A stretch of 64,000 bases of DNA from Chromatiaceae bacterium (GTDB lineage: Bacteria > Pseudomonadota > Gammaproteobacteria > Chromatiales > Chromatiaceae), in the NCBI GenBank assembly GCA_013426805.1, contig JACDZG010000003.1:117127-181126 (forward strand). The letters run 5' to 3'. Below the pieces are notes generated by a model. It saw only the letters and a list, made by a program, of their open reading frames with translations. It did no database searches and was not told the DNA's origin. Of this stretch, positions 1 through 64,000 are shown in pieces. Made by a program: the position numbers and the translations under genes. The first letter of the stretch is position 1. Each line of letters starts with the position of its first letter.

Positions 1-791
1 CCGGCGTCTTCGGCGAATACCAGGGTGAATGGCGGGCCGCGACCATGAATCTAAGCCTGCGCCAGGATGACAATGAGCAGTTCGGCAGCTACACCACCGG
101 CAGCGCCGCCCTGGGCTACCGCTTCGCACCCACCCTGCAGGCGTCGGTTTCCTACGGCACCGCCTTCAAGGCCCCGACCTTCAACGAACTCTACTATCCC
201 TTCTTCGGCAACCCGGACCTGGACCCCGAGGAATCCAACAGCTTGGAACTGGGGTTCGACGGGGCGCTGCCGGAGTCCTGGGTCGATGGCCGCTGGGGAC
301 TCAATCTCTATCGCACCGAACTGGACCAGATGATCGCCTTCGACGCTTTCACGCAGGGCGCCAACAACATCGCCCAGGCCGAGATTCAAGGGCTGGAACT
401 CAGTGCCAACGCGGTCATGCAGGACTGGGACCTGGGGTTCAGCCTCACGCTGCTGAACCCGCGCAACCGCTCGGATGGAGCGGACGACGGCAATCTCCTG
501 CCGCGCCGCCCCCAGCAGCAGGGCCAACTCGACCTGGACCGGCGCTTCGCGCGCTGGTCTCTGGGCGCCACCCTGTTCGCCGCCGGGCGCAGTTACGACG
601 ACCTGGCCAATGTCTACCCGCTCGACCCCTATACCCTGCTGGACCTGCGCGCGGAATACGCCTTCACCCCCAGCCTGCGTCTTCAAGGCCGGCTGAAAAA
701 CATCTTTGACCAGGACTACGAAACCGCCGCCTTCTACAACCAGCCGGGGCGGGCCTTTTATCTCACGCTGCGGTATGAGCCGGCATTGTGA
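1..791 (+). CDS. TonB-dependent receptor, BtuB-like, 3' end only
   Basis: The reading frame is open from base 3, so the start lies before the window; the ATG at 45 is internal because coding sense continues upstream of it (GVFGEYQGEWRAAT). What remains is the last ~260 residues of an outer-membrane beta-barrel: alternating strands, the conserved stretch YGTAFKAPTFNELYYP followed by GNPDLDPEESNSLELG, which is typical of BtuB/siderophore receptors, then KNIFDQDYETAAFYNQPGR and a terminal strand FYLTLRY. The plug domain and TonB box are not visible. BtuB-type receptors import vitamin B12 across the outer membrane using TonB energy; assignment to B12 rather than another substrate rests on resemblance to BtuB C-termini and is an inference. 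The gene converges on the SBBP-repeat gene 22 bases away. Confidence 0.85.
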   Translation, partial: GVFGEYQGEWRAATMNLSLRQDDNEQFGSYTTGSAALGYRFAPTLQASVSYGTAFKAPTFNELYYPFFGNPDLDPEESNSLELGFDGALPESWVDGRWGLNLYRTELDQMIAFDAFTQGANNIAQAEIQGLELSANAVMQDWDLGFSLTLLNPRNRSDGADDGNLLPRRPQQQGQLDLDRRFARWSLGATLFAAGRSYDDLANVYPLDPYTLLDLRAEYAFTPSLRLQGRLKNIFDQDYETAAFYNQPGRAFYLTLRYEPAL

Positions 792-812
792 GCAATGCCG
801 GGTTTCCGGATG

Positions 813-3800
813 CTAGAAGGTCAACCTGCTCACCAGCGCCTTGGTCCCGACATCCTGGATCAGCAAGCGCACCCGACCCGTCGGCGTCGTGCCGAGCACG
901 GCGACTTCCGGGCTGCCGTTGCCGTTCAGGTCGGGCAGGACCGCCAGGTCGGTCGGCGCGAGCCCCTCGAACCAGAGGTTGCGCACCAGGGTACCGGTGA
1001 CGACATCGCGCAGCTCGGTCTTGGTCTGACCGTCGGCGTTGCGGCCCAGCAGCGCCACCTCGGCCACGCCGTTGCCGTCGAGGTCGGGCAGCACGGTGAT
1101 TTGGTGAGGCACGAAGGTCGGGGTGTAATAGACGAACCCGACTTTGGCGGCAGTGCCCGTATCCGTCGTCTTCACCACGACCTTGGCGCCCCAGCGCTCC
1201 AGCACCGCGACGTCCGAGGGACCGACCCCGGCGGCGTCCGGCACCTCGACCAGATCCAGCGGGTCGGCGCCCGTCTGCGACCACAGATCCCTGACCAGCA
1301 GCCCGCTGCTGCTGTCGCGCAGTTCGACCTTATTCATACCATATTGAAAACGCGTTTTCTTAATCCCGAGCATGGCGAGCTCGGGCGCGCCGTTGCCGTT
1401 CGCATCCGCGACCACGGCGAAGCCACGATACTCGTAGTCCGGGTCGAATTGCACATCCCCAACCCAAGCGCCGGTGCGGGCATCCCGGATCTGCATCGCG
1501 GCGTATCTGTCTCCGTCAGCCGTTAAGGCCGTCGCAAGCACCGCCAATTGCGCCGTACCCCCGTCAGGATCAGCCAACACCGCCAGGCGTTTAGGCGTGC
1601 GGTCGACGAGATCGAAGACGATCGCATGGAGCCGGTCGCCGCTGAGCGTATCGTGGACCTCGACCTGCATGTCGGCGGTCGCTGCATTCCGGCCGAGCAG
1701 GGCCAATTCCGGAGCACCATTGGCGTTCTGGTCGGGTACCACGGCAAGATCGATCAGCGCATAGCCCTGGTCGCATCGGAAGGTCCGGATCGAAGCCCCG
1801 CCGACAGCATCCATGATGCGGGCGCTGAGGTCCCCGGCCGGCCCTTCCTTCAATACGACCGCGATGTCCTGGGTGCCGTCGCCGGAGACATCGCCAAGCG
1901 ACAGGACACGCAGAGGTGCCATGACCGGTGCGGACTTACCTCCCGAGATCTTCGCGATATAGACATCAGCCATGCCACTGGAGATCGGTCGCAAAGGCTT
2001 GCGGGTCGGGAAGTCGGCAGAGTCAGTCGATCCTGCCGCGTAGGCATTGCCAAGCCCGTCCACGGCGATGCTGTTGCCAAACTCCTCGTTGCTGCCGCCG
2101 AGATAGGTGGAGTAGAGCAGTGCGGCACCGTCGGCACTGAGCTTCGCCACAAAGGCGTCACCGCTTCCGCCGCTGCCTGGTTGCAGGACGTCGCGTGTCG
2201 GGAAATCAATGGAGTAGGTCCTTCCGGTCACGTACGCATGACCGGCGCCATCCACGGCGATGCCAGCTCCTCTGTCGTCGCCGCTGCCACCGAGGTAGGT
2301 CGCGTAGACCAGCGTCGCGCCAGCGGCACTGAGCTTCGCGATAAAGGCGTCACCTTCGCCGCCGTAGGCCGGTTGCAGGGCGTGGCGTGTCGGGAAGTCG
2401 CTGGCCCAGGTCCACCCTGTCACATAGGCATTCCCGGCGCCGTCCACGGCGATGCTCAGGCCCTCATCCCCGCCTTCACCTCCGAGGTAAGTCGAGTAGA
2501 TCAGCGTGGCGCCATCGGCACTCAATTTCGTCACGAACGCGTCCTGGTATCCGCCGAATGTCGGTTGCAGCGCATTGCGTATCGGAAACGTGCTGGCATC
2601 ATTCCTAAATACTTGGGTAATTCCGGTCACATAGACATCGTCCCGGTCGTCAACGGCGATCCCATTGCCGTAATCGTTGTCCAGGCCGCCGAGATAGGTC
2701 GAGTAGATCAGCGTGGCGCCATCGGCGCTGATCTTCGCCACGAACGCGTCCGGGCGGCCATATCTGCTGCCAAAGACAGGTTGCAGGGCGTTCTGTGTCG
2801 GGAAGTCGCTCGATTGGGTGTTTCCGGTGACCCAGGCATTGCCTGCGCTATCCACAGCAATGTCCTTGCCCCAGTCAGAGCTGAGGCCGCCAAGGTAAGT
2901 GGCGTAGACCAGCGTAGCGCCATCGGCACTGAGCTTCGCGACAAAGGCGTCGGTTTCGCCACCGGAGGCCGGCTGCAGGGCGTTGCGTGTCGGGAAGTCG
3001 TCGTACCACCCGACCGCTCCTGTCACGTAGGCATTCCCGGCGCCGTCCACCGCGATGCCGGACCCCACGCTGCCGCCAAGGTAAGTCGAGTAGACCAGCG
3101 CGGCGCCATCGGCGCTGAGCTTGGCGACAAAGACGTCGTCGGATCCACCGCCGTCAGGTTGCAGGGCCTGGCGGGTCGGAAAGTCAGTGGAGTAGGTCAA
3201 TCCCGTTAGGTAGGCATTCCCCGCACCGTCCACGGCGATGTCGTAGCCAGTGTCCTGTTCGCTCCCACCAAGGTAGGTGGAGTACACCAACACCGGATCG
3301 ATCACCAACGCCCGCCCGGCGTCATAGTCACCGATGGCCAAACTCACCTCCCGATTGTCCGCCAGCACATAGTGCGTCGGCACCAGCGTGCGCTCCGCGT
3401 TGGTCTCTTGATAGACCCGTGGGCTGTGCTGGATGACCTGCTGCTCACCCAGGGTCAGCACCAGGCTGCCGGTGTCATCAAGCCGCATCCGATCCGCCCC
3501 CGCAAAAGCCAGCCGGATAACCTTGGGGTCCGCCCCCGGGGCCAGCACCAGGTCATACTCCAGTTGCCCCTGGGTGCCGTAATAGACCAGGTCGACACCG
3601 GGGTAGACACCTTCGTACCGCACTTTGGCATAGGTCGACAGGCCGGTGCGCCAGGCCGCGGGATCCTTGCCGGACAGGTAGTTGACCTTGCCCGGCAGGG
3701 CCGCCTCGCCGCGGATGACCGGGTCGGGATTGGCCCCGACCAGGCTCAAGCGCAGCACCGTCGGGGGCGTCGCCGCGGCGGTCGGTTCCGGCGCGGCGGC

Positions 3801-4208
3801 CGGCGTCGGGCCGGGTACGGACCCCGGCCGGGCGCCGGGCCGCGGCCGCGGCGTCGGGTTCGGTTGGCTGGTGTGCAGTGAAAGCACCGCCTCACCGGGC
3901 GTCAGGAACAGGCTGTAGCCGGGGCCGCGGGCGAGGAATTTGACCGCCGCATCGGCCTGTCCGCCGTTGGCCTCGAAGGTGTAGGGCAGCTTGCCGTAGT
4001 CGGCCTCAATCCGTGCCTGGGTCGGGGGGACGGCGGGGGCGGTCGCCGCAGTGGCCAGCGGGGCGGCTGGTTGGATCAGCGGCACCGCGAAGGCGGTGAC
4101 GCCCGCCCCGCCGGTGGGCGGGACGGGGTCCGGTGCAGCGGCCAGCAGGCCGCTGCCGAGCGCCAGCACGGCGGGGAACAGGCGTAGTCGTCGGGGGATC
4201 TTGGTCAT
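813..4208 (-). CDS. Exported SBBP-repeat beta-propeller protein with C-terminal VCBS/FG-GAP-like repeats
   Basis: The 1131-aa protein has a basic start and hydrophobic signal peptide (FPAVLALGSGLLAAA). I chose the ATG at 4208, which has AAGGAG seven bases upstream, over the in-frame ATG at 4238. Residues ~60-320 resemble the N-terminal domain common in SBBP proteins (FEANGGQ motif, then VDLVYYGTQGQLEYDLVLAPG). Residues ~320-740 carry seven SBBP repeats of about 58-60 residues with the pattern Y-S/A-TYLGG...IAVD..GNAYVTG.T...DFPT, encoded by near-identical DNA from about 1960 to 3290. The rest is about seven ~47-residue repeats of the D.NGNG.PE.A.LG type. The propellers and calcium-like loops suggest a secreted or surface structural/adhesive protein; the function is unknown. 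No surface anchor is recognised. Confidence 0.85.
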   Translation of the reverse strand: MTKIPRRLRLFPAVLALGSGLLAAAPDPVPPTGGAGVTAFAVPLIQPAAPLATAATAPAVPPTQARIEADYGKLPYTFEANGGQADAAVKFLARGPGYSLFLTPGEAVLSLHTSQPNPTPRPRPGARPGSVPGPTPAAAPEPTAAATPPTVLRLSLVGANPDPVIRGEAALPGKVNYLSGKDPAAWRTGLSTYAKVRYEGVYPGVDLVYYGTQGQLEYDLVLAPGADPKVIRLAFAGADRMRLDDTGSLVLTLGEQQVIQHSPRVYQETNAERTLVPTHYVLADNREVSLAIGDYDAGRALVIDPVLVYSTYLGGSEQDTGYDIAVDGAGNAYLTGLTYSTDFPTRQALQPDGGGSDDVFVAKLSADGAALVYSTYLGGSVGSGIAVDGAGNAYVTGAVGWYDDFPTRNALQPASGGETDAFVAKLSADGATLVYATYLGGLSSDWGKDIAVDSAGNAWVTGNTQSSDFPTQNALQPVFGSRYGRPDAFVAKISADGATLIYSTYLGGLDNDYGNGIAVDDRDDVYVTGITQVFRNDASTFPIRNALQPTFGGYQDAFVTKLSADGATLIYSTYLGGEGGDEGLSIAVDGAGNAYVTGWTWASDFPTRHALQPAYGGEGDAFIAKLSAAGATLVYATYLGGSGDDRGAGIAVDGAGHAYVTGRTYSIDFPTRDVLQPGSGGSGDAFVAKLSADGAALLYSTYLGGSNEEFGNSIAVDGLGNAYAAGSTDSADFPTRKPLRPISSGMADVYIAKISGGKSAPVMAPLRVLSLGDVSGDGTQDIAVVLKEGPAGDLSARIMDAVGGASIRTFRCDQGYALIDLAVVPDQNANGAPELALLGRNAATADMQVEVHDTLSGDRLHAIVFDLVDRTPKRLAVLADPDGGTAQLAVLATALTADGDRYAAMQIRDARTGAWVGDVQFDPDYEYRGFAVVADANGNGAPELAMLGIKKTRFQYGMNKVELRDSSSGLLVRDLWSQTGADPLDLVEVPDAAGVGPSDVAVLERWGAKVVVKTTDTGTAAKVGFVYYTPTFVPHQITVLPDLDGNGVAEVALLGRNADGQTKTELRDVVTGTLVRNLWFEGLAPTDLAVLPDLNGNGSPEVAVLGTTPTGRVRLLIQDVGTKALVSRLTF

Positions 4209-4392
4209 ACCGAGGCTCCTTGGGTAAACAGGCTGCATGGTATTGCCGATGCGTGCAAATTATGATCAGCGTCACACTTTGAGAGAGCGGACGATAACAT
4301 TCCAGCCATAAGGCGGGGAAATCCCCGTTGGTCGCGCATCAACCGCCGTCCGGCGGAAATATTCAACCGGCTGTCCGCCGGCCCGCAGGCTC

Positions 4393-4470
4393 ACCCGCCG
4401 GATGCGGAAAACCGCATGTGCGGTGGTGTGGGAGGGGTGACGGGCGCAATCCCGTCACCCCGACCCGATC
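4393..4470 (+). mobile_element. Group II intron 3' end fragment (domains V-VI), copy 1
   Basis: A 34-base hairpin (CGCCGGATGCGG, loop AAAA, CCGCATGTGCGG) with a two-base bulge has the form of domain V. It is followed by a second hairpin (GAGGGGTGACGGG / CCCGTCACCCC) ending in GACCCGAT, like domain VI and an intron 3' end. The copy at 7555 is almost identical (two differences seen) and similarity stops at the same GATC. No reverse transcriptase is attached here. The surrounding 4209-4593 spacer otherwise holds only short GC-rich inverted repeats (CCGTCCGGCGG / CCGGCTGTCCGCCGG near 4345-4382) and no gene. Confidence 0.6.
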
Positions 4471-4593
4471 CGTGCTCAATCCGCAGGTGTTGGCGACCGC
4501 CGGTTGAACCCCCGCTGCGACAGCCACCGACGCGGCAGCGGATACGGACGAACCAATTGACCGGGGCCGCCGCAATGGTGGCCCCGCCCCCCG

Positions 4594-5190
4594 TCAGTTC
4601 CAACAATTGGCTGGTTGATCGTTGACTCTTACCCAGTAACGGGTGTCGGGGTTGAGGTTGCCATAGGCGTAGAAATTCCACGCACCGCGGCTCGCCCTGG
4701 CCGCCGGCCAGGGACTCGCCGAGTTCCAGTTGGCCGCATTTCCGTAAAAGGTGTTCAGCCCCATGCCCGGCAGCCGCTTCCCATCGTGAAACTCAACCAT
4801 TTTCCAGCCGGCGCCGAATTGGCTCGCGCAGAATGCATCACCGGCAGCGCTGGAGTGGAGACTGACACCCGCCACGGGCACGGTCGCAGCGGTGTGCCCT
4901 TGCGCCCACCCGTTATAATAGTCGCAATTGGGGAACATCGCGAGACCGTCGCAGCTGGGCACGGCATAGTTCGGACGCGGCGACCCATCAACTTTCAAAC
5001 ACAGGACCGGAAGCGCTACCGAACAAGAGGTATCGCCCTGGTAGGCATTGCAGTTATTGCATCCCACACGGTCTATGCCCAGGGTATTGTCGTGCGACGA
5101 GGCCCAGGTCACCCCGTTGCGCGCGGATGCCGATCCAGTCACCGATACCGCGATGACGAACGGTATCAATAGCGCGAGTTTCGTTTTCAT
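4594..5190 (-). CDS. Small exported protein of unknown function
   Basis: The 198-aa product begins MKTKLALLIPFVIAVSVTGSASA, a clear Sec signal peptide with an AxA-type cleavage site. I chose this ATG over an in-frame ATG at 5235 because it puts the signal peptide at the N-terminus and is preceded by GGTGGA. The mature part has several cysteines (GCNNCNAYQGDTSC, VLCLKVDG, PSCDGLAMFPNCDYY, DAFCASQFG, ANCWN at the C-terminus), suggesting disulfides in the periplasm or outside the cell. The central segment with FCASQFGAGWKMVEFHDG resembles loops of C-type-lectin-like folds, but this is a weak impression. I do not recognise the family. It is the last of three adjacent minus-strand genes for exported proteins. 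Confidence 0.6.
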   Translation of the reverse strand: MKTKLALLIPFVIAVSVTGSASARNGVTWASSHDNTLGIDRVGCNNCNAYQGDTSCSVALPVLCLKVDGSPRPNYAVPSCDGLAMFPNCDYYNGWAQGHTAATVPVAGVSLHSSAAGDAFCASQFGAGWKMVEFHDGKRLPGMGLNTFYGNAANWNSASPWPAARASRGAWNFYAYGNLNPDTRYWVRVNDQPANCWN

Positions 5191-5477
5191 CCGTCCACCG
5201 CGGTCATGGCGTTGCGAACCGTTGAGCGTATACATCTTTCTTGACCTCTTGTATGATGACGAATTTCCGGATCGAGACTGATCATGCGCCGTTGTGCGTG
5301 CTGTTTTTCAGTCGCGAGACGGCCACCTCGTACGGCCTCAGGCGTCGCGGTCCTCCGTGCCCGATCACCCTGAAGCCTGGCAATGAGCAGGTGGCCTTCA
5401 TCTGCTATTGCCGGGGGGCCAAGTGACAAAAGCCAAGCAGCCCCGAGCAGGAACCCGCTCCTAGCGTAAGTCCTCAC
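5187..5477 (-). CDS. Doubtful small ORF overlapping both neighbours
   Basis: A 96-codon frame starting GTG overlaps the end of the lipoprotein gene (5461-6069), and its TGA overlaps the ATG of the next exported-protein gene as ATGA, the form typical of translational coupling. Residues 5-27 (ARSGFLLGAAWLLSLGPPAIA) look like a signal peptide. The remainder is arginine-rich and without recognisable pattern. It may be a real small exported protein, the decayed remains of one, or chance. Confidence 0.2.
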   Translation of the reverse strand: MRTYARSGFLLGAAWLLSLGPPAIADEGHLLIARLQGDRARRTATPEAVRGGRLATEKQHAQRRMISLDPEIRHHTRGQERCIRSTVRNAMTAVDG

Positions 5478-6069
5478 CGCCACCGCTCGTCCACTCGGCC
5501 GCGACGCGTGCCTGGTAATCGCGCTGCGTCGCCAGCGACCTGGGAGTTGCAGCCTGTTGCCGCACATCAATCAGCGAATCGACCTCCTCCGCGCGGGTGT
5601 TGGGGTCATAGAGCCGCCTTTCGATTGCGTCATAGACCACCTCGGTACCGGGGGCACGCAGGCCCTCCCCTAAGGCGGCGGCCAGCCGAGCTATTTCACC
5701 TAAGTTGCCGCGGGACAATACCTTATCCCATTCACCCCAGAGTCGGGCGCCGCTCTGGGGACGCCCCACCTGGCCCTTGACCGCGTGATCGGCCGGTGTC
5801 TCGACGGCGGGCGTCGTCCCGACCATCCGATTCACGGCAGGGCGGTTGGTCGGCGCGGCAGACCGATCGCCGCCGGCCGGAACGATGATCGAGCCCGGCA
5901 AGTTGACCATCAGCGAACCCACCGACCCCACGCGCGGTGGCCGGCCGCGGTCAATCTCCGCGAGCGGCCCGGCCGGCGCAGCGCCGTCCTGGGAGCAGGC
6001 GCACAGAATACCGACGGCACCGGTCAACCAGACGCCGATCGCAATCGCTTTACGCAGACGAAGTTCCAT
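5461..6069 (-). CDS. Putative lipoprotein of unknown function
   Basis: The 202-aa product starts MELRLRKAIAIGVWLTGAVGILCAC, a lipoprotein signal peptide with Cys25 as probable lipidation site. The following ~90 residues are proline/glycine rich and low in pattern, like a linker. The C-terminal ~90 residues (from GARLWGEWDKV) are predicted helical and contain LAAALGEGLRAPGTEVVYDAIERRLYDPNTRAEEVDSL given here only as a positional guide: residues ~110-190 form the conserved-looking part. No family recognised. It sits between two other genes for exported proteins on the same strand. Confidence 0.55.
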   Translation of the reverse strand: MELRLRKAIAIGVWLTGAVGILCACSQDGAAPAGPLAEIDRGRPPRVGSVGSLMVNLPGSIIVPAGGDRSAAPTNRPAVNRMVGTTPAVETPADHAVKGQVGRPQSGARLWGEWDKVLSRGNLGEIARLAAALGEGLRAPGTEVVYDAIERRLYDPNTRAEEVDSLIDVRQQAATPRSLATQRDYQARVAAEWTSGGGEDLR

Positions 6070-6170
6070 GGCAATCGTTTAGACCTCTGCGATGAATGCT
6101 GGACACTGCTCCGGAATACCGGTGGGCGCCCCACCAGGGGCACCGGTGTTCACCGTTGTCGGCCGGACCC

Positions 6171-6707
6171 TCAGAGCGGGCCTTTAAAGTACAAGGTCGC
6201 CTTGCCGGTGTTGTCATGACAGGGAGTGTCGATCACGAAGGCGTTAAACACCGTCGGCGCCGAGACATCGACCAGGACCGGGCGGGCGCCGACCGCAAGC
6301 CCCCAACCGGCCTGAAAGCTGTTGACAGCGCGCAGCAGGACCGTGTCGATATTGCACTTGCTGCGGGCGGAGCCGGTGAGGTTGCCGTAATGGCAGCTCA
6401 TGTTGTTGGCACGCAGGTCGACCAGATAACTGCCGACCGCAATCGCCGAGGTGACCGCGGACGCACCGAACGGGAAATACCCGCCATTGGTCTCCAGGCA
6501 GTTCTTTTCGGGATCAATCGTCACGACGACGTCGGCCGTCGCGACCCCGGCAGACAGCACCGCTGCCGCGAGCAGGACGCCCCGCAAGAGTGCCGATTTG
6601 CTCGGGAACCTGGACTCACCCCGGCGCGCCGGCTGGAACTGGGGGTTGGCGTCCACCGAGCCGGGCGTGATCGCTGTTTCGGCACCAAGAGCGGCATTGA
6701 TCTTCAT
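6171..6707 (-). CDS. Small exported protein of unknown function
   Basis: The 178-aa product has an unusually long N-terminal stretch (~38 residues) before the hydrophobic segment LLRGVLLAAAVLSAGVATA, after which the mature protein starts DVVVTIDPEKNC. The start at 6707 is preceded by GGAGATTAACAG; a start nearer the hydrophobic segment is not obvious. Four cysteines in the mature part (KNCLE, MSCHYG, KCNID, TPCHDN) are spaced as for two disulfides. The body alternates beta-like segments and ends in a short hydrophobic strand. The family is not recognised. Its only visible context is the adjacent lipoprotein and exported protein genes. Confidence 0.5.
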   Translation of the reverse strand: MKINAALGAETAITPGSVDANPQFQPARRGESRFPSKSALLRGVLLAAAVLSAGVATADVVVTIDPEKNCLETNGGYFPFGASAVTSAIAVGSYLVDLRANNMSCHYGNLTGSARSKCNIDTVLLRAVNSFQAGWGLAVGARPVLVDVSAPTVFNAFVIDTPCHDNTGKATLYFKGPL

Positions 6708-7073
6708 CTGTTAATCTCCAGTTTGATAGTCACTCGCGACCAGACAAGCGCGCCGCCTCCCGCTTGACCGGGCTGGGCGCCGACGAGGTCAGTGCCCGGC
6801 AACGGCTGCCCTCATCAACTACATGGGGGGTAGGGTGGCAACAGCCAACAGGCGGGGCGAACAAACAGCGGTGATCCCTGATCGGGACTTGGCGGCGGAG
6901 GCCGAAACCTGGCGGGGGGAAATGGCCGGTGCGAGCAGGCTGTTAGGCCCGTTGGGGTCCGCGTGCCGGCTGAGAATCGCCATCCCTGGCGCTGGGTTCC
7001 GGCCTCCGACCGGAGCGACGGAGCGAAGCGATACGGTCGAGCGAGGCAGGAGGCGGCGTCTGGCCTGGGTCCC
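6708..7073 (+). other. Spacer without a convincing gene
   Basis: This 366-base GC-rich stretch between an exported-protein gene and an RCC1 fragment shows no coding frame with recognisable content. It contains a short GAGCGACGGAGCGAAGCG direct-repeat-like tract near 7013-7030. It may be part of the debris around the truncated group II intron. Confidence 0.4.
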
Positions 7074-7271
7074 TCAGGGGGGCGAGCCTCCAGCGCTCTT
7101 CGGAATCGCGTTCGCCCGGACCGGGCTGGGTCGCCCGATGGTCGACCCGTCGCCCAGTTGACCGCGCCGGTTGCGTCCCGAGGCCCAGATGTCGCCGTCG
7201 AGCTTGCGCACCAGCGTGTGGTACATCCCGCCCGTCATCGCCGCGACACCGAAAGACGCACCAGCTTCCGG
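7074..7271 (-). pseudogene. RCC1-repeat fragment
   Basis: An open frame of about 65 codons between two stops, without a good start codon, reads FGVAAMTGGMYHTLVRKLDG then DIWASGRNRRGQLGDGST and RPSPV. This is one full RCC1-type repeat (VAAG..HTL.L..DG..W.WG.N..GQLGDGT..R..PV) with small changes. RCC1 repeats build beta-propellers in large secreted bacterial proteins; one isolated repeat cannot fold as a propeller, so this is a remnant. It is interrupted on its 5' side by the intron fragment region. Confidence 0.6.
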
Positions 7272-7463
7272 CTACGTCGGCACAACCGCCACGGACGGCG
7301 CAAGGCGCTGGAGCGCCGCGGGGTGCGCGGACGCGCCCTCGGGGTGGCCGGTTGTCGGCGTGGCGCCTGGTTCATGGCGCGTCACATCGTCGTCAACCAA
7401 GCGCTGAAAACCGCCACCCTCAGTCGCTACGGGCTGACTCTACCGTGGCTGCTCGCGGGCTAA
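7257..7463 (+). pseudogene. Group II intron reverse transcriptase/maturase, C-terminal remnant
   Basis: The frame ending at the TAA at 7461 reads RRKALERRGVRGRALGVAG then RRGAWFMARHIVVNQAL and LSRYGLTLPWLLAG. This has the layout of the last ~60 residues of group II intron proteins: a basic helix, a (K/R)G-W/P-W segment, N.AL, then GL..LL. It lies ~95 bases upstream of a domain V-VI pair on the same strand, where the ORF of a group II intron should end. The catalytic RT domains are absent. Identification is by pattern only. Confidence 0.4.
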
Positions 7464-7468
7464 GTAAC

Positions 7469-7535
7469 TGTCCATTAACTACTTCCCGCTTTGAACGCCA
7501 ACGTCGGCTAACAATCGGGAAGTAGAAAATGGACA
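7469..7535. repeat. 67-bp element with near-perfect 20-bp terminal inverted repeats
   Basis: The left end TGTCCATTAACTACTTCCCG (7469-7488) matches the reverse complement of the right end (7516-7535) except at two positions. The 27-base centre has no gene. The TGTCCATT ends resemble insertion-sequence termini, so this could be a MITE or an IS end-pair left after internal deletion. It sits between the RT remnant and intron domain V. Confidence 0.6.
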
Positions 7536-7554
7536 CTTTCTAAGCCCGCTGGAC

Positions 7555-7634
7555 TCAACCGCCGGATGCGGAAAACCGCATGTCCGGTGGTGTGGGAGGG
7601 GTGACGGGCGCAATCCCGTCACCCCGACCCGATC
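7555..7634 (+). mobile_element. Group II intron 3' end fragment (domains V-VI), copy 2
   Basis: The domain V-like hairpin (ACCGCCGGATGCGG, loop AAAA, CCGCATGTCCGGTGGT, with a bulge) is followed by the domain VI-like hairpin GAGGGGTGACGGG / CCCGTCACCCC and the 3' end GACCCGAT. It is almost the same as copy 1 at 4393. Together with the RT remnant upstream it forms a 5'-truncated intron, as produced by incomplete retrotransposition. It lies 30 bases beyond the stop codon of tex, a location compatible with class C introns, which favour sites after terminators. Confidence 0.65.
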
Positions 7635-7664
7635 GCTCCCCTACGCGCTTGTCCGCCGATCGCT

Positions 7665-10034
7665 TTACCCCTTGCGCGCCTTCTCGAAGGCCGCGGCCAG
7701 CGCACCGCCCGCGGGAACCGGCTGCTCCGCGGGCTGGCGCTGAGGTGCCGGCCGACGGTCGCCGCCCGCGCGTCGGGACTGGTCTTGCTGCCGCGGCGGC
7801 TGGCCGCGCGGAGCACCGCGTTCAGGGCGTGCGGCGCGTTCGCGGCCGGGCTCGCCTGCCCGCGGCTGCGCCGGTTCGCCCAGCCGCATGGTCAGGGCGA
7901 TGCGCTTACGCGGAATATCCACTTCCAGCACCTTGACCTTCACCAGGTCACCGGACTTGACGACCTGATGGGGGTCCTTGACGAAATGGTCGGCGAGCAT
8001 GGAAATGTGAACCAGGCCGTCCTGATGCACGCCGATGTCGACGAAGGCGCCGAAGTTGGTGACGTTGGTGACCGTGCCCTCCAGAACCATCTCGGGTTGC
8101 AGGTCTTTCAGCGTCTCGACCCCCTCCCGGAACACCGCCGCCTTGAACTCGGGACGCGGGTCGCGGCCGGGCTTCTGCAGTTCGCTCAGGATGTCCTGCA
8201 CCGTCGGCAGGCCGAAGCGCTCGTCAATGAACTCCCTGGCATCGAGCCCGCGCAAGGTCGCGGTGTCGCCGATCAGCTCGCGGATGCCCTTGCCCGCGCG
8301 CGCGCAGATGCGCCGCACCACCGGATAGGCCTCGGGATGGACGGCCGAGGCGTCGAGCGGCTCATCGCTGTCCGGCACACGCAGAAAACCGGCGCTCTGC
8401 TGGAAAGCTTTGTCACCGAAGCGCGGCACGGCCATCAATTTCCTCCGGTTGGGAAAGGCGCCGTTGGCCTCGCGGAAGGCGACAATGTGCTCGGCCAGGC
8501 TCTTGTTGAGCCCGGAGACCTGCGCGAGCAGCGGGACCGACGCGGTGTTGAGATCCACGCCGACGGCGTTCACGCAGTCCTCCACCACCGACTCCAGGGC
8601 GCGCGCCAGGCGGGGCTGATTGACGTCGTGCTGGTATTGGCCGACGCCAATGGCCTTGGGGTCGATCTTGACCAACTCGGCCAAGGGGTCCTGCAGACGC
8701 CGCGCGATGGAGACGGCACCGCGCAGCGACACGTCCATCCCCGGCAGTTCCTTGGCGGCGAACTCCGAGGCCGAGTAGACCGAGGCACCGGCCTCGCTCA
8801 CCACCAGCGAGCGCAGGCCCAGCTCGGGATGCGCCTTGATCAGTTCGCGGGCGAGCTTGTCGGTCTCCCGCGAGGCGGTGCCGTTGCCGATGCTGATCAA
8901 TTTGACCTGATGCGCCCGGCACAGTTCGTCCAGGGTGGTGAGCGCGGCATCCCATTGATTGCGGGGCTGGTGTGGAAAAATGGTCGCGGTGGCGGCCACC
9001 CGCCCGGTCGCGTCGACGATGGCCACCTTGACCCCGGTCCGCAACCCCGGGTCCAGGCCCAGAGTCGGCAGCCGCCCGGCCGGCGCGGCGAGCAGCAGGG
9101 CCTTGAGATTCAAGCCGAAGACGCGGATCGCCTCGTCCTCGGCCGCCTCCAGCACCCGCCCTTTGAGGTCCAGATCGAGCCGGGTCAGGAGTTTGATGCG
9201 CCAGGTCTTGCGCACCGTCTCGACCAGCCAGTCGTCCGCCGCCCGACCCTGGGCGCGGATACCGAAGCGAGCGGCAACCATGGCACGGCAGGGGGCGTCC
9301 GGGTCCTCGTCCTCGCCGGGCACCAGCTCGAGATTCAGCACCCCTTGATTGCGGCCGCGGAACAGGGCGAGCGCCCGGTGGGACGGGACCTTGGCGATGG
9401 CTTCCCGGTAATCGAAATAGTCGGAGAACTTGTTGCCCTCCTGCTCCTTGCCGACGACCACCTGCGACACCAGCACGCCCTCCTCCCACAGCCGATCCCG
9501 GAGACGACCGGTCAACTCGGGGTCCTCGGCGAAGCGCTCCATCAGGATCTGCCGCGCCCCTTCGAGTGCCGCGGCGCCATCGGCCACGCCCTTGCCGGCG
9601 TCTACATAGCGCTCAGCCCGCGTTGCCGGGTCCTGGGTGGGATCAGCGAGCAGACCGTCAGCCAGCGGTTCCAGCCCCGCTTCACGGGCGATCTGGGCCT
9701 TGGTGCGGCGCTTGGGCTTGTAGGGCAGATAGAGGTCTTCCAGGCGCTGCTTGGTGTCCGCACCCTCGAGGTCGGCGCGCAGGGCGGCGGTGAGTTTGCC
9801 CTGCTCCTCGATACTGGCGATGACCGCGGCCCGCCGGTCGTTGAGCTCCCGCAGATAGCCCAGCCGTGCTTCCAGGTGACGGAGTTGGGTATCATCGAGA
9901 CCGTCGGTGGCCTCCTTGCGATAACGGGCAATGAAGGGCACGGTCGCGCCCTCGTCCAGCAGCCGAATGGCCGCCTCCACCTGGGAGGCACGGGCGTTGA
10001 GCTCTTGGCTGATGGTCTCGGTGATGGTCTGCAT
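7665..10034 (-). CDS. tex: Transcription accessory protein Tex (YhgF family, S1 RNA-binding)
   Basis: The 789-aa product has the full Tex layout: an N-terminal helical region ([20 protein letters not shown], then [12 protein letters not shown]), a YqgF/RuvC-like domain from about residue 330 ([17 protein letters not shown]), helix-hairpin-helix motifs (~500-590, [16 protein letters not shown]), and an S1 domain at ~650-725 ([20 protein letters not shown] ... DGLVHIS). The C-terminal ~60 residues are basic, Pro/Gln-rich and disordered. Tex binds nucleic acids and influences transcription and stress survival; its exact role is unsettled. The start ATG at 10034 has no strong ribosome-binding site, but the N-terminus matches the family. 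Length is normal. Confidence 0.95.
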
Positions 10035-10125
10035 CGGTGAAGCGGTCCTGCTTGGGTTGATATCGCGGGCAGCGGCGCGAGCGACAAGGAGCGGGGTTCG
10101 GTTGATGAAAAAGCGGCCAACCAGA

Positions 10126-10494
10126 TCAGTCGATGCGGCACGTCTCGCCGTAGACGGCCATGATCGTGCGCAGTTCGCTGAGCACTTCCAGTCGCGCGGC
10201 AGCCGTCAGGCCGTGAGTCTCGGGCAGATCTTCACCCTGCTCCAAACGCGCCATACTCAGTCGGACCTGACGGCAGCCCTGGCGGCACAGGGCTTCGATG
10301 ACCGCATCCAACGGACCTTCGCTGCGCGTTGCCGCGCTGGTCTCGACTGAGGGTAACTCGACTCTCTGCACCGGCGTCTCTCCCGAGCAGTACCGAACGC
10401 CCCGGCGCCCGGTCTGGTGTTGGGCCTTGATGGTCAACGCACCGGCCCGCGGCGGCCGGTGTGTGGCGCAAACCGCGGTGTCGCGCGTGACCAT
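10126..10494 (-). CDS. Small conserved hypothetical protein
   Basis: The 122-aa product has a low-pattern N-terminal half and an amphipathic helical C-terminal half (residues ~60-122: [20 protein letters not shown] ... [18 protein letters not shown]). The C-terminal half looks conserved-protein-like; the N-terminal 20-40 residues may be wrongly included, since the ATG at 10494 has no ribosome-binding site and a TTG at 10437 is possible. Two cysteines (C-RQG-C) lie in the first helix. I do not recognise the family. It is upstream of tex on the same strand (92-base gap) and divergent from the phosphopantetheinyl transferase gene. Confidence 0.5.
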
Positions 10495-10688
10495 TCTACA
10501 GAAATCGTCGGGTTAACTCCGCGCTGTTCGCGCGTGATGACGCATACGATAAGTGCATCGCGCGCGTCAAACACTGGGCGGAGCAAGCCACGCTGTTGAC
10601 ATTCCAACGGAAATCCGGATGGTAGCGCGCAACAATCATACCCCTGCGAGCCGGCAACCGGCCCGGCAAGCGACCCGAGGTGATTCGG

Positions 10689-11426
10689 ATGAACGCGCAC
10701 AACCGCACCGACAGCAACCTGATCCAGTGGCAGTCGACCGACCGCGCCCCCGAACTCGCCCCCGGCGGCCTGCACCTGTGGCGTATCCGCACGGACTCCG
10801 GCGGCGACTGCGTCACCACCGGTCTGGATATCCTGGGAGTACACCAGCGCAGCCGCGCCCACGGTATGCATCATGCGGGCTATCGGGAGCGCTATATCCG
10901 TGCCCAATCCGGCTTGCGCCGCATCCTCGGACTGTATCTGGGTATGGCACCGCGCGCGATCGTGTTCGCCCATGGACCGGCCGGCAAACCGATGCTTGAG
11001 CACAACCCGGCTGGACTGGACTTCAACCTGACCACCACCGCGGATCTGGCCCTGGTGGCGATCTCCGCCGCGGAGGAGGTCGGCATCGACTGCGAGTGGC
11101 TGCGCCCGCGCCGTGATCTTGATGCCATCGCCCGCCGGATGTTCAGCAGCGAACAGGCGCAACGGCTCCTGGACACCCCGGCGGAAGAGCGCCTGGAGTG
11201 CTTCTACCGCGCCTGGACCGCCCTGGAGGCGGACGCCAAGGCGGACGGCCGCGGTCTGTTCCGCCCCCGCGCACCCGGTGCACTCCCGCCCCAGGTCATG
11301 CACTGCGTCCCGGCACCAGGACATATCGCCGCGGTGGCGCGGGCCGCATTGCCGCCCGCGGGACGGTGGGTGACGTTGGAACTTGAGCCAACCCGCGGTG
11401 GCGGCGATGGAGTGTCGTCCGAGTAA
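10689..11426 (+). CDS. 4'-phosphopantetheinyl transferase superfamily protein (Sfp type)
   Basis: Enzymes of this family move phosphopantetheine from CoA to carrier-protein serines of polyketide, peptide or fatty acid synthases. The 245-aa product shows the order of Sfp motifs: GPAGKPML (substrate loop), FNLTTTADLALVAIS (normally FN.SHS....A), VGIDCEWLRP (GIDIE; Mg-binding Asp and Glu present) and CFYRAWTALEADAKADG (normally W..KEA..KA). The histidine of the SHS motif and the lysine of the KEA motif are replaced, so activity is uncertain. I chose ATG 10689, preceded by GAGG at good spacing, over GTG 10680. Its end is 4 bases from the end of the deleted devA gene; no synthase is seen in the window. 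Confidence 0.75.
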   Translation: MNAHNRTDSNLIQWQSTDRAPELAPGGLHLWRIRTDSGGDCVTTGLDILGVHQRSRAHGMHHAGYRERYIRAQSGLRRILGLYLGMAPRAIVFAHGPAGKPMLEHNPAGLDFNLTTTADLALVAISAAEEVGIDCEWLRPRRDLDAIARRMFSSEQAQRLLDTPAEERLECFYRAWTALEADAKADGRGLFRPRAPGALPPQVMHCVPAPGHIAAVARAALPPAGRWVTLELEPTRGGGDGVSSE

Positions 11427-11430
11427 CGGT

Positions 11431-11808
11431 TCAGGGGCAGAGCCGCCCATCATTGATGCGCACCACGCGGTCCGCCAGTTCGCCGACGCGCGGGTCAAGG
11501 GTCACCACGACCACCGCCCGCCCCTGCTCGTGGGCCAGGTCGGCCAGCAACTTGACCACGGTGTGGCCGGTGACCGAGTCCAGGGCGGCCGTGGGCTCGT
11601 CGGCGAGCGGCTGCCCTTCCACCCAGACCGCGCCCGCGGTGGGGCGCAGCAGACAGCCCAAGAACATCAGCAGGGTGGTCTTGCCGCTCCCCGATGGCCC
11701 CATCAGTGCGAGGATCTCCCCGGCCCTCGCCTGGAAGTCCACGGCGTCCAGTGCACGCACGGCGATGTCCCCGGTGCCGTAGACCATGGACAGGCCGCGG
11801 GTCTCCAA
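11431..11808 (-). pseudogene. DevA-like ABC transporter ATPase with internal deletion
   Basis: The 125-aa frame starts (TTG 11808) as a normal ABC ATPase, with Walker A GPSGSGKTT at residues ~38-46 and FLGCLLRPTAGAVWVEGQPL, then jumps directly to ADEPTAALDS, the end of Walker B plus D-loop, and closes with the H-loop region (VVVVTLDPRVGELADRVV). The Q-loop, the LSGGQ signature and most of Walker B, about 90-95 residues, are missing, and the H-loop histidine is not seen. The frame is kept across the junction. It cannot be a working ATPase. It follows devC by 11 bases in a devB-devC-devA order. Confidence 0.75.
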
Positions 11809-11819
11809 GGCTCAGGCGC

Positions 11820-12249
11820 TCATCGCTGAAAGACCATCGCCGGGTCGATGCTCATGGCCTTGCGGATGGATACGACCGAGGCCAGGATGCACATCGCGAG
11901 CGTGATGACATAGAGCACAAGGATCCACTGCAGCGGGACCAGGATGGCGGCGGCGCTCAACGCGCTGCCCTTGGCGATCATGAGTGAGACGGCGAGGCCG
12001 GGCAGCCCGCCCAGCGTGGCACTGATCACCGCCTGGCTCAGGATCACCTTGTAGATGAAGGCGCGGGGTGCGCCCATGGCGCGCAGGGTACCGAACTCCG
12101 GCAGGTGATCGACGGTGGTGGCATAGAGCACCTGGGGCGAAGCTGATCCCCACCAGGGTGACGACCAAGCGGGAGCGGTCATGGGCGAGGTTGCGCCACG
12201 CGAGCAGTCCGGCCATTCCCGCACCCCACGGAGCCCGGCCGGCCGTCAT
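11820..12249 (-). pseudogene. DevC-like ABC permease with internal deletion and frameshift
   Basis: The gene begins with an ATG overlapping the devB stop (ATGA), encoding AGLLAWRNLAHDRSRLVV and TLVGISFAP, the first membrane segment of DevC/FtsX-type permeases. Coding sense then switches frame at about 12135 to QVLYATTVDHLPEFGTLRAM, followed by the last membrane segments (residues ISATLGGLPGLAVSLMIA and VLYVITLAMCILASVVSI) and the usual end SIDPAMVFQR. About 250 residues between the first helix and the C-terminal FtsX-like domain are absent. Normal DevC proteins have about 385 residues. Confidence 0.75.
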
Positions 12250-12743
12250 GGCGCCGGGATCGCGATATCGGTCGTCACGCGCAAACCCACGGGGATGGCG
12301 AGACCCGGCTCCAGGTCGATCAGCACCTCCAAGACGCGGCTGTCCTTGCGTTCGGCGGGGTGTGCCCCGTTGATCACCCGCTCCAGGGCGGCGCGCGCGA
12401 TCCCCACCGACGCCTCCGCCGCCTGAACCCGCGCCAGGTGGTCCGCGTTCTCTAGGGTCGCCACGACCTGACCCTGCTGGACCGGTTGACCCTCGTCCAG
12501 CAGGACGTCCGCCAGCCGACCGGTCATGGCCGCGGCAATGCGGATCTCTTCCGCGATCGGCTCCACCCGCCCAAGGGCGGCTATCTGCGTACGCGGCGCC
12601 GGGCCGGGCAGTTCGCTTGGCGACCTGGTCGCGTCCGCCGCGTGGCTCGCCGCAGTGGGCAGCAATAGCCGGAGCCAAATCACGAGCAAACAAAGCCGCT
12701 GGGGACCGGAAAAACGGCGGCGATGCACGCGTGAACCCTTCAT
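12246..12743 (-). pseudogene. DevB-like membrane fusion protein with internal deletion
   Basis: The start ATG overlaps the stop of the upstream asparagine-synthase-like gene (TAATG). Residues 1-40 form a signal/anchor; residues ~55-115 are the first half of a HlyD-type lipoyl/hairpin domain (ALGRVEPIAEEIRIAAAMTG, DVLLDEGQPVQQGQVVATLE). After ERVINGAHPAER the sequence continues at once with KDSRVLEVLIDLEPG and ends IPVGLRVTTDIAI, which is the extreme C-terminus of the family. Around 200 residues are missing, in frame. In full-length homologues I would expect a second PAER-like segment just before the C-terminal part, so recombination across a short PAER-coding repeat is a plausible cause. Confidence 0.75.
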
Positions 12744-14425
12744 TACCGATGCAGCCACCGCGCAAAGGCTTCAGCCCGTTGCAGGCTGTAGATCCCCTCA
12801 CGCACATGCGCCGCGGTCAAGGCCAGCGTGATGGCGAAACCCGGCCGGTGGAGAACCCCGGGCGGTACCGGCCACTCGCGCACTAACCGCCAGGCACGGC
12901 TCAGGGTCGCGCGCCGCCGCGGGTCCTGCTTTAGCCAGCCCATTCGGCCCTTGACCGCGGACGGGATGGGCCACGGGCACGGCAGTTGACCGGGTGAACT
13001 GCGCCAGGGAGCCGCGATGACTTCCGGGTAATGGCACTCGAGCAGCAGACGAAAGACCGTCCCGTCGGTCAGATCCGGAACGGCCAGGGTGAGCGCCGTC
13101 CGTGCCACCTGAGGCGAGCTCAAAGGCACCTGAAGCTCGATGCGGTGCCGGTCGATGTCCTCGCGCTGCAGCACCTGATGACGTCGCTGATGCTGAACCG
13201 ACAGTAGCAGCATCAGTGAGCGCACCTGGGACAGCCCAGGGAAGGCGCCGACGGCGGCGATCAGGTTGGACCGCAGGTTTGCTTCCAGGATCTCAAAGTT
13301 CACGACGATGCGCGGCGGCAGGTTGATGTCCGCCCGCTGCATCCAGCGGTCGACGAGCTTGGCCGCGTCGCCCCACCGCGCCAGGTCCGCATCAGCCGGA
13401 CTGAGCGCCATGGTGCCCGTGCCGACACTACCACCCTTGCCGGTCCAGACCAGGTGAGGCCGCGGAGTCGGCAGGTTCGGCAAGGTGGCGGACTGGTCCC
13501 AATGGCGTCCCAGGCGTTCCTCCAGGCTCATGAACCCACCCGCTGAGTTCACCTTGGTGAGCGGGATCGCGTTCGCCTCGGCAAAGGCGGCCGCACAATA
13601 ACCACTCACCGCATCCCCGGCGTCGGCGGCCACCCCGAACACGCGCACCCCACGCCGCCGCAGGGCCGCGGCGATCAGGTTCGAGTTCAGTGACCCGCTC
13701 AGACTCACCACGGCCGTGCCGTCGCCCCCGACCAGTGCAGCGGTCAGCGCCGACTCACAGGCACGGTGGATTGCCGCAACTCCCTCATCCCGCGGCACGA
13801 CCTCGTCCAGATCCGTCCAAGCCGGATAATCCGCACGCTTCAGGCCGGTCCGATCAAAGGTCCAGCACGCGGCCGGCGGCGCCCCGGTGACCTCGGCGTA
13901 GGGGGTATGGTCGAGCAGGAAATAGCCGAGGGTCGCAACCTCAGCGACCCCGTTGAGATCCAGGGCCAGATCGATCGAGAGTGATTGGAGCACCCGCAGA
14001 CTCGTGCTGAACAGCCACCGACCCGGCTGCGCGTAGACGAAAAAGGGGCGCAGGCCCAGGGGATCGGTCAGCAACCGGAGTTGTCCGGCGGTCCGATCGT
14101 AGATCACGGCACAGAATGCGCCATGACAACCAGCGACAATGCGCGGTCCCGGGTCCGGGCAGTTCAAGGTCTCCAGATCCGATTGACGATCCGGACCGCC
14201 AAGCAGGGGCCGCCCGACCAGGGTGGCGAACCCGGTCGGAGTCTCATGCCAGGCGGGCTGTCCATAGGCGCCGATATCCACCTTGCAGACAAACAGGGTG
14301 TCGTCGCAGAAGACTTGGCGCGCATCGGTCGCGGCGCGGGAAATATGGATCCGGATCTCATCAGCCAAACCCTGGTCTTGCGGGCTCCAGCAGTCAGGCG
14401 AGAAGATCCCGGCGAGAATGGTCAT
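12743..14425 (-). CDS. Asparagine-synthase-like protein, probably catalytically altered
   Basis: The 560-aa product has the two-domain plan of asparagine synthetase B / lasso-peptide cyclase relatives. The N-terminal Ntn-hydrolase-like part contains GAFCAVIYDRTAGQLRLLTD and PLGLRPFFV (residues ~102-130), but there is no cysteine at position 2 (start MTILAG), so it cannot hydrolyse glutamine. The PP-loop, normally SGG-x-DS, reads SGSLNSN (243-249), losing a glycine and the aspartate, so adenylation is doubtful too. I chose ATG 14425 (GAGG upstream) because the 129 codons before it are without pattern. It is translationally coupled to the deleted devBCA operon, suggesting modification and export of a small product. 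Lasso B1/B2 partners and a precursor are not visible. Confidence 0.7.
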   Translation of the reverse strand: MTILAGIFSPDCWSPQDQGLADEIRIHISRAATDARQVFCDDTLFVCKVDIGAYGQPAWHETPTGFATLVGRPLLGGPDRQSDLETLNCPDPGPRIVAGCHGAFCAVIYDRTAGQLRLLTDPLGLRPFFVYAQPGRWLFSTSLRVLQSLSIDLALDLNGVAEVATLGYFLLDHTPYAEVTGAPPAACWTFDRTGLKRADYPAWTDLDEVVPRDEGVAAIHRACESALTAALVGGDGTAVVSLSGSLNSNLIAAALRRRGVRVFGVAADAGDAVSGYCAAAFAEANAIPLTKVNSAGGFMSLEERLGRHWDQSATLPNLPTPRPHLVWTGKGGSVGTGTMALSPADADLARWGDAAKLVDRWMQRADINLPPRIVVNFEILEANLRSNLIAAVGAFPGLSQVRSLMLLLSVQHQRRHQVLQREDIDRHRIELQVPLSSPQVARTALTLAVPDLTDGTVFRLLLECHYPEVIAAPWRSSPGQLPCPWPIPSAVKGRMGWLKQDPRRRATLSRAWRLVREWPVPPGVLHRPGFAITLALTAAHVREGIYSLQRAEAFARWLHR

Positions 14426-14678
14426 TGGGCATGCCTCTGTTGAGTCTGTGCGCTGGGCGTCTTTTCGTGCACCGCGGCAGCACGCTGAAAACGGGGCGGC
14501 GTCGGCGGGGCCGTTCGGCTCGCGTCCCACGCGCCCAACCCGTTCGCAAATCGGGTCGAAAGTGTACTCGGTTAGCAGGGTTTTTGTTAAGGTCCCGCAA
14601 CTGTTTGGTCGATTCCAACCGTCACGCGCACCCGCTCGACCGCACCCGAACCAACCATTGATCAAGGAGACGTCCGCC

Positions 14679-17600
14679 ATGCACCCTGCCTTGTCGGCAC
14701 TCACGCTCATGCTGCTCGTCTGCCTCTGCGCTGCCGCCGCGGTCACCGCGGACACGCTGATCGCCAATGGTGATTTCGAGCAGCCGGCGCAGCCCGGAGA
14801 TTCCCCCTTCACCGGCTGGACCTTCTATCGCTGGAGCGGCAGCACGCGCGCCGCCCTGGATCGCGAGGCCCGGCCGCAAGGCGGTGCCGCGGCACACCTG
14901 CACGCGCCCATCGCGGGCAAAGCCGCCATACATCAGCGGATTCACCTGGCGCCCGGGCGCTATCGACTCGCTGCCCTGACCGCCGCCGCGGATCTGCGGC
15001 CCGGCAAGGATAACCTGACCGCCCGTCTGCACCTAGAGCTGGGGAGCGGGCGCCAGGCGGTCGCGAACCTGGGCCAGGGGGATCGGGACTGGACCCCCGT
15101 GGACCTGGTGTTCCAGGTGGATCAAGCGCTGGATGCGACGCTCTACTGCTTTCTCTACGGCACCGGAGACCTGTGGCTCGACGCGCTACGGCTCGACCGA
15201 CTCGACGCGGATGACGCCACGCCCCTGGGGATGCAGCTCGGCCAGGTGATCGCACCTCTGCGGTTCGATCCGCCCATCACCCGGCCTGACCTGCTGCTCA
15301 CCGGCTACTGCGCCACCCCGGACCAGGCGCAACGGCCCCATTGTCGGCGCTTGAGCAAGGCCGATCCGACCGGCACGGCGCCCGCGCGGTCCTTGGAACC
15401 GCGATCCATCGCCGACTTCAGCCCGCCGCGCTCGGTCGGTGACCGCCCGGGGGCACTGGATCTCAGTCCCCGCAACGGGCTGCCCACGGACTGGAGCGGC
15501 TATGATTATCTCGACATTCAAATCCTCAACCCCGGCCGTGCCATCCTGGAGGGTCTGGTCGAGATCCGCGATGCGCAATCGAAGAATTACTGGTCGCGGG
15601 TCAACTGGTATACCCATTTTCTGCCGGGCGATCAGCAATTACGTATCCCGCTCGCGCTCTTCGTCGGCGAAAAATCCGTTATCCGCGAGCGCCGCCGCCT
15701 GGACACCGCCGCCATCAGCCGCCTGTTCGTCAGCGTGGTGGGTGCCGGTGAGGTCCAGGTCTCGCGGATGGTCCTCACCGCGGAGCCCCCCTACCGCCAT
15801 GATTTCCCGCGTCTGCTGAAGCTCGATGCCGGGACCGACTTAAGCCCGGTCATGACCGGCTTCAGTCCGCTCACTGCCGCCCTGGGCTATCGGCCCGACC
15901 GGGGCTACGGCTTCGACTCGGCCGTGCGCATCCCCAGGAGCGAGGATCGCCGCCACCCGGATAACCTGTTGCGCGACTGGATCTCGATCGCCTCCGGCGG
16001 TCTGCGGTTCGACCTGCCCAACGGCGACTACGGCGTCTGGCTGATGCTCGAAGACCCCGGCTACTGGGAATATGTGCAGAACTACGATCGACGCACCGTG
16101 CTGGCCGAGGGCAAGCCAATCTATAATGAACAGATGACCGCGGACGGGCTATTGGCACGCATCTTCACCCATCAGACGACCGAGGACCTGCCCGGCGACG
16201 ATATCTGGGCCCGCTATATCAAGACCCGTTACCGTCCGGTCCAGTTTCAGGTTCAGGTCAACGACGGCCAACTCAACCTGGAATTCTCCGCCGGGTCCGC
16301 CAAGACCTTCACCAACACCCTGTCCGCGTTGCTGATCTGGCCCCTGGCCGAGGATCGGCAGGCACGTGCCTTCATCGACGAGGTGTGGGAGCGTTTACGC
16401 GAGCAGTATCGGATCGAGTATGCGGAGGACTTCATCGGCACCGCTCCCCGAACGGCCGCACCGCTGCCGCCGGCGCCGGGGCCGATCCCGGAACTGCACG
16501 TCCTTCAGCGCCATTGGGATCAGGATGTGCAACCGATGGAGCGACCGCGCCCGGATGAATTCAGCGGACTACTCACACTCTCACTCGCCCGCGGCGAACA
16601 GGAGCCGCTGACCCTGGAACTGCACGCCGTCAGCGACCTGACCCTCACCGCGGCGGAACTCAGGCTGCCGGGATTGAGCGCCGACGCCTACAAGGTCCGC
16701 AGCAAACTGACTCGCGCAACGGACGACGGCGCCCGTTATGTCAACGCACCACGCTTGCTGGACCCCCTGGAGCTGCCGCTGCCCCTCCCTGCCGGCCAGA
16801 CCCGCCGACTCTGGTTCAGCGTCAGCCCGAACGCCGACACTCCGCCGGGTGCCTACGCGGGCGAAGTGCGCCTGACCATCGACGGCGGCCGACAGCGCAG
16901 CCTGCCGGTGCAGGCAACCGTCCGGCCCTTTGTCCTGCCCACCGCCAACCTGCCCTTCGGTTATCTGGGCAGCGTTCCGGTCTATACCGAGAGCGCCTTT
17001 CCGCAGGCCCTGGCAGCCAAGCGGCAGGCCGACATCGGGCCGGCGTTCGACCTGGTCCGCCGCCACGGCATGACCCAGTTCAGCGGCGGCATCGGCGGGG
17101 TGCTGCCGACTCGGGGGGCGGCGGGCCTGAACATCGACTTCTCCAGCCTCGACACGGTACTGGAGCAGGCCCGGCGCTTTCCCTTCCCGCCCCACAGCTA
17201 TGGCGGTCTGGCCCCACGCGGACTCGGGTTCGAACGCTACCGGATCACCGACACCCAACGCGGCTTCGGCGCCCCCTATGCCGAGGTGCTGGACCGCGTC
17301 CTGGGCGCCACGCGCGCCCATCTGCAGGGACTCGGCTGGCCTGAACCCATCTATAGCGTCGGTGACGAACCCACCGGCGACGCCGCCGGCTTCACCGCCG
17401 CCCTGGCCGACGCCGTGCGTGCCGCGGGCTCGAAAAGCTCGGTGTTCACCAGCCTCACCGATGAAAAATCGCCCGCGCTGGCCCTCGTCGGCCGCGTGGA
17501 TCACCTCTTTCTCACCCTGCATAACGCCTGGGGATTCGAGCGCATCCTGCAGGCCGGAGGCCAGTGCGGCACCTACAATCTGAGCGGACGCTACGCCCGC

Positions 17601-18011
17601 GGTCTCTACCAGTACCGCTTACGCCGCCTGGGCTGCCGCTCCGGTTACTTCCAGTTCGCCTTCAACGCCACCCATGTCGACCCCTACTATGCCCTCGACG
17701 GTCGCGAAGACGACTTCGCCGCCGCGCTGCCGACCCGCGCGCCCGGCGTCCTGATCCCCACCCTGGACCTGTTCCGCTTCGGCGAGGCGATCGACGACTA
17801 CCGCTACCTGCTCGCCCTCGAGCGGGCCATCGCGGACGCCGGTGAGATGCGCGCGGCACAACGCGCGGCCCGCTGGCTGGACGATTTGATGGATGGGGTC
17901 AAGATCGACCACCGCGCCCTGAGGCCCCCGCCGCTGGACGATCAGGCGCTGGACCAGGTCCGCGCTCAGGCCGCCGCCTTCATCGACGCCATTCAGCAAC
18001 CAGCGCCCTGA
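14679..18011 (+). CDS. Exported glycoside-hydrolase-like protein with GH123/DUF4091 domain
   Basis: The 1110-aa product starts at ATG 14679 (AAGGAG nine bases upstream) with signal peptide SALTLMLLVCLCAAAAVTA. Residues ~25-180 look like a carbohydrate-binding jelly roll (ANGDFEQPAQPGDSPFTGWT). Residues ~220-420 form a second beta-rich module with YDYLDIQILNP. From ~640 a beta-sandwich precedes a TIM-barrel-like catalytic region (~760-1090) with YSVGDEPTGD, FLTLHNAW, and the DUF4091 closing motif LFRFGEAIDDYRYL. GH123 enzymes are N-acetylgalactosaminidases acting on glycans; here the substrate is unknown. It is divergent from the asparagine-synthase-like gene, sharing a 250-base spacer. Confidence 0.75.
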   Translation: MHPALSALTLMLLVCLCAAAAVTADTLIANGDFEQPAQPGDSPFTGWTFYRWSGSTRAALDREARPQGGAAAHLHAPIAGKAAIHQRIHLAPGRYRLAALTAAADLRPGKDNLTARLHLELGSGRQAVANLGQGDRDWTPVDLVFQVDQALDATLYCFLYGTGDLWLDALRLDRLDADDATPLGMQLGQVIAPLRFDPPITRPDLLLTGYCATPDQAQRPHCRRLSKADPTGTAPARSLEPRSIADFSPPRSVGDRPGALDLSPRNGLPTDWSGYDYLDIQILNPGRAILEGLVEIRDAQSKNYWSRVNWYTHFLPGDQQLRIPLALFVGEKSVIRERRRLDTAAISRLFVSVVGAGEVQVSRMVLTAEPPYRHDFPRLLKLDAGTDLSPVMTGFSPLTAALGYRPDRGYGFDSAVRIPRSEDRRHPDNLLRDWISIASGGLRFDLPNGDYGVWLMLEDPGYWEYVQNYDRRTVLAEGKPIYNEQMTADGLLARIFTHQTTEDLPGDDIWARYIKTRYRPVQFQVQVNDGQLNLEFSAGSAKTFTNTLSALLIWPLAEDRQARAFIDEVWERLREQYRIEYAEDFIGTAPRTAAPLPPAPGPIPELHVLQRHWDQDVQPMERPRPDEFSGLLTLSLARGEQEPLTLELHAVSDLTLTAAELRLPGLSADAYKVRSKLTRATDDGARYVNAPRLLDPLELPLPLPAGQTRRLWFSVSPNADTPPGAYAGEVRLTIDGGRQRSLPVQATVRPFVLPTANLPFGYLGSVPVYTESAFPQALAAKRQADIGPAFDLVRRHGMTQFSGGIGGVLPTRGAAGLNIDFSSLDTVLEQARRFPFPPHSYGGLAPRGLGFERYRITDTQRGFGAPYAEVLDRVLGATRAHLQGLGWPEPIYSVGDEPTGDAAGFTAALADAVRAAGSKSSVFTSLTDEKSPALALVGRVDHLFLTLHNAWGFERILQAGGQCGTYNLSGRYARGLYQYRLRRLGCRSGYFQFAFNATHVDPYYALDGREDDFAAALPTRAPGVLIPTLDLFRFGEAIDDYRYLLALERAIADAGEMRAAQRAARWLDDLMDGVKIDHRALRPPPLDDQALDQVRAQAAAFIDAIQQPAP

Positions 18012-18119
18012 GCCACTCGAAACGCGCGCCCGGATCGGCGATGATACCGTGGATGACCGGGCATGCTTGACGCCCGGTCACCAGCGCCCGCCACCCCACC
18101 TTAGTAGGAGAGCCTGACG

Positions 18120-18374
18120 ATGCGTCCCGCACTGCCCATAGTCGCTGCCGCCTTCCTTACCCTTGGCCTGTCCGGCGCCGCCCTGGTCCAGGCGGAAACC
18201 CAGTCCGAGAAAATGCTGGACGCGGCGGCCTTCGCCGAATCCGAAGACCCGACCCAGGTCAAAGAAGAAAAAGCGATCGAAAAGAAGGACGGGATGGATG
18301 CCCCCGCGGACACCTCCAGCGCGGCAGCGCCGGCCGCGAGCGATGCAGCCGAGGCGCCCGCCGCGACTCACTAA
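18120..18374 (+). CDS. Small exported alanine/glutamate-rich protein
   Basis: The 84-aa product starts at an ATG preceded by AGGAG. It has a clean signal peptide (LPIVAAAFLTLGLSGAALVQA) followed by a ~60-residue charged, probably disordered tail (TQSEKMLDAAAFAESED, EEKAIEKKDG, then Ala/Pro-rich). No family recognised. The real ribosome-binding site and signal peptide argue that it is expressed; it would be a small periplasmic protein. The next gene also encodes a small envelope protein. Confidence 0.6.
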   Translation: MRPALPIVAAAFLTLGLSGAALVQAETQSEKMLDAAAFAESEDPTQVKEEKAIEKKDGMDAPADTSSAAAPAASDAAEAPAATH

Positions 18375-18451
18375 GCGGCCTTCCGCGGGCGGGCGGGACC
18401 CGCCCGCCACTCATCTTTGGTGTCACTCACTTCCAACTCCACACACCAACA

Positions 18452-18826
18452 ATGAACAACACCAGTACAACCTGCGCTTGGCCCGGCGTCGCGCACGCGC
18501 CCCGATTCCTGCCCCGATTCGCGATCGGTGCGCTGGCAACGCTCGTACTCGCGGCCTGCGCCTCATCACCGAACGACCCGACCGGTGTCATCTCGATCAC
18601 CGTGAAACCCGGCGACACCGGCACCTGCGAGTCCACGCCCTGCCAGGTGAACCTGGTCATGCCGCCCGGCCAGGGAAACTTCGAGGTCACCGGCAACGAA
18701 GTGCGGGTCGGCAGTTTTCCGGCCGGCCAGACGGTGAACCTGGGCGGCTATTGGCAGTCCCAGAAGTTCGCCATCGTCGGCGCCGGGGTGCCGCCGGCCT
18801 ACGTCTACATCACCGCGCCCCAGTGA
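18452..18826 (+). CDS. Small putative lipoprotein
   Basis: The 124-aa product contains a hydrophobic segment ending in a lipobox (ALATLVLAAC, Cys ~36), though the stretch before it is longer than usual and the true start may be internal. The mature part (~88 residues) is beta-rich with one cysteine pair (GTCESTPCQV), suggesting a disulfide-closed hairpin, and ends GVPPAYVYITAPQ. The family is not recognised. It is probably an outer-membrane-anchored periplasmic protein. It converges on rimI with a 28-base gap. Confidence 0.55.
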   Translation: MNNTSTTCAWPGVAHAPRFLPRFAIGALATLVLAACASSPNDPTGVISITVKPGDTGTCESTPCQVNLVMPPGQGNFEVTGNEVRVGSFPAGQTVNLGGYWQSQKFAIVGAGVPPAYVYITAPQ

Positions 18827-18854
18827 TCCAGGCGGCGCTGTCGCACGGCGCGCG

Positions 18855-19319
18855 TTAGAGCGCCAGCGCCAACACCACGGCATCCTCCCGCCCATTGCGC
18901 GCCGGGTAGTAGCCCCGGCGCGTACCGATCTCACAGAAGCCCTCCGCGGCATAGAGTTTGCGCGCGAGTTGATTGGAAACCCGCACCTCCAGAAAGGCCG
19001 TATCCGCACCGCGTTCCCGCGCCTGAGCCAACAGGCGTCTGAGCAGCCGTCGCCCGATACCCAGACCCTGCCACCGCGGATGGACGCAGATATTGAGCAC
19101 ATGACACTCGTCGGCGCCGATGGACATGACCGCGTGGGCCACCACCAGTCGGCCCAGATCAGCGACCCAGCAGTTGTAGCCCACCCGCAGACACTCCCGA
19201 AAGACCTCCTCCTCCCACGGAAAGTCACAAGCTGCCGTCTCCGACTGCATGATCGCGTCGAGGTCGGGCTCACGCATGGGTCTAAAAGCAAAATCCGGCC
19301 CCAGTGCCGCAGCCTTCAT
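18855..19319 (-). CDS. rimI: Ribosomal-protein-alanine N-acetyltransferase RimI
   Basis: The 154-aa product is a single GNAT domain. It shows the N-terminal strand FAFRPMREPDLDAIM, the acetyl-CoA pyrophosphate-binding loop RWQGLGIGRRLL (Q/RxxGxG/A), and the RimI signature region LEVRVSNQLARKLYAAEGFC followed by RRGYYP. RimI acetylates the N-terminal alanine of ribosomal protein S18. I chose ATG 19319 because family N-termini start near here; longer in-frame starts run into sequence without pattern. The length is typical (~150). Confidence 0.9.
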   Translation of the reverse strand: MKAAALGPDFAFRPMREPDLDAIMQSETAACDFPWEEEVFRECLRVGYNCWVADLGRLVVAHAVMSIGADECHVLNICVHPRWQGLGIGRRLLRRLLAQARERGADTAFLEVRVSNQLARKLYAAEGFCEIGTRRGYYPARNGREDAVVLALAL

Positions 19320-20177
19320 AGGTCTCACATTTCGGGTAGGTGGTGCGGCCACCGGGGCCACCAGGTTCGCGCGCTCGCGCCTTTGGTCTATGGTACCGAG
19401 ACGCGACGCTGGTGTTTTGGGTGACCCAAAAAAAGTCCGGGGCCCCATCACCGGGCTTTGATCAGCGTTCCCGCCACAAGAAAACCGAAAGTCGAGGCGT
19501 TAGTGATCGCTCTCGCGTTTGCGCGGCCCCGGTCCGGCAACGGCCATGGAACGCACCCCAGCCAACCCGAACGATGAATATCCGAGAGCGGCGTCCCGCC
19601 GCGATGCGGGGCCGCGGTGACCGCTAGCGCTGCGGCTTCGCGCCCGGCCCGTCGCGGCGAGACGCCGGTTCCTGCAGGTTCGCTGCGCGACCTGCACGGG
19701 AACGCCTCCAGTGCGCGAGACCCGGATACTGGCCGGAACCATGCTCAAGGCTGAAACCTGTAATATATGCGACAAGGCACGTCGACTTACCCGCGAGACA
19801 CCTCAGCCCGGCGCGTTACCCTCGTTCTTTAATCCTCTCACAGAGACACGGAGGCACGGCGAATGAAGTACCCAACACAATAGATCCTTGAGACCAAGAC
19901 CTGGATTTGGTCAGGCCGGCACCCGCCAGCGGCACGATCAAGACATAGACCGTCGTGATGGCCTTAATACTTGTTTATAAAATATTTTTTCTTTGTGTCT
20001 CCGGGTCTTCGTGAGAGAACTTCTCGTTATCGAGAGATGGGTAGAGGTATGACTCCAGTCGCATCTCCTGTTGTTGAAGGTGCTCGCTCGCGCAACGCAA
20101 CCATTTGAATGCTTGCGCCCGCGCAACCGACAATAGCGCCAACCCACCGAGCGCCACCCCCTGGCTGTCGACTCTGC
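19320..20177. other. Long spacer without a gene
   Basis: No coding frame with recognisable content is present over ~850 bases. The stretch holds short GC-rich palindromes (for example GCGGCTTCGCGCCC near 19630 and GCAGGTTCGCTGCGCGACCTGC at 19674-19695), a pair of inverted arms at 19834-20018, and a TGT-N10-ACA match at 19759-19774. The 3' part is clearly more AT-rich (tract AAAATATTTTTTCTTT near 19979-19994). Confidence 0.5.
19834..20018. repeat. Inverted-arm dispersed repeat (CACAGAGACACGGAGG type)
   Basis: The left arm CTCTCACAGAGACACGGAGG (from 19836) is partly the reverse complement of the right arm (CTTTGTGTCTCCGGGTCTTC, then GTGAGAG; 19991-20017). The same kind of arms, CCACAAAGACACGAAG type, occur at 60712-60839. 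The arms flank about 130 bases without a gene, so this looks like a dispersed non-coding element with terminal inverted repeats. Confidence 0.5.
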
Positions 20178-20193
20178 TGGCACTCGTCTTGCT
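20178..20193 (+). promoter_or_regulatory. Sigma-54 promoter upstream of the SIR2-like gene
   Basis: TGGCAC-TCGTC-TTGCT matches the -24/-12 consensus TGGCAC-N5-TTGC(T/A) with the invariant GG and GC at the right spacing. Transcription would start near 20205, ~30 bases before the GTG start. No TGT-N10-ACA activator site was found within 150 bases upstream; one lies ~400 bases upstream. Confidence 0.75.
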
Positions 20194-20234
20194 TGATTTT
20201 ACAATCCAAGATACGCACAAACAGGTGATCCCCG

Positions 20235-21122
20235 GTGAATTCTCAACTGAACACACTGGCGCAAGGCATCCGCAGCGGTAATATCGTCCCTTATCTCGGC
20301 CCCGGCGCATTGACCGGGGCGACCGACACGATCAACGGTCAGCCAATGCCCGCGGACAGTGACAGCCTGATCCTCGCGTTGAACAATGGCAAGCCCATGT
20401 CGGAAAAGCTCATGTGGGAGTTTCCACGGGCCGCCATGAACGTCGAGTTGAAGCGTGGACGGGGTGCCGTCATCCGTTTCCTCAACACGACCTATGCGGA
20501 GCGCACCTGGACGCGCGCCCCGCTCCACACCTGGCTCGCCTCCGTGTTGCCGCGGTATGTCATCGACACCAACCGCGACACCCAACTTCAGGCTTCCTAC
20601 GTCGGAGTCCCCCACACCCTGGTGCGCGGAATCAGCCGCATTGCCGGAACGGATTACCGCTTCCGCATCGACCACTACGACGGCGCCGCCTATCGTGAAA
20701 TCGCGCAGGAGGAGGTCGATCCCGCACTGCCCGTGCTGTTCAAACCCATGGGCAGCCCGCTGCCGGATGCCGTCTTTATCGCCTCGGACGCCGACTACGT
20801 GGACTACCTCACTGAACTGATGGGCGGCTTTGCCATCCCGTCATTCCTCAAATCGTACCGGCGGGGCCGGCAGTATGTTTTCCTGGGGTTGCGCTTGTTA
20901 CGGGATACCGAACGGATGGTGATGTCGGATATCATCTACAGCGCCGGCGCACCGGCCGGGTGGGCCTTGATCCCGGAACCCTCGCAGAAAGAACGGCGGT
21001 TCTGCGACCGGCAAGGGATTGAGCTCATTGCGGCGGATATCCCCGACCTGCTGGCGGCGGCGCAGTCCGGGGTGCGCGCAACGGCGGACGCCGCCGACAC
21101 CCGCCCCGCGGTCGACTGCTGA
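20235..21122 (+). CDS. SIR2-like domain protein in nif context
   Basis: The 295-aa product starts at GTG 20235 with AGGTGAT upstream. Its N-terminus (IRSGNIVPYLGPGAL) and the later motif YVIDTNRDTQLQ fit the SIR2-like fold: a glycine-rich nucleotide loop and a T/TN-x-D motif. SIR2-like domains bind NAD; in other proteins they hydrolyse NAD or deacylate lysine, but canonical sirtuin catalytic motifs are not obvious. It has no signal peptide or membrane segment. A sigma-54 promoter lies just upstream, a hemerythrin gene follows after 90 bases, and draG and nifB are next to it. Membership of the nif regulon is therefore likely. The function is unknown; a role in NAD-dependent control of nitrogenase is speculation. 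Confidence 0.7.
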   Translation: MNSQLNTLAQGIRSGNIVPYLGPGALTGATDTINGQPMPADSDSLILALNNGKPMSEKLMWEFPRAAMNVELKRGRGAVIRFLNTTYAERTWTRAPLHTWLASVLPRYVIDTNRDTQLQASYVGVPHTLVRGISRIAGTDYRFRIDHYDGAAYREIAQEEVDPALPVLFKPMGSPLPDAVFIASDADYVDYLTELMGGFAIPSFLKSYRRGRQYVFLGLRLLRDTERMVMSDIIYSAGAPAGWALIPEPSQKERRFCDRQGIELIAADIPDLLAAAQSGVRATADAADTRPAVDC

Positions 21123-21212
21123 GACACCTAGGCGAATCCAGTTGCCACCAACCGGGCAGGCGTCGCGCGCCGCCCGCGGGGCAGCAATCAACACGGCGCA
21201 CGCGGAGATGCC

Positions 21213-21638
21213 ATGCCCCTGATTCTCGATTTCGAGTCCCGCTTCCTGCTTGGCATTCCCGCGATGGACCATGTGCATCGTGAGTTGGTGGAGCTGCTCA
21301 ATCGCATGGCCGATGCCGGCAACGCCACCTTTGCTTATCTGTATCCCGATCTCGTCAACCACACGCACGCCCACTTCGCCAATGAAGAGGTGCTGATGCG
21401 CCAGAGCGGCTTCCCGGCCATTGCCGAGCACATGGGCGAACATGCGCGGCTCCGTGGCGAACTGGATGCGTTCGCTCAGGCACTCGACGGCAGGCGCATC
21501 GACGCGACCAGGGACTTTGTGGCCAAACAACTCCCCGCCTGGTTCGCGCTACATACCACCACCATGGACAGCGCACTCGCCGCGCATCTGAAGGGAACCG
21601 CACGAATCAAGAAACCACCCCAAGGAACCATTCGTTAG
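21213..21638 (+). CDS. Bacteriohemerythrin
   Basis: The 141-aa product is a single four-helix hemerythrin domain. The di-iron ligand pattern is complete: His22 (in DHVHREL), His54 and Glu58 (HAHFANEE), His73 and His77 (EHMGEHARL), His114 and Asp119 (FALHTTTMDSA). Bacteriohemerythrins bind O2 and are used for oxygen storage, delivery or sensing. It is cytoplasmic, with no signal peptide. It follows the SIR2-like gene on the same strand and would be co-transcribed from the sigma-54 promoter, which makes oxygen buffering for nitrogenase a reasonable inference. It converges on draG with a 26-base gap. Confidence 0.9.
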   Translation: MPLILDFESRFLLGIPAMDHVHRELVELLNRMADAGNATFAYLYPDLVNHTHAHFANEEVLMRQSGFPAIAEHMGEHARLRGELDAFAQALDGRRIDATRDFVAKQLPAWFALHTTTMDSALAAHLKGTARIKKPPQGTIR

Positions 21639-21664
21639 CCGGCGAAACAAGTCCGGCGTTTCCG

Positions 21665-22606
21665 TCACTTCATCAAGCAATGCGGCGACATCCGCAGTAA
21701 GTCCCGCGCCTGATCCCGGCAGGCGGTTGCCGCCTTCGGGTCTAAGGCCGTCAGCCAGCGCCGGGGAATGGCGGCGTGTCCATAGAGCGCACCGGCGATC
21801 ATTCCCAGTATCGCCCCCGTGGTGTCGGCATCGCCGCCGCGATTCACCACTTCGATCAGGGCGCCCTCGAAGGTGTCGGTGGCAAAGAGTGCCTGAAACA
21901 CGGCCTTCAGGGTCTCGACCAGAAAACCGCCGGGGTTTTCCATGCGCCGCCGGTCGTAGCGATACAGGGGCTGTTCCACCACCAACGCCTCGGCCAAGCC
22001 CTTGAGATGACCCATATCACCTCCGAGCAAGGCGGCCTGCACCATGCGGATGACGGTGAGCGTCCCGGCGTCGCCCACGGCACTATGATGGGTCGTATGA
22101 GACTGGATACGATTGGCTTGAGCGACCAGACTGCCATCAGCACCCAGAGTACACAGCGCGATCGGCAATGACCGCATACAGGCGCCATTGCCCGCATCGT
22201 AGTCGTTCTCCGGCATCTGCGTCGCACCGGTCAGACGGTACTGGGAGATGCCGCGGCGCACCGTATGGCCGATGTCCACCGGCTTGCCGCGCATCCACTC
22301 GCTGAAGGCCGCCGCCACGGCCGCCGCCTCCACCCGCCCCTCGGCCAGGATCGCCGCCCCCAAGGCCAGGCTCATTTCGGTGTCGTCGGTTACCTGGCCC
22401 TTACGCAGCCGCAGCCAGCCGCCGCCGCGCATATCCTGATGAATACCGAACTGCTCATGGATCTCGCGCGGCGTCAGAAACTCGACCGTGGCACCCAAGG
22501 CGTCCCCCACGGCCATCCCCAGGTAGGCCCCAACCGCCCGCGCATGCAGCACGTCGGCCGAACACCCGGACCCGGACAGATCAGCTGTCAGTTCCAAAAC
22601 AAACAT
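21665..22606 (-). CDS. draG: ADP-ribosyl-[dinitrogenase reductase] hydrolase DraG
   Basis: DraG removes ADP-ribose from an arginine of NifH and so restarts nitrogenase after ammonium or dark switch-off. The 313-aa product matches DraG closely: AVGDALGATVEF, MRGGGWLRL, GQVTDDTEMSLALG (first metal ligands), DAGNGACMRSLP, and the late metal motif NRGGDADTTGA. I chose ATG 22606, as codons upstream are without pattern. It is the last gene of the nifB operon and follows a 2Fe-2S ferredoxin by 61 bases. Its usual partner draT is not in this window. Membrane sequestration by an AmtB-GlnK pair would be expected from other species. Confidence 0.92.
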   Translation of the reverse strand: MFVLELTADLSGSGCSADVLHARAVGAYLGMAVGDALGATVEFLTPREIHEQFGIHQDMRGGGWLRLRKGQVTDDTEMSLALGAAILAEGRVEAAAVAAAFSEWMRGKPVDIGHTVRRGISQYRLTGATQMPENDYDAGNGACMRSLPIALCTLGADGSLVAQANRIQSHTTHHSAVGDAGTLTVIRMVQAALLGGDMGHLKGLAEALVVEQPLYRYDRRRMENPGGFLVETLKAVFQALFATDTFEGALIEVVNRGGDADTTGAILGMIAGALYGHAAIPRRWLTALDPKAATACRDQARDLLRMSPHCLMK

Positions 22607-22667
22607 CGGCTCTGCTCGACTGGTTGAACGGGTCGACGGAATGGGTCGGCGACCGGGGCAGACCTGC

Positions 22668-23018
22668 TCAGTACTGTACCAGGAGGTCCTCGTCACGCAC
22701 GATCATCTGGCAGGCCAGGCGCCATTCGGATGGGATGTCGTCCACCGCCATTTGATCGATGTCTTCCTTGCTGATTTTCCCGAGTTGGCGCAGCACCACC
22801 TTTTCTTTCTCGGTCAGCAGACCGCCCATGCGCTGATTTTTGTTGTCTACGCTCGTGACGCGCACCACACAGTTCCCGCATTCGCCATCCTGGCAATCAT
22901 GATGAACGGGGACCTTGTGCTCCTTGGCGAGCTTGAGCAGGGTTTCGGTATGGCTTCCGGCCACGGCATAGACCGTCTTATCCTTATAGTCAGGGTTTGA
23001 AAACGTCACAAGTGCCAT
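22668..23018 (-). CDS. 2Fe-2S ferredoxin, nif-associated
   Basis: The 116-aa product has a plant/adrenodoxin-like beta-grasp start (MALVTFSNPDYKDKTV) and the cluster motif C-QDGE-C-GN-C (residues ~42-50) with a fourth cysteine in RLACQMIV near 102. The ~50 residues between, including LLTEKEKVVLRQLGKISKED, are a helical insertion typical of a nif-cluster ferredoxin subfamily. It would carry single electrons, probably within nitrogenase maturation or supply. It lies between another 2Fe-2S protein and draG in the nifB operon. Which redox partner it serves is not visible. Confidence 0.88.
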   Translation of the reverse strand: MALVTFSNPDYKDKTVYAVAGSHTETLLKLAKEHKVPVHHDCQDGECGNCVVRVTSVDNKNQRMGGLLTEKEKVVLRQLGKISKEDIDQMAVDDIPSEWRLACQMIVRDEDLLVQY

Positions 23019-23063
23019 AACTTTACTCCGGCAACGGTTGGATCTTGATGGGAATCTCGGCGA

Positions 23064-24702
<1,639 letters not shown>

Positions 24703-24707
24703 GGCAC

Positions 24708-25205
24708 TCACCCGGCAACCCCGAGCGCCACCGGCCGGACGGTCAGACCCGGTGTCGGGCAGACCGGCAGCGGACAATCCGCCAATTGACTGAGACGCGA
24801 ACAGGATTGAAGGTCGACCCCCTCGTCCAGTACCACACCCAGAGCGTCCAGAAACGGACCAGGAGCGAATCCGCAGGAGCGCAGATCCCCGGCTGCGATC
24901 AGTGGCCGCCGGATCAGCAGCGGATCCGCCACCATCAGCGCGAGCGCGCCCGCCTCGCTGAGGTCCGCCGGCCGCACCTCCCCGCTCAGTACGCGGGGCG
25001 CCGTCGGGTTGAACCAGTCGCAGACCGCCAAGTCACCAAAGAAGGGCCTCAAGCGTTCGGGCACCCAATGCTCACTCAGCAGGTTACGAACCTCCAGACA
25101 GTGTCCGATCTCTACTAACAGTGCCTTCTGTCGCGCGTTCGAGACACAACCGGGCTTCTCGTAGAAGACCAGTTCCGCCGGTGTCGGAAGGGTTTGGGTG
25201 GCCAT
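24708..25205 (-). CDS. Nitrogenase-associated ArsC/Spx-family protein (NifO-like)
   Basis: The 165-aa product has the thioredoxin-like start of the ArsC family (ELVFYEKPGCVSNARQKALL, Cys ~20 in the active-site loop) and the family's helical part (NLLSEHWVPERLRPFFGDL, then DWFNPTAPRV and LIRRPLI). The cis-Pro-containing RRPLI segment is conserved. Members found in nif operons are called nitrogenase-associated proteins or NifO; NifO has been linked to molybdenum or nitrate use, but the biochemical role is not established. The C-terminal ~45 residues with PLPVCPTPG are family-specific. It sits between fdxN and fprA with 16- and 5-base gaps. Confidence 0.8.
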   Translation of the reverse strand: MATQTLPTPAELVFYEKPGCVSNARQKALLVEIGHCLEVRNLLSEHWVPERLRPFFGDLAVCDWFNPTAPRVLSGEVRPADLSEAGALALMVADPLLIRRPLIAAGDLRSCGFAPGPFLDALGVVLDEGVDLQSCSRLSQLADCPLPVCPTPGLTVRPVALGVAG

Positions 25206-25221
25206 GATATCAACCTGGGGT

Positions 25222-25500
25222 TCAACGCGCCTGGATCTCGGCTCTGGCCGCGGCCAGGCGCTCCGGGGGGATGCCGGTCAGTGACCCTGGCGGGTTCAAG
25301 GGCACCCCGAGCGAATCCAGAATGACGCCCTCGATCGGGCAGATGCTCGCGCACTGCGGGTCGGGATGCTCCCCTGCGCATTCCGTGCATAAAACGGAAT
25401 GGATCAGGAAATGCGGCTTGGCCTCATAGATGGCCTGACGCGGACACAGCGGCGCACAAGCCCAGCAATTCACGCAGCCTTCGACGATCTGGTATGCCAT
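25222..25500 (-). CDS. fdxN: 4Fe-4S dicluster ferredoxin, FdxN-like
   Basis: The 92-aa product has two ferredoxin motifs: CVNCWACAPLCP (C-x2-C-x2-C-x3-C) and CTEC-x8-CASICP, the extended spacing in the second motif being typical of nif FdxN-type ferredoxins. FdxN ferredoxins donate electrons in nitrogen fixation and in NifB-dependent cofactor synthesis. The gene starts 24 bases after the nifB stop, the usual nifB-fdxN order. The C-terminal helix GIPPERLAAARAEIQA follows the second cluster. The length is normal. Confidence 0.9.
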   Translation of the reverse strand: MAYQIVEGCVNCWACAPLCPRQAIYEAKPHFLIHSVLCTECAGEHPDPQCASICPIEGVILDSLGVPLNPPGSLTGIPPERLAAARAEIQAR

Positions 25501-25524
25501 CAGTCAGTCTCCTCGAACATGGCT

Positions 25525-27033
25525 TCAGGCGCGCATGCGCAGCGGCGCCGGCGTCGCGCGTTCCAAGCTCCCGCTCGCCGCCAGTTCGCGATACACCGCC
25601 GCTACGGCGTCTTCGATCGGCTCCATCGCGTGCTCGCCGTTGGGCGCAATACCCGCTGCCTCCAGCGCCCCCCAGGGCTCATAGCCGATCTTGGAGCAGA
25701 GCACCGCCACGCAACCGGAGAGCGCCTGGATCGTCTTCGCCAGGGCCGTCTGCGCATCCCCGCAGGTCTCACCGCCGGAACAATAGAGGTCCACCTTACG
25801 GTGACCGATGAAGCGCACGTCCTGGTCGTTGGCCTCGTAGATCAGGAACTCGGCGGCGTGGCCGAAATGCTGGTTGATCACCCCGCCCCCTTTGGTCGCC
25901 ACCGCGATCAGAGCAGGCGGAGTCTCCCGACGCCGGGCCTTGAGGGCGGTAATCGAGATGAAGGTCTCACCGCTCTTCTTGCGTTGAGCCTCCCGATTGG
26001 CTTCGATCGCCGCGTGAACCTGGCGGCGTTCCTCCATGGCCCGGCCATAATCAATGTCCATGGTCTCGATCTTCTCAAGCGTAAATTCGTGACCGCGATC
26101 CTCACCGAGCATTCCCACCGCGTCCGCCCGGCACTGGCGGCAGTGACGCATCATATTCATGTCACCGGCACAGGCGTCCTGCAGGGTCTGCAGCTCATCA
26201 TGGGTCGGACCGCGCTGGCCCATGACGCCGAAGAAGGTCCCATGCTCGGGCTCGGCAATCAACGGCATCACGTTGTGCAGGAAAGCGCCCTTGGACTTGA
26301 CGACGCGGCTCACCTCCTTGAGATGCTCATCGTTGACGCCGGGAATCAGGACCGAGTTGACCTTCACCAACACCCCGCGCGCGACCAACATCTCCAGCCC
26401 CTTTTGCTGCTGCTCGATGAGGATCGCCACCCCTTTGCGCCCCTTGATCCGCCGCCCCTGCCAGAAGATCCAGGGATAAATCTTGGCGCCCACATCGGGG
26501 TCCACGCAGTTGATCGTGATGGTCACATGATCGATATTGTGGGTGCAGAGTGCATCGACACAGTCCGGCAGCGCGAGCCCATTGGTCGAGACACAGAGCT
26601 TGATATCAGGAGCTTTTTCAGTGAGTTGCCGGAACGTTTCGAGGGTCCGGGCGGGGTTGGCCAGTGGATCGCCCGGCCCGGCAATGCCGAGCACCGTCAT
26701 TTGCGGGATATGCGCCGCAACGGCAATCACTTTCTTGACCGCCTGATCGGGGGTCAGCACCTCTGAAACCACACCCGGGCGCGACTCGTTGGCACAGTCG
26801 TACTTACGGTTGCAGTAGTGACATTGGATGTTGCACGCTGGAGCAACCGCCACATGCATCCGCGCATAATGGTGGTGTGCTTCCTCCGAATAGCAGGGGT
26901 GGTTGTGAACCTTGGCCCGGATATGCTCCGGCAGGTGCGCGAGTGCATCGCCGCTGCTGCCGCAGCCGCTCGCAGAACAGCCGCCGGCAATGGCCGGCGC
27001 GGATCCACTGTGGTCCGAGACCTTCAGCTCCAT
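25525..27033 (-). CDS. nifB: Nitrogenase cofactor biosynthesis radical SAM protein NifB
   Basis: NifB fuses iron-sulfur clusters with a SAM-derived carbide to form NifB-co, the core of FeMo-co. The 502-aa product has the radical-SAM motif C67-x3-C71-x2-C74 (ACNIQCHYC), the family motif NHPCYSEEAHHHYARMH, GIAGPGDPLANP, the GQRGPTHDELQ and HCRQCRADAVG regions binding further clusters, and a C-terminal NifX/NafY-like domain (~385-480, IAVATKGGGVINQHFGHA). I chose ATG 27033 with GGAGG seven bases upstream. A sigma-54 promoter and NifA site precede it. It is the first gene of a seven-gene operon ending in draG. Confidence 0.97.
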   Translation of the reverse strand: MELKVSDHSGSAPAIAGGCSASGCGSSGDALAHLPEHIRAKVHNHPCYSEEAHHHYARMHVAVAPACNIQCHYCNRKYDCANESRPGVVSEVLTPDQAVKKVIAVAAHIPQMTVLGIAGPGDPLANPARTLETFRQLTEKAPDIKLCVSTNGLALPDCVDALCTHNIDHVTITINCVDPDVGAKIYPWIFWQGRRIKGRKGVAILIEQQQKGLEMLVARGVLVKVNSVLIPGVNDEHLKEVSRVVKSKGAFLHNVMPLIAEPEHGTFFGVMGQRGPTHDELQTLQDACAGDMNMMRHCRQCRADAVGMLGEDRGHEFTLEKIETMDIDYGRAMEERRQVHAAIEANREAQRKKSGETFISITALKARRRETPPALIAVATKGGGVINQHFGHAAEFLIYEANDQDVRFIGHRKVDLYCSGGETCGDAQTALAKTIQALSGCVAVLCSKIGYEPWGALEAAGIAPNGEHAMEPIEDAVAAVYRELAASGSLERATPAPLRMRA

Positions 27034-27099
27034 TCTGTGCCTCCAGAAATCGCGGGCGCCCCGGCCCGCTGGGTTCAAACTGACTCTGGAGGAACAATT

Positions 27100-27115
27100 A
27101 GCAATGCTTGTGCCA
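27100..27115 (-). promoter_or_regulatory. Sigma-54 promoter of the nifB operon
   Basis: On the minus strand TGGCAC-AAGCA-TTGCT is a perfect -24/-12 element. Transcription would start near 27088, giving a ~55-base leader before nifB. A NifA-type activator site lies ~62 bases further upstream. Confidence 0.85.
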
Positions 27116-27177
27116 GTTCCGGTTCCGTCTCCAGCACATTGTTTTTCGGTCACTCTTTGCAGTGCCCGAAGGCTGCT

Positions 27178-27193
27178 TGTCGGCAAACCGACA
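27178..27193. promoter_or_regulatory. NifA upstream activator sequence (TGT-N10-ACA)
   Basis: TGTCGGCAAACCGACA is a full TGT-N10-ACA match and is nearly palindromic beyond the consensus (TGTCGG / CCGACA). It is centred about 98 bases upstream of the predicted nifB transcription start, the usual distance for NifA sites. Confidence 0.75.
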
Positions 27194-27233
27194 GGTCACT
27201 GACGGGGGGGTTGTTGGGATAGGAACAGGACGA

Positions 27234-27255
27234 CCGGCCGCCGCATGGCGGCCGG
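27234..27255 (-). terminator. Hairpin after the DUF2333 gene
   Basis: CCGGCCGCC-GCAT-GGCGGCCGG is a perfect nine-base-pair stem with a four-base loop, 15 bases after the DUF2333 stop. There is no long T-run, so it may be an imperfect intrinsic terminator. It insulates the nifB control region. Confidence 0.5.
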
Positions 27256-27270
27256 TGCGGACGGCGCCGA

Positions 27271-28344
27271 TCAGCCCCGCTGCAGCAGGGCCCGCAGATC
27301 GCCGATTGCGGCATTGGCGCGTGAAATATAGGAGGCCATCACGAGCGAGTGATTGCCCATGGGCCCGAAACCAGTGCCATTGAGGATCAGCGGACTCCAG
27401 ATGGTATTCTGCGTATTCTGCAACTCCCGACTGATCTGCTGCAGCGAAACCAGGGCGTTCTTGTCGGTGAGCACCGATTTGAAATCGATCTCCATAGCCT
27501 GCAGGGTTTGCAGCAATGCCCAGGTGTAGCCGCGCGCCTCGAAGAAGACATCGTCGATCTCAAGCCAAGGGGTCTTGGTCTCTTTCTCGTCGGGAACCGG
27601 TTTGGACTGACGCGCACTGGGGTCGCCTGCCAGGTCGGTATTGAGACGGCTCTGACCGACCGCATAGGACAAACGCTGCGCCAGACTACCCAACCGCTTC
27701 TCGACCACTTCAAGATAGGCCGTCAGATTGTCCGCGCGCGCAAAAAACTGGCCATCCCGATCTTTGTCGTCGGTGAGTCGGCCGAAATAGCGATACAGGG
27801 CAGCGATACCCTTGCGATACTCCGACTCGGACGACGGCAGAATCCAGGAGTTCGAGTTGTAATTGAACTGGGGCTGCGCCACCGCCAGGTCTTTATCCTC
27901 GACCGACTGCGACTGAGCGCGGCTGAAATCATTGCGCAACGCATCCGACAGGTCGCGCAACTCGGTCAAGGCGCCGAATTCCCAGTTGGGGATATTATCC
28001 AGAAAGATGCCGGGCGGGGTGATATCGTTGGTCAGGTAACCCCCGGGCTTATCGAGCAGCGTCTCGGCGATCCGGATGGCGGTCGCCACCGTGGCGGTCC
28101 CGTCGACCAGCCTGGCCGGGTCGTTGTTCGTGAGCAACAGCGCCTCCTCGCGCACGTCGAAATGGCCGGGGGAGCGCGACCAGATGATCCCCAGCACGAT
28201 GACGACCACCATATAGGTGACCACAAAGAGACCGACGGTCCACCAAAGACCTTTCTCTTTCCAGACCCGGGGATCGTAGAGAGTGACGACCTTGGTGACC
28301 TTCGTCGTCAGGTCCAGTCGTTTCGCGGATTCTGAATCAACCAT
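27271..28344 (-). CDS. DUF2333 family inner-membrane protein
   Basis: The 357-aa product starts at ATG 28344 (CAGGA upstream). It has an N-terminal cytoplasmic tail, one membrane segment at residues ~34-56 (WWTVGLFVVTYMVVVIVLGI) and a large periplasmic domain containing PGGYLTNDITPPGIFLDNIPNWEFGAL in its first third, the family hallmark at residues ~100-126, and WLEIDDVFFEARGYTWALL near 270-290. DUF2333 proteins are widespread in gammaproteobacteria and of unknown function. The gene follows a COG4255-like gene by 127 bases and probably has its own promoter. Confidence 0.88.
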   Translation of the reverse strand: MVDSESAKRLDLTTKVTKVVTLYDPRVWKEKGLWWTVGLFVVTYMVVVIVLGIIWSRSPGHFDVREEALLLTNNDPARLVDGTATVATAIRIAETLLDKPGGYLTNDITPPGIFLDNIPNWEFGALTELRDLSDALRNDFSRAQSQSVEDKDLAVAQPQFNYNSNSWILPSSESEYRKGIAALYRYFGRLTDDKDRDGQFFARADNLTAYLEVVEKRLGSLAQRLSYAVGQSRLNTDLAGDPSARQSKPVPDEKETKTPWLEIDDVFFEARGYTWALLQTLQAMEIDFKSVLTDKNALVSLQQISRELQNTQNTIWSPLILNGTGFGPMGNHSLVMASYISRANAAIGDLRALLQRG

Positions 28345-28471
28345 TGTGTATTCCTGAAGATGGAGAGCGTGCTTGGGAGTATCCCCAAATCCGCCAGGAG
28401 ATTGGGGTGAATCGACCTGTTCCAAGACGCCGCCGAATCAACCGTGCAGCGCATGATGCGCCAGCGCGCCA

Positions 28472-29644
28472 CTATCGGCGATGCGGGCCGGATCGCCGGG
28501 CGATCCAATCGCCCAGTGCCCCGCGGCGGCGCCAGAAACAGTGCTGAGCAGCCCGGCTCAGGGTAAAACGATCGCCGATTCCGTCGTCGATCGTGAGCCG
28601 AAGCAGCCGTTTGGCCGCCAACTCGGAGGACAGGGTCGCGACCAGAACGTCCAAGATGTCGAGCCCACGGCGCCAGGCATCCAAGTCCCCCGCCGACTGC
28701 CACAGGTGGTCCCAGAACACCAGCACGGTGCCGGTCACGTCGCGCCACGCGGCGCGATCCAGGGCATCCAGTCCCCGCCAGGCGCCGCCGCTTGCCCGCG
28801 CCAGACCAAGCGCCAGCGGATGATCGGCAATGGTCAGCGCGGGTCCGCCGGACACCGCCGGCAGGACTCCGCCACCCCAGGTCCAGACTCCGTTGATCAC
28901 GGGCCGACCCGCTGTCTCACGCGCCTGATTGACCGGATGCCCATAGAACAGCATCTGGGCCTCATTCTGCCAGCGGTTCCAGGCGCGGGCATCGGGGCCA
29001 CTCGGCAGGCAGGTGTCCAGGTCGCGTCCGACGACCTCATACAGGGGGCAAGTCCGCAGGTTCGGCTGGTCGGCAACGCGCAGATACCAGCGGTCGGGCC
29101 GGATGGCGATCAGGTAGAGCCCATCCGCGGCGAAATGCGCGTTGAAGGCGGCAACCAGCGCATCCGCCTCATCCTCCCGCGGCGCCAGCGCCGCTCCGGC
29201 GAACAGCAGCAGGCGATCCCGGTCCGGGCGCAGGTGCACGGGGTCGGCGTGAAACCAGCAGCCGTCGTGCGCCCCTGCCGGAGCGTCGGCGAGCAAACAC
29301 AGGGCAGCGGACGGCAGATCGCGGTCCGACCCGGTGACCGGCGGCGCCTGGTCCAGTGCGCCCGCGGTGGCCGGGGACTGGCCGTCCCCGGCACTGGATC
29401 GCGGCATCTCACCAGCACGACGCACCCTTGCCGTGGAGGACGCGGCGGCGGTCAAACCGAAGGCGGCGGCTAGCGTCTCCAGGGGGTCGCGAATCGATGT
29501 CTCCTTGCAGTCGGCACGGGCCAGCAGGCGGTCCAGGGCCGGAGCGCGGATCTTGAGGTCAGCCACCCCCTGCGGCCCGGCAAAGAGCGCCGGGCAGATG
29601 AGACGGCACTCACCCGGCAACAGACTCCCCGTCGGCACGGACAC
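28472..29644 (-). CDS. Conserved protein, COG4255-like (sometimes called phosphoglycerate-mutase-like)
   Basis: The 390-aa product starts at GTG 29644, 7 bases after the hom stop, so it is probably co-transcribed with hom. It is rich in Ala, Asp, Trp and Arg. Recognisable stretches are the N-terminal LICPALFAGPQG, LIAIRPDRWYLRVADQP (~190-207), DARAWNRWQNEAQMLFYGHP (~235-255) and INGVWTWGGG (~270-280). I recall this pattern from proteins near recJ or hom in gamma- and betaproteobacteria that are annotated as related to cofactor-independent phosphoglycerate mutase, although the metal-binding residues of that enzyme are not evident. No confident function. Cytoplasmic. Confidence 0.6.
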   Translation of the reverse strand: MSVPTGSLLPGECRLICPALFAGPQGVADLKIRAPALDRLLARADCKETSIRDPLETLAAAFGLTAAASSTARVRRAGEMPRSSAGDGQSPATAGALDQAPPVTGSDRDLPSAALCLLADAPAGAHDGCWFHADPVHLRPDRDRLLLFAGAALAPREDEADALVAAFNAHFAADGLYLIAIRPDRWYLRVADQPNLRTCPLYEVVGRDLDTCLPSGPDARAWNRWQNEAQMLFYGHPVNQARETAGRPVINGVWTWGGGVLPAVSGGPALTIADHPLALGLARASGGAWRGLDALDRAAWRDVTGTVLVFWDHLWQSAGDLDAWRRGLDILDVLVATLSSELAAKRLLRLTIDDGIGDRFTLSRAAQHCFWRRRGALGDWIARRSGPHRR

Positions 29645-29651
29645 GGGCCGG

Positions 29652-30968
29652 TTAGCCAGCCAGGGTCTCCACGCGAATCCGCATCACCGACCCCTGCACC
29701 GACGCCAAGGCCTCGATGCGGGCGATCGCCTGGTTCATCTGGCCCTCGCGCACGCGCTGGGTGAGCATGACCAGCGGCACATGGGTCTCACCCTCGCCGG
29801 GGGCCTTTTGCTGGATCGCCTCGATACTGATGCCCTGCTCGCCCAGGATACTGGCAATACGGGCCATGACCCCGGGCTCGTCCAGCGCCGTCAGACGCAG
29901 GTAGTAGGCGGTCTCTACCTGATCCATGGTGAGAATCGGCGTATCGGCCAGTTCGTCCGGCTGGAACGCGAGGTGCGGTACCCGATTGTTGGGGTCGGTG
30001 GTGAAGGCGCGCACCACATCCACCACGTCAGCCACCACGGAGGAGGCCGTCGGCAAGGAGCCGGCACCGGCTCCATAGTAGAGTGTCGGGCCGACCGCAT
30101 CGCCCTTCACCAGCACGGCATTCATCACGCCGTCCACATTGGCGATCAGCCGCCGATGGGGGATGAGTGTCGGATGGACCCGCAGTTCGATCCCGTCGGC
30201 GTTGCGCCTGGCGATCCCCAGATGCTTGATCCGATAACCCAACTCCCCGGCATAGGCAACGTCTTGCGACTCGATGCGCGAAATACCCTCCGTGTAACAG
30301 CGCTCGAACTGGAGCGGGATACCGAATGCCAGCGACGCCAGGATGGTGAGCTTGTGGGCGGCGTCGGTGCCTTCGACATCGAACGTCGGGTCGGCCTCGG
30401 CGTAGCCGCGCGCCTGCGCCTCGGCCAGGCAGTCCGCGAAACTGCGGCCCTTGTCGCGCATCTCGGTCAGGATGAAATTGCCGGTCCCGTTGATGATACC
30501 GGCCACCCATTCGATATGATTGGCCGCCAGCCCTTCGCGTACCGCCTTGATGATGGGGATGCCGCCTGCCACCGCCGCCTCGAACCCCACCATCACGCCG
30601 CGCTCCCGCGCGGCGGCAAAGATCGTGTTGCCGTGGCGAGCGATCAACGCCTTGTTGGCCGTCACCACGTGCTTGCCGTTGGCGATGGCCCGCATCACCA
30701 GTTCAAGCGCCGGGGAGTAACCGCCGATCAATTCGACGATGATCTGGATCTCGGGGTCGTCCACCACCGCGAAGGCGTCGTCGCCGATCCGGCCGATCTG
30801 ATCGAGACCGCAGATCCCCTCGCGCTTGTACTCGCGCGCCGCGGCATGGGCGATCTCGATGTCGCGACCGGCGCGGCGGGCGATCTCCCGGGCATTGCGG
30901 GTGAGCACGGTGACCGTGCCGCCGCCGACGGTGCCTAAGCCCAACAGACCGATCTTGACCGGTTCCAT
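29652..30968 (-). CDS. hom: Homoserine dehydrogenase
   Basis: This enzyme reduces aspartate semialdehyde to homoserine in the threonine/methionine pathway. The 438-aa product has the N-terminal NAD(P)-binding loop GLLGLGTVGGGTV, VTANKALIARHG (~105), the substrate signature AVAGGIPIIKAVREGL and GIINGTGNFILTEM (~165-190), and a C-terminal ACT domain from ~350 (YYLRLTALDEPGVMARIASI), as in feedback-regulated homoserine dehydrogenases. I chose ATG 30968 with GAGGA six bases upstream. It lies between alaC and the COG4255-like gene on the same strand. thrC, often next, is not present. Confidence 0.96.
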   Translation of the reverse strand: MEPVKIGLLGLGTVGGGTVTVLTRNAREIARRAGRDIEIAHAAAREYKREGICGLDQIGRIGDDAFAVVDDPEIQIIVELIGGYSPALELVMRAIANGKHVVTANKALIARHGNTIFAAARERGVMVGFEAAVAGGIPIIKAVREGLAANHIEWVAGIINGTGNFILTEMRDKGRSFADCLAEAQARGYAEADPTFDVEGTDAAHKLTILASLAFGIPLQFERCYTEGISRIESQDVAYAGELGYRIKHLGIARRNADGIELRVHPTLIPHRRLIANVDGVMNAVLVKGDAVGPTLYYGAGAGSLPTASSVVADVVDVVRAFTTDPNNRVPHLAFQPDELADTPILTMDQVETAYYLRLTALDEPGVMARIASILGEQGISIEAIQQKAPGEGETHVPLVMLTQRVREGQMNQAIARIEALASVQGSVMRIRVETLAG

Positions 30969-31011
30969 ACATGATCCTCTGCGTTCATTTGCGGACAATC
31001 CGCGTGCTGAC

Positions 31012-32244
31012 TCAAGCCCCGGCACGCGCCTCGCGCCGGAACATCTCCTTGATGCCGCGGATCGCCTGGCGGGTACGATGCTCGTTTTCGATCAAACCGA
31101 AACGCACATGGTCATCGCCGTACTCACCGAAACCGATCCCCGGCGAGATGGCGACCCGCGCCTCCGCGATCAGGCGCTTGGAAAACTCCAGCGACAGCGA
31201 GGCGCCGTCCGGAATCAGGGCGCGCAACTGCTCCTGAATGAAATCAGGAATGCGCGCCCAGACGAACATCGTCGCCTGGGGCGGCTGCACCTCCCAGCCG
31301 GCCTCGTGTAACCCCTTGCACAGGACGTCGCGACGCGTCTGATACATGCCGGCGATCTCGCGCACACAGTCTTGCGGACCCTCCAGCGCGGCGATGGCGG
31401 CCACCTGGATCGGGGTGAAGGTACCGTAATCCAGATAGGACTTGATGCGCGCCAGGGCCGCCACCAGGTGCTTGTTTCCGCACATGAAACCGACCCGCCA
31501 GCCGGGCATGTTATAGCTCTTGGACATCGAGAAGAACTCGACGGCGATGTCCTTGGCGCCAGGAATCTGGAGAATCGACGGGGCCTTGTAGCCGTCGAAC
31601 ACGATGTCCGCGTAGGCCAGGTCATGCACCACCCAGATACCGTACTCCCCGGCGATGTCGATCACCCGCTGAAAAAACTCCAGGTCCACGCACTGCGTGG
31701 TCGGGTTACCGGGAAAGTTCAGCACCAACATCTTCGGTTTGGGCCAGGAGTCCTGGATCGACCGCCGCAACTCCTCAAAAAAGTCCACGCCCGGGGTCAG
31801 CCGCACATGGCGCACATCAGCCCCGGCGATGATGAATCCGTAGGGATGGATCGGGTAGGCCGGATTGGGCACCAGCACGGTATCTCCAGCCCCCATGGTC
31901 GCCAACGCCAGGTGCGCCAGACCCTCCTTGGAACCGATGGTCACGATCGCCTCGGCATCCGGGTCCAGGTGCACGTCGTAACGGTCGCGGTACCAATGGC
32001 AGATCGCCCGACGCAGCCGCGGAATGCCGCGGGACACCGAGTAGCGATGCGTATCCTTGCGCGCCGCCGCCTCGATCAGCTTATCGACGATGTGCTGCGG
32101 CGTCGGCTGATCCGGGTTGCCCATCCCGAAATCGATGATATCCTCGCCACGCGCTCGTGCCTCGGCCTTCAACTCGTTGACGATATTGAAAACATAGGGC
32201 GGCAAGCGCTTGATGCGGCGAAAATCGGGCTCGGGCAGGACCAC
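31012..32244 (-). CDS. alaC: PLP-dependent aminotransferase, AlaC/YfdZ type
   Basis: The 410-aa product is a fold-type I aminotransferase. It has the N-terminal segment [20 protein letters not shown] typical of Ala[13 protein letters not shown], the PLP-phosphate region [21 protein letters not shown] (substrate-binding Asn), [11 protein letters not shown] (PLP Asp) and the lysine that binds PLP in [12 protein letters not shown]. The arginine binding the substrate carboxylate is in [10 protein letters not shown]. AlaC makes alanine from pyruvate using glutamate. The start is GTG 32244. It is followed 43 bases later by hom, a common pairing in this group. Confidence 0.92.
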
Positions 32245-32559
32245 GGCACTCTCGGGGTTGGCATAAAGCCCTAGAGTTTAACGTCGCGCCCCGGAGATTG
32301 AAACCGCGAGGACTAGCTCGCAGCCCTGAAGCATAACCCATTCGCCGGCTGACATCGGGCGGCGTCAGCGCCGGTCGGCGCTGGCGTTGGCGGTTGCGGG
32401 GTGGGTTGGCGCGGACCGGGGGTGGGCAACGGGACGCCCTGGCGGATGCCGGGAAGGTGGTCGGACCGGTCGCGTACGTGCACCACGGTGGGCCAGGCCA
32501 GCGGTTGCCGGCTTCGGTGGTGGCCGGCGGTCGGGATGCGACGCCGTGCCCGGCGGCGC

Positions 32560-33438
32560 TTATTCGAGCTGAAGCTGCCACGGCGGGGCCAGCAGGCGAC
32601 GCATCCGCGCGGGGTCGAGCCAAGGGGCGGCGCAGGAGGCGCGGATGAAGGCGATGGCACCGCGCACGCCCAGTTGTCGATAGAGGTCACGCAGGTGGCG
32701 GGCGAAGCGCGCCAGGGAGGTCCTGGTCTTTGAGCACGATCATGAACTGCCAATGGGACTGACGGCAGCGGTGCATCACCGGCCCGTTGGCATAGAGACC
32801 ATCGAGTAGCAGCAGGATCGGCAGGCGCGGGAACAGCGCCTTGATCCGGGCGCTCAGGCGGGCGAACGCGCGCAGTTCGCAGTCTTGTTTGCAACTCCCG
32901 GCACAGGACACGCACCTGCCCGCTGACCGCCGTCTCGCGGGCCTGCTGTTCCGCGGCGATGGTGGCATCGGCCGAGTAGCCGTTGGGCAAGGGCGCGGGT
33001 CTCCGGTGATGAAGTAGCGCAGCCGGTAGCCGAAGGCGCCCTGGTAGCCCAAGGGGTGCCAACGCGCGACGAGCGCATTCCACTGCGCCACCGCCGCGGC
33101 GCCAAGCGCACCGCGCCGAGCGCGGCCAAGGGGCCGTGCAGCGGTGTCGGCGCGTCCATCACCGGCACCGGCGGCGCCGGGCGGGGGCGCCGCGCGATCT
33201 GCAACGGGGGCAACGTCACCAACCCGGCCGCCGCCAGGCGCTCCAGAAACTCCCGGCAGGCATGCGCCTTCGCCGTCCCCGTCACGGTAGACCCCTGCAA
33301 ATGCTCGCATAGCGTCGCCGCCAACTCCCGCCGCCCCAACCCCGGCAGCCACGCCACCGTCTGGCGGATGTCGGCAAGCTCCTCGGCACTGAACACGCGA
33401 CCACAGTGGACCCAGGTTCCTGGACTCACCCCACTCAT
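32560..33438 (-). pseudogene. DUF4338/DruA-like start joined to DDE transposase remains
   Basis: Coding sense moves through several frames. From 33438 the first ~95 residues (GRVFSAEELADIRQTVAW, LGRRELAATLCEHL, ACREFLERLAAAGLVTLPPL) match the start of DUF4338 proteins, the family that includes Druantia DruA. Another frame near 33090-33000 gives NALVARWHPLGYQGAFGYRL then RYFI, also DUF4338. A third (32880-32720) reads RLSARIKALFPRLPILLLLDG, then ANGPVMHRC and WQFMIVLKDQDLP, which is DDE transposase-like. The end, LYRQLGVRGAIAFIRAS ... APWLDPARM, resembles a transposase C-terminus. At least two frameshifts make it non-functional. Confidence 0.6.
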
Positions 33439-33534
33439 CGTTCCCCCGACAGAACCGCAGACCGATTACCCTAACCGTAATCCTGCCGGAAGCCCGCAGC
33501 GGTGTTTACCCCCTTGTGCTAACATTAACTTTCG

Positions 33535-34434
33535 TTAATCCTCGCCAGCCCGCGCCGTGACTGCGGTCACGCCGGGCGGCGGCGGGATAGCGAGGCTGGG
33601 CGCGGGGGTGACGCCGGTTGCCGGCGGGGCCGGCGGCGGTGGGGACAGCGGGCTCGGGGTACCGGCGCCGGGCGCAAAGGCGAACGAGCCGAGCACCACC
33701 CCCTCCACCCAGGGCGTCTGCGCGCCGCCGGTCTCCTGATCCACCGCCAGCGCGGCGCGCTTGAACACCTGCTCCACTTCCAGACCCGGGGCGGCCATGG
33801 CCGCCAGCAGGTGCTTGGTGAAGGTGCCGTTGCGCCCGTCGCCGTCGGCGGCCACCGCGCCGGGCTGGGTCGCGTAGAGGATCAGGGTGCCGCGGGCCGG
33901 GGTCATGCGTGCCAGGCCACGGCTCGCCGAACGGACGCTGCGCGCATAGGGGTTGTTGCGACAGGCATCGAGCACGACCAGATTCAGCCCGTTGCCGGCC
34001 TCGGCCATGCCGTCGAGCACCTGCCCGGCGTCGACCGCCTTGTAGCGCAGGTCGACCACGCTCGCGATCTGCGCGCCGATCGGCAACAGATAATTGCGCC
34101 CCTGATGCTCCACCCCATGCCCGGCGAAGAAGAACAGACCCACGTTGCCCTCCCCGGCCAGCGCGCGGGTGAAGCGCACGATGGCATCCTCCATCGCGCG
34201 CTGATCGGCATCTTGCCGCAGCGTTACGGTAACGCCGGCGCCCGACAGCCGGGCGGCGATGTCCTGCGCATCGTTGCGCGGATTGGTCAGCGGTGCCTCG
34301 GCATAGCCGGCATTGCCGATGGCCAGCGCGAGCCGCACGGCCAGCGCCGGTGGTGCGAGCACGACCCCGAGCAGCGCGGCCCACCCCAGCAGCGCGCACA
34401 GCAATGACGGACGAGAACGAGGCAGGGATGGCAT
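33535..34434 (-). CDS. Secreted caspase-family peptidase (C14, metacaspase-like)
   Basis: The 299-aa product starts at ATG 34434 (GGGAG upstream) with signal peptide LLCALLGWAALLGVVLAPPALA. The caspase p20-like core follows: RLALAIGNAGYAEAPLTNP, the catalytic His106 in FFFAGHGVEHQG, and the catalytic Cys158 in VVLDACRNNPY. The C-terminal ~45 residues are Pro-rich and low in complexity. Bacterial orthocaspases cleave after Arg/Lys and are found in stress or signalling contexts; export to the periplasm is predicted here. Its neighbour on the other strand is the remains of a WD40 protein, a frequent partner or fusion of such proteases. Confidence 0.85.
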   Translation of the reverse strand: MPSLPRSRPSLLCALLGWAALLGVVLAPPALAVRLALAIGNAGYAEAPLTNPRNDAQDIAARLSGAGVTVTLRQDADQRAMEDAIVRFTRALAGEGNVGLFFFAGHGVEHQGRNYLLPIGAQIASVVDLRYKAVDAGQVLDGMAEAGNGLNLVVLDACRNNPYARSVRSASRGLARMTPARGTLILYATQPGAVAADGDGRNGTFTKHLLAAMAAPGLEVEQVFKRAALAVDQETGGAQTPWVEGVVLGSFAFAPGAGTPSPLSPPPPAPPATGVTPAPSLAIPPPPGVTAVTARAGED

Positions 34435-34629
34435 GACGGGCTCCCGCGGACGGGGTCGGGTCGCAGCCGCGCTAGTTTCCACCAACTTCGTGCGGGAGAC
34501 CAGCGCGGCACGTGGGTTGGTCTTTCCCCAACCTGCGGCGATTGTGGTTAAATCCGCGACAGGGCGAGACCGCGCGTCGGCCCCCGGCTATCCCGAAGTG
34601 AGGCGCGGTCCCCACCGGCCACCGGAGTT

Positions 34630-35112
34630 GTGCATCCATGTCCATCCGCTGTCCAGATCCCTGCCGACGCCCTGGCCGGTTTCCCGCGTTGGGGCGTCCG
34701 CATCGGCGCTGCCGCCCGCTTCACAAACGCTCCCAGCGCACACCGCCGCGTGCGGCCCGGTGGGCCGGGGCGGCTGCTCGCCGGGGCGCTGGCGCTGCTC
34801 GCCGCCGGGCTGCCGGCGTGCGCGGAGCGGGCCGGTGAACCGCCCGCGGCGCCGCTGCTGCGGCTCGAGACCGCGTCGATCCAACGCATCGCGACCGACC
34901 GCGCCGGGCGCTGGCTGGCGAGCGCGGCCGATGACAATCCCCTGCGGCTGTGGGACGCCGCCGACGGGCGCCTACTCACGACCCTGCGCCCGCCGGCCGG
35001 CGACGGCGACGAGGGCAAGCTCTTTGCGGTGGCGATGGACCCCGGCGGCTACTACGATGCGAGCCCCGGTGCCGACCGGCTGGCGAGTACAACGCCGCCC
35101 GTACCGCGTTAG
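34630..35112 (+). pseudogene. WD40-repeat protein gene with internal deletion
   Basis: After a signal peptide (LLAGALALLAAGLPACA) the frame reads one partial WD40 blade (IQRIATDRAGRWLASAADD, then PLRLWDAADGRLLTTLRPP) and AVAMDPGG, then passes directly to YYDASPGADRLA. That motif normally lies near the C-terminus of WD40 proteins paired with caspases (GYYDASPG...GWHVN). The propeller blades in between and the true C-terminus are missing; the last residues STTPPVPR are out of pattern. The start is uncertain (GTG 34630 or 34750). It is divergent from the caspase gene. Confidence 0.6.
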
Positions 35113-35147
35113 TCGATGCGCCACATCCTGATGCTACACTTGGTCCC

Positions 35148-36146
35148 ATGGACACCCTCACCCCTTGGCACCGACTCTTCGGCATCGCCCTGACCGACCT
35201 CTTCACCGGCCGCCCCTGGCGGGTGGATGTCGAAAAGGAGCTGGCGCTCAAGAGCCAGCGGCTGGACATCCTCATCATCGAACGTCGGCCGGGTGCCGCG
35301 CTTGATGCCGACCCCGCGGCGCTTGCTGGCCTGCCCGACGGGCTGGAGCGGCTCGCGGCGCACAATGTTCTGACCTACAAGTCGCAACACCAGCCACTCG
35401 ACGCCTGGGCTCTGGATGAACTGATCGGCCACTTCGTGACCTACCGCAAACTGGTCTCCATCGAGCGGGAACGCACCCCGGCCGCACCGCCGGCGGGCGC
35501 AGAGCCTGCGCGCGAGCTTGTCGAACCGCCGGCGGGGAGCTACCGTCTGCTCCCGGAGGACGACTTCGGCCTCTACGCGGTGGCCACGCGCACGCCGGAG
35601 CGGCTCTTCGCCCAACTGCCCCCGGGCACCCCGACCGCCACCCCCTGGCCAGGGGTATTCGAGCTGCGTTGGGGCGGAAGGATCGTCCGGCTGATCCTGC
35701 TCGGGGAGATCGCGGCGCATCCGCGCAATGCCCCTTGGGAGGTCTTCAGCGCTCGGCTGGAGCGGGTCCGCAATGGGCTGAGCAATTACCGCTCACGCAA
35801 TCCGCACGGTCGCGGCTTGCTGGGACAGTTGTATTTCCATTACCGTATTGAGGTACCTGACATGGCGTATACGATGGAGGAATTCGAGCACGACACCCGC
35901 CGCCTGCTGATCGCGCACCTGCATGAATTCGATCCGGACGAGATCCAGGCCATCTTAGAGCAGATCCCACCGCAGGAGCGGCTGCGCGGACTGGACCCCG
36001 AGGAACTGTTGCGCGCGCTGGACCCGCAGGATCGGTTGCGCGGGCTGGACCCGCAGGAGCGCCTGCGCGGGCTGGACCCCGAGGAACTGTTACGCGCGCT
36101 GGATCCCGCCGTCGTCGAGGATTGGCTTAAGCGTCGCGGGAACTGA
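35148..36146 (+). CDS. Rpn-like PD-(D/E)XK nuclease family protein with DP-rich C-terminal repeats
   Basis: The 332-aa product (ATG 35148) has an N-terminal domain resembling the Rpn/transposase-like nuclease group: WRVDVEKELALKSQRLDILI carries the E...D.L/I pattern, and YKSQHQPLDAWALDELIGHF follows. Residues ~130-240 contain GVFELRWGGRIVRLILLGEI. The last ~55 residues are tandem ~11-residue units such as RLRGLDPEELLRALDP, predicted helical; their DNA repeats between 35970 and 36110. Proteins of this kind are abundant, lineage-specific and poorly understood; Rpn proteins are DNA endonucleases linked to recombination. The catalytic residues are only tentatively assigned. No partner gene is seen. 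Confidence 0.6.
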   Translation: MDTLTPWHRLFGIALTDLFTGRPWRVDVEKELALKSQRLDILIIERRPGAALDADPAALAGLPDGLERLAAHNVLTYKSQHQPLDAWALDELIGHFVTYRKLVSIERERTPAAPPAGAEPARELVEPPAGSYRLLPEDDFGLYAVATRTPERLFAQLPPGTPTATPWPGVFELRWGGRIVRLILLGEIAAHPRNAPWEVFSARLERVRNGLSNYRSRNPHGRGLLGQLYFHYRIEVPDMAYTMEEFEHDTRRLLIAHLHEFDPDEIQAILEQIPPQERLRGLDPEELLRALDPQDRLRGLDPQERLRGLDPEELLRALDPAVVEDWLKRRGN

Positions 36147-36354
36147 AGGACGACCCTGCGATGTCGGCGCGGTCAGGCCAAGCACCCGGGCGCAGCCCGG
36201 TCTGCGCGCGGTCTCTTCCCGTCCCGAACCTCAGGCCGACGGGACCCACTCCCGTTCGATCCCCAGGCCCGGGCGCATCCCGACCTGCGGGAACCCGCCG
36301 CGACCGAGCGTTGCGAACCGCCCCCGCGGCCCGCGCACGGCGCCCCGAACCAGC

Positions 36355-37690
36355 TTAATTCGACGGCGAACGCGCCCGGCAGACCAGCGCATCGCCGCCG
36401 AGCTCCGGGGCCTGCGCGGGCTCCACAACCAGCACCTTGGTCGGCATGGGGCCGTGGGGTTTTGCAACCGTTTCCGGCGGCAGCCGACCCTGGAGACTCG
36501 GTTGCACCTCCAGACCGAGCGCCGCCAGGCGCGGCTCGGGGGCCGACAGACGCAGCAGGTACAGCCCCCAGCGGCGGTCCGGATCGCCCCGGTACCAATC
36601 CCGGATGGCGAAGACGGGTCGCGCGTAGCCGTGCAGGTGCAGCCGCTCCAAGGGGCGCGGAGCCACCAGGGAATCGATCGCCGGCAGGGCGTCGGCGCCG
36701 GTCGCGGATGCGGCGACCACCAGCGCGTACCAGGACCACCCCTGACTCGCGGGACCCGCGTCGCGGTACTCCAACTGAAAGCGCAGCGCCAGGACGACCA
36801 GGGCCGACTCGCCCTGCCCCGCCGGGATCTCGAGCCATTGCTCCCAGAGCCCGCCGGCGGCGGCGCGCAGCGCCGGGCTGGTGCCGCGGCCACCGCCGGC
36901 CGGGTTGTAGTCCGCCAGCAGCGGCGGCCCGTCGGCGAACACCACCGCAAACAGCAGATGGTAACCCGCGGCCCCCAGGGCGCGCATCCAGCGGGCATCC
37001 CACAGGCGGCGGGCTCGCCGACCCGCACCGCCCAGGCGAGCTTCTGGCCGGCGCCCAGACGCGCAATCTGACCGGAGCGCGGGATCGGGTGCGGGACCGT
37101 GTAGCGCCCGTCCGGGGTCATGCAGGCGATGAACGGCTCGGCCGCGCCGGCCGCACCGCCGCCGCGCTCGCCGGCGAGCGGGATGGGCCAGTCGCGCCAC
37201 AGCCAGAGGGCGGCACCCAGGGCCAGCCCGCCCACCAGGGCCAAACCGGCAGCGAGGGCCAGACAATCGGCCAGGAGCAGCGGCCAACGCGCGGCGCCCA
37301 GCCGACGGACCGCCTCGCCGAGCCAGCCGACCGGGACCACCGCCACGCCCAGGCGGCGCAACTCCGCCACCTCCGGCAGCCCGGCCACCGGGTGGCCCTG
37401 GTCGTCCGTGAGCGGGGTGAAGCAGAGTGCACGGGGCCGGGCCGGACCCTTCGACGCGCCGGCCATTCGGTCGCGCAGACCGGCCAGCTTCTACGGGTCG
37501 GGGGCTGCTGGTCCGGGTAGCGGCTCGGCGCCGCGAGGGTCCCGCCCAGGGTGAGCGTTCCATCCCAATCCCAGAGCGTCAACTCCTCCGCCAGCTCCGC
37601 GGCGGCCTCCGGGATGCTCAACCAGAGCAGGCCATACTGGCATGGGTCCTCCGCGGGCGGTGCCGTTCCAAGGTCGGTCGTTCGGGATAG
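36355..37690 (-). pseudogene. Membrane-anchored protein gene with two frameshifts, family unknown
   Basis: Coding sense can be followed through three frames. It begins near 37690 with YGLLWLSIPEAAAELAEELT and LWDWDGTLTLGGTL, shifts near 37500 to a frame with CFTPLTDDQGHPVAGLPEVA, a membrane segment (LLLADCLALAAGLALVGGLA) and FIACMTPDGRYTVPHPIPRS, then shifts near 37020 to RRLWDARWMRALGAAGYHLL, WLEIPAGQGESALVV and a C-terminus ending CRARSPSN. Codon pattern and protein character are continuous across the breaks, so these are likely one-base indels in a former ~430-residue single-pass protein. No family recognised. Sequencing error is the alternative explanation. Confidence 0.45.
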
Positions 37691-37769
37691 GGGCGTGCGG
37701 TCGGCGGGCGCACCGCGATCGCCGTTGCGCACTATTATGATTGCCCTGCCGCTCACAGGAACTCGAGCC

Positions 37770-38150
37770 ATGTCCTTTCCGCCCAAGCCGCGACTCCAGT
37801 TCGCCGACTGGCTGGCCGCCGAGCGCGCGTCCGATCAGGGCCGAACCGAATTTCTGGATGGCGAGGTGTTCGCCATGGCGGGCGGCTCCGAGACCCACAA
37901 CCTGATCTGCGGGAATGTCCTGCGCAAGTTGGGGACCCGCTTCAAGGACCGCCCCTGCTATGTCTACACCAGCGACATGAAGGTCCGGATCGAGTCAGCC
38001 AACCTGGGCACCTACCCGGATGTCATGGCGGTCTGCGGGGAGCGGTTGTTCTGGGTCGGCAGCGGCAGCCGAAAACCCATTTCCAAGGCCGCCAGCCTGG
38101 CGATCGGCCGTTCCGTCAGAAAATGCCCCAGCAAGACCATGAACCAGTGA
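37770..38150 (+). pseudogene. Uma2-family endonuclease, 3'-truncated
   Basis: ATG 37770 (CAGGA upstream) starts a normal Uma2/DUF820 N-terminal half: FADWLAAERASDQGRTEFLD, GEVFAMAGGSETHN, LICGNVLRKLG, CYVYTSDMKVRIESANLGTY and PDVMAVCGE. At about 38042 the family pattern stops (the expected NP..IVEVLSPST core with the catalytic residues is absent) and the sequence becomes the antisense of a second, oppositely oriented Uma2 gene. The nuclease core is lost. Confidence 0.7.
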
Positions 38151-38350
38151 TAGACCTGGAAGGTCTCGTAATCGGACACTGGTTTCTCCTCCAGGCGGCC
38201 GTCGTTCCATTCGTAGTGGATGTCGGAGTCGAGATAGTACAGACGCCAATACGCGTCCTCCGAGACGACACGGCCGGCATGAGAGCAGGGCGCAACCGGT
38301 TCCGGGGTCGGTTGCGTCAGACGCGGTTCGGCAAAGGCGGATTGGGACAT
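37995..38350 (-). pseudogene. Uma2-family endonuclease, 3'-truncated, opposite strand
   Basis: From the ATG at 38350, after a variable leader, it reads VSEDAYWRLYYLDSDIHYEW, NDGRLEEKPVSDYET and VYHWFMVLLGHFLTERPIAR, then LEMGFRLPL, the N-terminal third of a Uma2 protein of a different subgroup from its neighbour. The pattern ends at about 38060, where it meets the tail of the plus-strand Uma2 gene. Both genes have lost their 3' parts, consistent with a deletion spanning the ends of two convergent genes. Confidence 0.65.
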
Positions 38351-38408
38351 GGGCATCGCCGGATGTGGGACGTCACCGACCAAAGCGTAGCACACACGGG
38401 GGCGAGGA

Positions 38409-40715
38409 CTAGCGCTGCGCGTCCGCGGCCGTGTCCGCCGCCTCCAGCGGCTCGCTGAAACCACACTCTTTCTGTGGGCAAACCCGCTCGGCCCCTTTGC
38501 GCTGGGTGGTCTTGAGCGTCATGACCGGCCAGCCGCACTTGGGGCAAGGCTCGGCAATCGGTTCGTTCCACACCGCGTAGTCACACTTCGGATAGGTGGA
38601 ACAGGAGTAGAAGAACTTGCCGCGCCGCGATTTTTTCTTCTGCAGCGTGCCCTTGCCGCACTTCGGGCAGACCACACCGGTATCCTCCGGACGCTCCAGC
38701 GGCTCGATGTGCTTGCACTTGGGATAGCCGCTGCACCCGATGAACTTGCCGTAACGGCCGTTCTTGACCTCCAGGACTGAGCCGCAATCCGGGCAAACGC
38801 GACCCTCGATGACCTCTTTCGGCTCCGGTTCGGCCCCATCGGCGGTGAGATCGCGGGTGTAGTCACATTCCGGATAATTGGTGCAGCCGATGAAACGACC
38901 GTTACGCCCGAGCCGGATCGAGAGTGGACCGCCGCACTTGGGACACAGCTCATCGATGCGCTCCTGAGTCACGTCGCTGCGCTTGACGTGCTCCTGCGTA
39001 TGATCGATCCGCTCCTTGAAAGGCCGCCAGAAATTCTCCAGCAGCGGGACCCATTCCTCCTCGCCGCGGGACACGGCATCCAGCTCATCCTCGAGCCGCG
39101 CCGTGAAGTCGTAATCGACATAGGTCTTGAAGTGTTCGGTGAGAAACTTATTCACCACGCGCCCGACATCGGTCGGCTTGAAGCGCTTGGCGTCCAACAC
39201 CGCGTACTCGCGATCCTGCAAGGTGGAGATGATCGAGGCATAAGTGGACGGCCGGCCGATTCCGTACTCCTCCAGCGTTTTGATCAGGGTCGCTTCACTG
39301 AAGCGCGGCGGCGGCTCGGTGAAATGTTGTTCGGACCGAATACCCAGCAGATCGACCAGGTCCCCCACTTCCATCGGCGGGAGCATGCTGTCCTCATCAT
39401 CATCGCCACTGCTGGCGTCGTCCCGACCCTCCAGATAGACCCGCATGAATCCCGGCTCGGCGACGGTCGAGCCGGTGGCGCGAAATGTATTGCCGGTTCC
39501 GGCACTCAAATTCACCGAGACCTGATTGATCAGGGCATGCGCCATCTGACAGGCAAGCGTGCGCTTCCACACCAACTCATAGAGCCGGAACTGCTCCGGA
39601 CTCAGAAAAGCTTTGATCTCCTTGGGCTCACGCAGGATCGACGTAGGGCGGATCGCCTCATGCGCCTCCTGGGCGTTCTTCGCCTTGGTCTTGTACAGGC
39701 GCGGTTGCTCGGGCAGGTGATTCGCCCCGTAGCGCTCGCTGACATAGAGACGGATCTCAGCCACGGCCTCCTGGGCCAGATTCACCGAGTCGGTCCGCAT
39801 ATAGGAGATGAGACCGACGGCGCCGCCGCCGACATCCACACCCTCATAGAGTTGCTGGGCGACGCGCATGGTGCGCTGTGCGGTAAAACCGAGCTTGCGC
39901 GCCGCCTCTTGCTGCAGCGTGGACGTAATGAAGGGTGGGGCCGGGTTGCGCTTGCGCTGCTTGCGCTCGACCTGCTCGACCCGCAGCGTGCCGGCGGCGG
40001 CCGTTTCCAGAGCGCCCTGAACCACGGCCGCCCGGTCGCCGTCGGTGATGGTGAACTGCTCCACTTTGGCGCCGCCGAATTCGATCAGGCGCGCCATGAA
40101 AGGCCGCGCCGCGCGGTCACAGTCGGCCTCGATCGACCAGTATTCCTGCCGGACGAAGGCTTCGATCTCAATCTCACGCTCGCAAATCAGCCGCAGGGCC
40201 GGACTCTGCACACGCCCGGCCGAGAGCCCGCGTCTGACCTTCTTCCACAGCAGCGGCGACAGATTGAAGCCGACCAGATAATCGAGAGCGCGGCGCGCCT
40301 GTTGGGCGTTGACCAGGTCGTAGGCCAGTTCCCGCGGATTGGCCACCGCCTCCTGGACGGCGCGCTTGGTGATCTCGTTGAAGACCACCCGATGCACCGG
40401 CTTCTTGCCGATCTGACGGCGCGCCTTGAGCAACTCGTAAAGATGCCAGGAGATCGCCTCCCCCTCGCGGTCCGGGTCAGTCGCAAGATACAGCGCATCG
40501 GCATCCTTGAGCTTCTTGGCGATTGCCTGCACGTGCTTTTCGTTGCGCTCGATGATCTGGTATTTCATTTCGAACCCATGTTCCGGATCGACCGCCCCCT
40601 CCTTGGGGATCAAATCGCGCACATGACCGTAAGACGCGATGACATCGAAGTCCGGACCCAGGTACTTCTGAATGGTCTTGGCCTTGGCAGGCGATTCGAC
40701 GATGACGAGATTCAT
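38409..40715 (-). CDS. topA: DNA topoisomerase I (type IA)
   Basis: TopA relaxes negative supercoils by single-strand passage. The 768-aa product has the Toprim domain (MNLVIVESPAKAKTIQKYLG start; ATDPDREGEAISWH with the DxD metal residues), the active-site tyrosine in LISYMRTDSVNLA (~residue 310), AHEAIRPTSI, GIGRPSTYASIIS, and four C-terminal CxxC zinc-ribbon units (CPKCGGPL, CPDCGSVLE, CPKCGKGTL, CPKCGWPV). ATG 40715 is fixed by the family N-terminus but has no ribosome-binding site; it is preceded by TATCCAC repeats. It is downstream of smg, the standard gammaproteobacterial order. Confidence 0.97.
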   Translation of the reverse strand: MNLVIVESPAKAKTIQKYLGPDFDVIASYGHVRDLIPKEGAVDPEHGFEMKYQIIERNEKHVQAIAKKLKDADALYLATDPDREGEAISWHLYELLKARRQIGKKPVHRVVFNEITKRAVQEAVANPRELAYDLVNAQQARRALDYLVGFNLSPLLWKKVRRGLSAGRVQSPALRLICEREIEIEAFVRQEYWSIEADCDRAARPFMARLIEFGGAKVEQFTITDGDRAAVVQGALETAAAGTLRVEQVERKQRKRNPAPPFITSTLQQEAARKLGFTAQRTMRVAQQLYEGVDVGGGAVGLISYMRTDSVNLAQEAVAEIRLYVSERYGANHLPEQPRLYKTKAKNAQEAHEAIRPTSILREPKEIKAFLSPEQFRLYELVWKRTLACQMAHALINQVSVNLSAGTGNTFRATGSTVAEPGFMRVYLEGRDDASSGDDDEDSMLPPMEVGDLVDLLGIRSEQHFTEPPPRFSEATLIKTLEEYGIGRPSTYASIISTLQDREYAVLDAKRFKPTDVGRVVNKFLTEHFKTYVDYDFTARLEDELDAVSRGEEEWVPLLENFWRPFKERIDHTQEHVKRSDVTQERIDELCPKCGGPLSIRLGRNGRFIGCTNYPECDYTRDLTADGAEPEPKEVIEGRVCPDCGSVLEVKNGRYGKFIGCSGYPKCKHIEPLERPEDTGVVCPKCGKGTLQKKKSRRGKFFYSCSTYPKCDYAVWNEPIAEPCPKCGWPVMTLKTTQRKGAERVCPQKECGFSEPLEAADTAADAQR

Positions 40716-40880
40716 GGGATAGTGAGAAGTGGATAGTGGATAGTGGAGAGCGAGGTGTCGATATGGGCGAGCGGGTGGGCAGCGGCAGATAGGCAACGTG
40801 GGCCTGGACATCGGAACGTTTGGTCACAGACCATGAAACATCCCGCTTCAACTATCCACTATCCACTATCCACTAACCAC
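40716..40880. repeat. TATCCAC heptamer repeats in inverted arrangement
   Basis: Just upstream of topA the plus strand has GTGGATAGTGGATAGTGGA (from ~40729), and ~110 bases further the reverse, CTATCCACTATCCACTATCC (from 40854), follows just after the smg stop. The two seven-base-period tracts face each other and could form a long-range hairpin in the smg-topA spacer. The tracts occupy the place where the topA ribosome-binding site should be. Confidence 0.6.
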
Positions 40881-40883
40881 TTC

Positions 40884-41363
40884 CTAATGCAGATACTCGG
40901 GCGCTTCGTTGTAAACCAGATCTTCCATCCGGGTGAAGGCGGCCTCACGGCCCGGACGGTTCAACAGCACCAGGAGTACGACCCATTTGATCTCGTCCAC
41001 CGAGACTTGGGGATGATCGATGGCCAGGGCGCGTTCGATCACCAACTCGCGGCTGGCCGGATCGAGGATGCCGCTTTGCTCCAGAAACAACAGGAAGCCG
41101 CACCCTGCCACGTCCAGCTTGGCGCACTCATCCGCCGCGTAGACCCGCATGGACCCCGCCGCGTGGCCTTGATAGGACGGCGTCTGCGCACCCTCGGCCA
41201 ATTCGTCGAGCCAGCAGAGCGCCTTGGCGATCTCGCCCGCGCTGAAGCCGGCCTGGCTCAGTTCGTCCTCCAACTCACCCTGGTCCACCGGGGGCTGCCC
41301 CTCACCATCCATGTAGTTCTCGAAAAGATAGATCAGGACATCAACCATGCTGTCGTACATCAA
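40884..41363 (-). CDS. smg: Smg family protein (DUF494)
   Basis: The 159-aa product has the family start VDVLIYLFENYMDGEGQPPV and the conserved end IKWVVLLVLLNRPGREAAF. It is helical and cytoplasmic. Smg is conserved between dprA and topA in gammaproteobacteria; its function is unknown, with suggested links to DNA uptake or topology only through gene order. Start ATG 41363; a second ATG follows directly and another at 41348. Normal length. Confidence 0.93.
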   Translation of the reverse strand: MMYDSMVDVLIYLFENYMDGEGQPPVDQGELEDELSQAGFSAGEIAKALCWLDELAEGAQTPSYQGHAAGSMRVYAADECAKLDVAGCGFLLFLEQSGILDPASRELVIERALAIDHPQVSVDEIKWVVLLVLLNRPGREAAFTRMEDLVYNEAPEYLH

Positions 41364-41543
41364 CCAACCTCAGTGAACGGCGCCAACCCGCGGGCTGACT
41401 GGAACGTGCTCCTTTCGGCGCGGTCGGCTTGCAGCACCGATGCAGATCGACTGGTCACGCCGGGAGGGTCGGCTGACGGCCCGCGGTCCCGCCGCGCAAC
41501 CGCCCGGCAACCCGCGGACACGGCCGTGAACGCCGCTCCGGAG

Positions 41544-42665
41544 TCATTCCCGGACGCGGCAATAGCAGCCTCCGACTTCGGATGATACATGACCCTCTAA
41601 CTCCAACACCAACAACATGGACGACACCGCCTCCGCGGGCAGCCCGGTCGCGCGGATCAGCGCGTCCGGTGCGACCGGGTCGAAGCCCAGTGCGGCCAGC
41701 AGCCGCTGGTAGTCCGGGTCCAGGTCTTTGCCCGCCGCGCTACCCCCGACGCACACGGAGTCGGTGACCGCATCGACCACGCCATCCGCCATGGCCCGGC
41801 GTAACAGCGGGCTCAACTGCGCCAGCACCTCGGCCGGGTCTTCGACCAGATGCGCGCCGTCGCGGATCAGCGCATGGCAACCGCGTGCCAGCGGATTGCG
41901 GATCGAGCCCGGCACCGCGAACACCTCGCGCCCCTGCTCTCCGGCCTGACGGGCGGTGATGAGCGAGCCGCTGCGCAACGCCGCCTCGGTGACCAGGATG
42001 CCCAACGACAACCCGGAGATGATGCGGTTGCGCCGCGGGAAGTTGCTGGCCCGCGGCCCTTCGCCGGGGGCGAACTCGCTCACCAGCGCCCCCTCCTCAA
42101 CGATTTGCCTGGCCAGATCGCGGTGGCCGGCCGGATAAACCCGGTCGGGACCGGTGCCCAGCACCGCGATGGTTTTCCCGCTCTTCAGCGCACCCGCATG
42201 GGCGGCACCGTCGATTCCGGTTGCCAGTCCGCTGGTGATGACCAGCCCACAGGCTGCCAGGCGGCTGGCGAAGTCGCGCGTCATCTCCCGGCCGGTCGGG
42301 GTGGGATTGCGACTGCCGACGATCGCCACCTGGGGTTCGGCCAGCAATCGCGGATCCCCGCGGACATACAGGAGGATCGGCGGATCCGGGATCTCGGCCA
42401 GCAAGGGTGGATACCGCGGATCGTCGCGGGCCAGGATATAGGCATCCGGCTGCGCCGCCCAGGCCAGGACCGAGCCGATCCAGTCGCGGTTCGGCTGCTT
42501 GATCGCCGTGACCGCGTCAGGCCGCAGCCCCAGTTCCGCCAAAGCGCCGGCTCTGGCCGCGACCACCGCATCCGGACTACCGAAGTGCGCGATGAGTCGG
42601 GCGCAGGTCCGCGGCCCGACTCCGGGGGCCGCGGTCAGCGTCAGCCAGGCGTCGAGGGTGGTCAA
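41544..42665 (-). CDS. dprA: DNA-processing protein DprA (Smf)
   Basis: DprA loads RecA on single-stranded DNA taken up during transformation. The 373-aa product has an N-terminal helix-hairpin-helix/SAM-like part (LTAAPGVGPRTCARLIAHFG), the Rossmann core with VAIVGSRNPTPTGREMTRDF, ITSGLATGIDGAAHAGAL, TIAVLGTGPDRVYPAGHRDL, FPRRNRIISGLS, VTEAALRSGSLITARQAGEQ and FAVPGSI, and a C-terminal winged-helix (~310-370). The start is TTG 42665, 6 bases after the LysM gene stop. A 180-base spacer separates it from smg. Confidence 0.95.
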   Translation of the reverse strand: MTTLDAWLTLTAAPGVGPRTCARLIAHFGSPDAVVAARAGALAELGLRPDAVTAIKQPNRDWIGSVLAWAAQPDAYILARDDPRYPPLLAEIPDPPILLYVRGDPRLLAEPQVAIVGSRNPTPTGREMTRDFASRLAACGLVITSGLATGIDGAAHAGALKSGKTIAVLGTGPDRVYPAGHRDLARQIVEEGALVSEFAPGEGPRASNFPRRNRIISGLSLGILVTEAALRSGSLITARQAGEQGREVFAVPGSIRNPLARGCHALIRDGAHLVEDPAEVLAQLSPLLRRAMADGVVDAVTDSVCVGGSAAGKDLDPDYQRLLAALGFDPVAPDALIRATGLPAEAVSSMLLVLELEGHVSSEVGGCYCRVRE

Positions 42666-42671
42666 ACGGGC

Positions 42672-43946
42672 TCAGGCCGGTGGCGGGGCAACCTTGTCGT
42701 TGGTGCGCATCGGCCGCGAAGCGTCCAGGATGATGGCGAAGCTCACCCGTTCGAAGGTACGAAAGACCATGAGAACACCGGAACGCTCGAAGGGATGAAT
42801 GAAGGTGCTGCGCGTCCGCCGCATATCGGTGGTGGGCGGCAGCGGCGTGTTGGCATCCGGCTCATTGGCACGCCAGCGGCGGGTCGTCCAGTCATCGCCG
42901 AACCAGAAGGCGCCGGACAACGGCGTCTCCTCCTTCCAGTTCCAGTTGTAACCACCCCGACGGACTAAATCCTGCTCCTTATTACCTCCTTGATAAATCT
43001 CGAAAACATGACCTGTCTGCACCTTCTCGCGGGTGCCGAGATTAATGACCACTACATCATACTGACCCACCTGGGTCACCCCGTTCAACACGCTCAGAAT
43101 CTGACCACGCAGCCCGGCGGGGCCTGGCCGCGGATAAAAGTTGGAAAGTGACTCTTCCAGCGCCGCGGGGATGACCCGATCGCCGATGGCGACTTCACGC
43201 TCGGCACGCAACACCCGTAGCTTGGCAGGATCGCCGACCCGCTCGAGTGCCGCGTTGGCGACGAAGGTCGCCTCATAGCCCAGCACTTCGTTGGTCTTGG
43301 GGTCGCGCAAGGCATCACCGGGACGCAGGACCTGAAAGCGGTCCGGCGTGGCGCGGTCGATCCGCCGCACGTAGATGGTGTCGCCGATGCCGGCAACGAT
43401 GCGCTCGTCCGGGAAGCCGACGACATAGGGCGCGCGCTTGACCTGATCCGACTCCGCCACGTAGGGCTGCGTCAGGAAGGGGCCGATATACGCGATCGGG
43501 ATGGTCGGAACCGCATCCGTCAGCGAGCTGACCCGGACCCGCGGGTGGAGCTTGACCACCCGCATGCCGCCCTGATAACCAGCGTCCGACGTGTTGCCCC
43601 GATCGACGCCGATCCGCGGCCGGCCGTCGACCATCGTCAGGCGCAACACATCGCCCGGGTAGATCAGGTCGGGGTTGCCGACGTCGCCATTGGAACGCCA
43701 GACCTCGCGCCAGCGCCAGGGGTCCCGCAGGAAGCGACCGGCGATGCTCCACAGGGTGTCGCCGGCTTGGACCTGGTAGGTGCTCGGGGCATCCGGCAGC
43801 AGTTCGACCCCCTGCGCCGCGGCCACACCGACCAGGAGCGCGGCTCCCAACAGCAGCGCCAGCCCCCGACGGGCCACGGCCACGCCCGCGTGAAACCGAG
43901 CAGGGACGCGGGCCGCACCAACGACAGCGAGGAAGTGAGCGGGCAT
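42672..43946 (-). CDS. LysM-domain peptidoglycan-binding protein
   Basis: The 424-aa product starts at ATG 43946 (GGAGG five bases upstream). The N-terminus has a signal peptide (GLALLLGAALLVGVAAA). One LysM domain lies at ~60-110 (YQVQAGDTLWSIAGRFLRDP ... LIYPGDVLRL). The rest (~290 residues) is the family-specific part with RKVQTGH-like segments such as LGTREKVQTGHVFEIYQ near 320, and a C-terminal VLMVFRTFERVSFAIILDAS. It binds the cell wall in the periplasm; its exact role is unknown. The position between dprA and def (divergent) is conserved in gammaproteobacteria. Confidence 0.93.
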   Translation of the reverse strand: MPAHFLAVVGAARVPARFHAGVAVARRGLALLLGAALLVGVAAAQGVELLPDAPSTYQVQAGDTLWSIAGRFLRDPWRWREVWRSNGDVGNPDLIYPGDVLRLTMVDGRPRIGVDRGNTSDAGYQGGMRVVKLHPRVRVSSLTDAVPTIPIAYIGPFLTQPYVAESDQVKRAPYVVGFPDERIVAGIGDTIYVRRIDRATPDRFQVLRPGDALRDPKTNEVLGYEATFVANAALERVGDPAKLRVLRAEREVAIGDRVIPAALEESLSNFYPRPGPAGLRGQILSVLNGVTQVGQYDVVVINLGTREKVQTGHVFEIYQGGNKEQDLVRRGGYNWNWKEETPLSGAFWFGDDWTTRRWRANEPDANTPLPPTTDMRRTRSTFIHPFERSGVLMVFRTFERVSFAIILDASRPMRTNDKVAPPPA

Positions 43947-44115
43947 TGATCCTCCGGCGGGGTCGATTCCAGATTCACCCGACCCCAATAGGCGTGTAGT
44001 ATGCATCGGATAGTAGCGCATGGTACCGCGGCGCTTCCAGCAACCAAGCGGGCAATCTCACCCCCCGCGGACGGCCCATGCTCCCGCAGCACTAGCTTCG
44101 ACCACAATTTTAGGT

Positions 44116-44649
44116 ATGGCACAGCTCGATATCCTCACCTTTCCAGACACCCGACTGCGCACCCAGGCCGCGCCGGTGGCGCAGGTCGATGCGCGGGTCC
44201 AGCGGATCGTCGCCGATATGTTCGAGACCATGTACGCGGCCCCCGGCATCGGACTGGCCGCGATTCAGGTCAACATCCCGCTGCAGATCATCGTCATCGA
44301 CTGCTCGGAGGAGCACGACCAGCCCTTGTGTCTCATCAATCCGCAGATCCTGGAACTGCGTGGCGTTGAGCAAATGGACGAGGGGTGTCTGTCGGTCCCC
44401 GGGTTCTATGAGCCGGTCACGCGCGCTGAGGCCGTGCGGGTCAGTGCACTGGACCGCACCGGCACCCCCGTTACGCTGGACACCGACGGACTCCTGGCGG
44501 TCTGCATCCAACATGAGATCGATCACCTGCATGGGAAACTATTCGTCGACCATATCTCGGCCTTGAAGCGGCTGCGCATCCGCCGCAAACTCGAAAAAGG
44601 TCAGCGGCAAAACAAACCCGCGGAACAGCCGCGGCGGCGGGTCATCTGA
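44116..44649 (+). CDS. def: Peptide deformylase
   Basis: This metalloenzyme removes the formyl group from nascent proteins. The 177-aa product shows all three motifs: [10 protein letters not shown] (GxGLAAxQ), [11 protein letters not shown] (Cys metal ligand) and [12 protein letters not shown] (HExxH). Start ATG 44116, with TAGG upstream; the N-terminus [11 protein letters not shown] fits the family. The basic C-terminal tail ([11 protein letters not shown]) is common. It is directly followed by fmt with no gap. Confidence 0.97.
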
Positions 44650-45594
44650 TTGCGTATCCTCTTCGCCGGAACACCCGAGTTCGCTGTACCCTGCCTGCAG
44701 ATCCTGATCGCGGGCGGTCATGAGGTGGCTGCGGTCTACACCCAGCCCGACCGGCCGGCCGGCCGCGGGCGCAAGCTGCAGCCGAGCCCGGTCAAACTGC
44801 TCGCCCTGGAGTACGGCATCGCCGTGCGACAGCCCGAGTCGCTCAAACGCGACCGGGCGGCGGTCGCGGCCCTGCGCGACCTCGGTGCCGACCTGATGGT
44901 CGTCGTCGCCTATGGTCTGTTGTTGCCGCGCGGCGTGCTCGCCGCCCCGCGTCTGGGCTGCATCAATGTCCACGCCTCGCTGCTGCCCCGCTGGCGGGGT
45001 GCGGCCCCCATCCAGCGTGCCGTGCTGGCGGGAGACAGCGCGAGCGGCGTCTGCATCATGCAGATGGAGGCCGGGCTGGATACCGGTCCGGTCTACCACC
45101 GACTCAGCACCCCGCTGGCGCCCCGTGAGACCGGCGGCAGCCTGCACGACCGGCTCGCCGCACTGGGCGCCCAGGCGCTCAGCGAAGCCCTGCCCGGCAT
45201 CGCCGACGGCTCCCGCCAGGCGCAGCCTCAGGACCCGACACGCGCCACCTATGCCCATAAGCTCACCAAGGAGGAATCCACGATCGACTGGAACCAGCCT
45301 GCAGCCGCCATCGAACGTCTGGTGCGCGCCTTCGACCCCTGGCCCGTGGCCCAAACCCAATGCAACGGGGAACCCTTGCGCATTTGGTCGGCCGACAGCG
45401 TCGCGTCCGCGGTCGCCCCGTGGAGCGCCGCGGCCACACCCGGCACTGTGGTCGGCACCGACCGCACGGGGATTGCCGTTGCGACCGGCGAGGGCATCCT
45501 GAAGATCACCCGCCTGCAGCCGCCCGGCAAGCGCCCCATGGACGCCGCCGACTTTCTCAATGCCCGCACGATGGATGGTGTACACCTTGGCTGA
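44650..45594 (+). CDS. fmt: Methionyl-tRNA formyltransferase
   Basis: Fmt formylates initiator Met-tRNA. The 314-aa product has the formyl-transferase domain with FAGTPEFAVPCL, QPDRPAGRGRKL, VVAYGLLLPRGVL, the catalytic N-H-D set in CINVHASLLPRWRGAAPIQR (Asn, His) and GLDTGPV (Asp), and the C-terminal OB-like domain from ~205 (THAxKLTKEE form: YAHKLTKEESTIDW). The start is TTG 44650, immediately after the def TGA. Its end overlaps the start of rsmB. Confidence 0.97.
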   Translation: MRILFAGTPEFAVPCLQILIAGGHEVAAVYTQPDRPAGRGRKLQPSPVKLLALEYGIAVRQPESLKRDRAAVAALRDLGADLMVVVAYGLLLPRGVLAAPRLGCINVHASLLPRWRGAAPIQRAVLAGDSASGVCIMQMEAGLDTGPVYHRLSTPLAPRETGGSLHDRLAALGAQALSEALPGIADGSRQAQPQDPTRATYAHKLTKEESTIDWNQPAAAIERLVRAFDPWPVAQTQCNGEPLRIWSADSVASAVAPWSAAATPGTVVGTDRTGIAVATGEGILKITRLQPPGKRPMDAADFLNARTMDGVHLG

Positions 45595-47206
45595 GCGGCG
45601 TTCCGGCCCTCCGTCCGACCGCGGACCCGACCGTTCGCCGGCGCGTCGCCCCGAGGAGCCCGAGGCGGCAGGCGTTGCACCGCGCGCTGCCGACGCCAAT
45701 CCCTGGCCGCAACGCCCCCCGGAACGTGACCGCCCCCCGTATCGCGGCGGCGCGCAGCGCGCCGGACCACCCCATCGGCGATCCGATCGCGGGCACCCCA
45801 CGGACGACCCCAGGCGCGGCGGGCGCTCAGTCTGGGGCCAGCCCACGGGGCCCCGCGGCACCACGCGCACCAACGACGGTGCGGACGCACGCGCCGCCGC
45901 CGCGATCGCGCTCCATCGGGTGCGTGACCGCGGACAGTCCCTGACGCGCGTTCTCACCCAAGCCACCCTGCCCCACCCACCGGCCGACCGCGCACTCACT
46001 CAGGAGTTGATCTACGGCGCGCTGCGCTGCCTGCCGCGTCTGGAGGCCCTGGCGGGGATGTTGCTGCACCACCCGGTCAAAGCGAGCGACCGCGACCTGG
46101 AGGCCGTGATCCTGATCGGACTCTACCAACTCACGGTGCTGGACACGCCGCCCCATGCCGCGGTCGCGGCCACCGTCGAGGCCGTCCGGCTGATCGGCAA
46201 GCCGGAGAAGACGGCGCTGGTCAATGCCCTGCTGCGGCGCTTCCTGCGTGAACGCGAGGCCCTGCTGGCGGCGGCGGATGCGCTGCCGAGCGCCCGCTGG
46301 CTGTTCCCCGACTGGCTGCTCACCGCGCTACGTCACGACTGGCCGGACGATTGGGAGGCCATTGTCACCGCCAGCAACGCCCGTCCGCCCATGAGTCTGC
46401 GCGTCAACCGCACCCGCGTCGACCGGCGGACCTATGCGGGTCTGCTCGCCGCGGCCGGAATCACCGCGCGCCCCATCCCCGGCACTGAATCCGGACTGAT
46501 CCTTGACCGGCCGCTGCCGACCCAGACGCTGCCCGGTTTCGCTGCCGGCCTGGTCTCGGTACAGGACGGCGGCGCTCAGCTCGCCGCCCAACTCCTCGAC
46601 CCGCCGCCCGGCAGCCGCGTGCTCGACGCCTGCGCCGCGCCTGGCGGCAAGACGGCCAACCTGCTGGAGCGCGCCGGCAATGTCCTGGACCTGGTCGCCA
46701 TCGACAGCGAGACCAGCCGCCTGGACAGCGTCCGTGAGACCCTGACCCGACTCGGGCTCACCGCCACGATCGAACGCGCTGACGCCGCCGCACCCCACGG
46801 CGACTGGATGACGCCCCCCTTCGACCGCATCCTGCTCGATGTGCCCTGTTCCGCGACCGGGGTGATCCGGCGGCACCCGGACATCAAGTGGTTGCGCCGC
46901 GCCGCGGACATCCCCGAACTCTGTGCTTTGCAGGCGCGCATCCTGGACGCGATGTGGCCCCTGCTGGTACCGGGCGGGCGGCTGCTCTATGTCACCTGCT
47001 CGCTGTTCGCTGCCGAAAACCAAGACCAGATCGCGGCCTTTTTCGACCGTTGGCCGGATGCCCGCGAATGCCCGCTGGTGCCCGATCCGACAACCGACCA
47101 GCCGGCCGCGTGGGGCCAGGCCCGTACCCACGGCCGCCAGTTGCTGCCCAGCCCCGGCGGCAGCGACGGCTTCTATTTCGCGTTGATCGAGAAGTCCGCC
47201 CCATGA
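45575..47206 (+). CDS. rsmB: 16S rRNA (cytosine-967-C5)-methyltransferase RsmB, with long N-terminal extension
   Basis: RsmB methylates C967 of 16S rRNA. The NusB-like domain starts only at about residue 108 (DARAAAAIALHRVRDRGQSL) and the SAM-dependent domain follows: LDACAAPGGKTANLLE, DVPCSATGVIRRHPDIKW (first Cys) and LYVTCSLFAAENQDQI (catalytic Cys). The ~107 residues before it are Arg/Pro/Gly-rich and disordered, without an internal start codon in frame, so the extension seems genuine (~543 residues versus ~430 usual). Start at ATG 45575 or 45560; both overlap the end of fmt. Confidence 0.93.
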   Translation: MVYTLAERRSGPPSDRGPDRSPARRPEEPEAAGVAPRAADANPWPQRPPERDRPPYRGGAQRAGPPHRRSDRGHPTDDPRRGGRSVWGQPTGPRGTTRTNDGADARAAAAIALHRVRDRGQSLTRVLTQATLPHPPADRALTQELIYGALRCLPRLEALAGMLLHHPVKASDRDLEAVILIGLYQLTVLDTPPHAAVAATVEAVRLIGKPEKTALVNALLRRFLREREALLAAADALPSARWLFPDWLLTALRHDWPDDWEAIVTASNARPPMSLRVNRTRVDRRTYAGLLAAAGITARPIPGTESGLILDRPLPTQTLPGFAAGLVSVQDGGAQLAAQLLDPPPGSRVLDACAAPGGKTANLLERAGNVLDLVAIDSETSRLDSVRETLTRLGLTATIERADAAAPHGDWMTPPFDRILLDVPCSATGVIRRHPDIKWLRRAADIPELCALQARILDAMWPLLVPGGRLLYVTCSLFAAENQDQIAAFFDRWPDARECPLVPDPTTDQPAAWGQARTHGRQLLPSPGGSDGFYFALIEKSAP

Positions 47207-47811
47207 GGCTGGCGGGCGCGGGTGGATGTCGCCGGCGGCGGTGGCGCGCCCCGCTCAACCGCCGACCGGGACACTGGTGGTGGCTGATCCTGGCGCTGCT
47301 GCTGGCGGGTGGCGCACTGGCGCAGGAATTCCGTGTCACTCAGGTGCACACCCGCCTGGTCGACGGCACCTATACGCTCGACGCCGCGCTCGCCTTCGAT
47401 TTCTCGGCCGAGGCGCTGGAGGCGCTGGCCAACGGGGTCCCGCTGACCATTCTGGTGCACCTCCAGGTCAGGCGCAGCAACGCCTGGATTTGGGAGAACA
47501 GCGTCACCGACCAGCAGGTCCGCTATGCCATTCGCCACAAGCCGCTCTCCGAAACCTACGAGGTTTACCGGCTGCCGGGCACCTCGGGACGCACCTTCGT
47601 CACCCGGGAAGCCGCCATGACCGCACTGGGCGAAATTCAAAACCTGCAATTAGTCGAGCAACGGCGCCTGACCGCCGGGGAAAGCTACGCCGTCGAGATC
47701 AAAGTTTCACTGGACATTGAAGAACTGCCCCTGCCGCTGCGGCCGATGGCCTACCTGCGCCCGGCCTGGAAACTCGCCAGCGGCTGGACCAAATGGCCGC
47801 TGACGCCTTAG
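47203..47811 (+). CDS. DUF4390 family exported protein
   Basis: The 202-aa product starts at an ATG overlapping the rsmB stop (ATGA). A basic leader with WWWLILALLLAGGALA forms a signal peptide or anchor; the mature part is beta-rich (DGTYTLDAALAFDFSAEALE, GVPLTILVHLQVRR, YEVYRLPGTSGRTFVTREAA). The end PMAYLRPAWKLASGWTKWPL is a hallmark of the family. DUF4390 genes sit between rsmB and ntrY in gamma- and betaproteobacteria; the function is unknown, though a periplasmic partner role for NtrY is possible. Confidence 0.92.
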   Translation: MRLAGAGGCRRRRWRAPLNRRPGHWWWLILALLLAGGALAQEFRVTQVHTRLVDGTYTLDAALAFDFSAEALEALANGVPLTILVHLQVRRSNAWIWENSVTDQQVRYAIRHKPLSETYEVYRLPGTSGRTFVTREAAMTALGEIQNLQLVEQRRLTAGESYAVEIKVSLDIEELPLPLRPMAYLRPAWKLASGWTKWPLTP

Positions 47812-47844
47812 CGCGGCCGCTCGCGCACGCCTGATGCATCCGCA

Positions 47845-50040
47845 ATGAATCTGCGCATCCTCGGTATGGCCCCCGTCGCGGCCCTGGTTGTCGGCTTGTT
47901 TGTCGCCCTGGTGCTGATGCGCGACGCGATCGAGAACTCCGAGGCGCTGAGTCGCGCCTTCGTGCCCCTGCTGTTCGCGGTCCTGGCCGGCCTGCTGGTC
48001 CTGGCCGTGTTGGTGGCGGTAAACGTCATCAAGCTGGTGCGCCGCTACCGGCGTCAGGCAGCCGGCTCGCGTCTGACCTTGCGCATCGTCACCCTGTTCG
48101 CATTGATCTCACTCCTGCCGGTGGGCGTGGTCTACTACTTTTCACTGGGCTTTCTGCTGCGTGGGATCGACAGTTGGTTCGACGTGGAACTCGGCCGCGC
48201 CATGCAGGATGCCCTGTCGTTGAATCAGGCCTCGCTGGATCTGAATCAGCGGGTGCTCGGCAAGTATGTCGAGGCGCTGCTCTCCGGCATCCAGGATCGC
48301 TCATCCACCGCCATCGCGCTGGCCCTGAACAGCATGCGCCGTCACGCCGGGGCCGAGGAACTGACCGTATTCGCGGCCGGCGGTCAGGTCCTGGGCACCG
48401 CCAACCAGGACCCGGCCAAGCTGGTTCCCAGCTTCGGCGACCGGGCGATCCAGCAAGAGGTCCGGGCCGGCAACAATTATGTGGGTCTGGAAACCGGGCC
48501 GAGCGACGACCTGGTCATCCGGGTGCTGGTGCAGGACCCGAGCGGCCGGCCGATGTACATGCAGGCCATCTTCCCCACCTCCAGCCGCATTTCGGAACTC
48601 TCCGAGGCTCTGGAGACCGCCTATAACCGCTACACGGAACTCGCCTACCTGCGCAGGTCACTCAAGTTCAGTTTTTCGCTGACCCTGTCGCTGGTGCTCC
48701 TGTTCGGGCTGATGGCCGCGCTGATCGCCGCCTTCCACACCGCCCGCCGCCTGGTGGCGCCGGTGGCGGATATCGCCCGCGGCACCCGCGCCATCGCCGC
48801 GGGCGACTACGAGCAACAACTGCCGCTGCCGAAACACGACGACGAACTGGCTTTTCTGGTTGCCTCCTTCAACACCATGACGCGGCGGATCGCCCAGGCG
48901 CGCGATGCCGCGGCGCGTAGCCAACAAGCCGTCGAAACCCAGCGCAACTATCTCGAGACGGTGCTCGGCCGGCTGTCGTCCGGCGTGGTCACCTTCGACG
49001 ATGCCCAACACCTGCGCACCGCCAATCAGGCCGCGCGGCAAATTCTGAACCTGGAGATCCGCACCGGCGCGGAACGGACCCTGAGCGACCTCGAGCAGGA
49101 ACAACCCTGGCTCGCCCCCTGGACCGAGGCGGTGCGCATTCACCTGGAATCAGGCCAGGACTGGCGTCAGGAACTCAGCCTGGCCCGCAGCGAGGGGCGC
49201 CAGACGCTGATGTGCCGGGGCAGCACCCTGCCGCTGCCGGGCAGCGCGGGACGCGGGCATGTCGTCGTCTTCGATGATATCAGCACGCTGATCAGCGCCC
49301 AGCGCAATGCCGCCTGGGGCGAGGTGGCGCGGCGCCTGGCGCACGAGATCAAGAATCCGCTCACCCCCATCCAGCTCTCCGCCGAACGGCTGCGCCACAA
49401 GCTGCTGGCCAAGGCGCAACCCGCCGATGCCCAGCTCATCGACCGCTCCACCAGCACCATCATCGCGCAGGTCGAGGCGATGAAGGCCATGGTCAACGAC
49501 TTCTCGGACTACGCCCGCTCCCCCAAGTCGGAGCAGCAGCCACTGGTGCTCGACCGGTTGGTCCAGGAAGTCATGGATCTCTACCGCAGCGCGGGGTCCG
49601 GAGCCCTGACGCTGAACCTCGGCGCCCCCGGCGTGCTGGTGCGCGGGGATGCGCTGCGTCTGCGGCAGGTGATCCACAATCTGATCAAGAATGCGCAGGA
49701 GGCCTTGGAGGGACGACCCGACCCGCGCATCGACATCAGCACCTGCCGGTACGACCCGCAAGCGGCCGCCCAACCCCGCAGCTGCAATGGCGCGTCCGGC
49801 GGTGACCAGGTGCTGATTCAGGTCGCGGACAACGGCCCCGGCTTTGAGGCCGAGATCAAGGATCGTGCCTTCGAGCCCTATGTCACCAGCAAATCGAAGG
49901 GCACCGGACTGGGATTGGCCATCGTCAAGAAGATAATCGAGGAGCACGGCGGTATGATCATCGCCGAGAACACCGGCAGCGGCGCGATCCTGCGGGTCCG
50001 GCTGCCGGTCTGGCAAGCGAGTCCGCACGCGGCGGCATAA
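47845..50040 (+). CDS. ntrY: Sensor histidine kinase NtrY
   Basis: The 731-aa membrane kinase has N-terminal membrane segments (~8-28, ~38-58, ~85-105), an extracytoplasmic region to ~270, another membrane segment (SFSLTLSLVLLFGLMAALIA), a HAMP domain (~295-345), a PAS-like domain (ETVLGRLSSGVVTFDDAQ) and the kinase core: H-box ARRLAHEIKNPLTPIQLSAE (phosphorylated His), N-box IHNLIKNAQEAL, G-boxes VADNGPGFE and SKGTGLGLAIVKKI. NtrYX systems respond to nitrogen and redox conditions. It is followed 24 bases later by ntrX. Confidence 0.94.
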   Translation: MNLRILGMAPVAALVVGLFVALVLMRDAIENSEALSRAFVPLLFAVLAGLLVLAVLVAVNVIKLVRRYRRQAAGSRLTLRIVTLFALISLLPVGVVYYFSLGFLLRGIDSWFDVELGRAMQDALSLNQASLDLNQRVLGKYVEALLSGIQDRSSTAIALALNSMRRHAGAEELTVFAAGGQVLGTANQDPAKLVPSFGDRAIQQEVRAGNNYVGLETGPSDDLVIRVLVQDPSGRPMYMQAIFPTSSRISELSEALETAYNRYTELAYLRRSLKFSFSLTLSLVLLFGLMAALIAAFHTARRLVAPVADIARGTRAIAAGDYEQQLPLPKHDDELAFLVASFNTMTRRIAQARDAAARSQQAVETQRNYLETVLGRLSSGVVTFDDAQHLRTANQAARQILNLEIRTGAERTLSDLEQEQPWLAPWTEAVRIHLESGQDWRQELSLARSEGRQTLMCRGSTLPLPGSAGRGHVVVFDDISTLISAQRNAAWGEVARRLAHEIKNPLTPIQLSAERLRHKLLAKAQPADAQLIDRSTSTIIAQVEAMKAMVNDFSDYARSPKSEQQPLVLDRLVQEVMDLYRSAGSGALTLNLGAPGVLVRGDALRLRQVIHNLIKNAQEALEGRPDPRIDISTCRYDPQAAAQPRSCNGASGGDQVLIQVADNGPGFEAEIKDRAFEPYVTSKSKGTGLGLAIVKKIIEEHGGMIIAENTGSGAILRVRLPVWQASPHAAA

Positions 50041-50064
50041 GGAGCGAGGCGAGTAAACAGACCC

Positions 50065-51432
50065 ATGAGCGCTACCCATATCTTGGTCGTCGATGACGAA
50101 CCCGACATCCGGCGTCTGGTCCAGGAAATTCTGGAGGACGAAGGTTACCGGGTCAGCGGCGCGGAGAGCGGTAACGCCGCGCGCTTGGCCCTGCGCGAAC
50201 GCCGGCCCGATTTGATCCTGCTCGATATCTGGATGCCCGATCTGGACGGCATCAGCCTGCTCAAAGAGTGGTCGCAGGACGAGGGGCTACCCTGTCCGGT
50301 GATCATGATGTCTGGTCACGGGACCGTCGAGACCGCGGTCGAGGCGACCCGCCTCGGAGCCTACGATTTCCTGGAAAAGCCCCTGTCCATGGCCAAGCTC
50401 CTGCTCACGGTGGAGCGTGCGCTGGAGGCCGAGAAGCTCCAGCAGGAAAACATCGGGCTCAAGCGCCGCACCCCCCAGGTGCAGGAACCCGTGGGCCGCA
50501 GCGCGGCCATGCAGCGCCTGCGTGAACAGGTCAAACGCATCGCCGCGCACGACACCTGGGTCATGATCACCGGCGAATCCGGCAGCGGCCGCGAGACCTT
50601 CGCCCGTTATCTCCATTCACAGAGTGCGCGCCGGGATCGCCCGTTCGTGGACCTCAGCGTCTCGGCCCTGACCGGCGGCAACGCCGCGCGCGAACTGTTC
50701 GGCAGTGAGCAAGGCGGCCTGACCCATTACGGCAACCTGGAGAAGGCGGCCGGCGGCACCCTGCTCATCGACGAGGTCGCGGATATGGACCTGGAGGCCC
50801 AGTCACTCCTGCTGGGTGCGCTGGACAGCGGTTCCTTCCTGCGCGTCGGCGGTGCCGAACCGGTGGCGATCGATGTCCGGATCGTTGCCGTCACGCAGCG
50901 CAATCTGGAAAACGAGGTCCGGGCCGCCCGCTTCCGCGAGGACCTGTTCTATCACCTGAACGTGGTCCCGCTGAACATCCCGGCCCTGCGCGACCACGCC
51001 GAGGACGTCTCGGACCTGCTCAACTTCTATCTCGACTACTTTGCCACCCACGAGAAGCTGCCCTACCGCCGCTTCAGCGTCGGCGCCCAGAACTTCCTGC
51101 GCAACTATCTGTGGCCCGGCAATGTCCGGGAGCTCAAGAACCTGGTGCAGCGCCTCCTGATCCTCGGTGCCGGCGATGAGATCAGTCAGAAGGAGGTTGA
51201 AAGCGCCCTCGGTGCCCCGGCACCGGCGCAGGCGCAATCACTCGAAGGCCTGGTGTCCTTCGACCAACCCCTGCGCCAGGCGCGCGAGCAATTCGAGAAG
51301 GCGTACCTGGATTACCAACTCGAAAAGCACGTCGGCAACGTCAGCAAAATGGCCAAGGAGGCCGGCATGGAACGCACCCATCTGTACCGCAAGCTGCGGT
51401 CGCTGGGTGTGGAGATCAAAGAGCGGCGGTAA
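50065..51432 (+). CDS. ntrX: NtrX-type response regulator with atypical AAA+ domain
   Basis: The 455-aa product has a receiver domain (DDEPDIRR acidic pair, phospho-Asp in LILLDIWMPDLDG, Lys in FLEKPLSM), an AAA+ domain (~145-390) and a C-terminal Fis-type helix-turn-helix (VSKMAKEAGMERTHLYRKLR). In the AAA+ part Walker A is GESGSGRE (Arg instead of Lys), Walker B GGTLLIDEVADM is present, but the GAFTGA loop that contacts sigma-54 is replaced by SEQGGLTHYG. It is therefore unlikely to open sigma-54 promoters as NtrC does and may act as a simple activator or repressor. It is co-transcribed with ntrY. Confidence 0.93.
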   Translation: MSATHILVVDDEPDIRRLVQEILEDEGYRVSGAESGNAARLALRERRPDLILLDIWMPDLDGISLLKEWSQDEGLPCPVIMMSGHGTVETAVEATRLGAYDFLEKPLSMAKLLLTVERALEAEKLQQENIGLKRRTPQVQEPVGRSAAMQRLREQVKRIAAHDTWVMITGESGSGRETFARYLHSQSARRDRPFVDLSVSALTGGNAARELFGSEQGGLTHYGNLEKAAGGTLLIDEVADMDLEAQSLLLGALDSGSFLRVGGAEPVAIDVRIVAVTQRNLENEVRAARFREDLFYHLNVVPLNIPALRDHAEDVSDLLNFYLDYFATHEKLPYRRFSVGAQNFLRNYLWPGNVRELKNLVQRLLILGAGDEISQKEVESALGAPAPAQAQSLEGLVSFDQPLRQAREQFEKAYLDYQLEKHVGNVSKMAKEAGMERTHLYRKLRSLGVEIKERR

Positions 51433-51435
51433 CCC

Positions 51436-51759
51436 ATGTCCATCATCGACAACTTCGAAGCCATGCTCGCCCGCGGCCAGGACTCCGCCCTGTTGCGCTA
51501 TGGGTTGGGCAACGCCTACCTGAAGGCGCAGCAACCCGACCGGGCCGCCGCGCACCTGGCCTTAGCCGTCAGCCAGGACCCGGACTACTCCGCGGCCTGG
51601 AAGATCTACGGCCAGGCGCTCGCCGCACTCGGACAGCACACTCAGGCCATCGACGCCTTCGATCAGGGCATTGCCACCGCGGTACGCAAGGGGGACATCC
51701 AGGCCGCCAAGGAGATGCGGGTCTTCCGGAAACGAGCAGCGCAGTTGCCGCGCAACTGA
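51436..51759 (+). CDS. Small TPR protein
   Basis: The 107-aa product starts 3 bases after ntrX and is probably translated with it. It contains two to three tetratricopeptide helices (LLRYGLGNAYLKAQQPDRAA, AAWKIYGQALAALGQHTQAI, DAFDQGIATAVRKGDIQAAK). There is no signal peptide, so it is cytoplasmic. TPRs mediate protein binding; the partner is unknown. Very similar short TPR genes follow other operons in this group. Confidence 0.8.
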   Translation: MSIIDNFEAMLARGQDSALLRYGLGNAYLKAQQPDRAAAHLALAVSQDPDYSAAWKIYGQALAALGQHTQAIDAFDQGIATAVRKGDIQAAKEMRVFRKRAAQLPRN

Positions 51760-52349
51760 CCGGGCGATGACCAGGCACCGCGTCTACCAGCCGTCAACTT
51801 AGCTGCACGGCTCACGCCAACCGTCGCCTGCGCCGGCTAGCCGCGCGGGTTTCGACTGCCATCACGCTCGATGCTGACAACATCGGAGCGAAGACACACC
51901 CTGCACGTTCAGACTCGAGCATCGCTCCTGCCGGGCGCATCGGTTCGTCCAGTGGACAGCGGCCTCGCCGGCGGCGAGATGACCGGGTTATGAGCAAGGC
52001 CCGCGTTCGATTCAAGTTCACCCATGCAAGGAAATGTGCGGACGCGATCACACACAAGTCGCTTCATGACGAGATCTTATCGGAAACGGAACTAGATTCA
52101 CGTTTCCCGACGATGGCATCCCCTATAGTTCGCTCGACAGCAGACGATACATTTGTTGATCAGAACACGAAGAAGTAATGCCGCGATTCGTTCTACTATT
52201 TCGTCTACACGGCATACCTTTGGTGATTAGAGCTTGCGCTTACTACCGCTCTGAACCCACTTGTTCTTGACCCGCAAATTGCGCCGAAGACGACAGTTTG
52301 ACCTCAGTCGGCACATCGGACTCGAACCAACCAATCAAGAGGAAAGCAA
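51760..52349. other. Spacer without a recognisable gene
   Basis: The ~590 bases between the TPR gene and the large exported protein show no coding frame with family-like content. The last ~350 bases are visibly less GC-rich than the surroundings (for example GAACACGAAGAAGTAATG near 52162-52179), like the gene that follows, and probably contain its promoter. Confidence 0.4.
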
Positions 52350-54929
52350 ATGGGAACCCGGCAGACGACTCTCACCGCGAATGCGAATTCACGGTATTCC
52401 ACACAGTACTCACGGCTCTTTCATGCCATGAATTCGCTGATGCTCACCGGGGCCGTGGTTGGTAGCAACGTCGCATTCGTTGGTACCGCCGGCGCCGCCT
52501 TGGACACCTGCGGGAAGCCATCCGGCACCGTGGCGACCGGTGCCGCTACGTTCCTGTGGCAGAATTGCGCGAATGGGTCCTGGAATCTGTCGGTGAGCGG
52601 CGGGCGCAGTGCGACCACTGTGACGTATATCGGCACGGTAACAGGTGCGCAGGCCGCCGAATCCGTCGTCGGATCATCGCTCGAGGCCAGTGATCAGCTG
52701 ATCACCAGCGGACCGTCCACCATCCAATTCACCTTCCATGTGAAGGGCACCGCCGATGATGCCTTCAATTTCAAGTTTCCGTCCGGTGCGCCGGTCTGCG
52801 TGAACGTGACGGAACCGAACAGTGTCTTGCTGGTCGGCCCGACAAAGACGCCAGTCAACTCGCCTGTGGATCTGCGCACCATGGGGCCTTGTACGCTCGC
52901 CTATCTGGAAGATGCGGACACCACCGACAGCGTGGACACCGATGTGGACTCCGATCTGGGTGAGCGTCCGTTCCCGCGAATCACCACCGGCCCGGTTCGC
53001 GTAGTCGGCACCGCCGAGCAATTCTCAAAATACGATGTAGTCGAGTTTAAATCTTCCCGATTCAGTTGGTTAGCACAGATTCAGGCAATCAATCCGAACA
53101 CCATGGGGTTGCGCATCCACTCACCTTTCGGCTACCAGGGCTTTGCCGATGTGAACCCCTGCGGCTTCGGTAGCGGCATGCCCTTCGGCGGAACCGGACC
53201 GGCCACCACAGGCTGCGATGTCTATGCAGGTCACTGGCTTTATGCTCCGGGAAGCGCTTTGCAGAGTGCCATCTCCGCCACCGCGACCAGCGTCCAAGTC
53301 GCAAACCCAAGCCGCTTCACCGCCGGCCGTTACGTTGTCATTTACGACGGCAAGCCGGGGACCTTCCTGAATGCGGAACACGCCAGGGTCACCGCTGTCA
53401 ATACCACAGCCAGGACGCTGACGCTGAGTAACCGGGGACTGAAGTCAACCGCCCGATCCCATCCGGCGAACGCGATCGTAGCCGAGCATGTCATCGGTAA
53501 CGGCGACTTCGCTGAACCCGAGATCTGGGTTTATAACCTCAGCACGGCCTGTCCGCTGGACGCCAATGGACGACGCATGAACCAGGCGATGGCCGAATGG
53601 CTCGCCACGAACTACGACAAGGACCAAAGAGGCGAGGCGACGCCGGCCAAGGTGGCGGGTGTGATGTTCGACACCGATTTCCATTTCATCATGGACGCCT
53701 GGAACAAGAAGCCGGATGTCGATAATGACCTGGTGCTGGATGAAGGGATCTCGCCCGCCGGCGAGAACCTCTGGGGTCAGGGGTTAGATGACTTTTACAC
53801 GATGCTACGGGAACGCTTGCCGAATGCGCTGATCGTCGGGGGCATGACCGAGTCTCGCGGATTCACCTCCCTGAACGGCAACGATATGGAAGGTTGGCCC
53901 CAGCGCAACATCTCCAGCGCGGCACCCGATTATTGGGAAATCGACGGCCGGTTGACACAATACCAAATGCTGATGCATAAGGGCCAGGTCGGCCCCCGCT
54001 ATTCGCAAACCGTTAACCGGGTGTCGACCTTGCGTTATACGTATTTCAATACGCCAGGCACCAGCAATGCCCCGTTCCGCTTCAGCCTGGGTCTGACTCT
54101 ACTCGACGACGGTTACTACGCTCAGGAGAACAATATCGGTGTGGGCGACCCGTGGTGGGACGAGTATGCCGTCGACGTGGTACCCGATTCACCAACCTTC
54201 GGCCATGCTATCGCTTCGAATCCGGCGAACGAGGCACTGATTCGCCAGCATAAAGGCTGGATGGGGTTCCCGCTGGGGCCGCGCTATCGCATCTACGATC
54301 CGATCATCTTCGCCCCAGAGCGCAGCTTGGTGACGAACGGCGGTTTTGATGCCGACCTGACCGGCTGGGGCGGTCTCAATGTCTCAGTGACGATGGCTAC
54401 TGAGCCGCAGAACCGACTGGATGGCGCCGGGGCACTGCACATCAGCCCACACCAGATACACGCGAAAGCGCAAAACGGTGCGGTCGCCACGGGGCCGACC
54501 CTTAGTCTCCAGCGCGACATGGAGTACACGCTGGCCTTCGCCGTGAAGTCCAGCGCCATCCGCACCATCCAGGTCGCAGTGGGAGAACTCAGTGAGCAGA
54601 TGACGATCCCCGCTCACTGGAGCCGACAAGTGTTTACATTCGTCGCCCCGCGCACCGGGAATTTCCAGGTGAAGTTCAATGTCGGCCGCGAGAGCACCGA
54701 TGTCTGGGTTGACTCGGTCTACCTGTTCGCCGGCAACGCCGATGTCTTCCGGCGCGATTTCGACAACGCGGTGGTGGTGGTCAATGCGACACCGACAACG
54801 CGGACCGTCGCTCTCGGTACCACCCTGCAGCGTATCCGCGGCACCGGCCAGGACCCCATCAATGACGGCGCCGCCGTTACGCAAGTAACGTTACCGCCCT
54901 ATGATGGCATTGTGTTGGTGCGTCCCTAG
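52350..54929 (+). CDS. Large exported protein with glycoside-hydrolase-like barrel and C-terminal carbohydrate-binding module
   Basis: The 859-aa product starts at ATG 52350 (AGAGGAAAGCAA upstream). The N-terminal ~50 residues contain a hydrophobic stretch (MLTGAVVGSNVAFVGTAGAA) that looks like an atypical signal peptide. Residues ~50-200 are beta-rich. From ~220 to ~650 there is a TIM-barrel-like region: VAGVMFDTDFHFIMDAW, ANALIVGGMT-type strand (PNALIVGGMTESRG), DYWEIDGRLTQYQMLMHKG and LTLLDDGYYAQENN, recalling the hypothetical glycoside hydrolase family GHL15 with putative acidic residues. Residues ~660-800 resemble a CBM4/9-type module (VTNGGFDADLTGWGG). Substrate unknown. Base composition differs from neighbours, hinting at transfer. 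Confidence 0.6.
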   Translation: MGTRQTTLTANANSRYSTQYSRLFHAMNSLMLTGAVVGSNVAFVGTAGAALDTCGKPSGTVATGAATFLWQNCANGSWNLSVSGGRSATTVTYIGTVTGAQAAESVVGSSLEASDQLITSGPSTIQFTFHVKGTADDAFNFKFPSGAPVCVNVTEPNSVLLVGPTKTPVNSPVDLRTMGPCTLAYLEDADTTDSVDTDVDSDLGERPFPRITTGPVRVVGTAEQFSKYDVVEFKSSRFSWLAQIQAINPNTMGLRIHSPFGYQGFADVNPCGFGSGMPFGGTGPATTGCDVYAGHWLYAPGSALQSAISATATSVQVANPSRFTAGRYVVIYDGKPGTFLNAEHARVTAVNTTARTLTLSNRGLKSTARSHPANAIVAEHVIGNGDFAEPEIWVYNLSTACPLDANGRRMNQAMAEWLATNYDKDQRGEATPAKVAGVMFDTDFHFIMDAWNKKPDVDNDLVLDEGISPAGENLWGQGLDDFYTMLRERLPNALIVGGMTESRGFTSLNGNDMEGWPQRNISSAAPDYWEIDGRLTQYQMLMHKGQVGPRYSQTVNRVSTLRYTYFNTPGTSNAPFRFSLGLTLLDDGYYAQENNIGVGDPWWDEYAVDVVPDSPTFGHAIASNPANEALIRQHKGWMGFPLGPRYRIYDPIIFAPERSLVTNGGFDADLTGWGGLNVSVTMATEPQNRLDGAGALHISPHQIHAKAQNGAVATGPTLSLQRDMEYTLAFAVKSSAIRTIQVAVGELSEQMTIPAHWSRQVFTFVAPRTGNFQVKFNVGRESTDVWVDSVYLFAGNADVFRRDFDNAVVVVNATPTTRTVALGTTLQRIRGTGQDPINDGAAVTQVTLPPYDGIVLVRP

Positions 54930-54952
54930 ACGGCCCAGTTGACCGGTGCCGA

Positions 54953-54983
54953 GGCGAATGCTGCACCGTCGGCAGCATTCGCC
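54953..54983 (+). terminator. Hairpin after the large exported protein gene
   Basis: GGCGAATGCTGC and GCAGCATTCGCC form a perfect twelve-base-pair stem around a seven-base loop, 24 bases after the stop codon. No T-run follows, so termination efficiency is uncertain. Confidence 0.6.
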
Positions 54984-55460
54984 ATCGTCTGAACGTCACT
55001 CACCCATCATCCGCCCATCCCCCCTCCGTTCATCCTCACCGCGGAACTCAGTCCGCGGTGAGCAGTCCACTCACCGCGCGATGACACTGTTAATCCGGCA
55101 TCGGCTGACAGTGGGCAGTCGTCTTGTCGCGATCTCGCGAATCCTCCGTAGCGGCGGCCGACAACGACATCCATCCTCGACGATCAGTGCGTGTCGCAAC
55201 TTGACAAAGTTTGTCACTTTCTGCCGGAGCGACTCGGCTCAACCAGGCGTTTCGAACCCAAGCCCAGCACGATTCAACCGCTCCTGACCTGGATAAGCAA
55301 CCGCATAACATACACTTGGATAACTCGGACCAGCCCATCAGGGAACCCGAGTCAGTGGCATGTTTCATGCCTTTCATGTGATGAGAGGACCGCGGAAGCC
55401 CCGGCACAGCGGCGGCTGTCCGACTCGACCGGCCCACTCTCTTCATCCGCGAGAAGCATC
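54984..55460. other. Spacer without a recognisable gene
   Basis: About 480 bases between the hairpin and the pilin stub carry no frame with family-like content. A possible promoter for the stub lies in the moderately AT-rich part around 55290-55330 (TTGGATAACTCGG region), but no clear -35/-10 pair is seen. Confidence 0.35.
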
Positions 55461-55649
55461 ATGAAAAATACACAAACAGGTTTTCGATTGGTCGAAATCG
55501 CGATCATGATCGCGATTGTCGGGATCCTGATCAGCGTTGCCGCACCGCTCTATCAGAACCGTGTTGTCGGCGACAATGACGCCGACGTCGCCCCGGCGGT
55601 CGACACCAGAGGGCTCTCCGCCACCAACAGCGGTCACTCCGTGTTCTGA
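55461..55649 (+). CDS. Type IV pilin-like N-terminal stub
   Basis: The 62-aa product has a type III (prepilin) signal: short basic leader MKNTQTG, cleavage before FRLVE, with Glu5 of the mature protein present, followed by the hydrophobic helix IAIMIAIVGILISVAAP and LYQN. Normal pilins and pseudopilins have 110-170 residues; here the frame ends after ~35 residues beyond the helix (DNDADVAPAVDTRGLS). It has GAGAAG upstream of the ATG. It may be a truncated pilin gene or a genuine mini-pilin; no other pilus genes are near. Confidence 0.5.
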   Translation: MKNTQTGFRLVEIAIMIAIVGILISVAAPLYQNRVVGDNDADVAPAVDTRGLSATNSGHSVF

Positions 55650-55805
55650 CATCAGTTGACGGCGGATTGCCGATCGCTCGTACCGCGTGCCAACTCAAAC
55701 TGCGGCGTCATTCCGGCGGGATACCGGAATCCAGTGCCTCGGACGGTAGCGCGCAGGCACTGCCGACTGACTGGATTCACTGGAACGGGGTACCACAGGT
55801 GGATG

Positions 55806-55829
55806 AGGGGCGACTGAAGTCGCCCCTAC
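55806..55829. repeat. Short palindromic repeat (GGGGCGACT...AGTCGCCCC)
   Basis: AGGGGCGACT-GA-AGTCGCCCCT is a perfect ten-base-pair palindrome. The same element, slightly changed, is at 63781-63807, so it is a dispersed repeat in this genome. Confidence 0.7.
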
Positions 55830-55881
55830 AGTAGCCCCTAGAGCCCGCGCGGAGCTTGCGCAGTCGGGATGTGGCAATCGC

Positions 55882-58437
55882 CTAACGACGCGGCCGCCCG
55901 GTCCGCGTCACCGGCGCCGCGGTCAGGGGGTCGTCCGGCCAAGGGTGCTTGGGATAACGCCCACGCAGTTCTTTGCGGACTTCCGGGTAGCCGCGGACCC
56001 AGAACCCCGCCAGATCGCGGGTAATCTGCACCGGCCGCCCGGCCGGGGAAAGCAGATGCAGCATCACCGGCACCCGGCCCTGGCAAACGCTCGGCGTCTC
56101 GCGGGCGCCGAACAGCTCCTGGAGCGGGACCGGCAAGACAGGCTCGCCCGCGGGCCCGGCCCGGTAATCCAGACGCCGACGGTTGCCGGCCGGGGTCGTC
56201 AGCGTCTCCGGCGCCAGCGTGTCCAGACGGGCCCGCTGACCCCGGTCGAGCAGACCGGCGAGCAGTTCCTTCAGCGGTAGGGCGCGCACCTCGGCGAGAC
56301 TGCGCAGCCCCCCGAGCCAGGGACCCAACCAGCCATCCAGATCCCGACGCAGCCGGTCGTCACTCAAGTCCGGCCACCCCCCCGCCGGATCCATCCGGCA
56401 CAGCAATGCGACCCGCGCCTGGAACTGAAACGCCGGCTCATCCCACGATAGACTCGCGTCGAATCGCGCCGCCACCTGACCCAGCAGCAGCGCCAGCGTG
56501 CGCGCCGGATCGCCGACCGGCAACGCCTGGGAGTCCAGCACCAAGGCGCCCAGCCGGGACTCCCGACGCGCCGTCACCGCTTCGCGCTCGATGTCCCAGG
56601 CGACCTGCTCGCCGGTCTGGATGCGCGCGGCCAGCGCCGCGCGCAGCGCCGTCTCTGAAACCGGCAACGCGAGCTGGATGCGCGCGTCCCGCCCGCGGGC
56701 ATCAAGCTCAGCGGCGACCAGATAGGGATGGACCGCAAGCGCGTCCTCGGGCGGCAGATCGGCCCCGGTGCCGACCGCCAGCAGATAGCGCCCGTCACCG
56801 GCACCGCGTCGCTGGGCGATCCGGTCCGGGTACGCACTGGCCAAGAGCGCACCGGGTTCCAGCGCGACGGTGCGCTCCGCCGAGCCGGGACCCGGGTTCT
56901 TCGGCGGGCGCACACCGCGCGCCCCTTGCATCGGCACGAGCCGACGGCTCAGCCGATCCGCTGCCGCCAGTCGGGTCCGCCCCATCCCCGCGCTCTGACG
57001 GCCGGCCCGGAAGGCATCCAAAGCCGCGAGCCGCAGACCCAAATCGGCCGGGCGCGACAGGCCGGGCGTCGTACTCCAGCCGTCCCGCTCGGCGAGCAGG
57101 GCCGCCAGATCGGCCGCCAGGCGCCGGTCCTGTGGCTGCGACGCCTGCGCCAACATGCACCCCAGCCGCGGGTGCAGCGGCAGTTCCGCGATGCGGCGCC
57201 CGACCGGTGTGATCGCCCCGTTCGCGTCCAGCGCACCCAAATCCTTGAGCAACGCCAGTGCCTGCGCCCAATTGGGTGCGGGCGGCGCATCCAGCCAGCG
57301 CAGCCCGGCCGGGTCACGCAGCCCCCAGAGTGCCAAATCCAGAACCAACTGCGCCAGGTCCGCGTCCAGGATCTCCGGCCGCCGATGCGCCGCCCGGCCC
57401 ACCTCCTGGGCCCGCGTCCACAGCCGGTAACAGACCCCGGGAGCGGTTCGCCCGGCGCGTCCCGCGCGCTGATCGGCGGAGGCGAGCGGGATCGGCTCGG
57501 TGGCCAGTCGGGTCAGACCGGAGCCGGGGTCCAGGCGGGGCTTGCGGGCCAGACCACTGTCGATCACCGTGTTGACTCCCTCGATGGTGACACTGGTCTC
57601 GGCGATGTCGGTCGCCAGCACCACCCGCCGCCGGCCCCCGCCGTCCGTGCCGCGGGCGGGCACCAGGGCCCGCTGCTGCTGCTCCACCGCGAGCGAGCCA
57701 TGCAAGGGAAGCAGGTCCAGATCGGCCCCCAAATCGGGCTCCAGGCGCCGGCGCACCCGCTCGATCTCCGGCACGCCCGGCAGAAAAGCCAGCAGATCGC
57801 CGGAGTGTTCGACGAGCGCCCGACGAATCGCCGACTCCATGGCGGCCAGCGGGTCGCGCGGTGCCAAGTCCGCATAGCGCACGTCCACCGGAAAACTGCG
57901 CCCCGCGGCCCGGACCACGGGCGCATCACCCAGGAGCGCGGCGACCGGCCCTGCCTCCAGGGTAGCGGACATGACCAGGATCCGCAGGTCCGGACGCAGT
58001 GCCTGCGCGGCATCCAGCGCCAAGGCCAGGCCCAGGTCCGCCTGGAGGCTGCGCTCGTGGAACTCATCGAAGATCAGGAGCCCGACCCCATCGAGCCCTG
58101 GATCGGACTGGATACGCCGGGTCAGAACCCCCTCGGTGACCACCTGAATGCGGGTGCGCGGCCCGATACAGCGCTCGAAGCGCACCTGATAACCGACCGT
58201 TTCACCCAGCGCTTCGCCCAGCAGCGCCGCCATGCGGGCCGCCGCCATCCGCGCTGCCGGACGGCGCGGCTCCAGCATCAGGATGGTCTGGCCGGCGAGC
58301 CAGACGGCATCCCGCAGCAGGAGCGGGATGTGGGTGGTCTTGCCCGATCCGGGCGGGGCGACCAAGACCGCGTGACCCAGCGTCAGCGCGGCGCAAAGGG
58401 GAGCGAGCGCCCCGTCGACCGGGAGTGGCGGACCCAA
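55882..58437 (-). CDS. hrpB: ATP-dependent helicase HrpB
   Basis: The 851-aa product is a DEAH-type RNA-helicase relative of unknown cellular role. It has Walker A APPGSGKTT (~residue 33), LEPRRPAARMAAARMA (motif Ia), motif II FDEFHE, motif III MSATLE, LATDIAETSVTIEGV (motif V), QRAGRAGRTAPGVCYRLW (motif VI), and the HrpB C-terminal domain with YPDRIAQRRGAGDGRYLLA and the closing FWVRGYPEVRKELRGRYPKH followed by PWPDDP. The start TTG 58437 fits the family N-terminus. Length is typical for HrpB (~820-850). Confidence 0.95.
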   Translation of the reverse strand: MGPPLPVDGALAPLCAALTLGHAVLVAPPGSGKTTHIPLLLRDAVWLAGQTILMLEPRRPAARMAAARMAALLGEALGETVGYQVRFERCIGPRTRIQVVTEGVLTRRIQSDPGLDGVGLLIFDEFHERSLQADLGLALALDAAQALRPDLRILVMSATLEAGPVAALLGDAPVVRAAGRSFPVDVRYADLAPRDPLAAMESAIRRALVEHSGDLLAFLPGVPEIERVRRRLEPDLGADLDLLPLHGSLAVEQQQRALVPARGTDGGGRRRVVLATDIAETSVTIEGVNTVIDSGLARKPRLDPGSGLTRLATEPIPLASADQRAGRAGRTAPGVCYRLWTRAQEVGRAAHRRPEILDADLAQLVLDLALWGLRDPAGLRWLDAPPAPNWAQALALLKDLGALDANGAITPVGRRIAELPLHPRLGCMLAQASQPQDRRLAADLAALLAERDGWSTTPGLSRPADLGLRLAALDAFRAGRQSAGMGRTRLAAADRLSRRLVPMQGARGVRPPKNPGPGSAERTVALEPGALLASAYPDRIAQRRGAGDGRYLLAVGTGADLPPEDALAVHPYLVAAELDARGRDARIQLALPVSETALRAALAARIQTGEQVAWDIEREAVTARRESRLGALVLDSQALPVGDPARTLALLLGQVAARFDASLSWDEPAFQFQARVALLCRMDPAGGWPDLSDDRLRRDLDGWLGPWLGGLRSLAEVRALPLKELLAGLLDRGQRARLDTLAPETLTTPAGNRRRLDYRAGPAGEPVLPVPLQELFGARETPSVCQGRVPVMLHLLSPAGRPVQITRDLAGFWVRGYPEVRKELRGRYPKHPWPDDPLTAAPVTRTGRPRR

Positions 58438-58508
58438 ATCCTGGGTCGACCCGGCGGGGTTGGGACCGGGGTTCAGCGCGACATCCGGGGCAACACCCGG
58501 GTCGCGGC

Positions 58509-58715
58509 TCAGGATGCGGTCGACGCCTCTTCAGCCGGCGCCTCGGCGGGCGGGGCCTTGGGGGTCATGACCTTGACCAACTGTTCGTCCACCAGGATAC
58601 GGACCTTGTCCTCTCCGTTCAGCCACTGCTTGCCCTTGGCATTGGCCCGCACCGCATAGCGGCCGGACTTCTTCTGGAACACGGTGTATTCGGCGGTCTG
58701 CTTGACTTGCTGCAT
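58509..58715 (-). CDS. Small conserved hypothetical protein
   Basis: The 68-aa product starts at ATG 58715 with GAGAGA upstream. It begins MQQVKQTAEYTVFQKKSGRY and continues AVRANAKGKQWLNGEDKVRI; the first ~50 residues look like a compact beta-rich fold, followed by an Ala/Pro/Glu tail (PPAEAPAEEAS). I recall similar small proteins in Chromatiales and other proteobacteria, without a known function. It lies 72 bases upstream of hrpB on the same strand. Confidence 0.65.
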   Translation of the reverse strand: MQQVKQTAEYTVFQKKSGRYAVRANAKGKQWLNGEDKVRILVDEQLVKVMTPKAPPAEAPAEEASTAS

Positions 58716-58804
58716 CAATATCTCTCGAGTAATGGTTGGGTACCGGCGCGGTGCGCGACCGGTGAAAAACGCAACGCGTGGGCTATGGTCGGCGCACGGC
58801 CGCT

Positions 58805-59125
58805 TCAATCGTCATCGCCGCGTCGCGGCAACTTGGGGGACGCGTCCCCGCCGTCCCCCCCGTCGCGCTCGATCTGCACCCGGAAGTCCGCGATCAGCGC
58901 CGCCATGGCGCCCACGGCGGCCAACACCGGCGCCATCAGGGTCAGAACACCGGCGATTCCGACACCGGCGGTGAGCGGGATCTCCAGCAGGGCCTCGCCG
59001 CTGCGGCGACGCACCACCAGGCGGCGGACGTTGCCCTCCTGGATCAGCGACTTGACCTTTTCAACCAGCTCCGCGCCCTGGACTGTGATTTCTTCGGTCA
59101 GCGTACGTGGCTCGCGATCGGACAT
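58805..59125 (-). CDS. DUF4342 family membrane protein
   Basis: The 106-aa product starts with the DUF4342 helix (LTEEITVQGAELVEKVKSLI), then the strand pair RRLVVRRRSGEALLEIPLTA, then a hydrophobic segment (VGIAGVLTLMAPVLAAVGAM) and a charged tail (QIERDGGDGGDA). DUF4342 proteins are small membrane-associated proteins, sometimes fused to UBA-like helices; the function is unknown. It is two genes upstream of hrpB on the same strand. Confidence 0.85.
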   Translation of the reverse strand: MSDREPRTLTEEITVQGAELVEKVKSLIQEGNVRRLVVRRRSGEALLEIPLTAGVGIAGVLTLMAPVLAAVGAMAALIADFRVQIERDGGDGGDASPKLPRRGDDD

Positions 59126-59210
59126 GGCAGCGTTACCTTGGCAACTGGCTTGGGGAAGGCCTCATAGTTTAATGCAAAACTGCCGACACCATCGGCTCAT
59201 GTCGTACGTG

Positions 59211-59357
59211 TATAGCCTTCGTATCTGATATCCGAACAGACCCTTGGTGTCGGGGCGGGCTTGAAACCCGCCCCTACGTCCGGTTATAGCGTTCGTACTT
59301 GATATCCAGACAGACCTTCGTGTAGGGGCGGGTTTGAAACCCACCCCTGCGTCCGGT
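59211..59357. repeat. Two tandem ~73-bp repeats with palindromic core
   Basis: Two copies (59211-59284 and 59285-59357) share TATAGC-TTCGTA, TGATATCC, ACAGACC and a palindromic core GGGGCGGG-TTTGAAA-CCCGCCCC, then CGTCCGGT. Copy 2 differs by about ten bases. The core is a strong hairpin. It lies upstream of the DUF4342 gene's start and may be a dispersed repeat family. Confidence 0.7.
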
Positions 59358-59458
59358 TACCACGTCCGAAGGCGATATCAGGGTCGCCGTCTCGACAACA
59401 CCCGACCGGCCCGCTACCGTTATGCCCAACATGACACCTAAATCCTCGCAGGCACGCC

Positions 59459-59807
59459 GTGGAAGCGCAGCGACTGAAGACCATCGATGACCTGCTGGAC
59501 TGCGACGACGAGCGCGTGGAGCTGATCGGCGGTGCGATCGTCCGGCGGCCAATGGCCCGCTTCGAGCACAGTCGCGCTCAATCGGGTCTCGCGTTCCAGG
59601 TGCAGTCCGGCCAGCGGCCCGGCGACCCGGACGGCTGGCTGATACTCACCGAGGTCAGCGTGCGCTACAGCGCGCACGATTGCCCCTGTCACGACCTGGC
59701 CGGATGGCGCCGCGCGCGACTCGCAGCCTGGCCGACCGGAATCATCACCCTTCGAGGAATTTGCGATCGATCTGACCGAGCTGTTCGGCACACCCCCAAC
59801 CCATTGA
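59459..59807 (+). pseudogene. Uma2-family gene with internal deletion
   Basis: From GTG 59459 it reads LKTIDDLLDCDDERVELIGG, AIVRRPMARFEHSRAQ, GWLILTEVSVRYSAHDCPCH and DLAGWRRARLAAWP, normal Uma2 start including the metal-site strand beginnings. At about 59750 the frame changes and gives PFEEFAIDLTELFGTPPTH, the usual Uma2 C-terminus. About 60-70 residues of the nuclease core are missing and the join is out of frame. Confidence 0.65.
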
Positions 59808-59831
59808 TCATTCAGTCAGGATATCGGAGTC

Positions 59832-60542
59832 ATGAGCGACCATGTTGGCTTCAAACCCGCCGGGAGCGGTCCGGCCGACCCGTCACTGCCGGCCGACTCC
59901 CGATCGGCAATCGCCGCGGAATCGGACCAAACCGAGGCCCTGGATCGCCTCTACCAGGAGCTGCGCCGCTGCCGCCGCTGCCCCGGCATGTTCGGCCCGC
60001 CGGTGCACGGTCTCGCTGTCCGCTCACCGGTCATGATGATCGGCCAGGCCCCCGGAACACGGGAGATCGAACAAGGACGACCGTTTTGTTGGACGGCCGG
60101 CAAAACCCTGTTTCGCTGGTTCGCGTCGATCGGGATCGACGAGGCGGGATTCCGCACGCGGGTCCTGATGAGCGCGGTGTGCCGCTGCTTTCCCGGCAAG
60201 AACCCCAAGGGCGGTGACCGGGTGCCGGATCGGGTGGAAGTCGAGAACTGCGCACCCTGGTGGCGCGCCGAACTGGAAACCGGCCGGCCCCGACTGATCA
60301 TCCCCGTGGGCAAGCTCGCCATCGCTCAGTTTGCCGATCAACTGCCCACCCGGGCACGACTGGACCTGCTCGTGGGGCGCCAATGGCCCTACCGATCCGC
60401 TACGGGGCTTGCGGCAGACCTGATTCCCCTGCCCCACCCATCGGGCGCCTCCACCTGGTTCAAGATGGAACCCGGCCTGACCCTGCTGCCCCAGGCGCTG
60501 GGCCTGATCGCCGCCCATCCGGCTTGGCGGGACGTCCTGTAG
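59832..60542 (+). CDS. Uracil-DNA glycosylase, family 4/5 type
   Basis: This superfamily removes uracil or other deaminated bases from DNA. The 236-aa product starts at ATG 59832 (GGAG upstream). After a variable ~35-residue leader it shows a probable 4Fe-4S cysteine pair CRRCPG (~46-50), motif I GQAPGTREIEQGRPFCWTAG, further cysteines in AVCRCFPG and ENCAPWW, and motif II-like PLPHPSGASTW. The catalytic motif I residue pattern is nearer to family 5 than to family 1. No signal peptide. It stands alone downstream of the broken Uma2 gene. Confidence 0.85.
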   Translation: MSDHVGFKPAGSGPADPSLPADSRSAIAAESDQTEALDRLYQELRRCRRCPGMFGPPVHGLAVRSPVMMIGQAPGTREIEQGRPFCWTAGKTLFRWFASIGIDEAGFRTRVLMSAVCRCFPGKNPKGGDRVPDRVEVENCAPWWRAELETGRPRLIIPVGKLAIAQFADQLPTRARLDLLVGRQWPYRSATGLAADLIPLPHPSGASTWFKMEPGLTLLPQALGLIAAHPAWRDVL

Positions 60543-60711
60543 CACGCCCATCCGCCGACAACCACCGCGCCGGCTTTGATCGTTTCGGCCCGAAGGGAGG
60601 ATCAGACGCGCCGCACGGTGTTTGCAAACCAGCACGTCGGTCGGGCGCGCCGCATCCCCCATGGGTCGCGCGAGGCCCTCAGATGCGGAATCGCCGCTCA
60701 AACACCAATCA

Positions 60712-60839
60712 GCACCACAAAGACACGAAGAACACGGAGATTTCCGCTGCGTCGTCTTGACACTGGATCTCTCGACAGGTGATCGCAGCACAGACGCAAC
60801 ACGGTATTGGTCTGCGTGCCCTTTGTGCCTTTGTGGTGC
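60712..60839. repeat. 128-bp element with CCACAAAG...CTTTGTGG inverted arms
   Basis: The left arm GCACCACAAAGACACGAAG (60712) and right arm CTTTGTGCCTTTGTGGTGC (60821-60839) pair over most of ~26 bases. Related arms occur at 19834-20018. The element contains no gene. Confidence 0.6.
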
Positions 60840-60852
60840 CAATCATCCAGCC

Positions 60853-60975
60853 CTACCGACCCCGCGCGACGGGCGCCGCCCGGGGCTTGCTTGGAAGCGC
60901 CGGCCAACGTCTCAACTGAAAAAGGTCGTCGAGTTGGGCCTTGAGTCTTGCCAGATATTCTTCTTTTGTCTGCAT
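60853..60975 (-). pseudogene. Short ORF, probable start of a coiled-coil gene
   Basis: The 40-aa frame begins MQTKEEYLARLKAQLDDL, like the first helix of small coiled-coil proteins (normally ~90-100 residues, MxTKEEYxxKLKAQLDEW...), with AGAGGA upstream of the ATG. It then loses pattern (RRWPALPSKPRAAPVARG) and stops. It is probably a 3'-deleted gene. Confidence 0.35.
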
Positions 60976-61164
60976 AGTCTTGATTCCTCTACGTTGAAGC
61001 ACTCACTGCGACCGACCTGCCGGCCGGGACATCGGCCGCGGTATGATCGACCCGGTGCCACAGTCCGGTCTAGCGTACTCATGTGAACCTGAAGGCCGTC
61101 ACTTCACGATAGGTCAATGACAAGTATAGCCCCTCGTCCGCTTTGCGCAGGTCGTCGTCGCCGG

Positions 61165-62706
61165 TTAGCCACAAACAATCCGCTTTCTCAAGGCATCGCA
61201 AAGGTCGCGATGCTCAAAAAGTCCGCGGCGGACATTGACGAGAATCTCCGCGCTGTCGTGCTCGCTAATCAGCAAGAGCAGCAAGTCAAGGATCTCGACG
61301 TCCCGCTCGACATCGATCCATGCCCAACCGTTTTCAGTCAAAGCCAGCGACTTGTGTTCAGCGGCGCGCATCAGCAATCGGTGACGCGCCTCAACATCCT
61401 TCCCAACGCGCTCGACGATGCCACTCTGCCAGACCGCCCAGATCGGCCGGAGTCGGGCGCCAAACGTATCCAGAACCAGATCCTGACCCGGCGAGAGTGG
61501 ATCGCCCGACAGATGCCGGACAAAAGATTCGCCATCGCCGGTCTCCGCGTCGCTGTCCGCATGATCACGGGTGCGCGTCGCCCAAGCCCCAAGGTCTCCA
61601 AGCCGCTGCACAAGCGCTAACGTTTCGCGTTCGATCAGCGCGCGGCAGGCATCGGCTTGATCGGGAAACCGCTCGCGCAGACAAGCAACCACTGCCGCGA
61701 CGCCGAGTCGATACCGACAGTTGCGCGCACTTGCACCCATCATATCCAGCATGGCGTTACCAAATTGTGAATAGACGCTATCCGGGGTTGCTGTCGGCCG
61801 GTCCAGTCGATCGAGCCCATCGACCCGCTGCGGATCCAGCGTTACACCGGTGGTCACCAAGGCCGAAGCCAGTTGGTCTGGTGCCAACTTGGGGCCTCCT
61901 GACCTGAAACAGGCCGCATCGATCAGCCCCTCGAGATCACCAACCGCGTTGAGCCAGTGCCTGCAGCTGCGGATAACACCGAGCGTTACCGCGCCCTCGT
62001 GCTCGCCGAGCTCCGAGGCCAGCCAATCCAACAGTGTCTCCCGCGCCAGATGCCGCTGGAGCGCCCTGATGCGATCCTCCGGATTGGCACCGGCCGCATA
62101 GACATAGCCAACGAGTGCCTCCAGGGAAGGCGCCGGGCCAACCAGTGCCGCATAGAGACGATCAACGTCGACCAACAAAGGGAGCGGGACGCAGATTCCG
62201 CATTGCTCATCAAGCGTCGCCATCGCCTCTCGGCATTGGTCCAGGTTGATGTCACCACTGACCAGTGCGCGGCCGGGAAAGAGCCCCTCGGCGAGGATCG
62301 CTACAGCCAGCACCGCCAAGTGATAAGGACGGCCCTGGGTTTTTTCGGAAAACACGGCAACCCCATGGTCACCCTCGATCACACCGTGCAAGAGATCAGT
62401 GCAGTCATCAGGCTGAGAGGATGTCCGGTAGTGGCCGATATCCTCGTACAAACAGAAACTCTCGGCATTCGTCATCGATGCCAGGTCTCCGCTGATCCGC
62501 AGATGACGCTGAGCCGGATCGTCGGGCTCGTGCTCGAGCTGGCGTGAATAGACCAGCCGCGACGCACCCTTGATGCGCTCTCGACGCAAACCGCACAAAC
62601 GATACGGATGGCCGGCGAAAAACTCCCGTGCCTGGCGATAAAAGTCTTTCCAGGCAGTCGGTTCGATCCCTTCTGGACAAATACTCAGGTGAACATACAC
62701 CCCCAT
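61165..62706 (-). CDS. Unrecognised 513-aa protein
   Basis: The protein has no signal peptide or membrane segment and a normal codon pattern. The N-terminal ~130 residues look like a compact conserved domain (MGVYVHLSICPEGIEPTAWK, YRLCGLRRERIKGASRLVYS, HLRISGDLASMTNAESFCLY). Residues ~130-180 contain KTQGRPYHLAVLAVAILAEG and ALVSGDINLDQCREAM. The remaining ~330 residues are helical and repeat-like (LDWLASELGEHEGAVTLG, RYRLGVAAVVACLRERF). I have an impression of similar proteins elsewhere but cannot name a family or activity. It is divergent from a phage-type S24 repressor with which it shares an AT-rich control region, so co-regulation is plausible. Confidence 0.7.
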   Translation of the reverse strand: MGVYVHLSICPEGIEPTAWKDFYRQAREFFAGHPYRLCGLRRERIKGASRLVYSRQLEHEPDDPAQRHLRISGDLASMTNAESFCLYEDIGHYRTSSQPDDCTDLLHGVIEGDHGVAVFSEKTQGRPYHLAVLAVAILAEGLFPGRALVSGDINLDQCREAMATLDEQCGICVPLPLLVDVDRLYAALVGPAPSLEALVGYVYAAGANPEDRIRALQRHLARETLLDWLASELGEHEGAVTLGVIRSCRHWLNAVGDLEGLIDAACFRSGGPKLAPDQLASALVTTGVTLDPQRVDGLDRLDRPTATPDSVYSQFGNAMLDMMGASARNCRYRLGVAAVVACLRERFPDQADACRALIERETLALVQRLGDLGAWATRTRDHADSDAETGDGESFVRHLSGDPLSPGQDLVLDTFGARLRPIWAVWQSGIVERVGKDVEARHRLLMRAAEHKSLALTENGWAWIDVERDVEILDLLLLLISEHDSAEILVNVRRGLFEHRDLCDALRKRIVCG

Positions 62707-62831
62707 TGCGGCATCTCCTGCGGTGCGGTTGGACTGTGCGGTTTACCCGCAAAGAAACCCCGGCTACGACGACCCTCTCTCACCGGACCGGTGTCGCCGG
62801 TACGTTGACTGACCCGTGGCCGAGAAGCCTA

Positions 62832-62859
62832 TGATTACTCTTTTTGTTTGCTTTATCAA
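62832..62859 (-). promoter_or_regulatory. Possible sigma-70 promoter for the 513-aa gene
   Basis: On the minus strand TTGATA (62859-62854) and TAATCA (62837-62832) are separated by 16 bases, a fair -35/-10 pair in otherwise GC-rich DNA, ~125 bases before the ATG at 62706. It overlaps the direct repeats at 62841-62870. Confidence 0.4.
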
Positions 62860-62870
62860 CTTTTTGTTTG
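62841..62870. promoter_or_regulatory. Direct repeats TTTTTGTTTG with 20-base period, possible operator
   Basis: TTTTTGTTTG occurs at 62841-62850 and 62861-62870, two helical turns apart, in an AT-rich tract between the divergent 513-aa gene and the S24 repressor gene. Placement and spacing suit a repressor dimer-dimer site. They overlap the possible minus-strand promoter. Confidence 0.45.
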
Positions 62871-62907
62871 TTGTCGTCACAGCCGTCGTCCCTGAGACTT
62901 CACGCCC

Positions 62908-63657
62908 ATGACGGCCATGCTCAAAGTCGAGACTGAAATCCGCGCGCGTGGTGAATCGCTGACCGCGTTCGCGGCCCGCATCGGCGTCCGCAGCCAGGAT
63001 CTCAACAACTGGAAGAAGCGAGGCATTCCAAGAAGCCGACAGAAGCTGGTTGCCGACGCGCTCGGCTGGACGCTGGACCACCTGCTTGCCGACGACGATA
63101 CGGGCTCGATCACCCCGCCCAATGCGCCTAAGGGTTTGAGTTATTTGGTGATCGCAGAGCCGGTGATCGGGTATCCAGCGTCGTCTACGCCCCCCTCGAC
63201 GACCGCGCGCGCCCAGCACCCGTTCGACCTGCCAACCGATCGGTATACGCTGATTCCCAGACGGAAAATCGGTCTTTCAAAGGATAGCGAAGCGCTTGTG
63301 CTCGAAGCGGAGACGCCGCCCTTGGCGCTTGATACCGAGTGGCTGCGCCGATCAGGACTCCGCGCTGAGCATGCCGCGGTCCTCTACATGCAGGACGACA
63401 GCATGGAGCCGTCGATTCGTCAGGGCGATGTGCTGCTCGTCGATCTTGGCGAGCACAAGATTCAAGATGGGGGGATCTTCGCCATTCGATACGCACATGA
63501 ACTGCGCGTCCGGCGGCTTTATCGCCGCTATGATGGAGCGCTCATCTTGCGCTCCGAAAACCGGGGGCGCTATCCGGACGAGACGATCCCGCCCGCAGAC
63601 CAAGACGTACACGTGAAAGTCATCGGTCGGGTCCTGTGGCGCGGCGGCACGATCTGA
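62908..63657 (+). CDS. Phage-type repressor with HTH and S24 (LexA-like) domain
   Basis: The 249-aa product has an N-terminal helix-turn-helix (~10-60: SLTAFAARIGVRSQDLNNWK, RGIPRSRQKLVADALGWTLD), a linker rich in Pro/Ser/Thr, and a C-terminal S24 fold with the nucleophile region YMQDDSMEPSIRQGDVLLVD (Ser in DDSMEP). The lysine normally found in the V-K-R/K segment is Arg here (LRVRRLYRRYDG), so RecA-stimulated self-cleavage is unlikely. There is no clear Ala/Cys-Gly cleavage site in the linker. Start ATG 62908 or 62917. It is divergent from the 513-aa gene and probably regulates it; no other phage genes are visible in the window. Confidence 0.85.
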   Translation: MTAMLKVETEIRARGESLTAFAARIGVRSQDLNNWKKRGIPRSRQKLVADALGWTLDHLLADDDTGSITPPNAPKGLSYLVIAEPVIGYPASSTPPSTTARAQHPFDLPTDRYTLIPRRKIGLSKDSEALVLEAETPPLALDTEWLRRSGLRAEHAAVLYMQDDSMEPSIRQGDVLLVDLGEHKIQDGGIFAIRYAHELRVRRLYRRYDGALILRSENRGRYPDETIPPADQDVHVKVIGRVLWRGGTI

Positions 63658-63780
63658 GCCATTGGTTCGGCCGGAGCGTCCCGTCATGCATCCTTCATGA
63701 TGCCTAAGCTGCCTCCCAAGAATTGACATCGCGACTGCGCATGCCCGCAAGGTCCGTAGGAGGCGACCGCAGGGGCGCAT

Positions 63781-63807
63781 GTAGGGGGTGACTTAAGTCG
63801 CCCCTAC
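63781..63807. repeat. Short palindromic repeat (GTAGGGG...CCCCTAC)
   Basis: GTAGGGGGTGACTTAAGTCG followed by CCCCTAC is an imperfect palindrome, related to the element at 55806-55829 (core GACT..AGTCGCCCCTAC). It lies in the spacer after the S24 repressor gene. Confidence 0.7.
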
Positions 63808-64000
63808 ACGTCGGTAGATCCGTTCCCGAAAATCAACTTAGATGACCACCGCACCGGCCAGGCGCCGCGACCCAGGGCCAAATCGGGCAATGGCGCGTTT
63901 CCAAGCCACTCCCACCGCAAAGCGGTCGAACCCGGAGCCGCGGGTCTTGCCTGCCGCCGCGGAACTGGCTAGCCTCTCGTCCCATGGACACCATCGCCAA
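63808..64000. other. End of window, no gene identified
   Basis: Two ATG codons could open frames that run off the window: 63842 (MTTAPARRRDPGP) and 63984 (MDTIA). Neither has enough sequence to judge. No other feature seen. Confidence 0.3.

Follow-up and report, generated by a model that had tools for sequence, protein, structure and literature searches.

The SIR2_2-family protein encoded beside draG and nifB in the window, the 64,000-nucleotide stretch of a 7.6 Mb Chromatiaceae genome that was analyzed here, may well be the local copy of PnfA, a non-catalytic, dinucleotide-binding helper of nitrogenase under respiration, with an adjoining hemerythrin that would buffer oxygen. We hold the chances of this complete reading to be about even. 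A non-catalytic helper is the most likely function of the protein and is favored over a deacetylase or a defense NADase. Since all but a few of its close relatives are missing a key catalytic residue of sirtuins, a non-enzymatic helper is likely.

The SIR2-like gene (positions 20235..21122, plus strand) has a GTG start codon at 20235 and encodes 295 aa. It was identified as an open reading frame with a PF13289 match, and family and fold comparison placed it in a subfamily referred to here as type A (PnfA-like). It is followed on the same strand by a gene for a single-domain hemerythrin of 141 aa (21213..21638; PF01814, TIGR02481, di-iron ligands), so that ORF calling and Pfam matches recovered both genes described in the earlier note. 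The draG gene, encoding ADP-ribosyl-[dinitrogen reductase] hydrolase (21665..22606, minus strand), converges on these two genes and lies 26 nt beyond the hemerythrin stop codon; its product matched TIGR02662 with 385.6 bits (cut-off 337.05). Further along the minus strand are genes for two 2Fe-2S ferredoxins (22668..23018 and 23064..23351; both PF00111), a flavodiiron-type protein with metallo-beta-lactamase and flavodoxin domains (23413..24702; PF19583, PF00258), a nifO-like nitrogenase-associated ArsC-family protein (24708..25205; TIGR01616, above cut-off) and an fdxN-like 4Fe-4S ferredoxin (25222..25500; Fer4-type Pfam matches and the best NCBIfam match, YfhL, all below cut-off). The string ends with nifB (25525..27033, minus strand; TIGR01290, 653.3 bits), whose start was set at the ATG downstream of the nifB promoter. 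The convergence on draG and the proximity of nifB claimed earlier are thus borne out by TIGR02662 and TIGR01290. The flavodiiron-type gene recurs within the draG-nifB string in many related loci.

The hemerythrin has all seven di-iron ligands, as the earlier note had claimed, and none of them is substituted in 31 aligned sequences, of which one or two are gapped at some sites. The protein scored 74.4 bits against the wider hemerythrin domain family TIGR02481 (cut-off 51.75), and 65.9 bits, below the cut-off of 84, against the bacteriohemerythrin family NF033749. It is predicted to buffer oxygen nearby, which we regard as likely. Most SIR2-like copies have no adjoining hemerythrin.

The SIR2-like protein matched Pfam SIR2_2 (PF13289) with 32.6 bits (cut-off 24.5), and NCBIfam had no family matching it. 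The type A profile found no match among PDB chain sequences at E≤10. AlphaFold and Foldseek supported a SIR2 fold, with a structural match spanning most of the chain, and fold comparison placed defense proteins as the nearest solved folds. The catalytic Asn is kept, as N113 in the window protein and in 416/416 unique type A sequences, and the N-R-D and K-P-x-G motifs are likewise invariant in all 416. The catalytic His of the K-x-H-G motif is absent and is replaced by M172 in the window protein; this site was located through the KLHGS of a SIR2_2 protein from the same genome by a profile alignment that is weak (E 0.012, probability 3.7%) and in register. That second protein is canonical, with TTNWD and KLHGS, and aligns with the K-M-H-G of ThsA. 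Among the 416 unique type A sequences the His position holds Met in 348, Leu in 57, Thr in 6, His in 3 and Val in 2. The uncommon His at this Met/Leu position occurs in L137 (Marinobacterium lacunae, P0236), P0237 and P0273, all of type A. The variation at this site, which in a few sequences extends to His itself, speaks against a retained catalytic base there. The invariant Asn-Arg-Asp and Lys-Pro-x-Gly that line the SIR2 site suggest a kept ligand site. The NAD-consuming enzyme envisaged in the earlier note is therefore a weaker proposition, because the His of catalytic SIR2 proteins is gone in 413 of the 416 close relatives. Classical sirtuin deacylases are defined by a four-Cys zinc module, which the window protein, with 2 Cys in 295 residues, does not have. 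The N112A and H152A mutations of ThsA are each reported to abolish NAD+ cleavage, and neither mutant bound NAD+; the effect of H152A possibly came from lost oligomers (PMC7272460). Because both ThsA mutants lost NAD+ binding, the missing His in type A may point to a ligand other than NAD. Long frames around homologues (590 and 439 aa) were considered as SIR2 fusions and rejected: the two that were printed show no SIR2-linked domain, and by eye their extra sequence looks non-coding.

A second subfamily, type B, is 26–29% identical to the window protein. In type B the catalytic Asn is replaced by Trp in 17/17 sequences and the His is kept in 8/17, a set that includes the near-identical groups L123/L152/L153, L155/L156 and L019/L158. 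What is new here, at the level of sequence, is two nif-linked SIR2 subfamilies, each with a different catalytic residue apparently lost; type A and type B proteins would both be catalytically inactive. Type B genes were present in the nif clusters of all four rhizobial plasmid regions examined (of 72 records), in three of them directly after nifT. Two gammaproteobacterial nifD genomes without type A, G046 and G201, carry type B instead (L158 and L120, respectively). Three genomes (G1028, G827 and G976; L169, L170 and L171) have a full type B gene and a second short fragment elsewhere.

The SIR2-like gene is tied to nitrogen fixation across the genomes sampled. In a class-level sample, 20/369 genomes carried the family (19 type A and 1 type B, in G201) and 32 had nifD (31 above cut-off and the split nifD of G272); 19 had both. 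In a phylum-level sample searched with a profile of both types, there were 17 carriers among 398 genomes, nifD in 41 and both in 15. Fisher tests gave p values of 2e-22 for the class and 1e-14 for the phylum, the two samples having some genomes in common. Three carriers had no nifD, and each of these encoded a full NifB, with a NifH fragment beside the gene in G112. Counting types A and B together, nif genes were present in all carriers (20/20 and 17/17). The absence from other nif clusters that the earlier note had allowed for was thus not observed, as the gene recurs in such clusters and every carrier in the two samples bears nif genes. At the thresholds used, it was not matched in 13/32 nifD genomes of the class and 26/41 of the phylum. 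So many nifD genomes without it indicate that nitrogen can be fixed in the absence of the gene. The 17 phylum carriers comprised 6 with type A and 11 with type B, each with one full-length copy, and none had both types, with six candidates scored per genome so that a second type may be missed. In a sample of relatives, 15/55 genomes matched the family, two of them weakly; the same-genus genome G003 gave no match, and the Lamprocystis orthologues are 90–91% identical to the window protein.

A sigma-54 −24/−12 promoter-like sequence, TGGCACTCGTCTTGCT (20178..20193, plus strand), is an exact box located 41 nt ahead of the GTG start, as the earlier note had stated. Boxes with at most one mismatch are not in excess in the window (3, compared with 1.91 expected from shuffles). 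Exact boxes number 5 in the 7.6 Mb genome, and a backwards control pattern 2. Three of the five precede the SIR2-like gene, nifB and nifH. The remaining two (L002:1501-1516 and L005:1501-1516) lie ahead of ORFs without an obvious tie to nif; read by eye, one of these is DnaJ-like and the other of unknown kind. The nifB gene has an exact −24/−12 promoter-like match at 27100..27115 and, from the pattern search, a NifA-type TGT-N10-ACA pair at 27178-27193 and 27212-27227 (27178..27227), all on the minus strand.

The promoter was further evaluated in 78 of 80 related loci, those with sufficient upstream DNA, with the −24/−12 box scored out of 11. The best box scored at least 9/11 in 65/78 upstream regions (shuffle mean 1.28, largest 4). 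A score of at least 8 was reached in 71 regions, and 65 of these boxes start 45–70 nt ahead of the gene, so that the position before the start is kept; in 7/78 regions the best score was below 8. TGT-N10-ACA occurred within 300 nt upstream in 55/78 relatives (shuffle mean 4.27, largest 11). Since both elements are conserved upstream of the relatives, the promoter is not a chance match, and this conservation backs the nif-type assignment made in the earlier note. The window itself contains six TGT-N10-ACA sequences. The NifA-type upstream activator-like sequence among them, TGTAATATATGCGACA (19759..19774, plus strand), is unusually distant, 476 nt ahead of the start. The orthologues at L021 and L022 have a near-identical sequence upstream, and the matching site in Lamprocystis purpurea is 271 nt ahead of the start. 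In the window, a 23-nt inverted repeat at 19835-20017 (83% complementary, arms 137 nt apart) intervenes between NifA-type site and promoter. The nearer site in L. purpurea and the inverted repeat here suggest insertions in the upstream region of the window gene. The NifA/sigma-54 promoter elements that characterize PnfA are therefore present at the window gene as far as its DNA sequence goes. Nitrogen-dependent expression, whose absence the earlier note had listed as refuting its idea, has been published for the apparent counterparts PST1325 (PMC2820453), Rcc03262 (PMC6925177) and ZMO1821 (PMC8600466).

Neighbors were counted in the best 80 of 515 relatives' loci, and the counts are not independent because near-duplicates occur among the 80. 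The hemerythrin gene is directly downstream of SIR2 in 30/80 loci, 32 loci have a convergent draG within 3 kb, and 19 have both, which supports the recurrence of this trio. Upstream on the same strand, draT lies within 6 kb in 21/80 loci (within 500 nt in 17 of these), and the arrangement draT - SIR2 ... draG occurs in 13. NifH is divergent from SIR2 in 26/80 loci, 21 of them within 3 kb. A tested nif gene or draG was near SIR2 in 60/80 loci, and none was within the available DNA in 20/80. At its most complete, the gene string reads nifH(−) draT(+) SIR2(+) hemerythrin(+) draG(−) fdx fdx FDP nifO fdxN nifB nifA(−). In the window genome, draT is divergent from nifH and both are on contig C69, apart from the window, so the gene string was seemingly broken in two. 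The label 'NifE' between NifH and NifD in the neighbor tables was discarded as a cross-match of related nitrogenase subunits. All three of SIR2, draG and nifB were present in 33 loci, whose proteins are on average 68.9% (SIR2), 78.5% (NifB) and 64.1% (DraG) identical to those of the window; for the hemerythrin the mean was 53.0% (19 loci). In Pseudomonadales, 15/390 genomes carry the SIR2-like gene, which is divergent from nifH in 11/12 loci and in 2/3 further regions. No Pseudomonas, Stutzerimonas or Azotobacter was among the best 120 homologues listed. The first 12 Pseudomonadales loci have a GC content of 43–57% and are therefore not P. stutzeri-like, judged by the GC content that we assume for P. 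stutzeri.

A SIR2 fold that retains the Asn motif but not the His is most simply read as a ligand-binding, non-catalytic helper. Its mode of action may be outlined from pnfA (PST1325) of P. stutzeri A1501, which was named in 2010, lies opposite nifH and is reported to need NifA and RpoN (PMC2820453). According to the same report, nitrogenase activity in a non-polar pnfA mutant was 23% at 0.5% O2, while the nifH transcript was unchanged; the mutant was like the wild type under argon, lost nitrate-supported fixation and could still grow without fixed nitrogen (PMC2820453). PST1325 would itself belong to type A. Expression of the window gene would depend on NifA and sigma-54, as published for its apparent counterparts, and the fact that the pnfA mutant loses nitrogenase activity at low O2 but keeps its nifH transcript suggests that the protein would act after transcription, while the cell is respiring. 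It may bind NAD(H) or a related nucleotide, perhaps sensing NAD(H), and may act on nitrogenase activity, its electron supply or DraT/DraG control. The hemerythrin would work together with it. Extended to diazotrophic Proteobacteria in general, the tentative picture, which we think rather doubtful, is a shared two-form 'nif pseudo-sirtuin' that reads NAD(H) or ADP-ribose and gates nitrogenase and DraT/DraG, with the hemerythrin as its oxygen arm.

Frequent placement with draT and draG makes a link to NifH ADP-ribosylation plausible. The protein could accordingly be a part of the DraT/DraG switch itself, binding NAD or ADP-ribose and modulating NifH ADP-ribosylation. The same-strand draT within 6 kb in 21/80 loci, the 13 loci with draT - SIR2 ... 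draG, the convergent draG within 3 kb in 32/80 and the draT retained in the window genome, divergent from nifH on another contig, speak for it; however, no DraT match was found in 2/6 carrier genomes examined (G295 and G189), and Z. mobilis is described as lacking draT and draG (PMC8594446) yet has a SIR2-like gene in its nif cluster. We consider this explanation unlikely, though the best placed of the alternatives. It is improbable that the SIR2 fold was merely reused in a structural or assembly factor of nitrogenase that works independently of nucleotides. Such a factor would fit the strong conservation (higher than that of DraG, lower than that of NifB in the 33 loci) and the variation at the catalytic position, where M, L, T, V and H all occur, but not the ligand site suggested by the invariant Asn-Arg-Asp and Lys-Pro-x-Gly in 416/416 sequences.

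Two further explanations require an active enzyme. An NAD-dependent lysine deacylase tuning NifA, NifH or NifK, as proposed for ZMO1821, draws on the SIR2 fold and on the Zymomonas findings, where the gene, part of the nif cluster, is upregulated during N2 fixation and acetylation of nitrogenase proteins has been reported (PMC8600466). Its probability is low, as the broken catalytic site argues against a deacetylase reading of nif-cluster SIR2-like proteins. A defense-type NADase that adjoins nif genes by coincidence is scarcely credible and was already disfavored. The nearest solved folds are indeed those of defense proteins, but the catalytic His is lost, the nif context and promoter are conserved, all carriers in both samples bear nif genes, and no PADLOC defense model matched at E≤1. 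The unrelated defense-type SIR2 protein that the earlier note had considered is thus not what was found.

Nitrogenase must match the supply of oxygen and redox equivalents, and its control after transcription is incompletely known in free-living diazotrophs. The non-catalytic helper proposed here is a concrete, testable candidate for such control: a conserved SIR2-fold protein under NifA-type control, present in nif clusters that range from those of purple sulfur bacteria to those on rhizobial symbiosis plasmids, that combines a broken catalytic site with the published low-O2 phenotype of its apparent counterpart.

Among known SIR2 proteins, the defense NADases ThsA, DSR2 and KomC differ from the window protein, which has neither the catalytic His nor an effector or sensor domain, and whose gene has a nif promoter and context and no PADLOC match. 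The noncanonical vertebrate sirtuins FAM118A/B keep both His and Asn, which are reported to be required for activity (PMC12700824); the window protein lacks the His. The rhizobial 'SIR2 family protein' (R. etli p42d RHE_RS30545) resembles the window gene as a SIR2 family member in nif clusters, but this R. etli-type protein is of type B, with Trp for Asn and 26–29% identity. In R. capsulatus, the SIR2 family protein Rcc03262, encoded beside NifT, is reported to be absent in nifA mutants (PMC6925177), and that location is the sole ground for placing it in type B. The nif-cluster SIR2 protein ZMO1821 of Zymomonas, up under N2 fixation, has been proposed to act as a deacetylase (PMC8600466). A search of openly accessible papers found none joining Sir2, nif genes, hemerythrin and nitrogen fixation, and none joining hemerythrin with dra, SIR2 or pnfA. 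Nevertheless, the module cannot be called undescribed, as the earlier note had it, given the Zymomonas proposal (PMC8600466) and the published mutant of the apparent counterpart pnfA (PMC2820453). We infer that the window gene corresponds to pnfA from the name, place and size of PST1325, not from its sequence. In 2010 PnfA was likened to UspA/ETF-alpha, and the available part of that account does not name SIR2 (PMC2820453); PST_1325 is tabulated as a 'SIR2 family protein' in 2024 (PMC11332353). The pnfA gene is divergent from nifH, an arrangement shared by the type A genes of 11/12 Pseudomonadales loci, whereas the window gene lies beside draG/nifB and is followed by a hemerythrin. Both encode SIR2 family proteins of about 32 kDa and are preceded by a −24/−12 box and a NifA site (PMC2820453, PMC11332353). 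PnfA is reported only in diazotrophs (PMC2820453), and the window family is likewise restricted to nif genomes in both samples.
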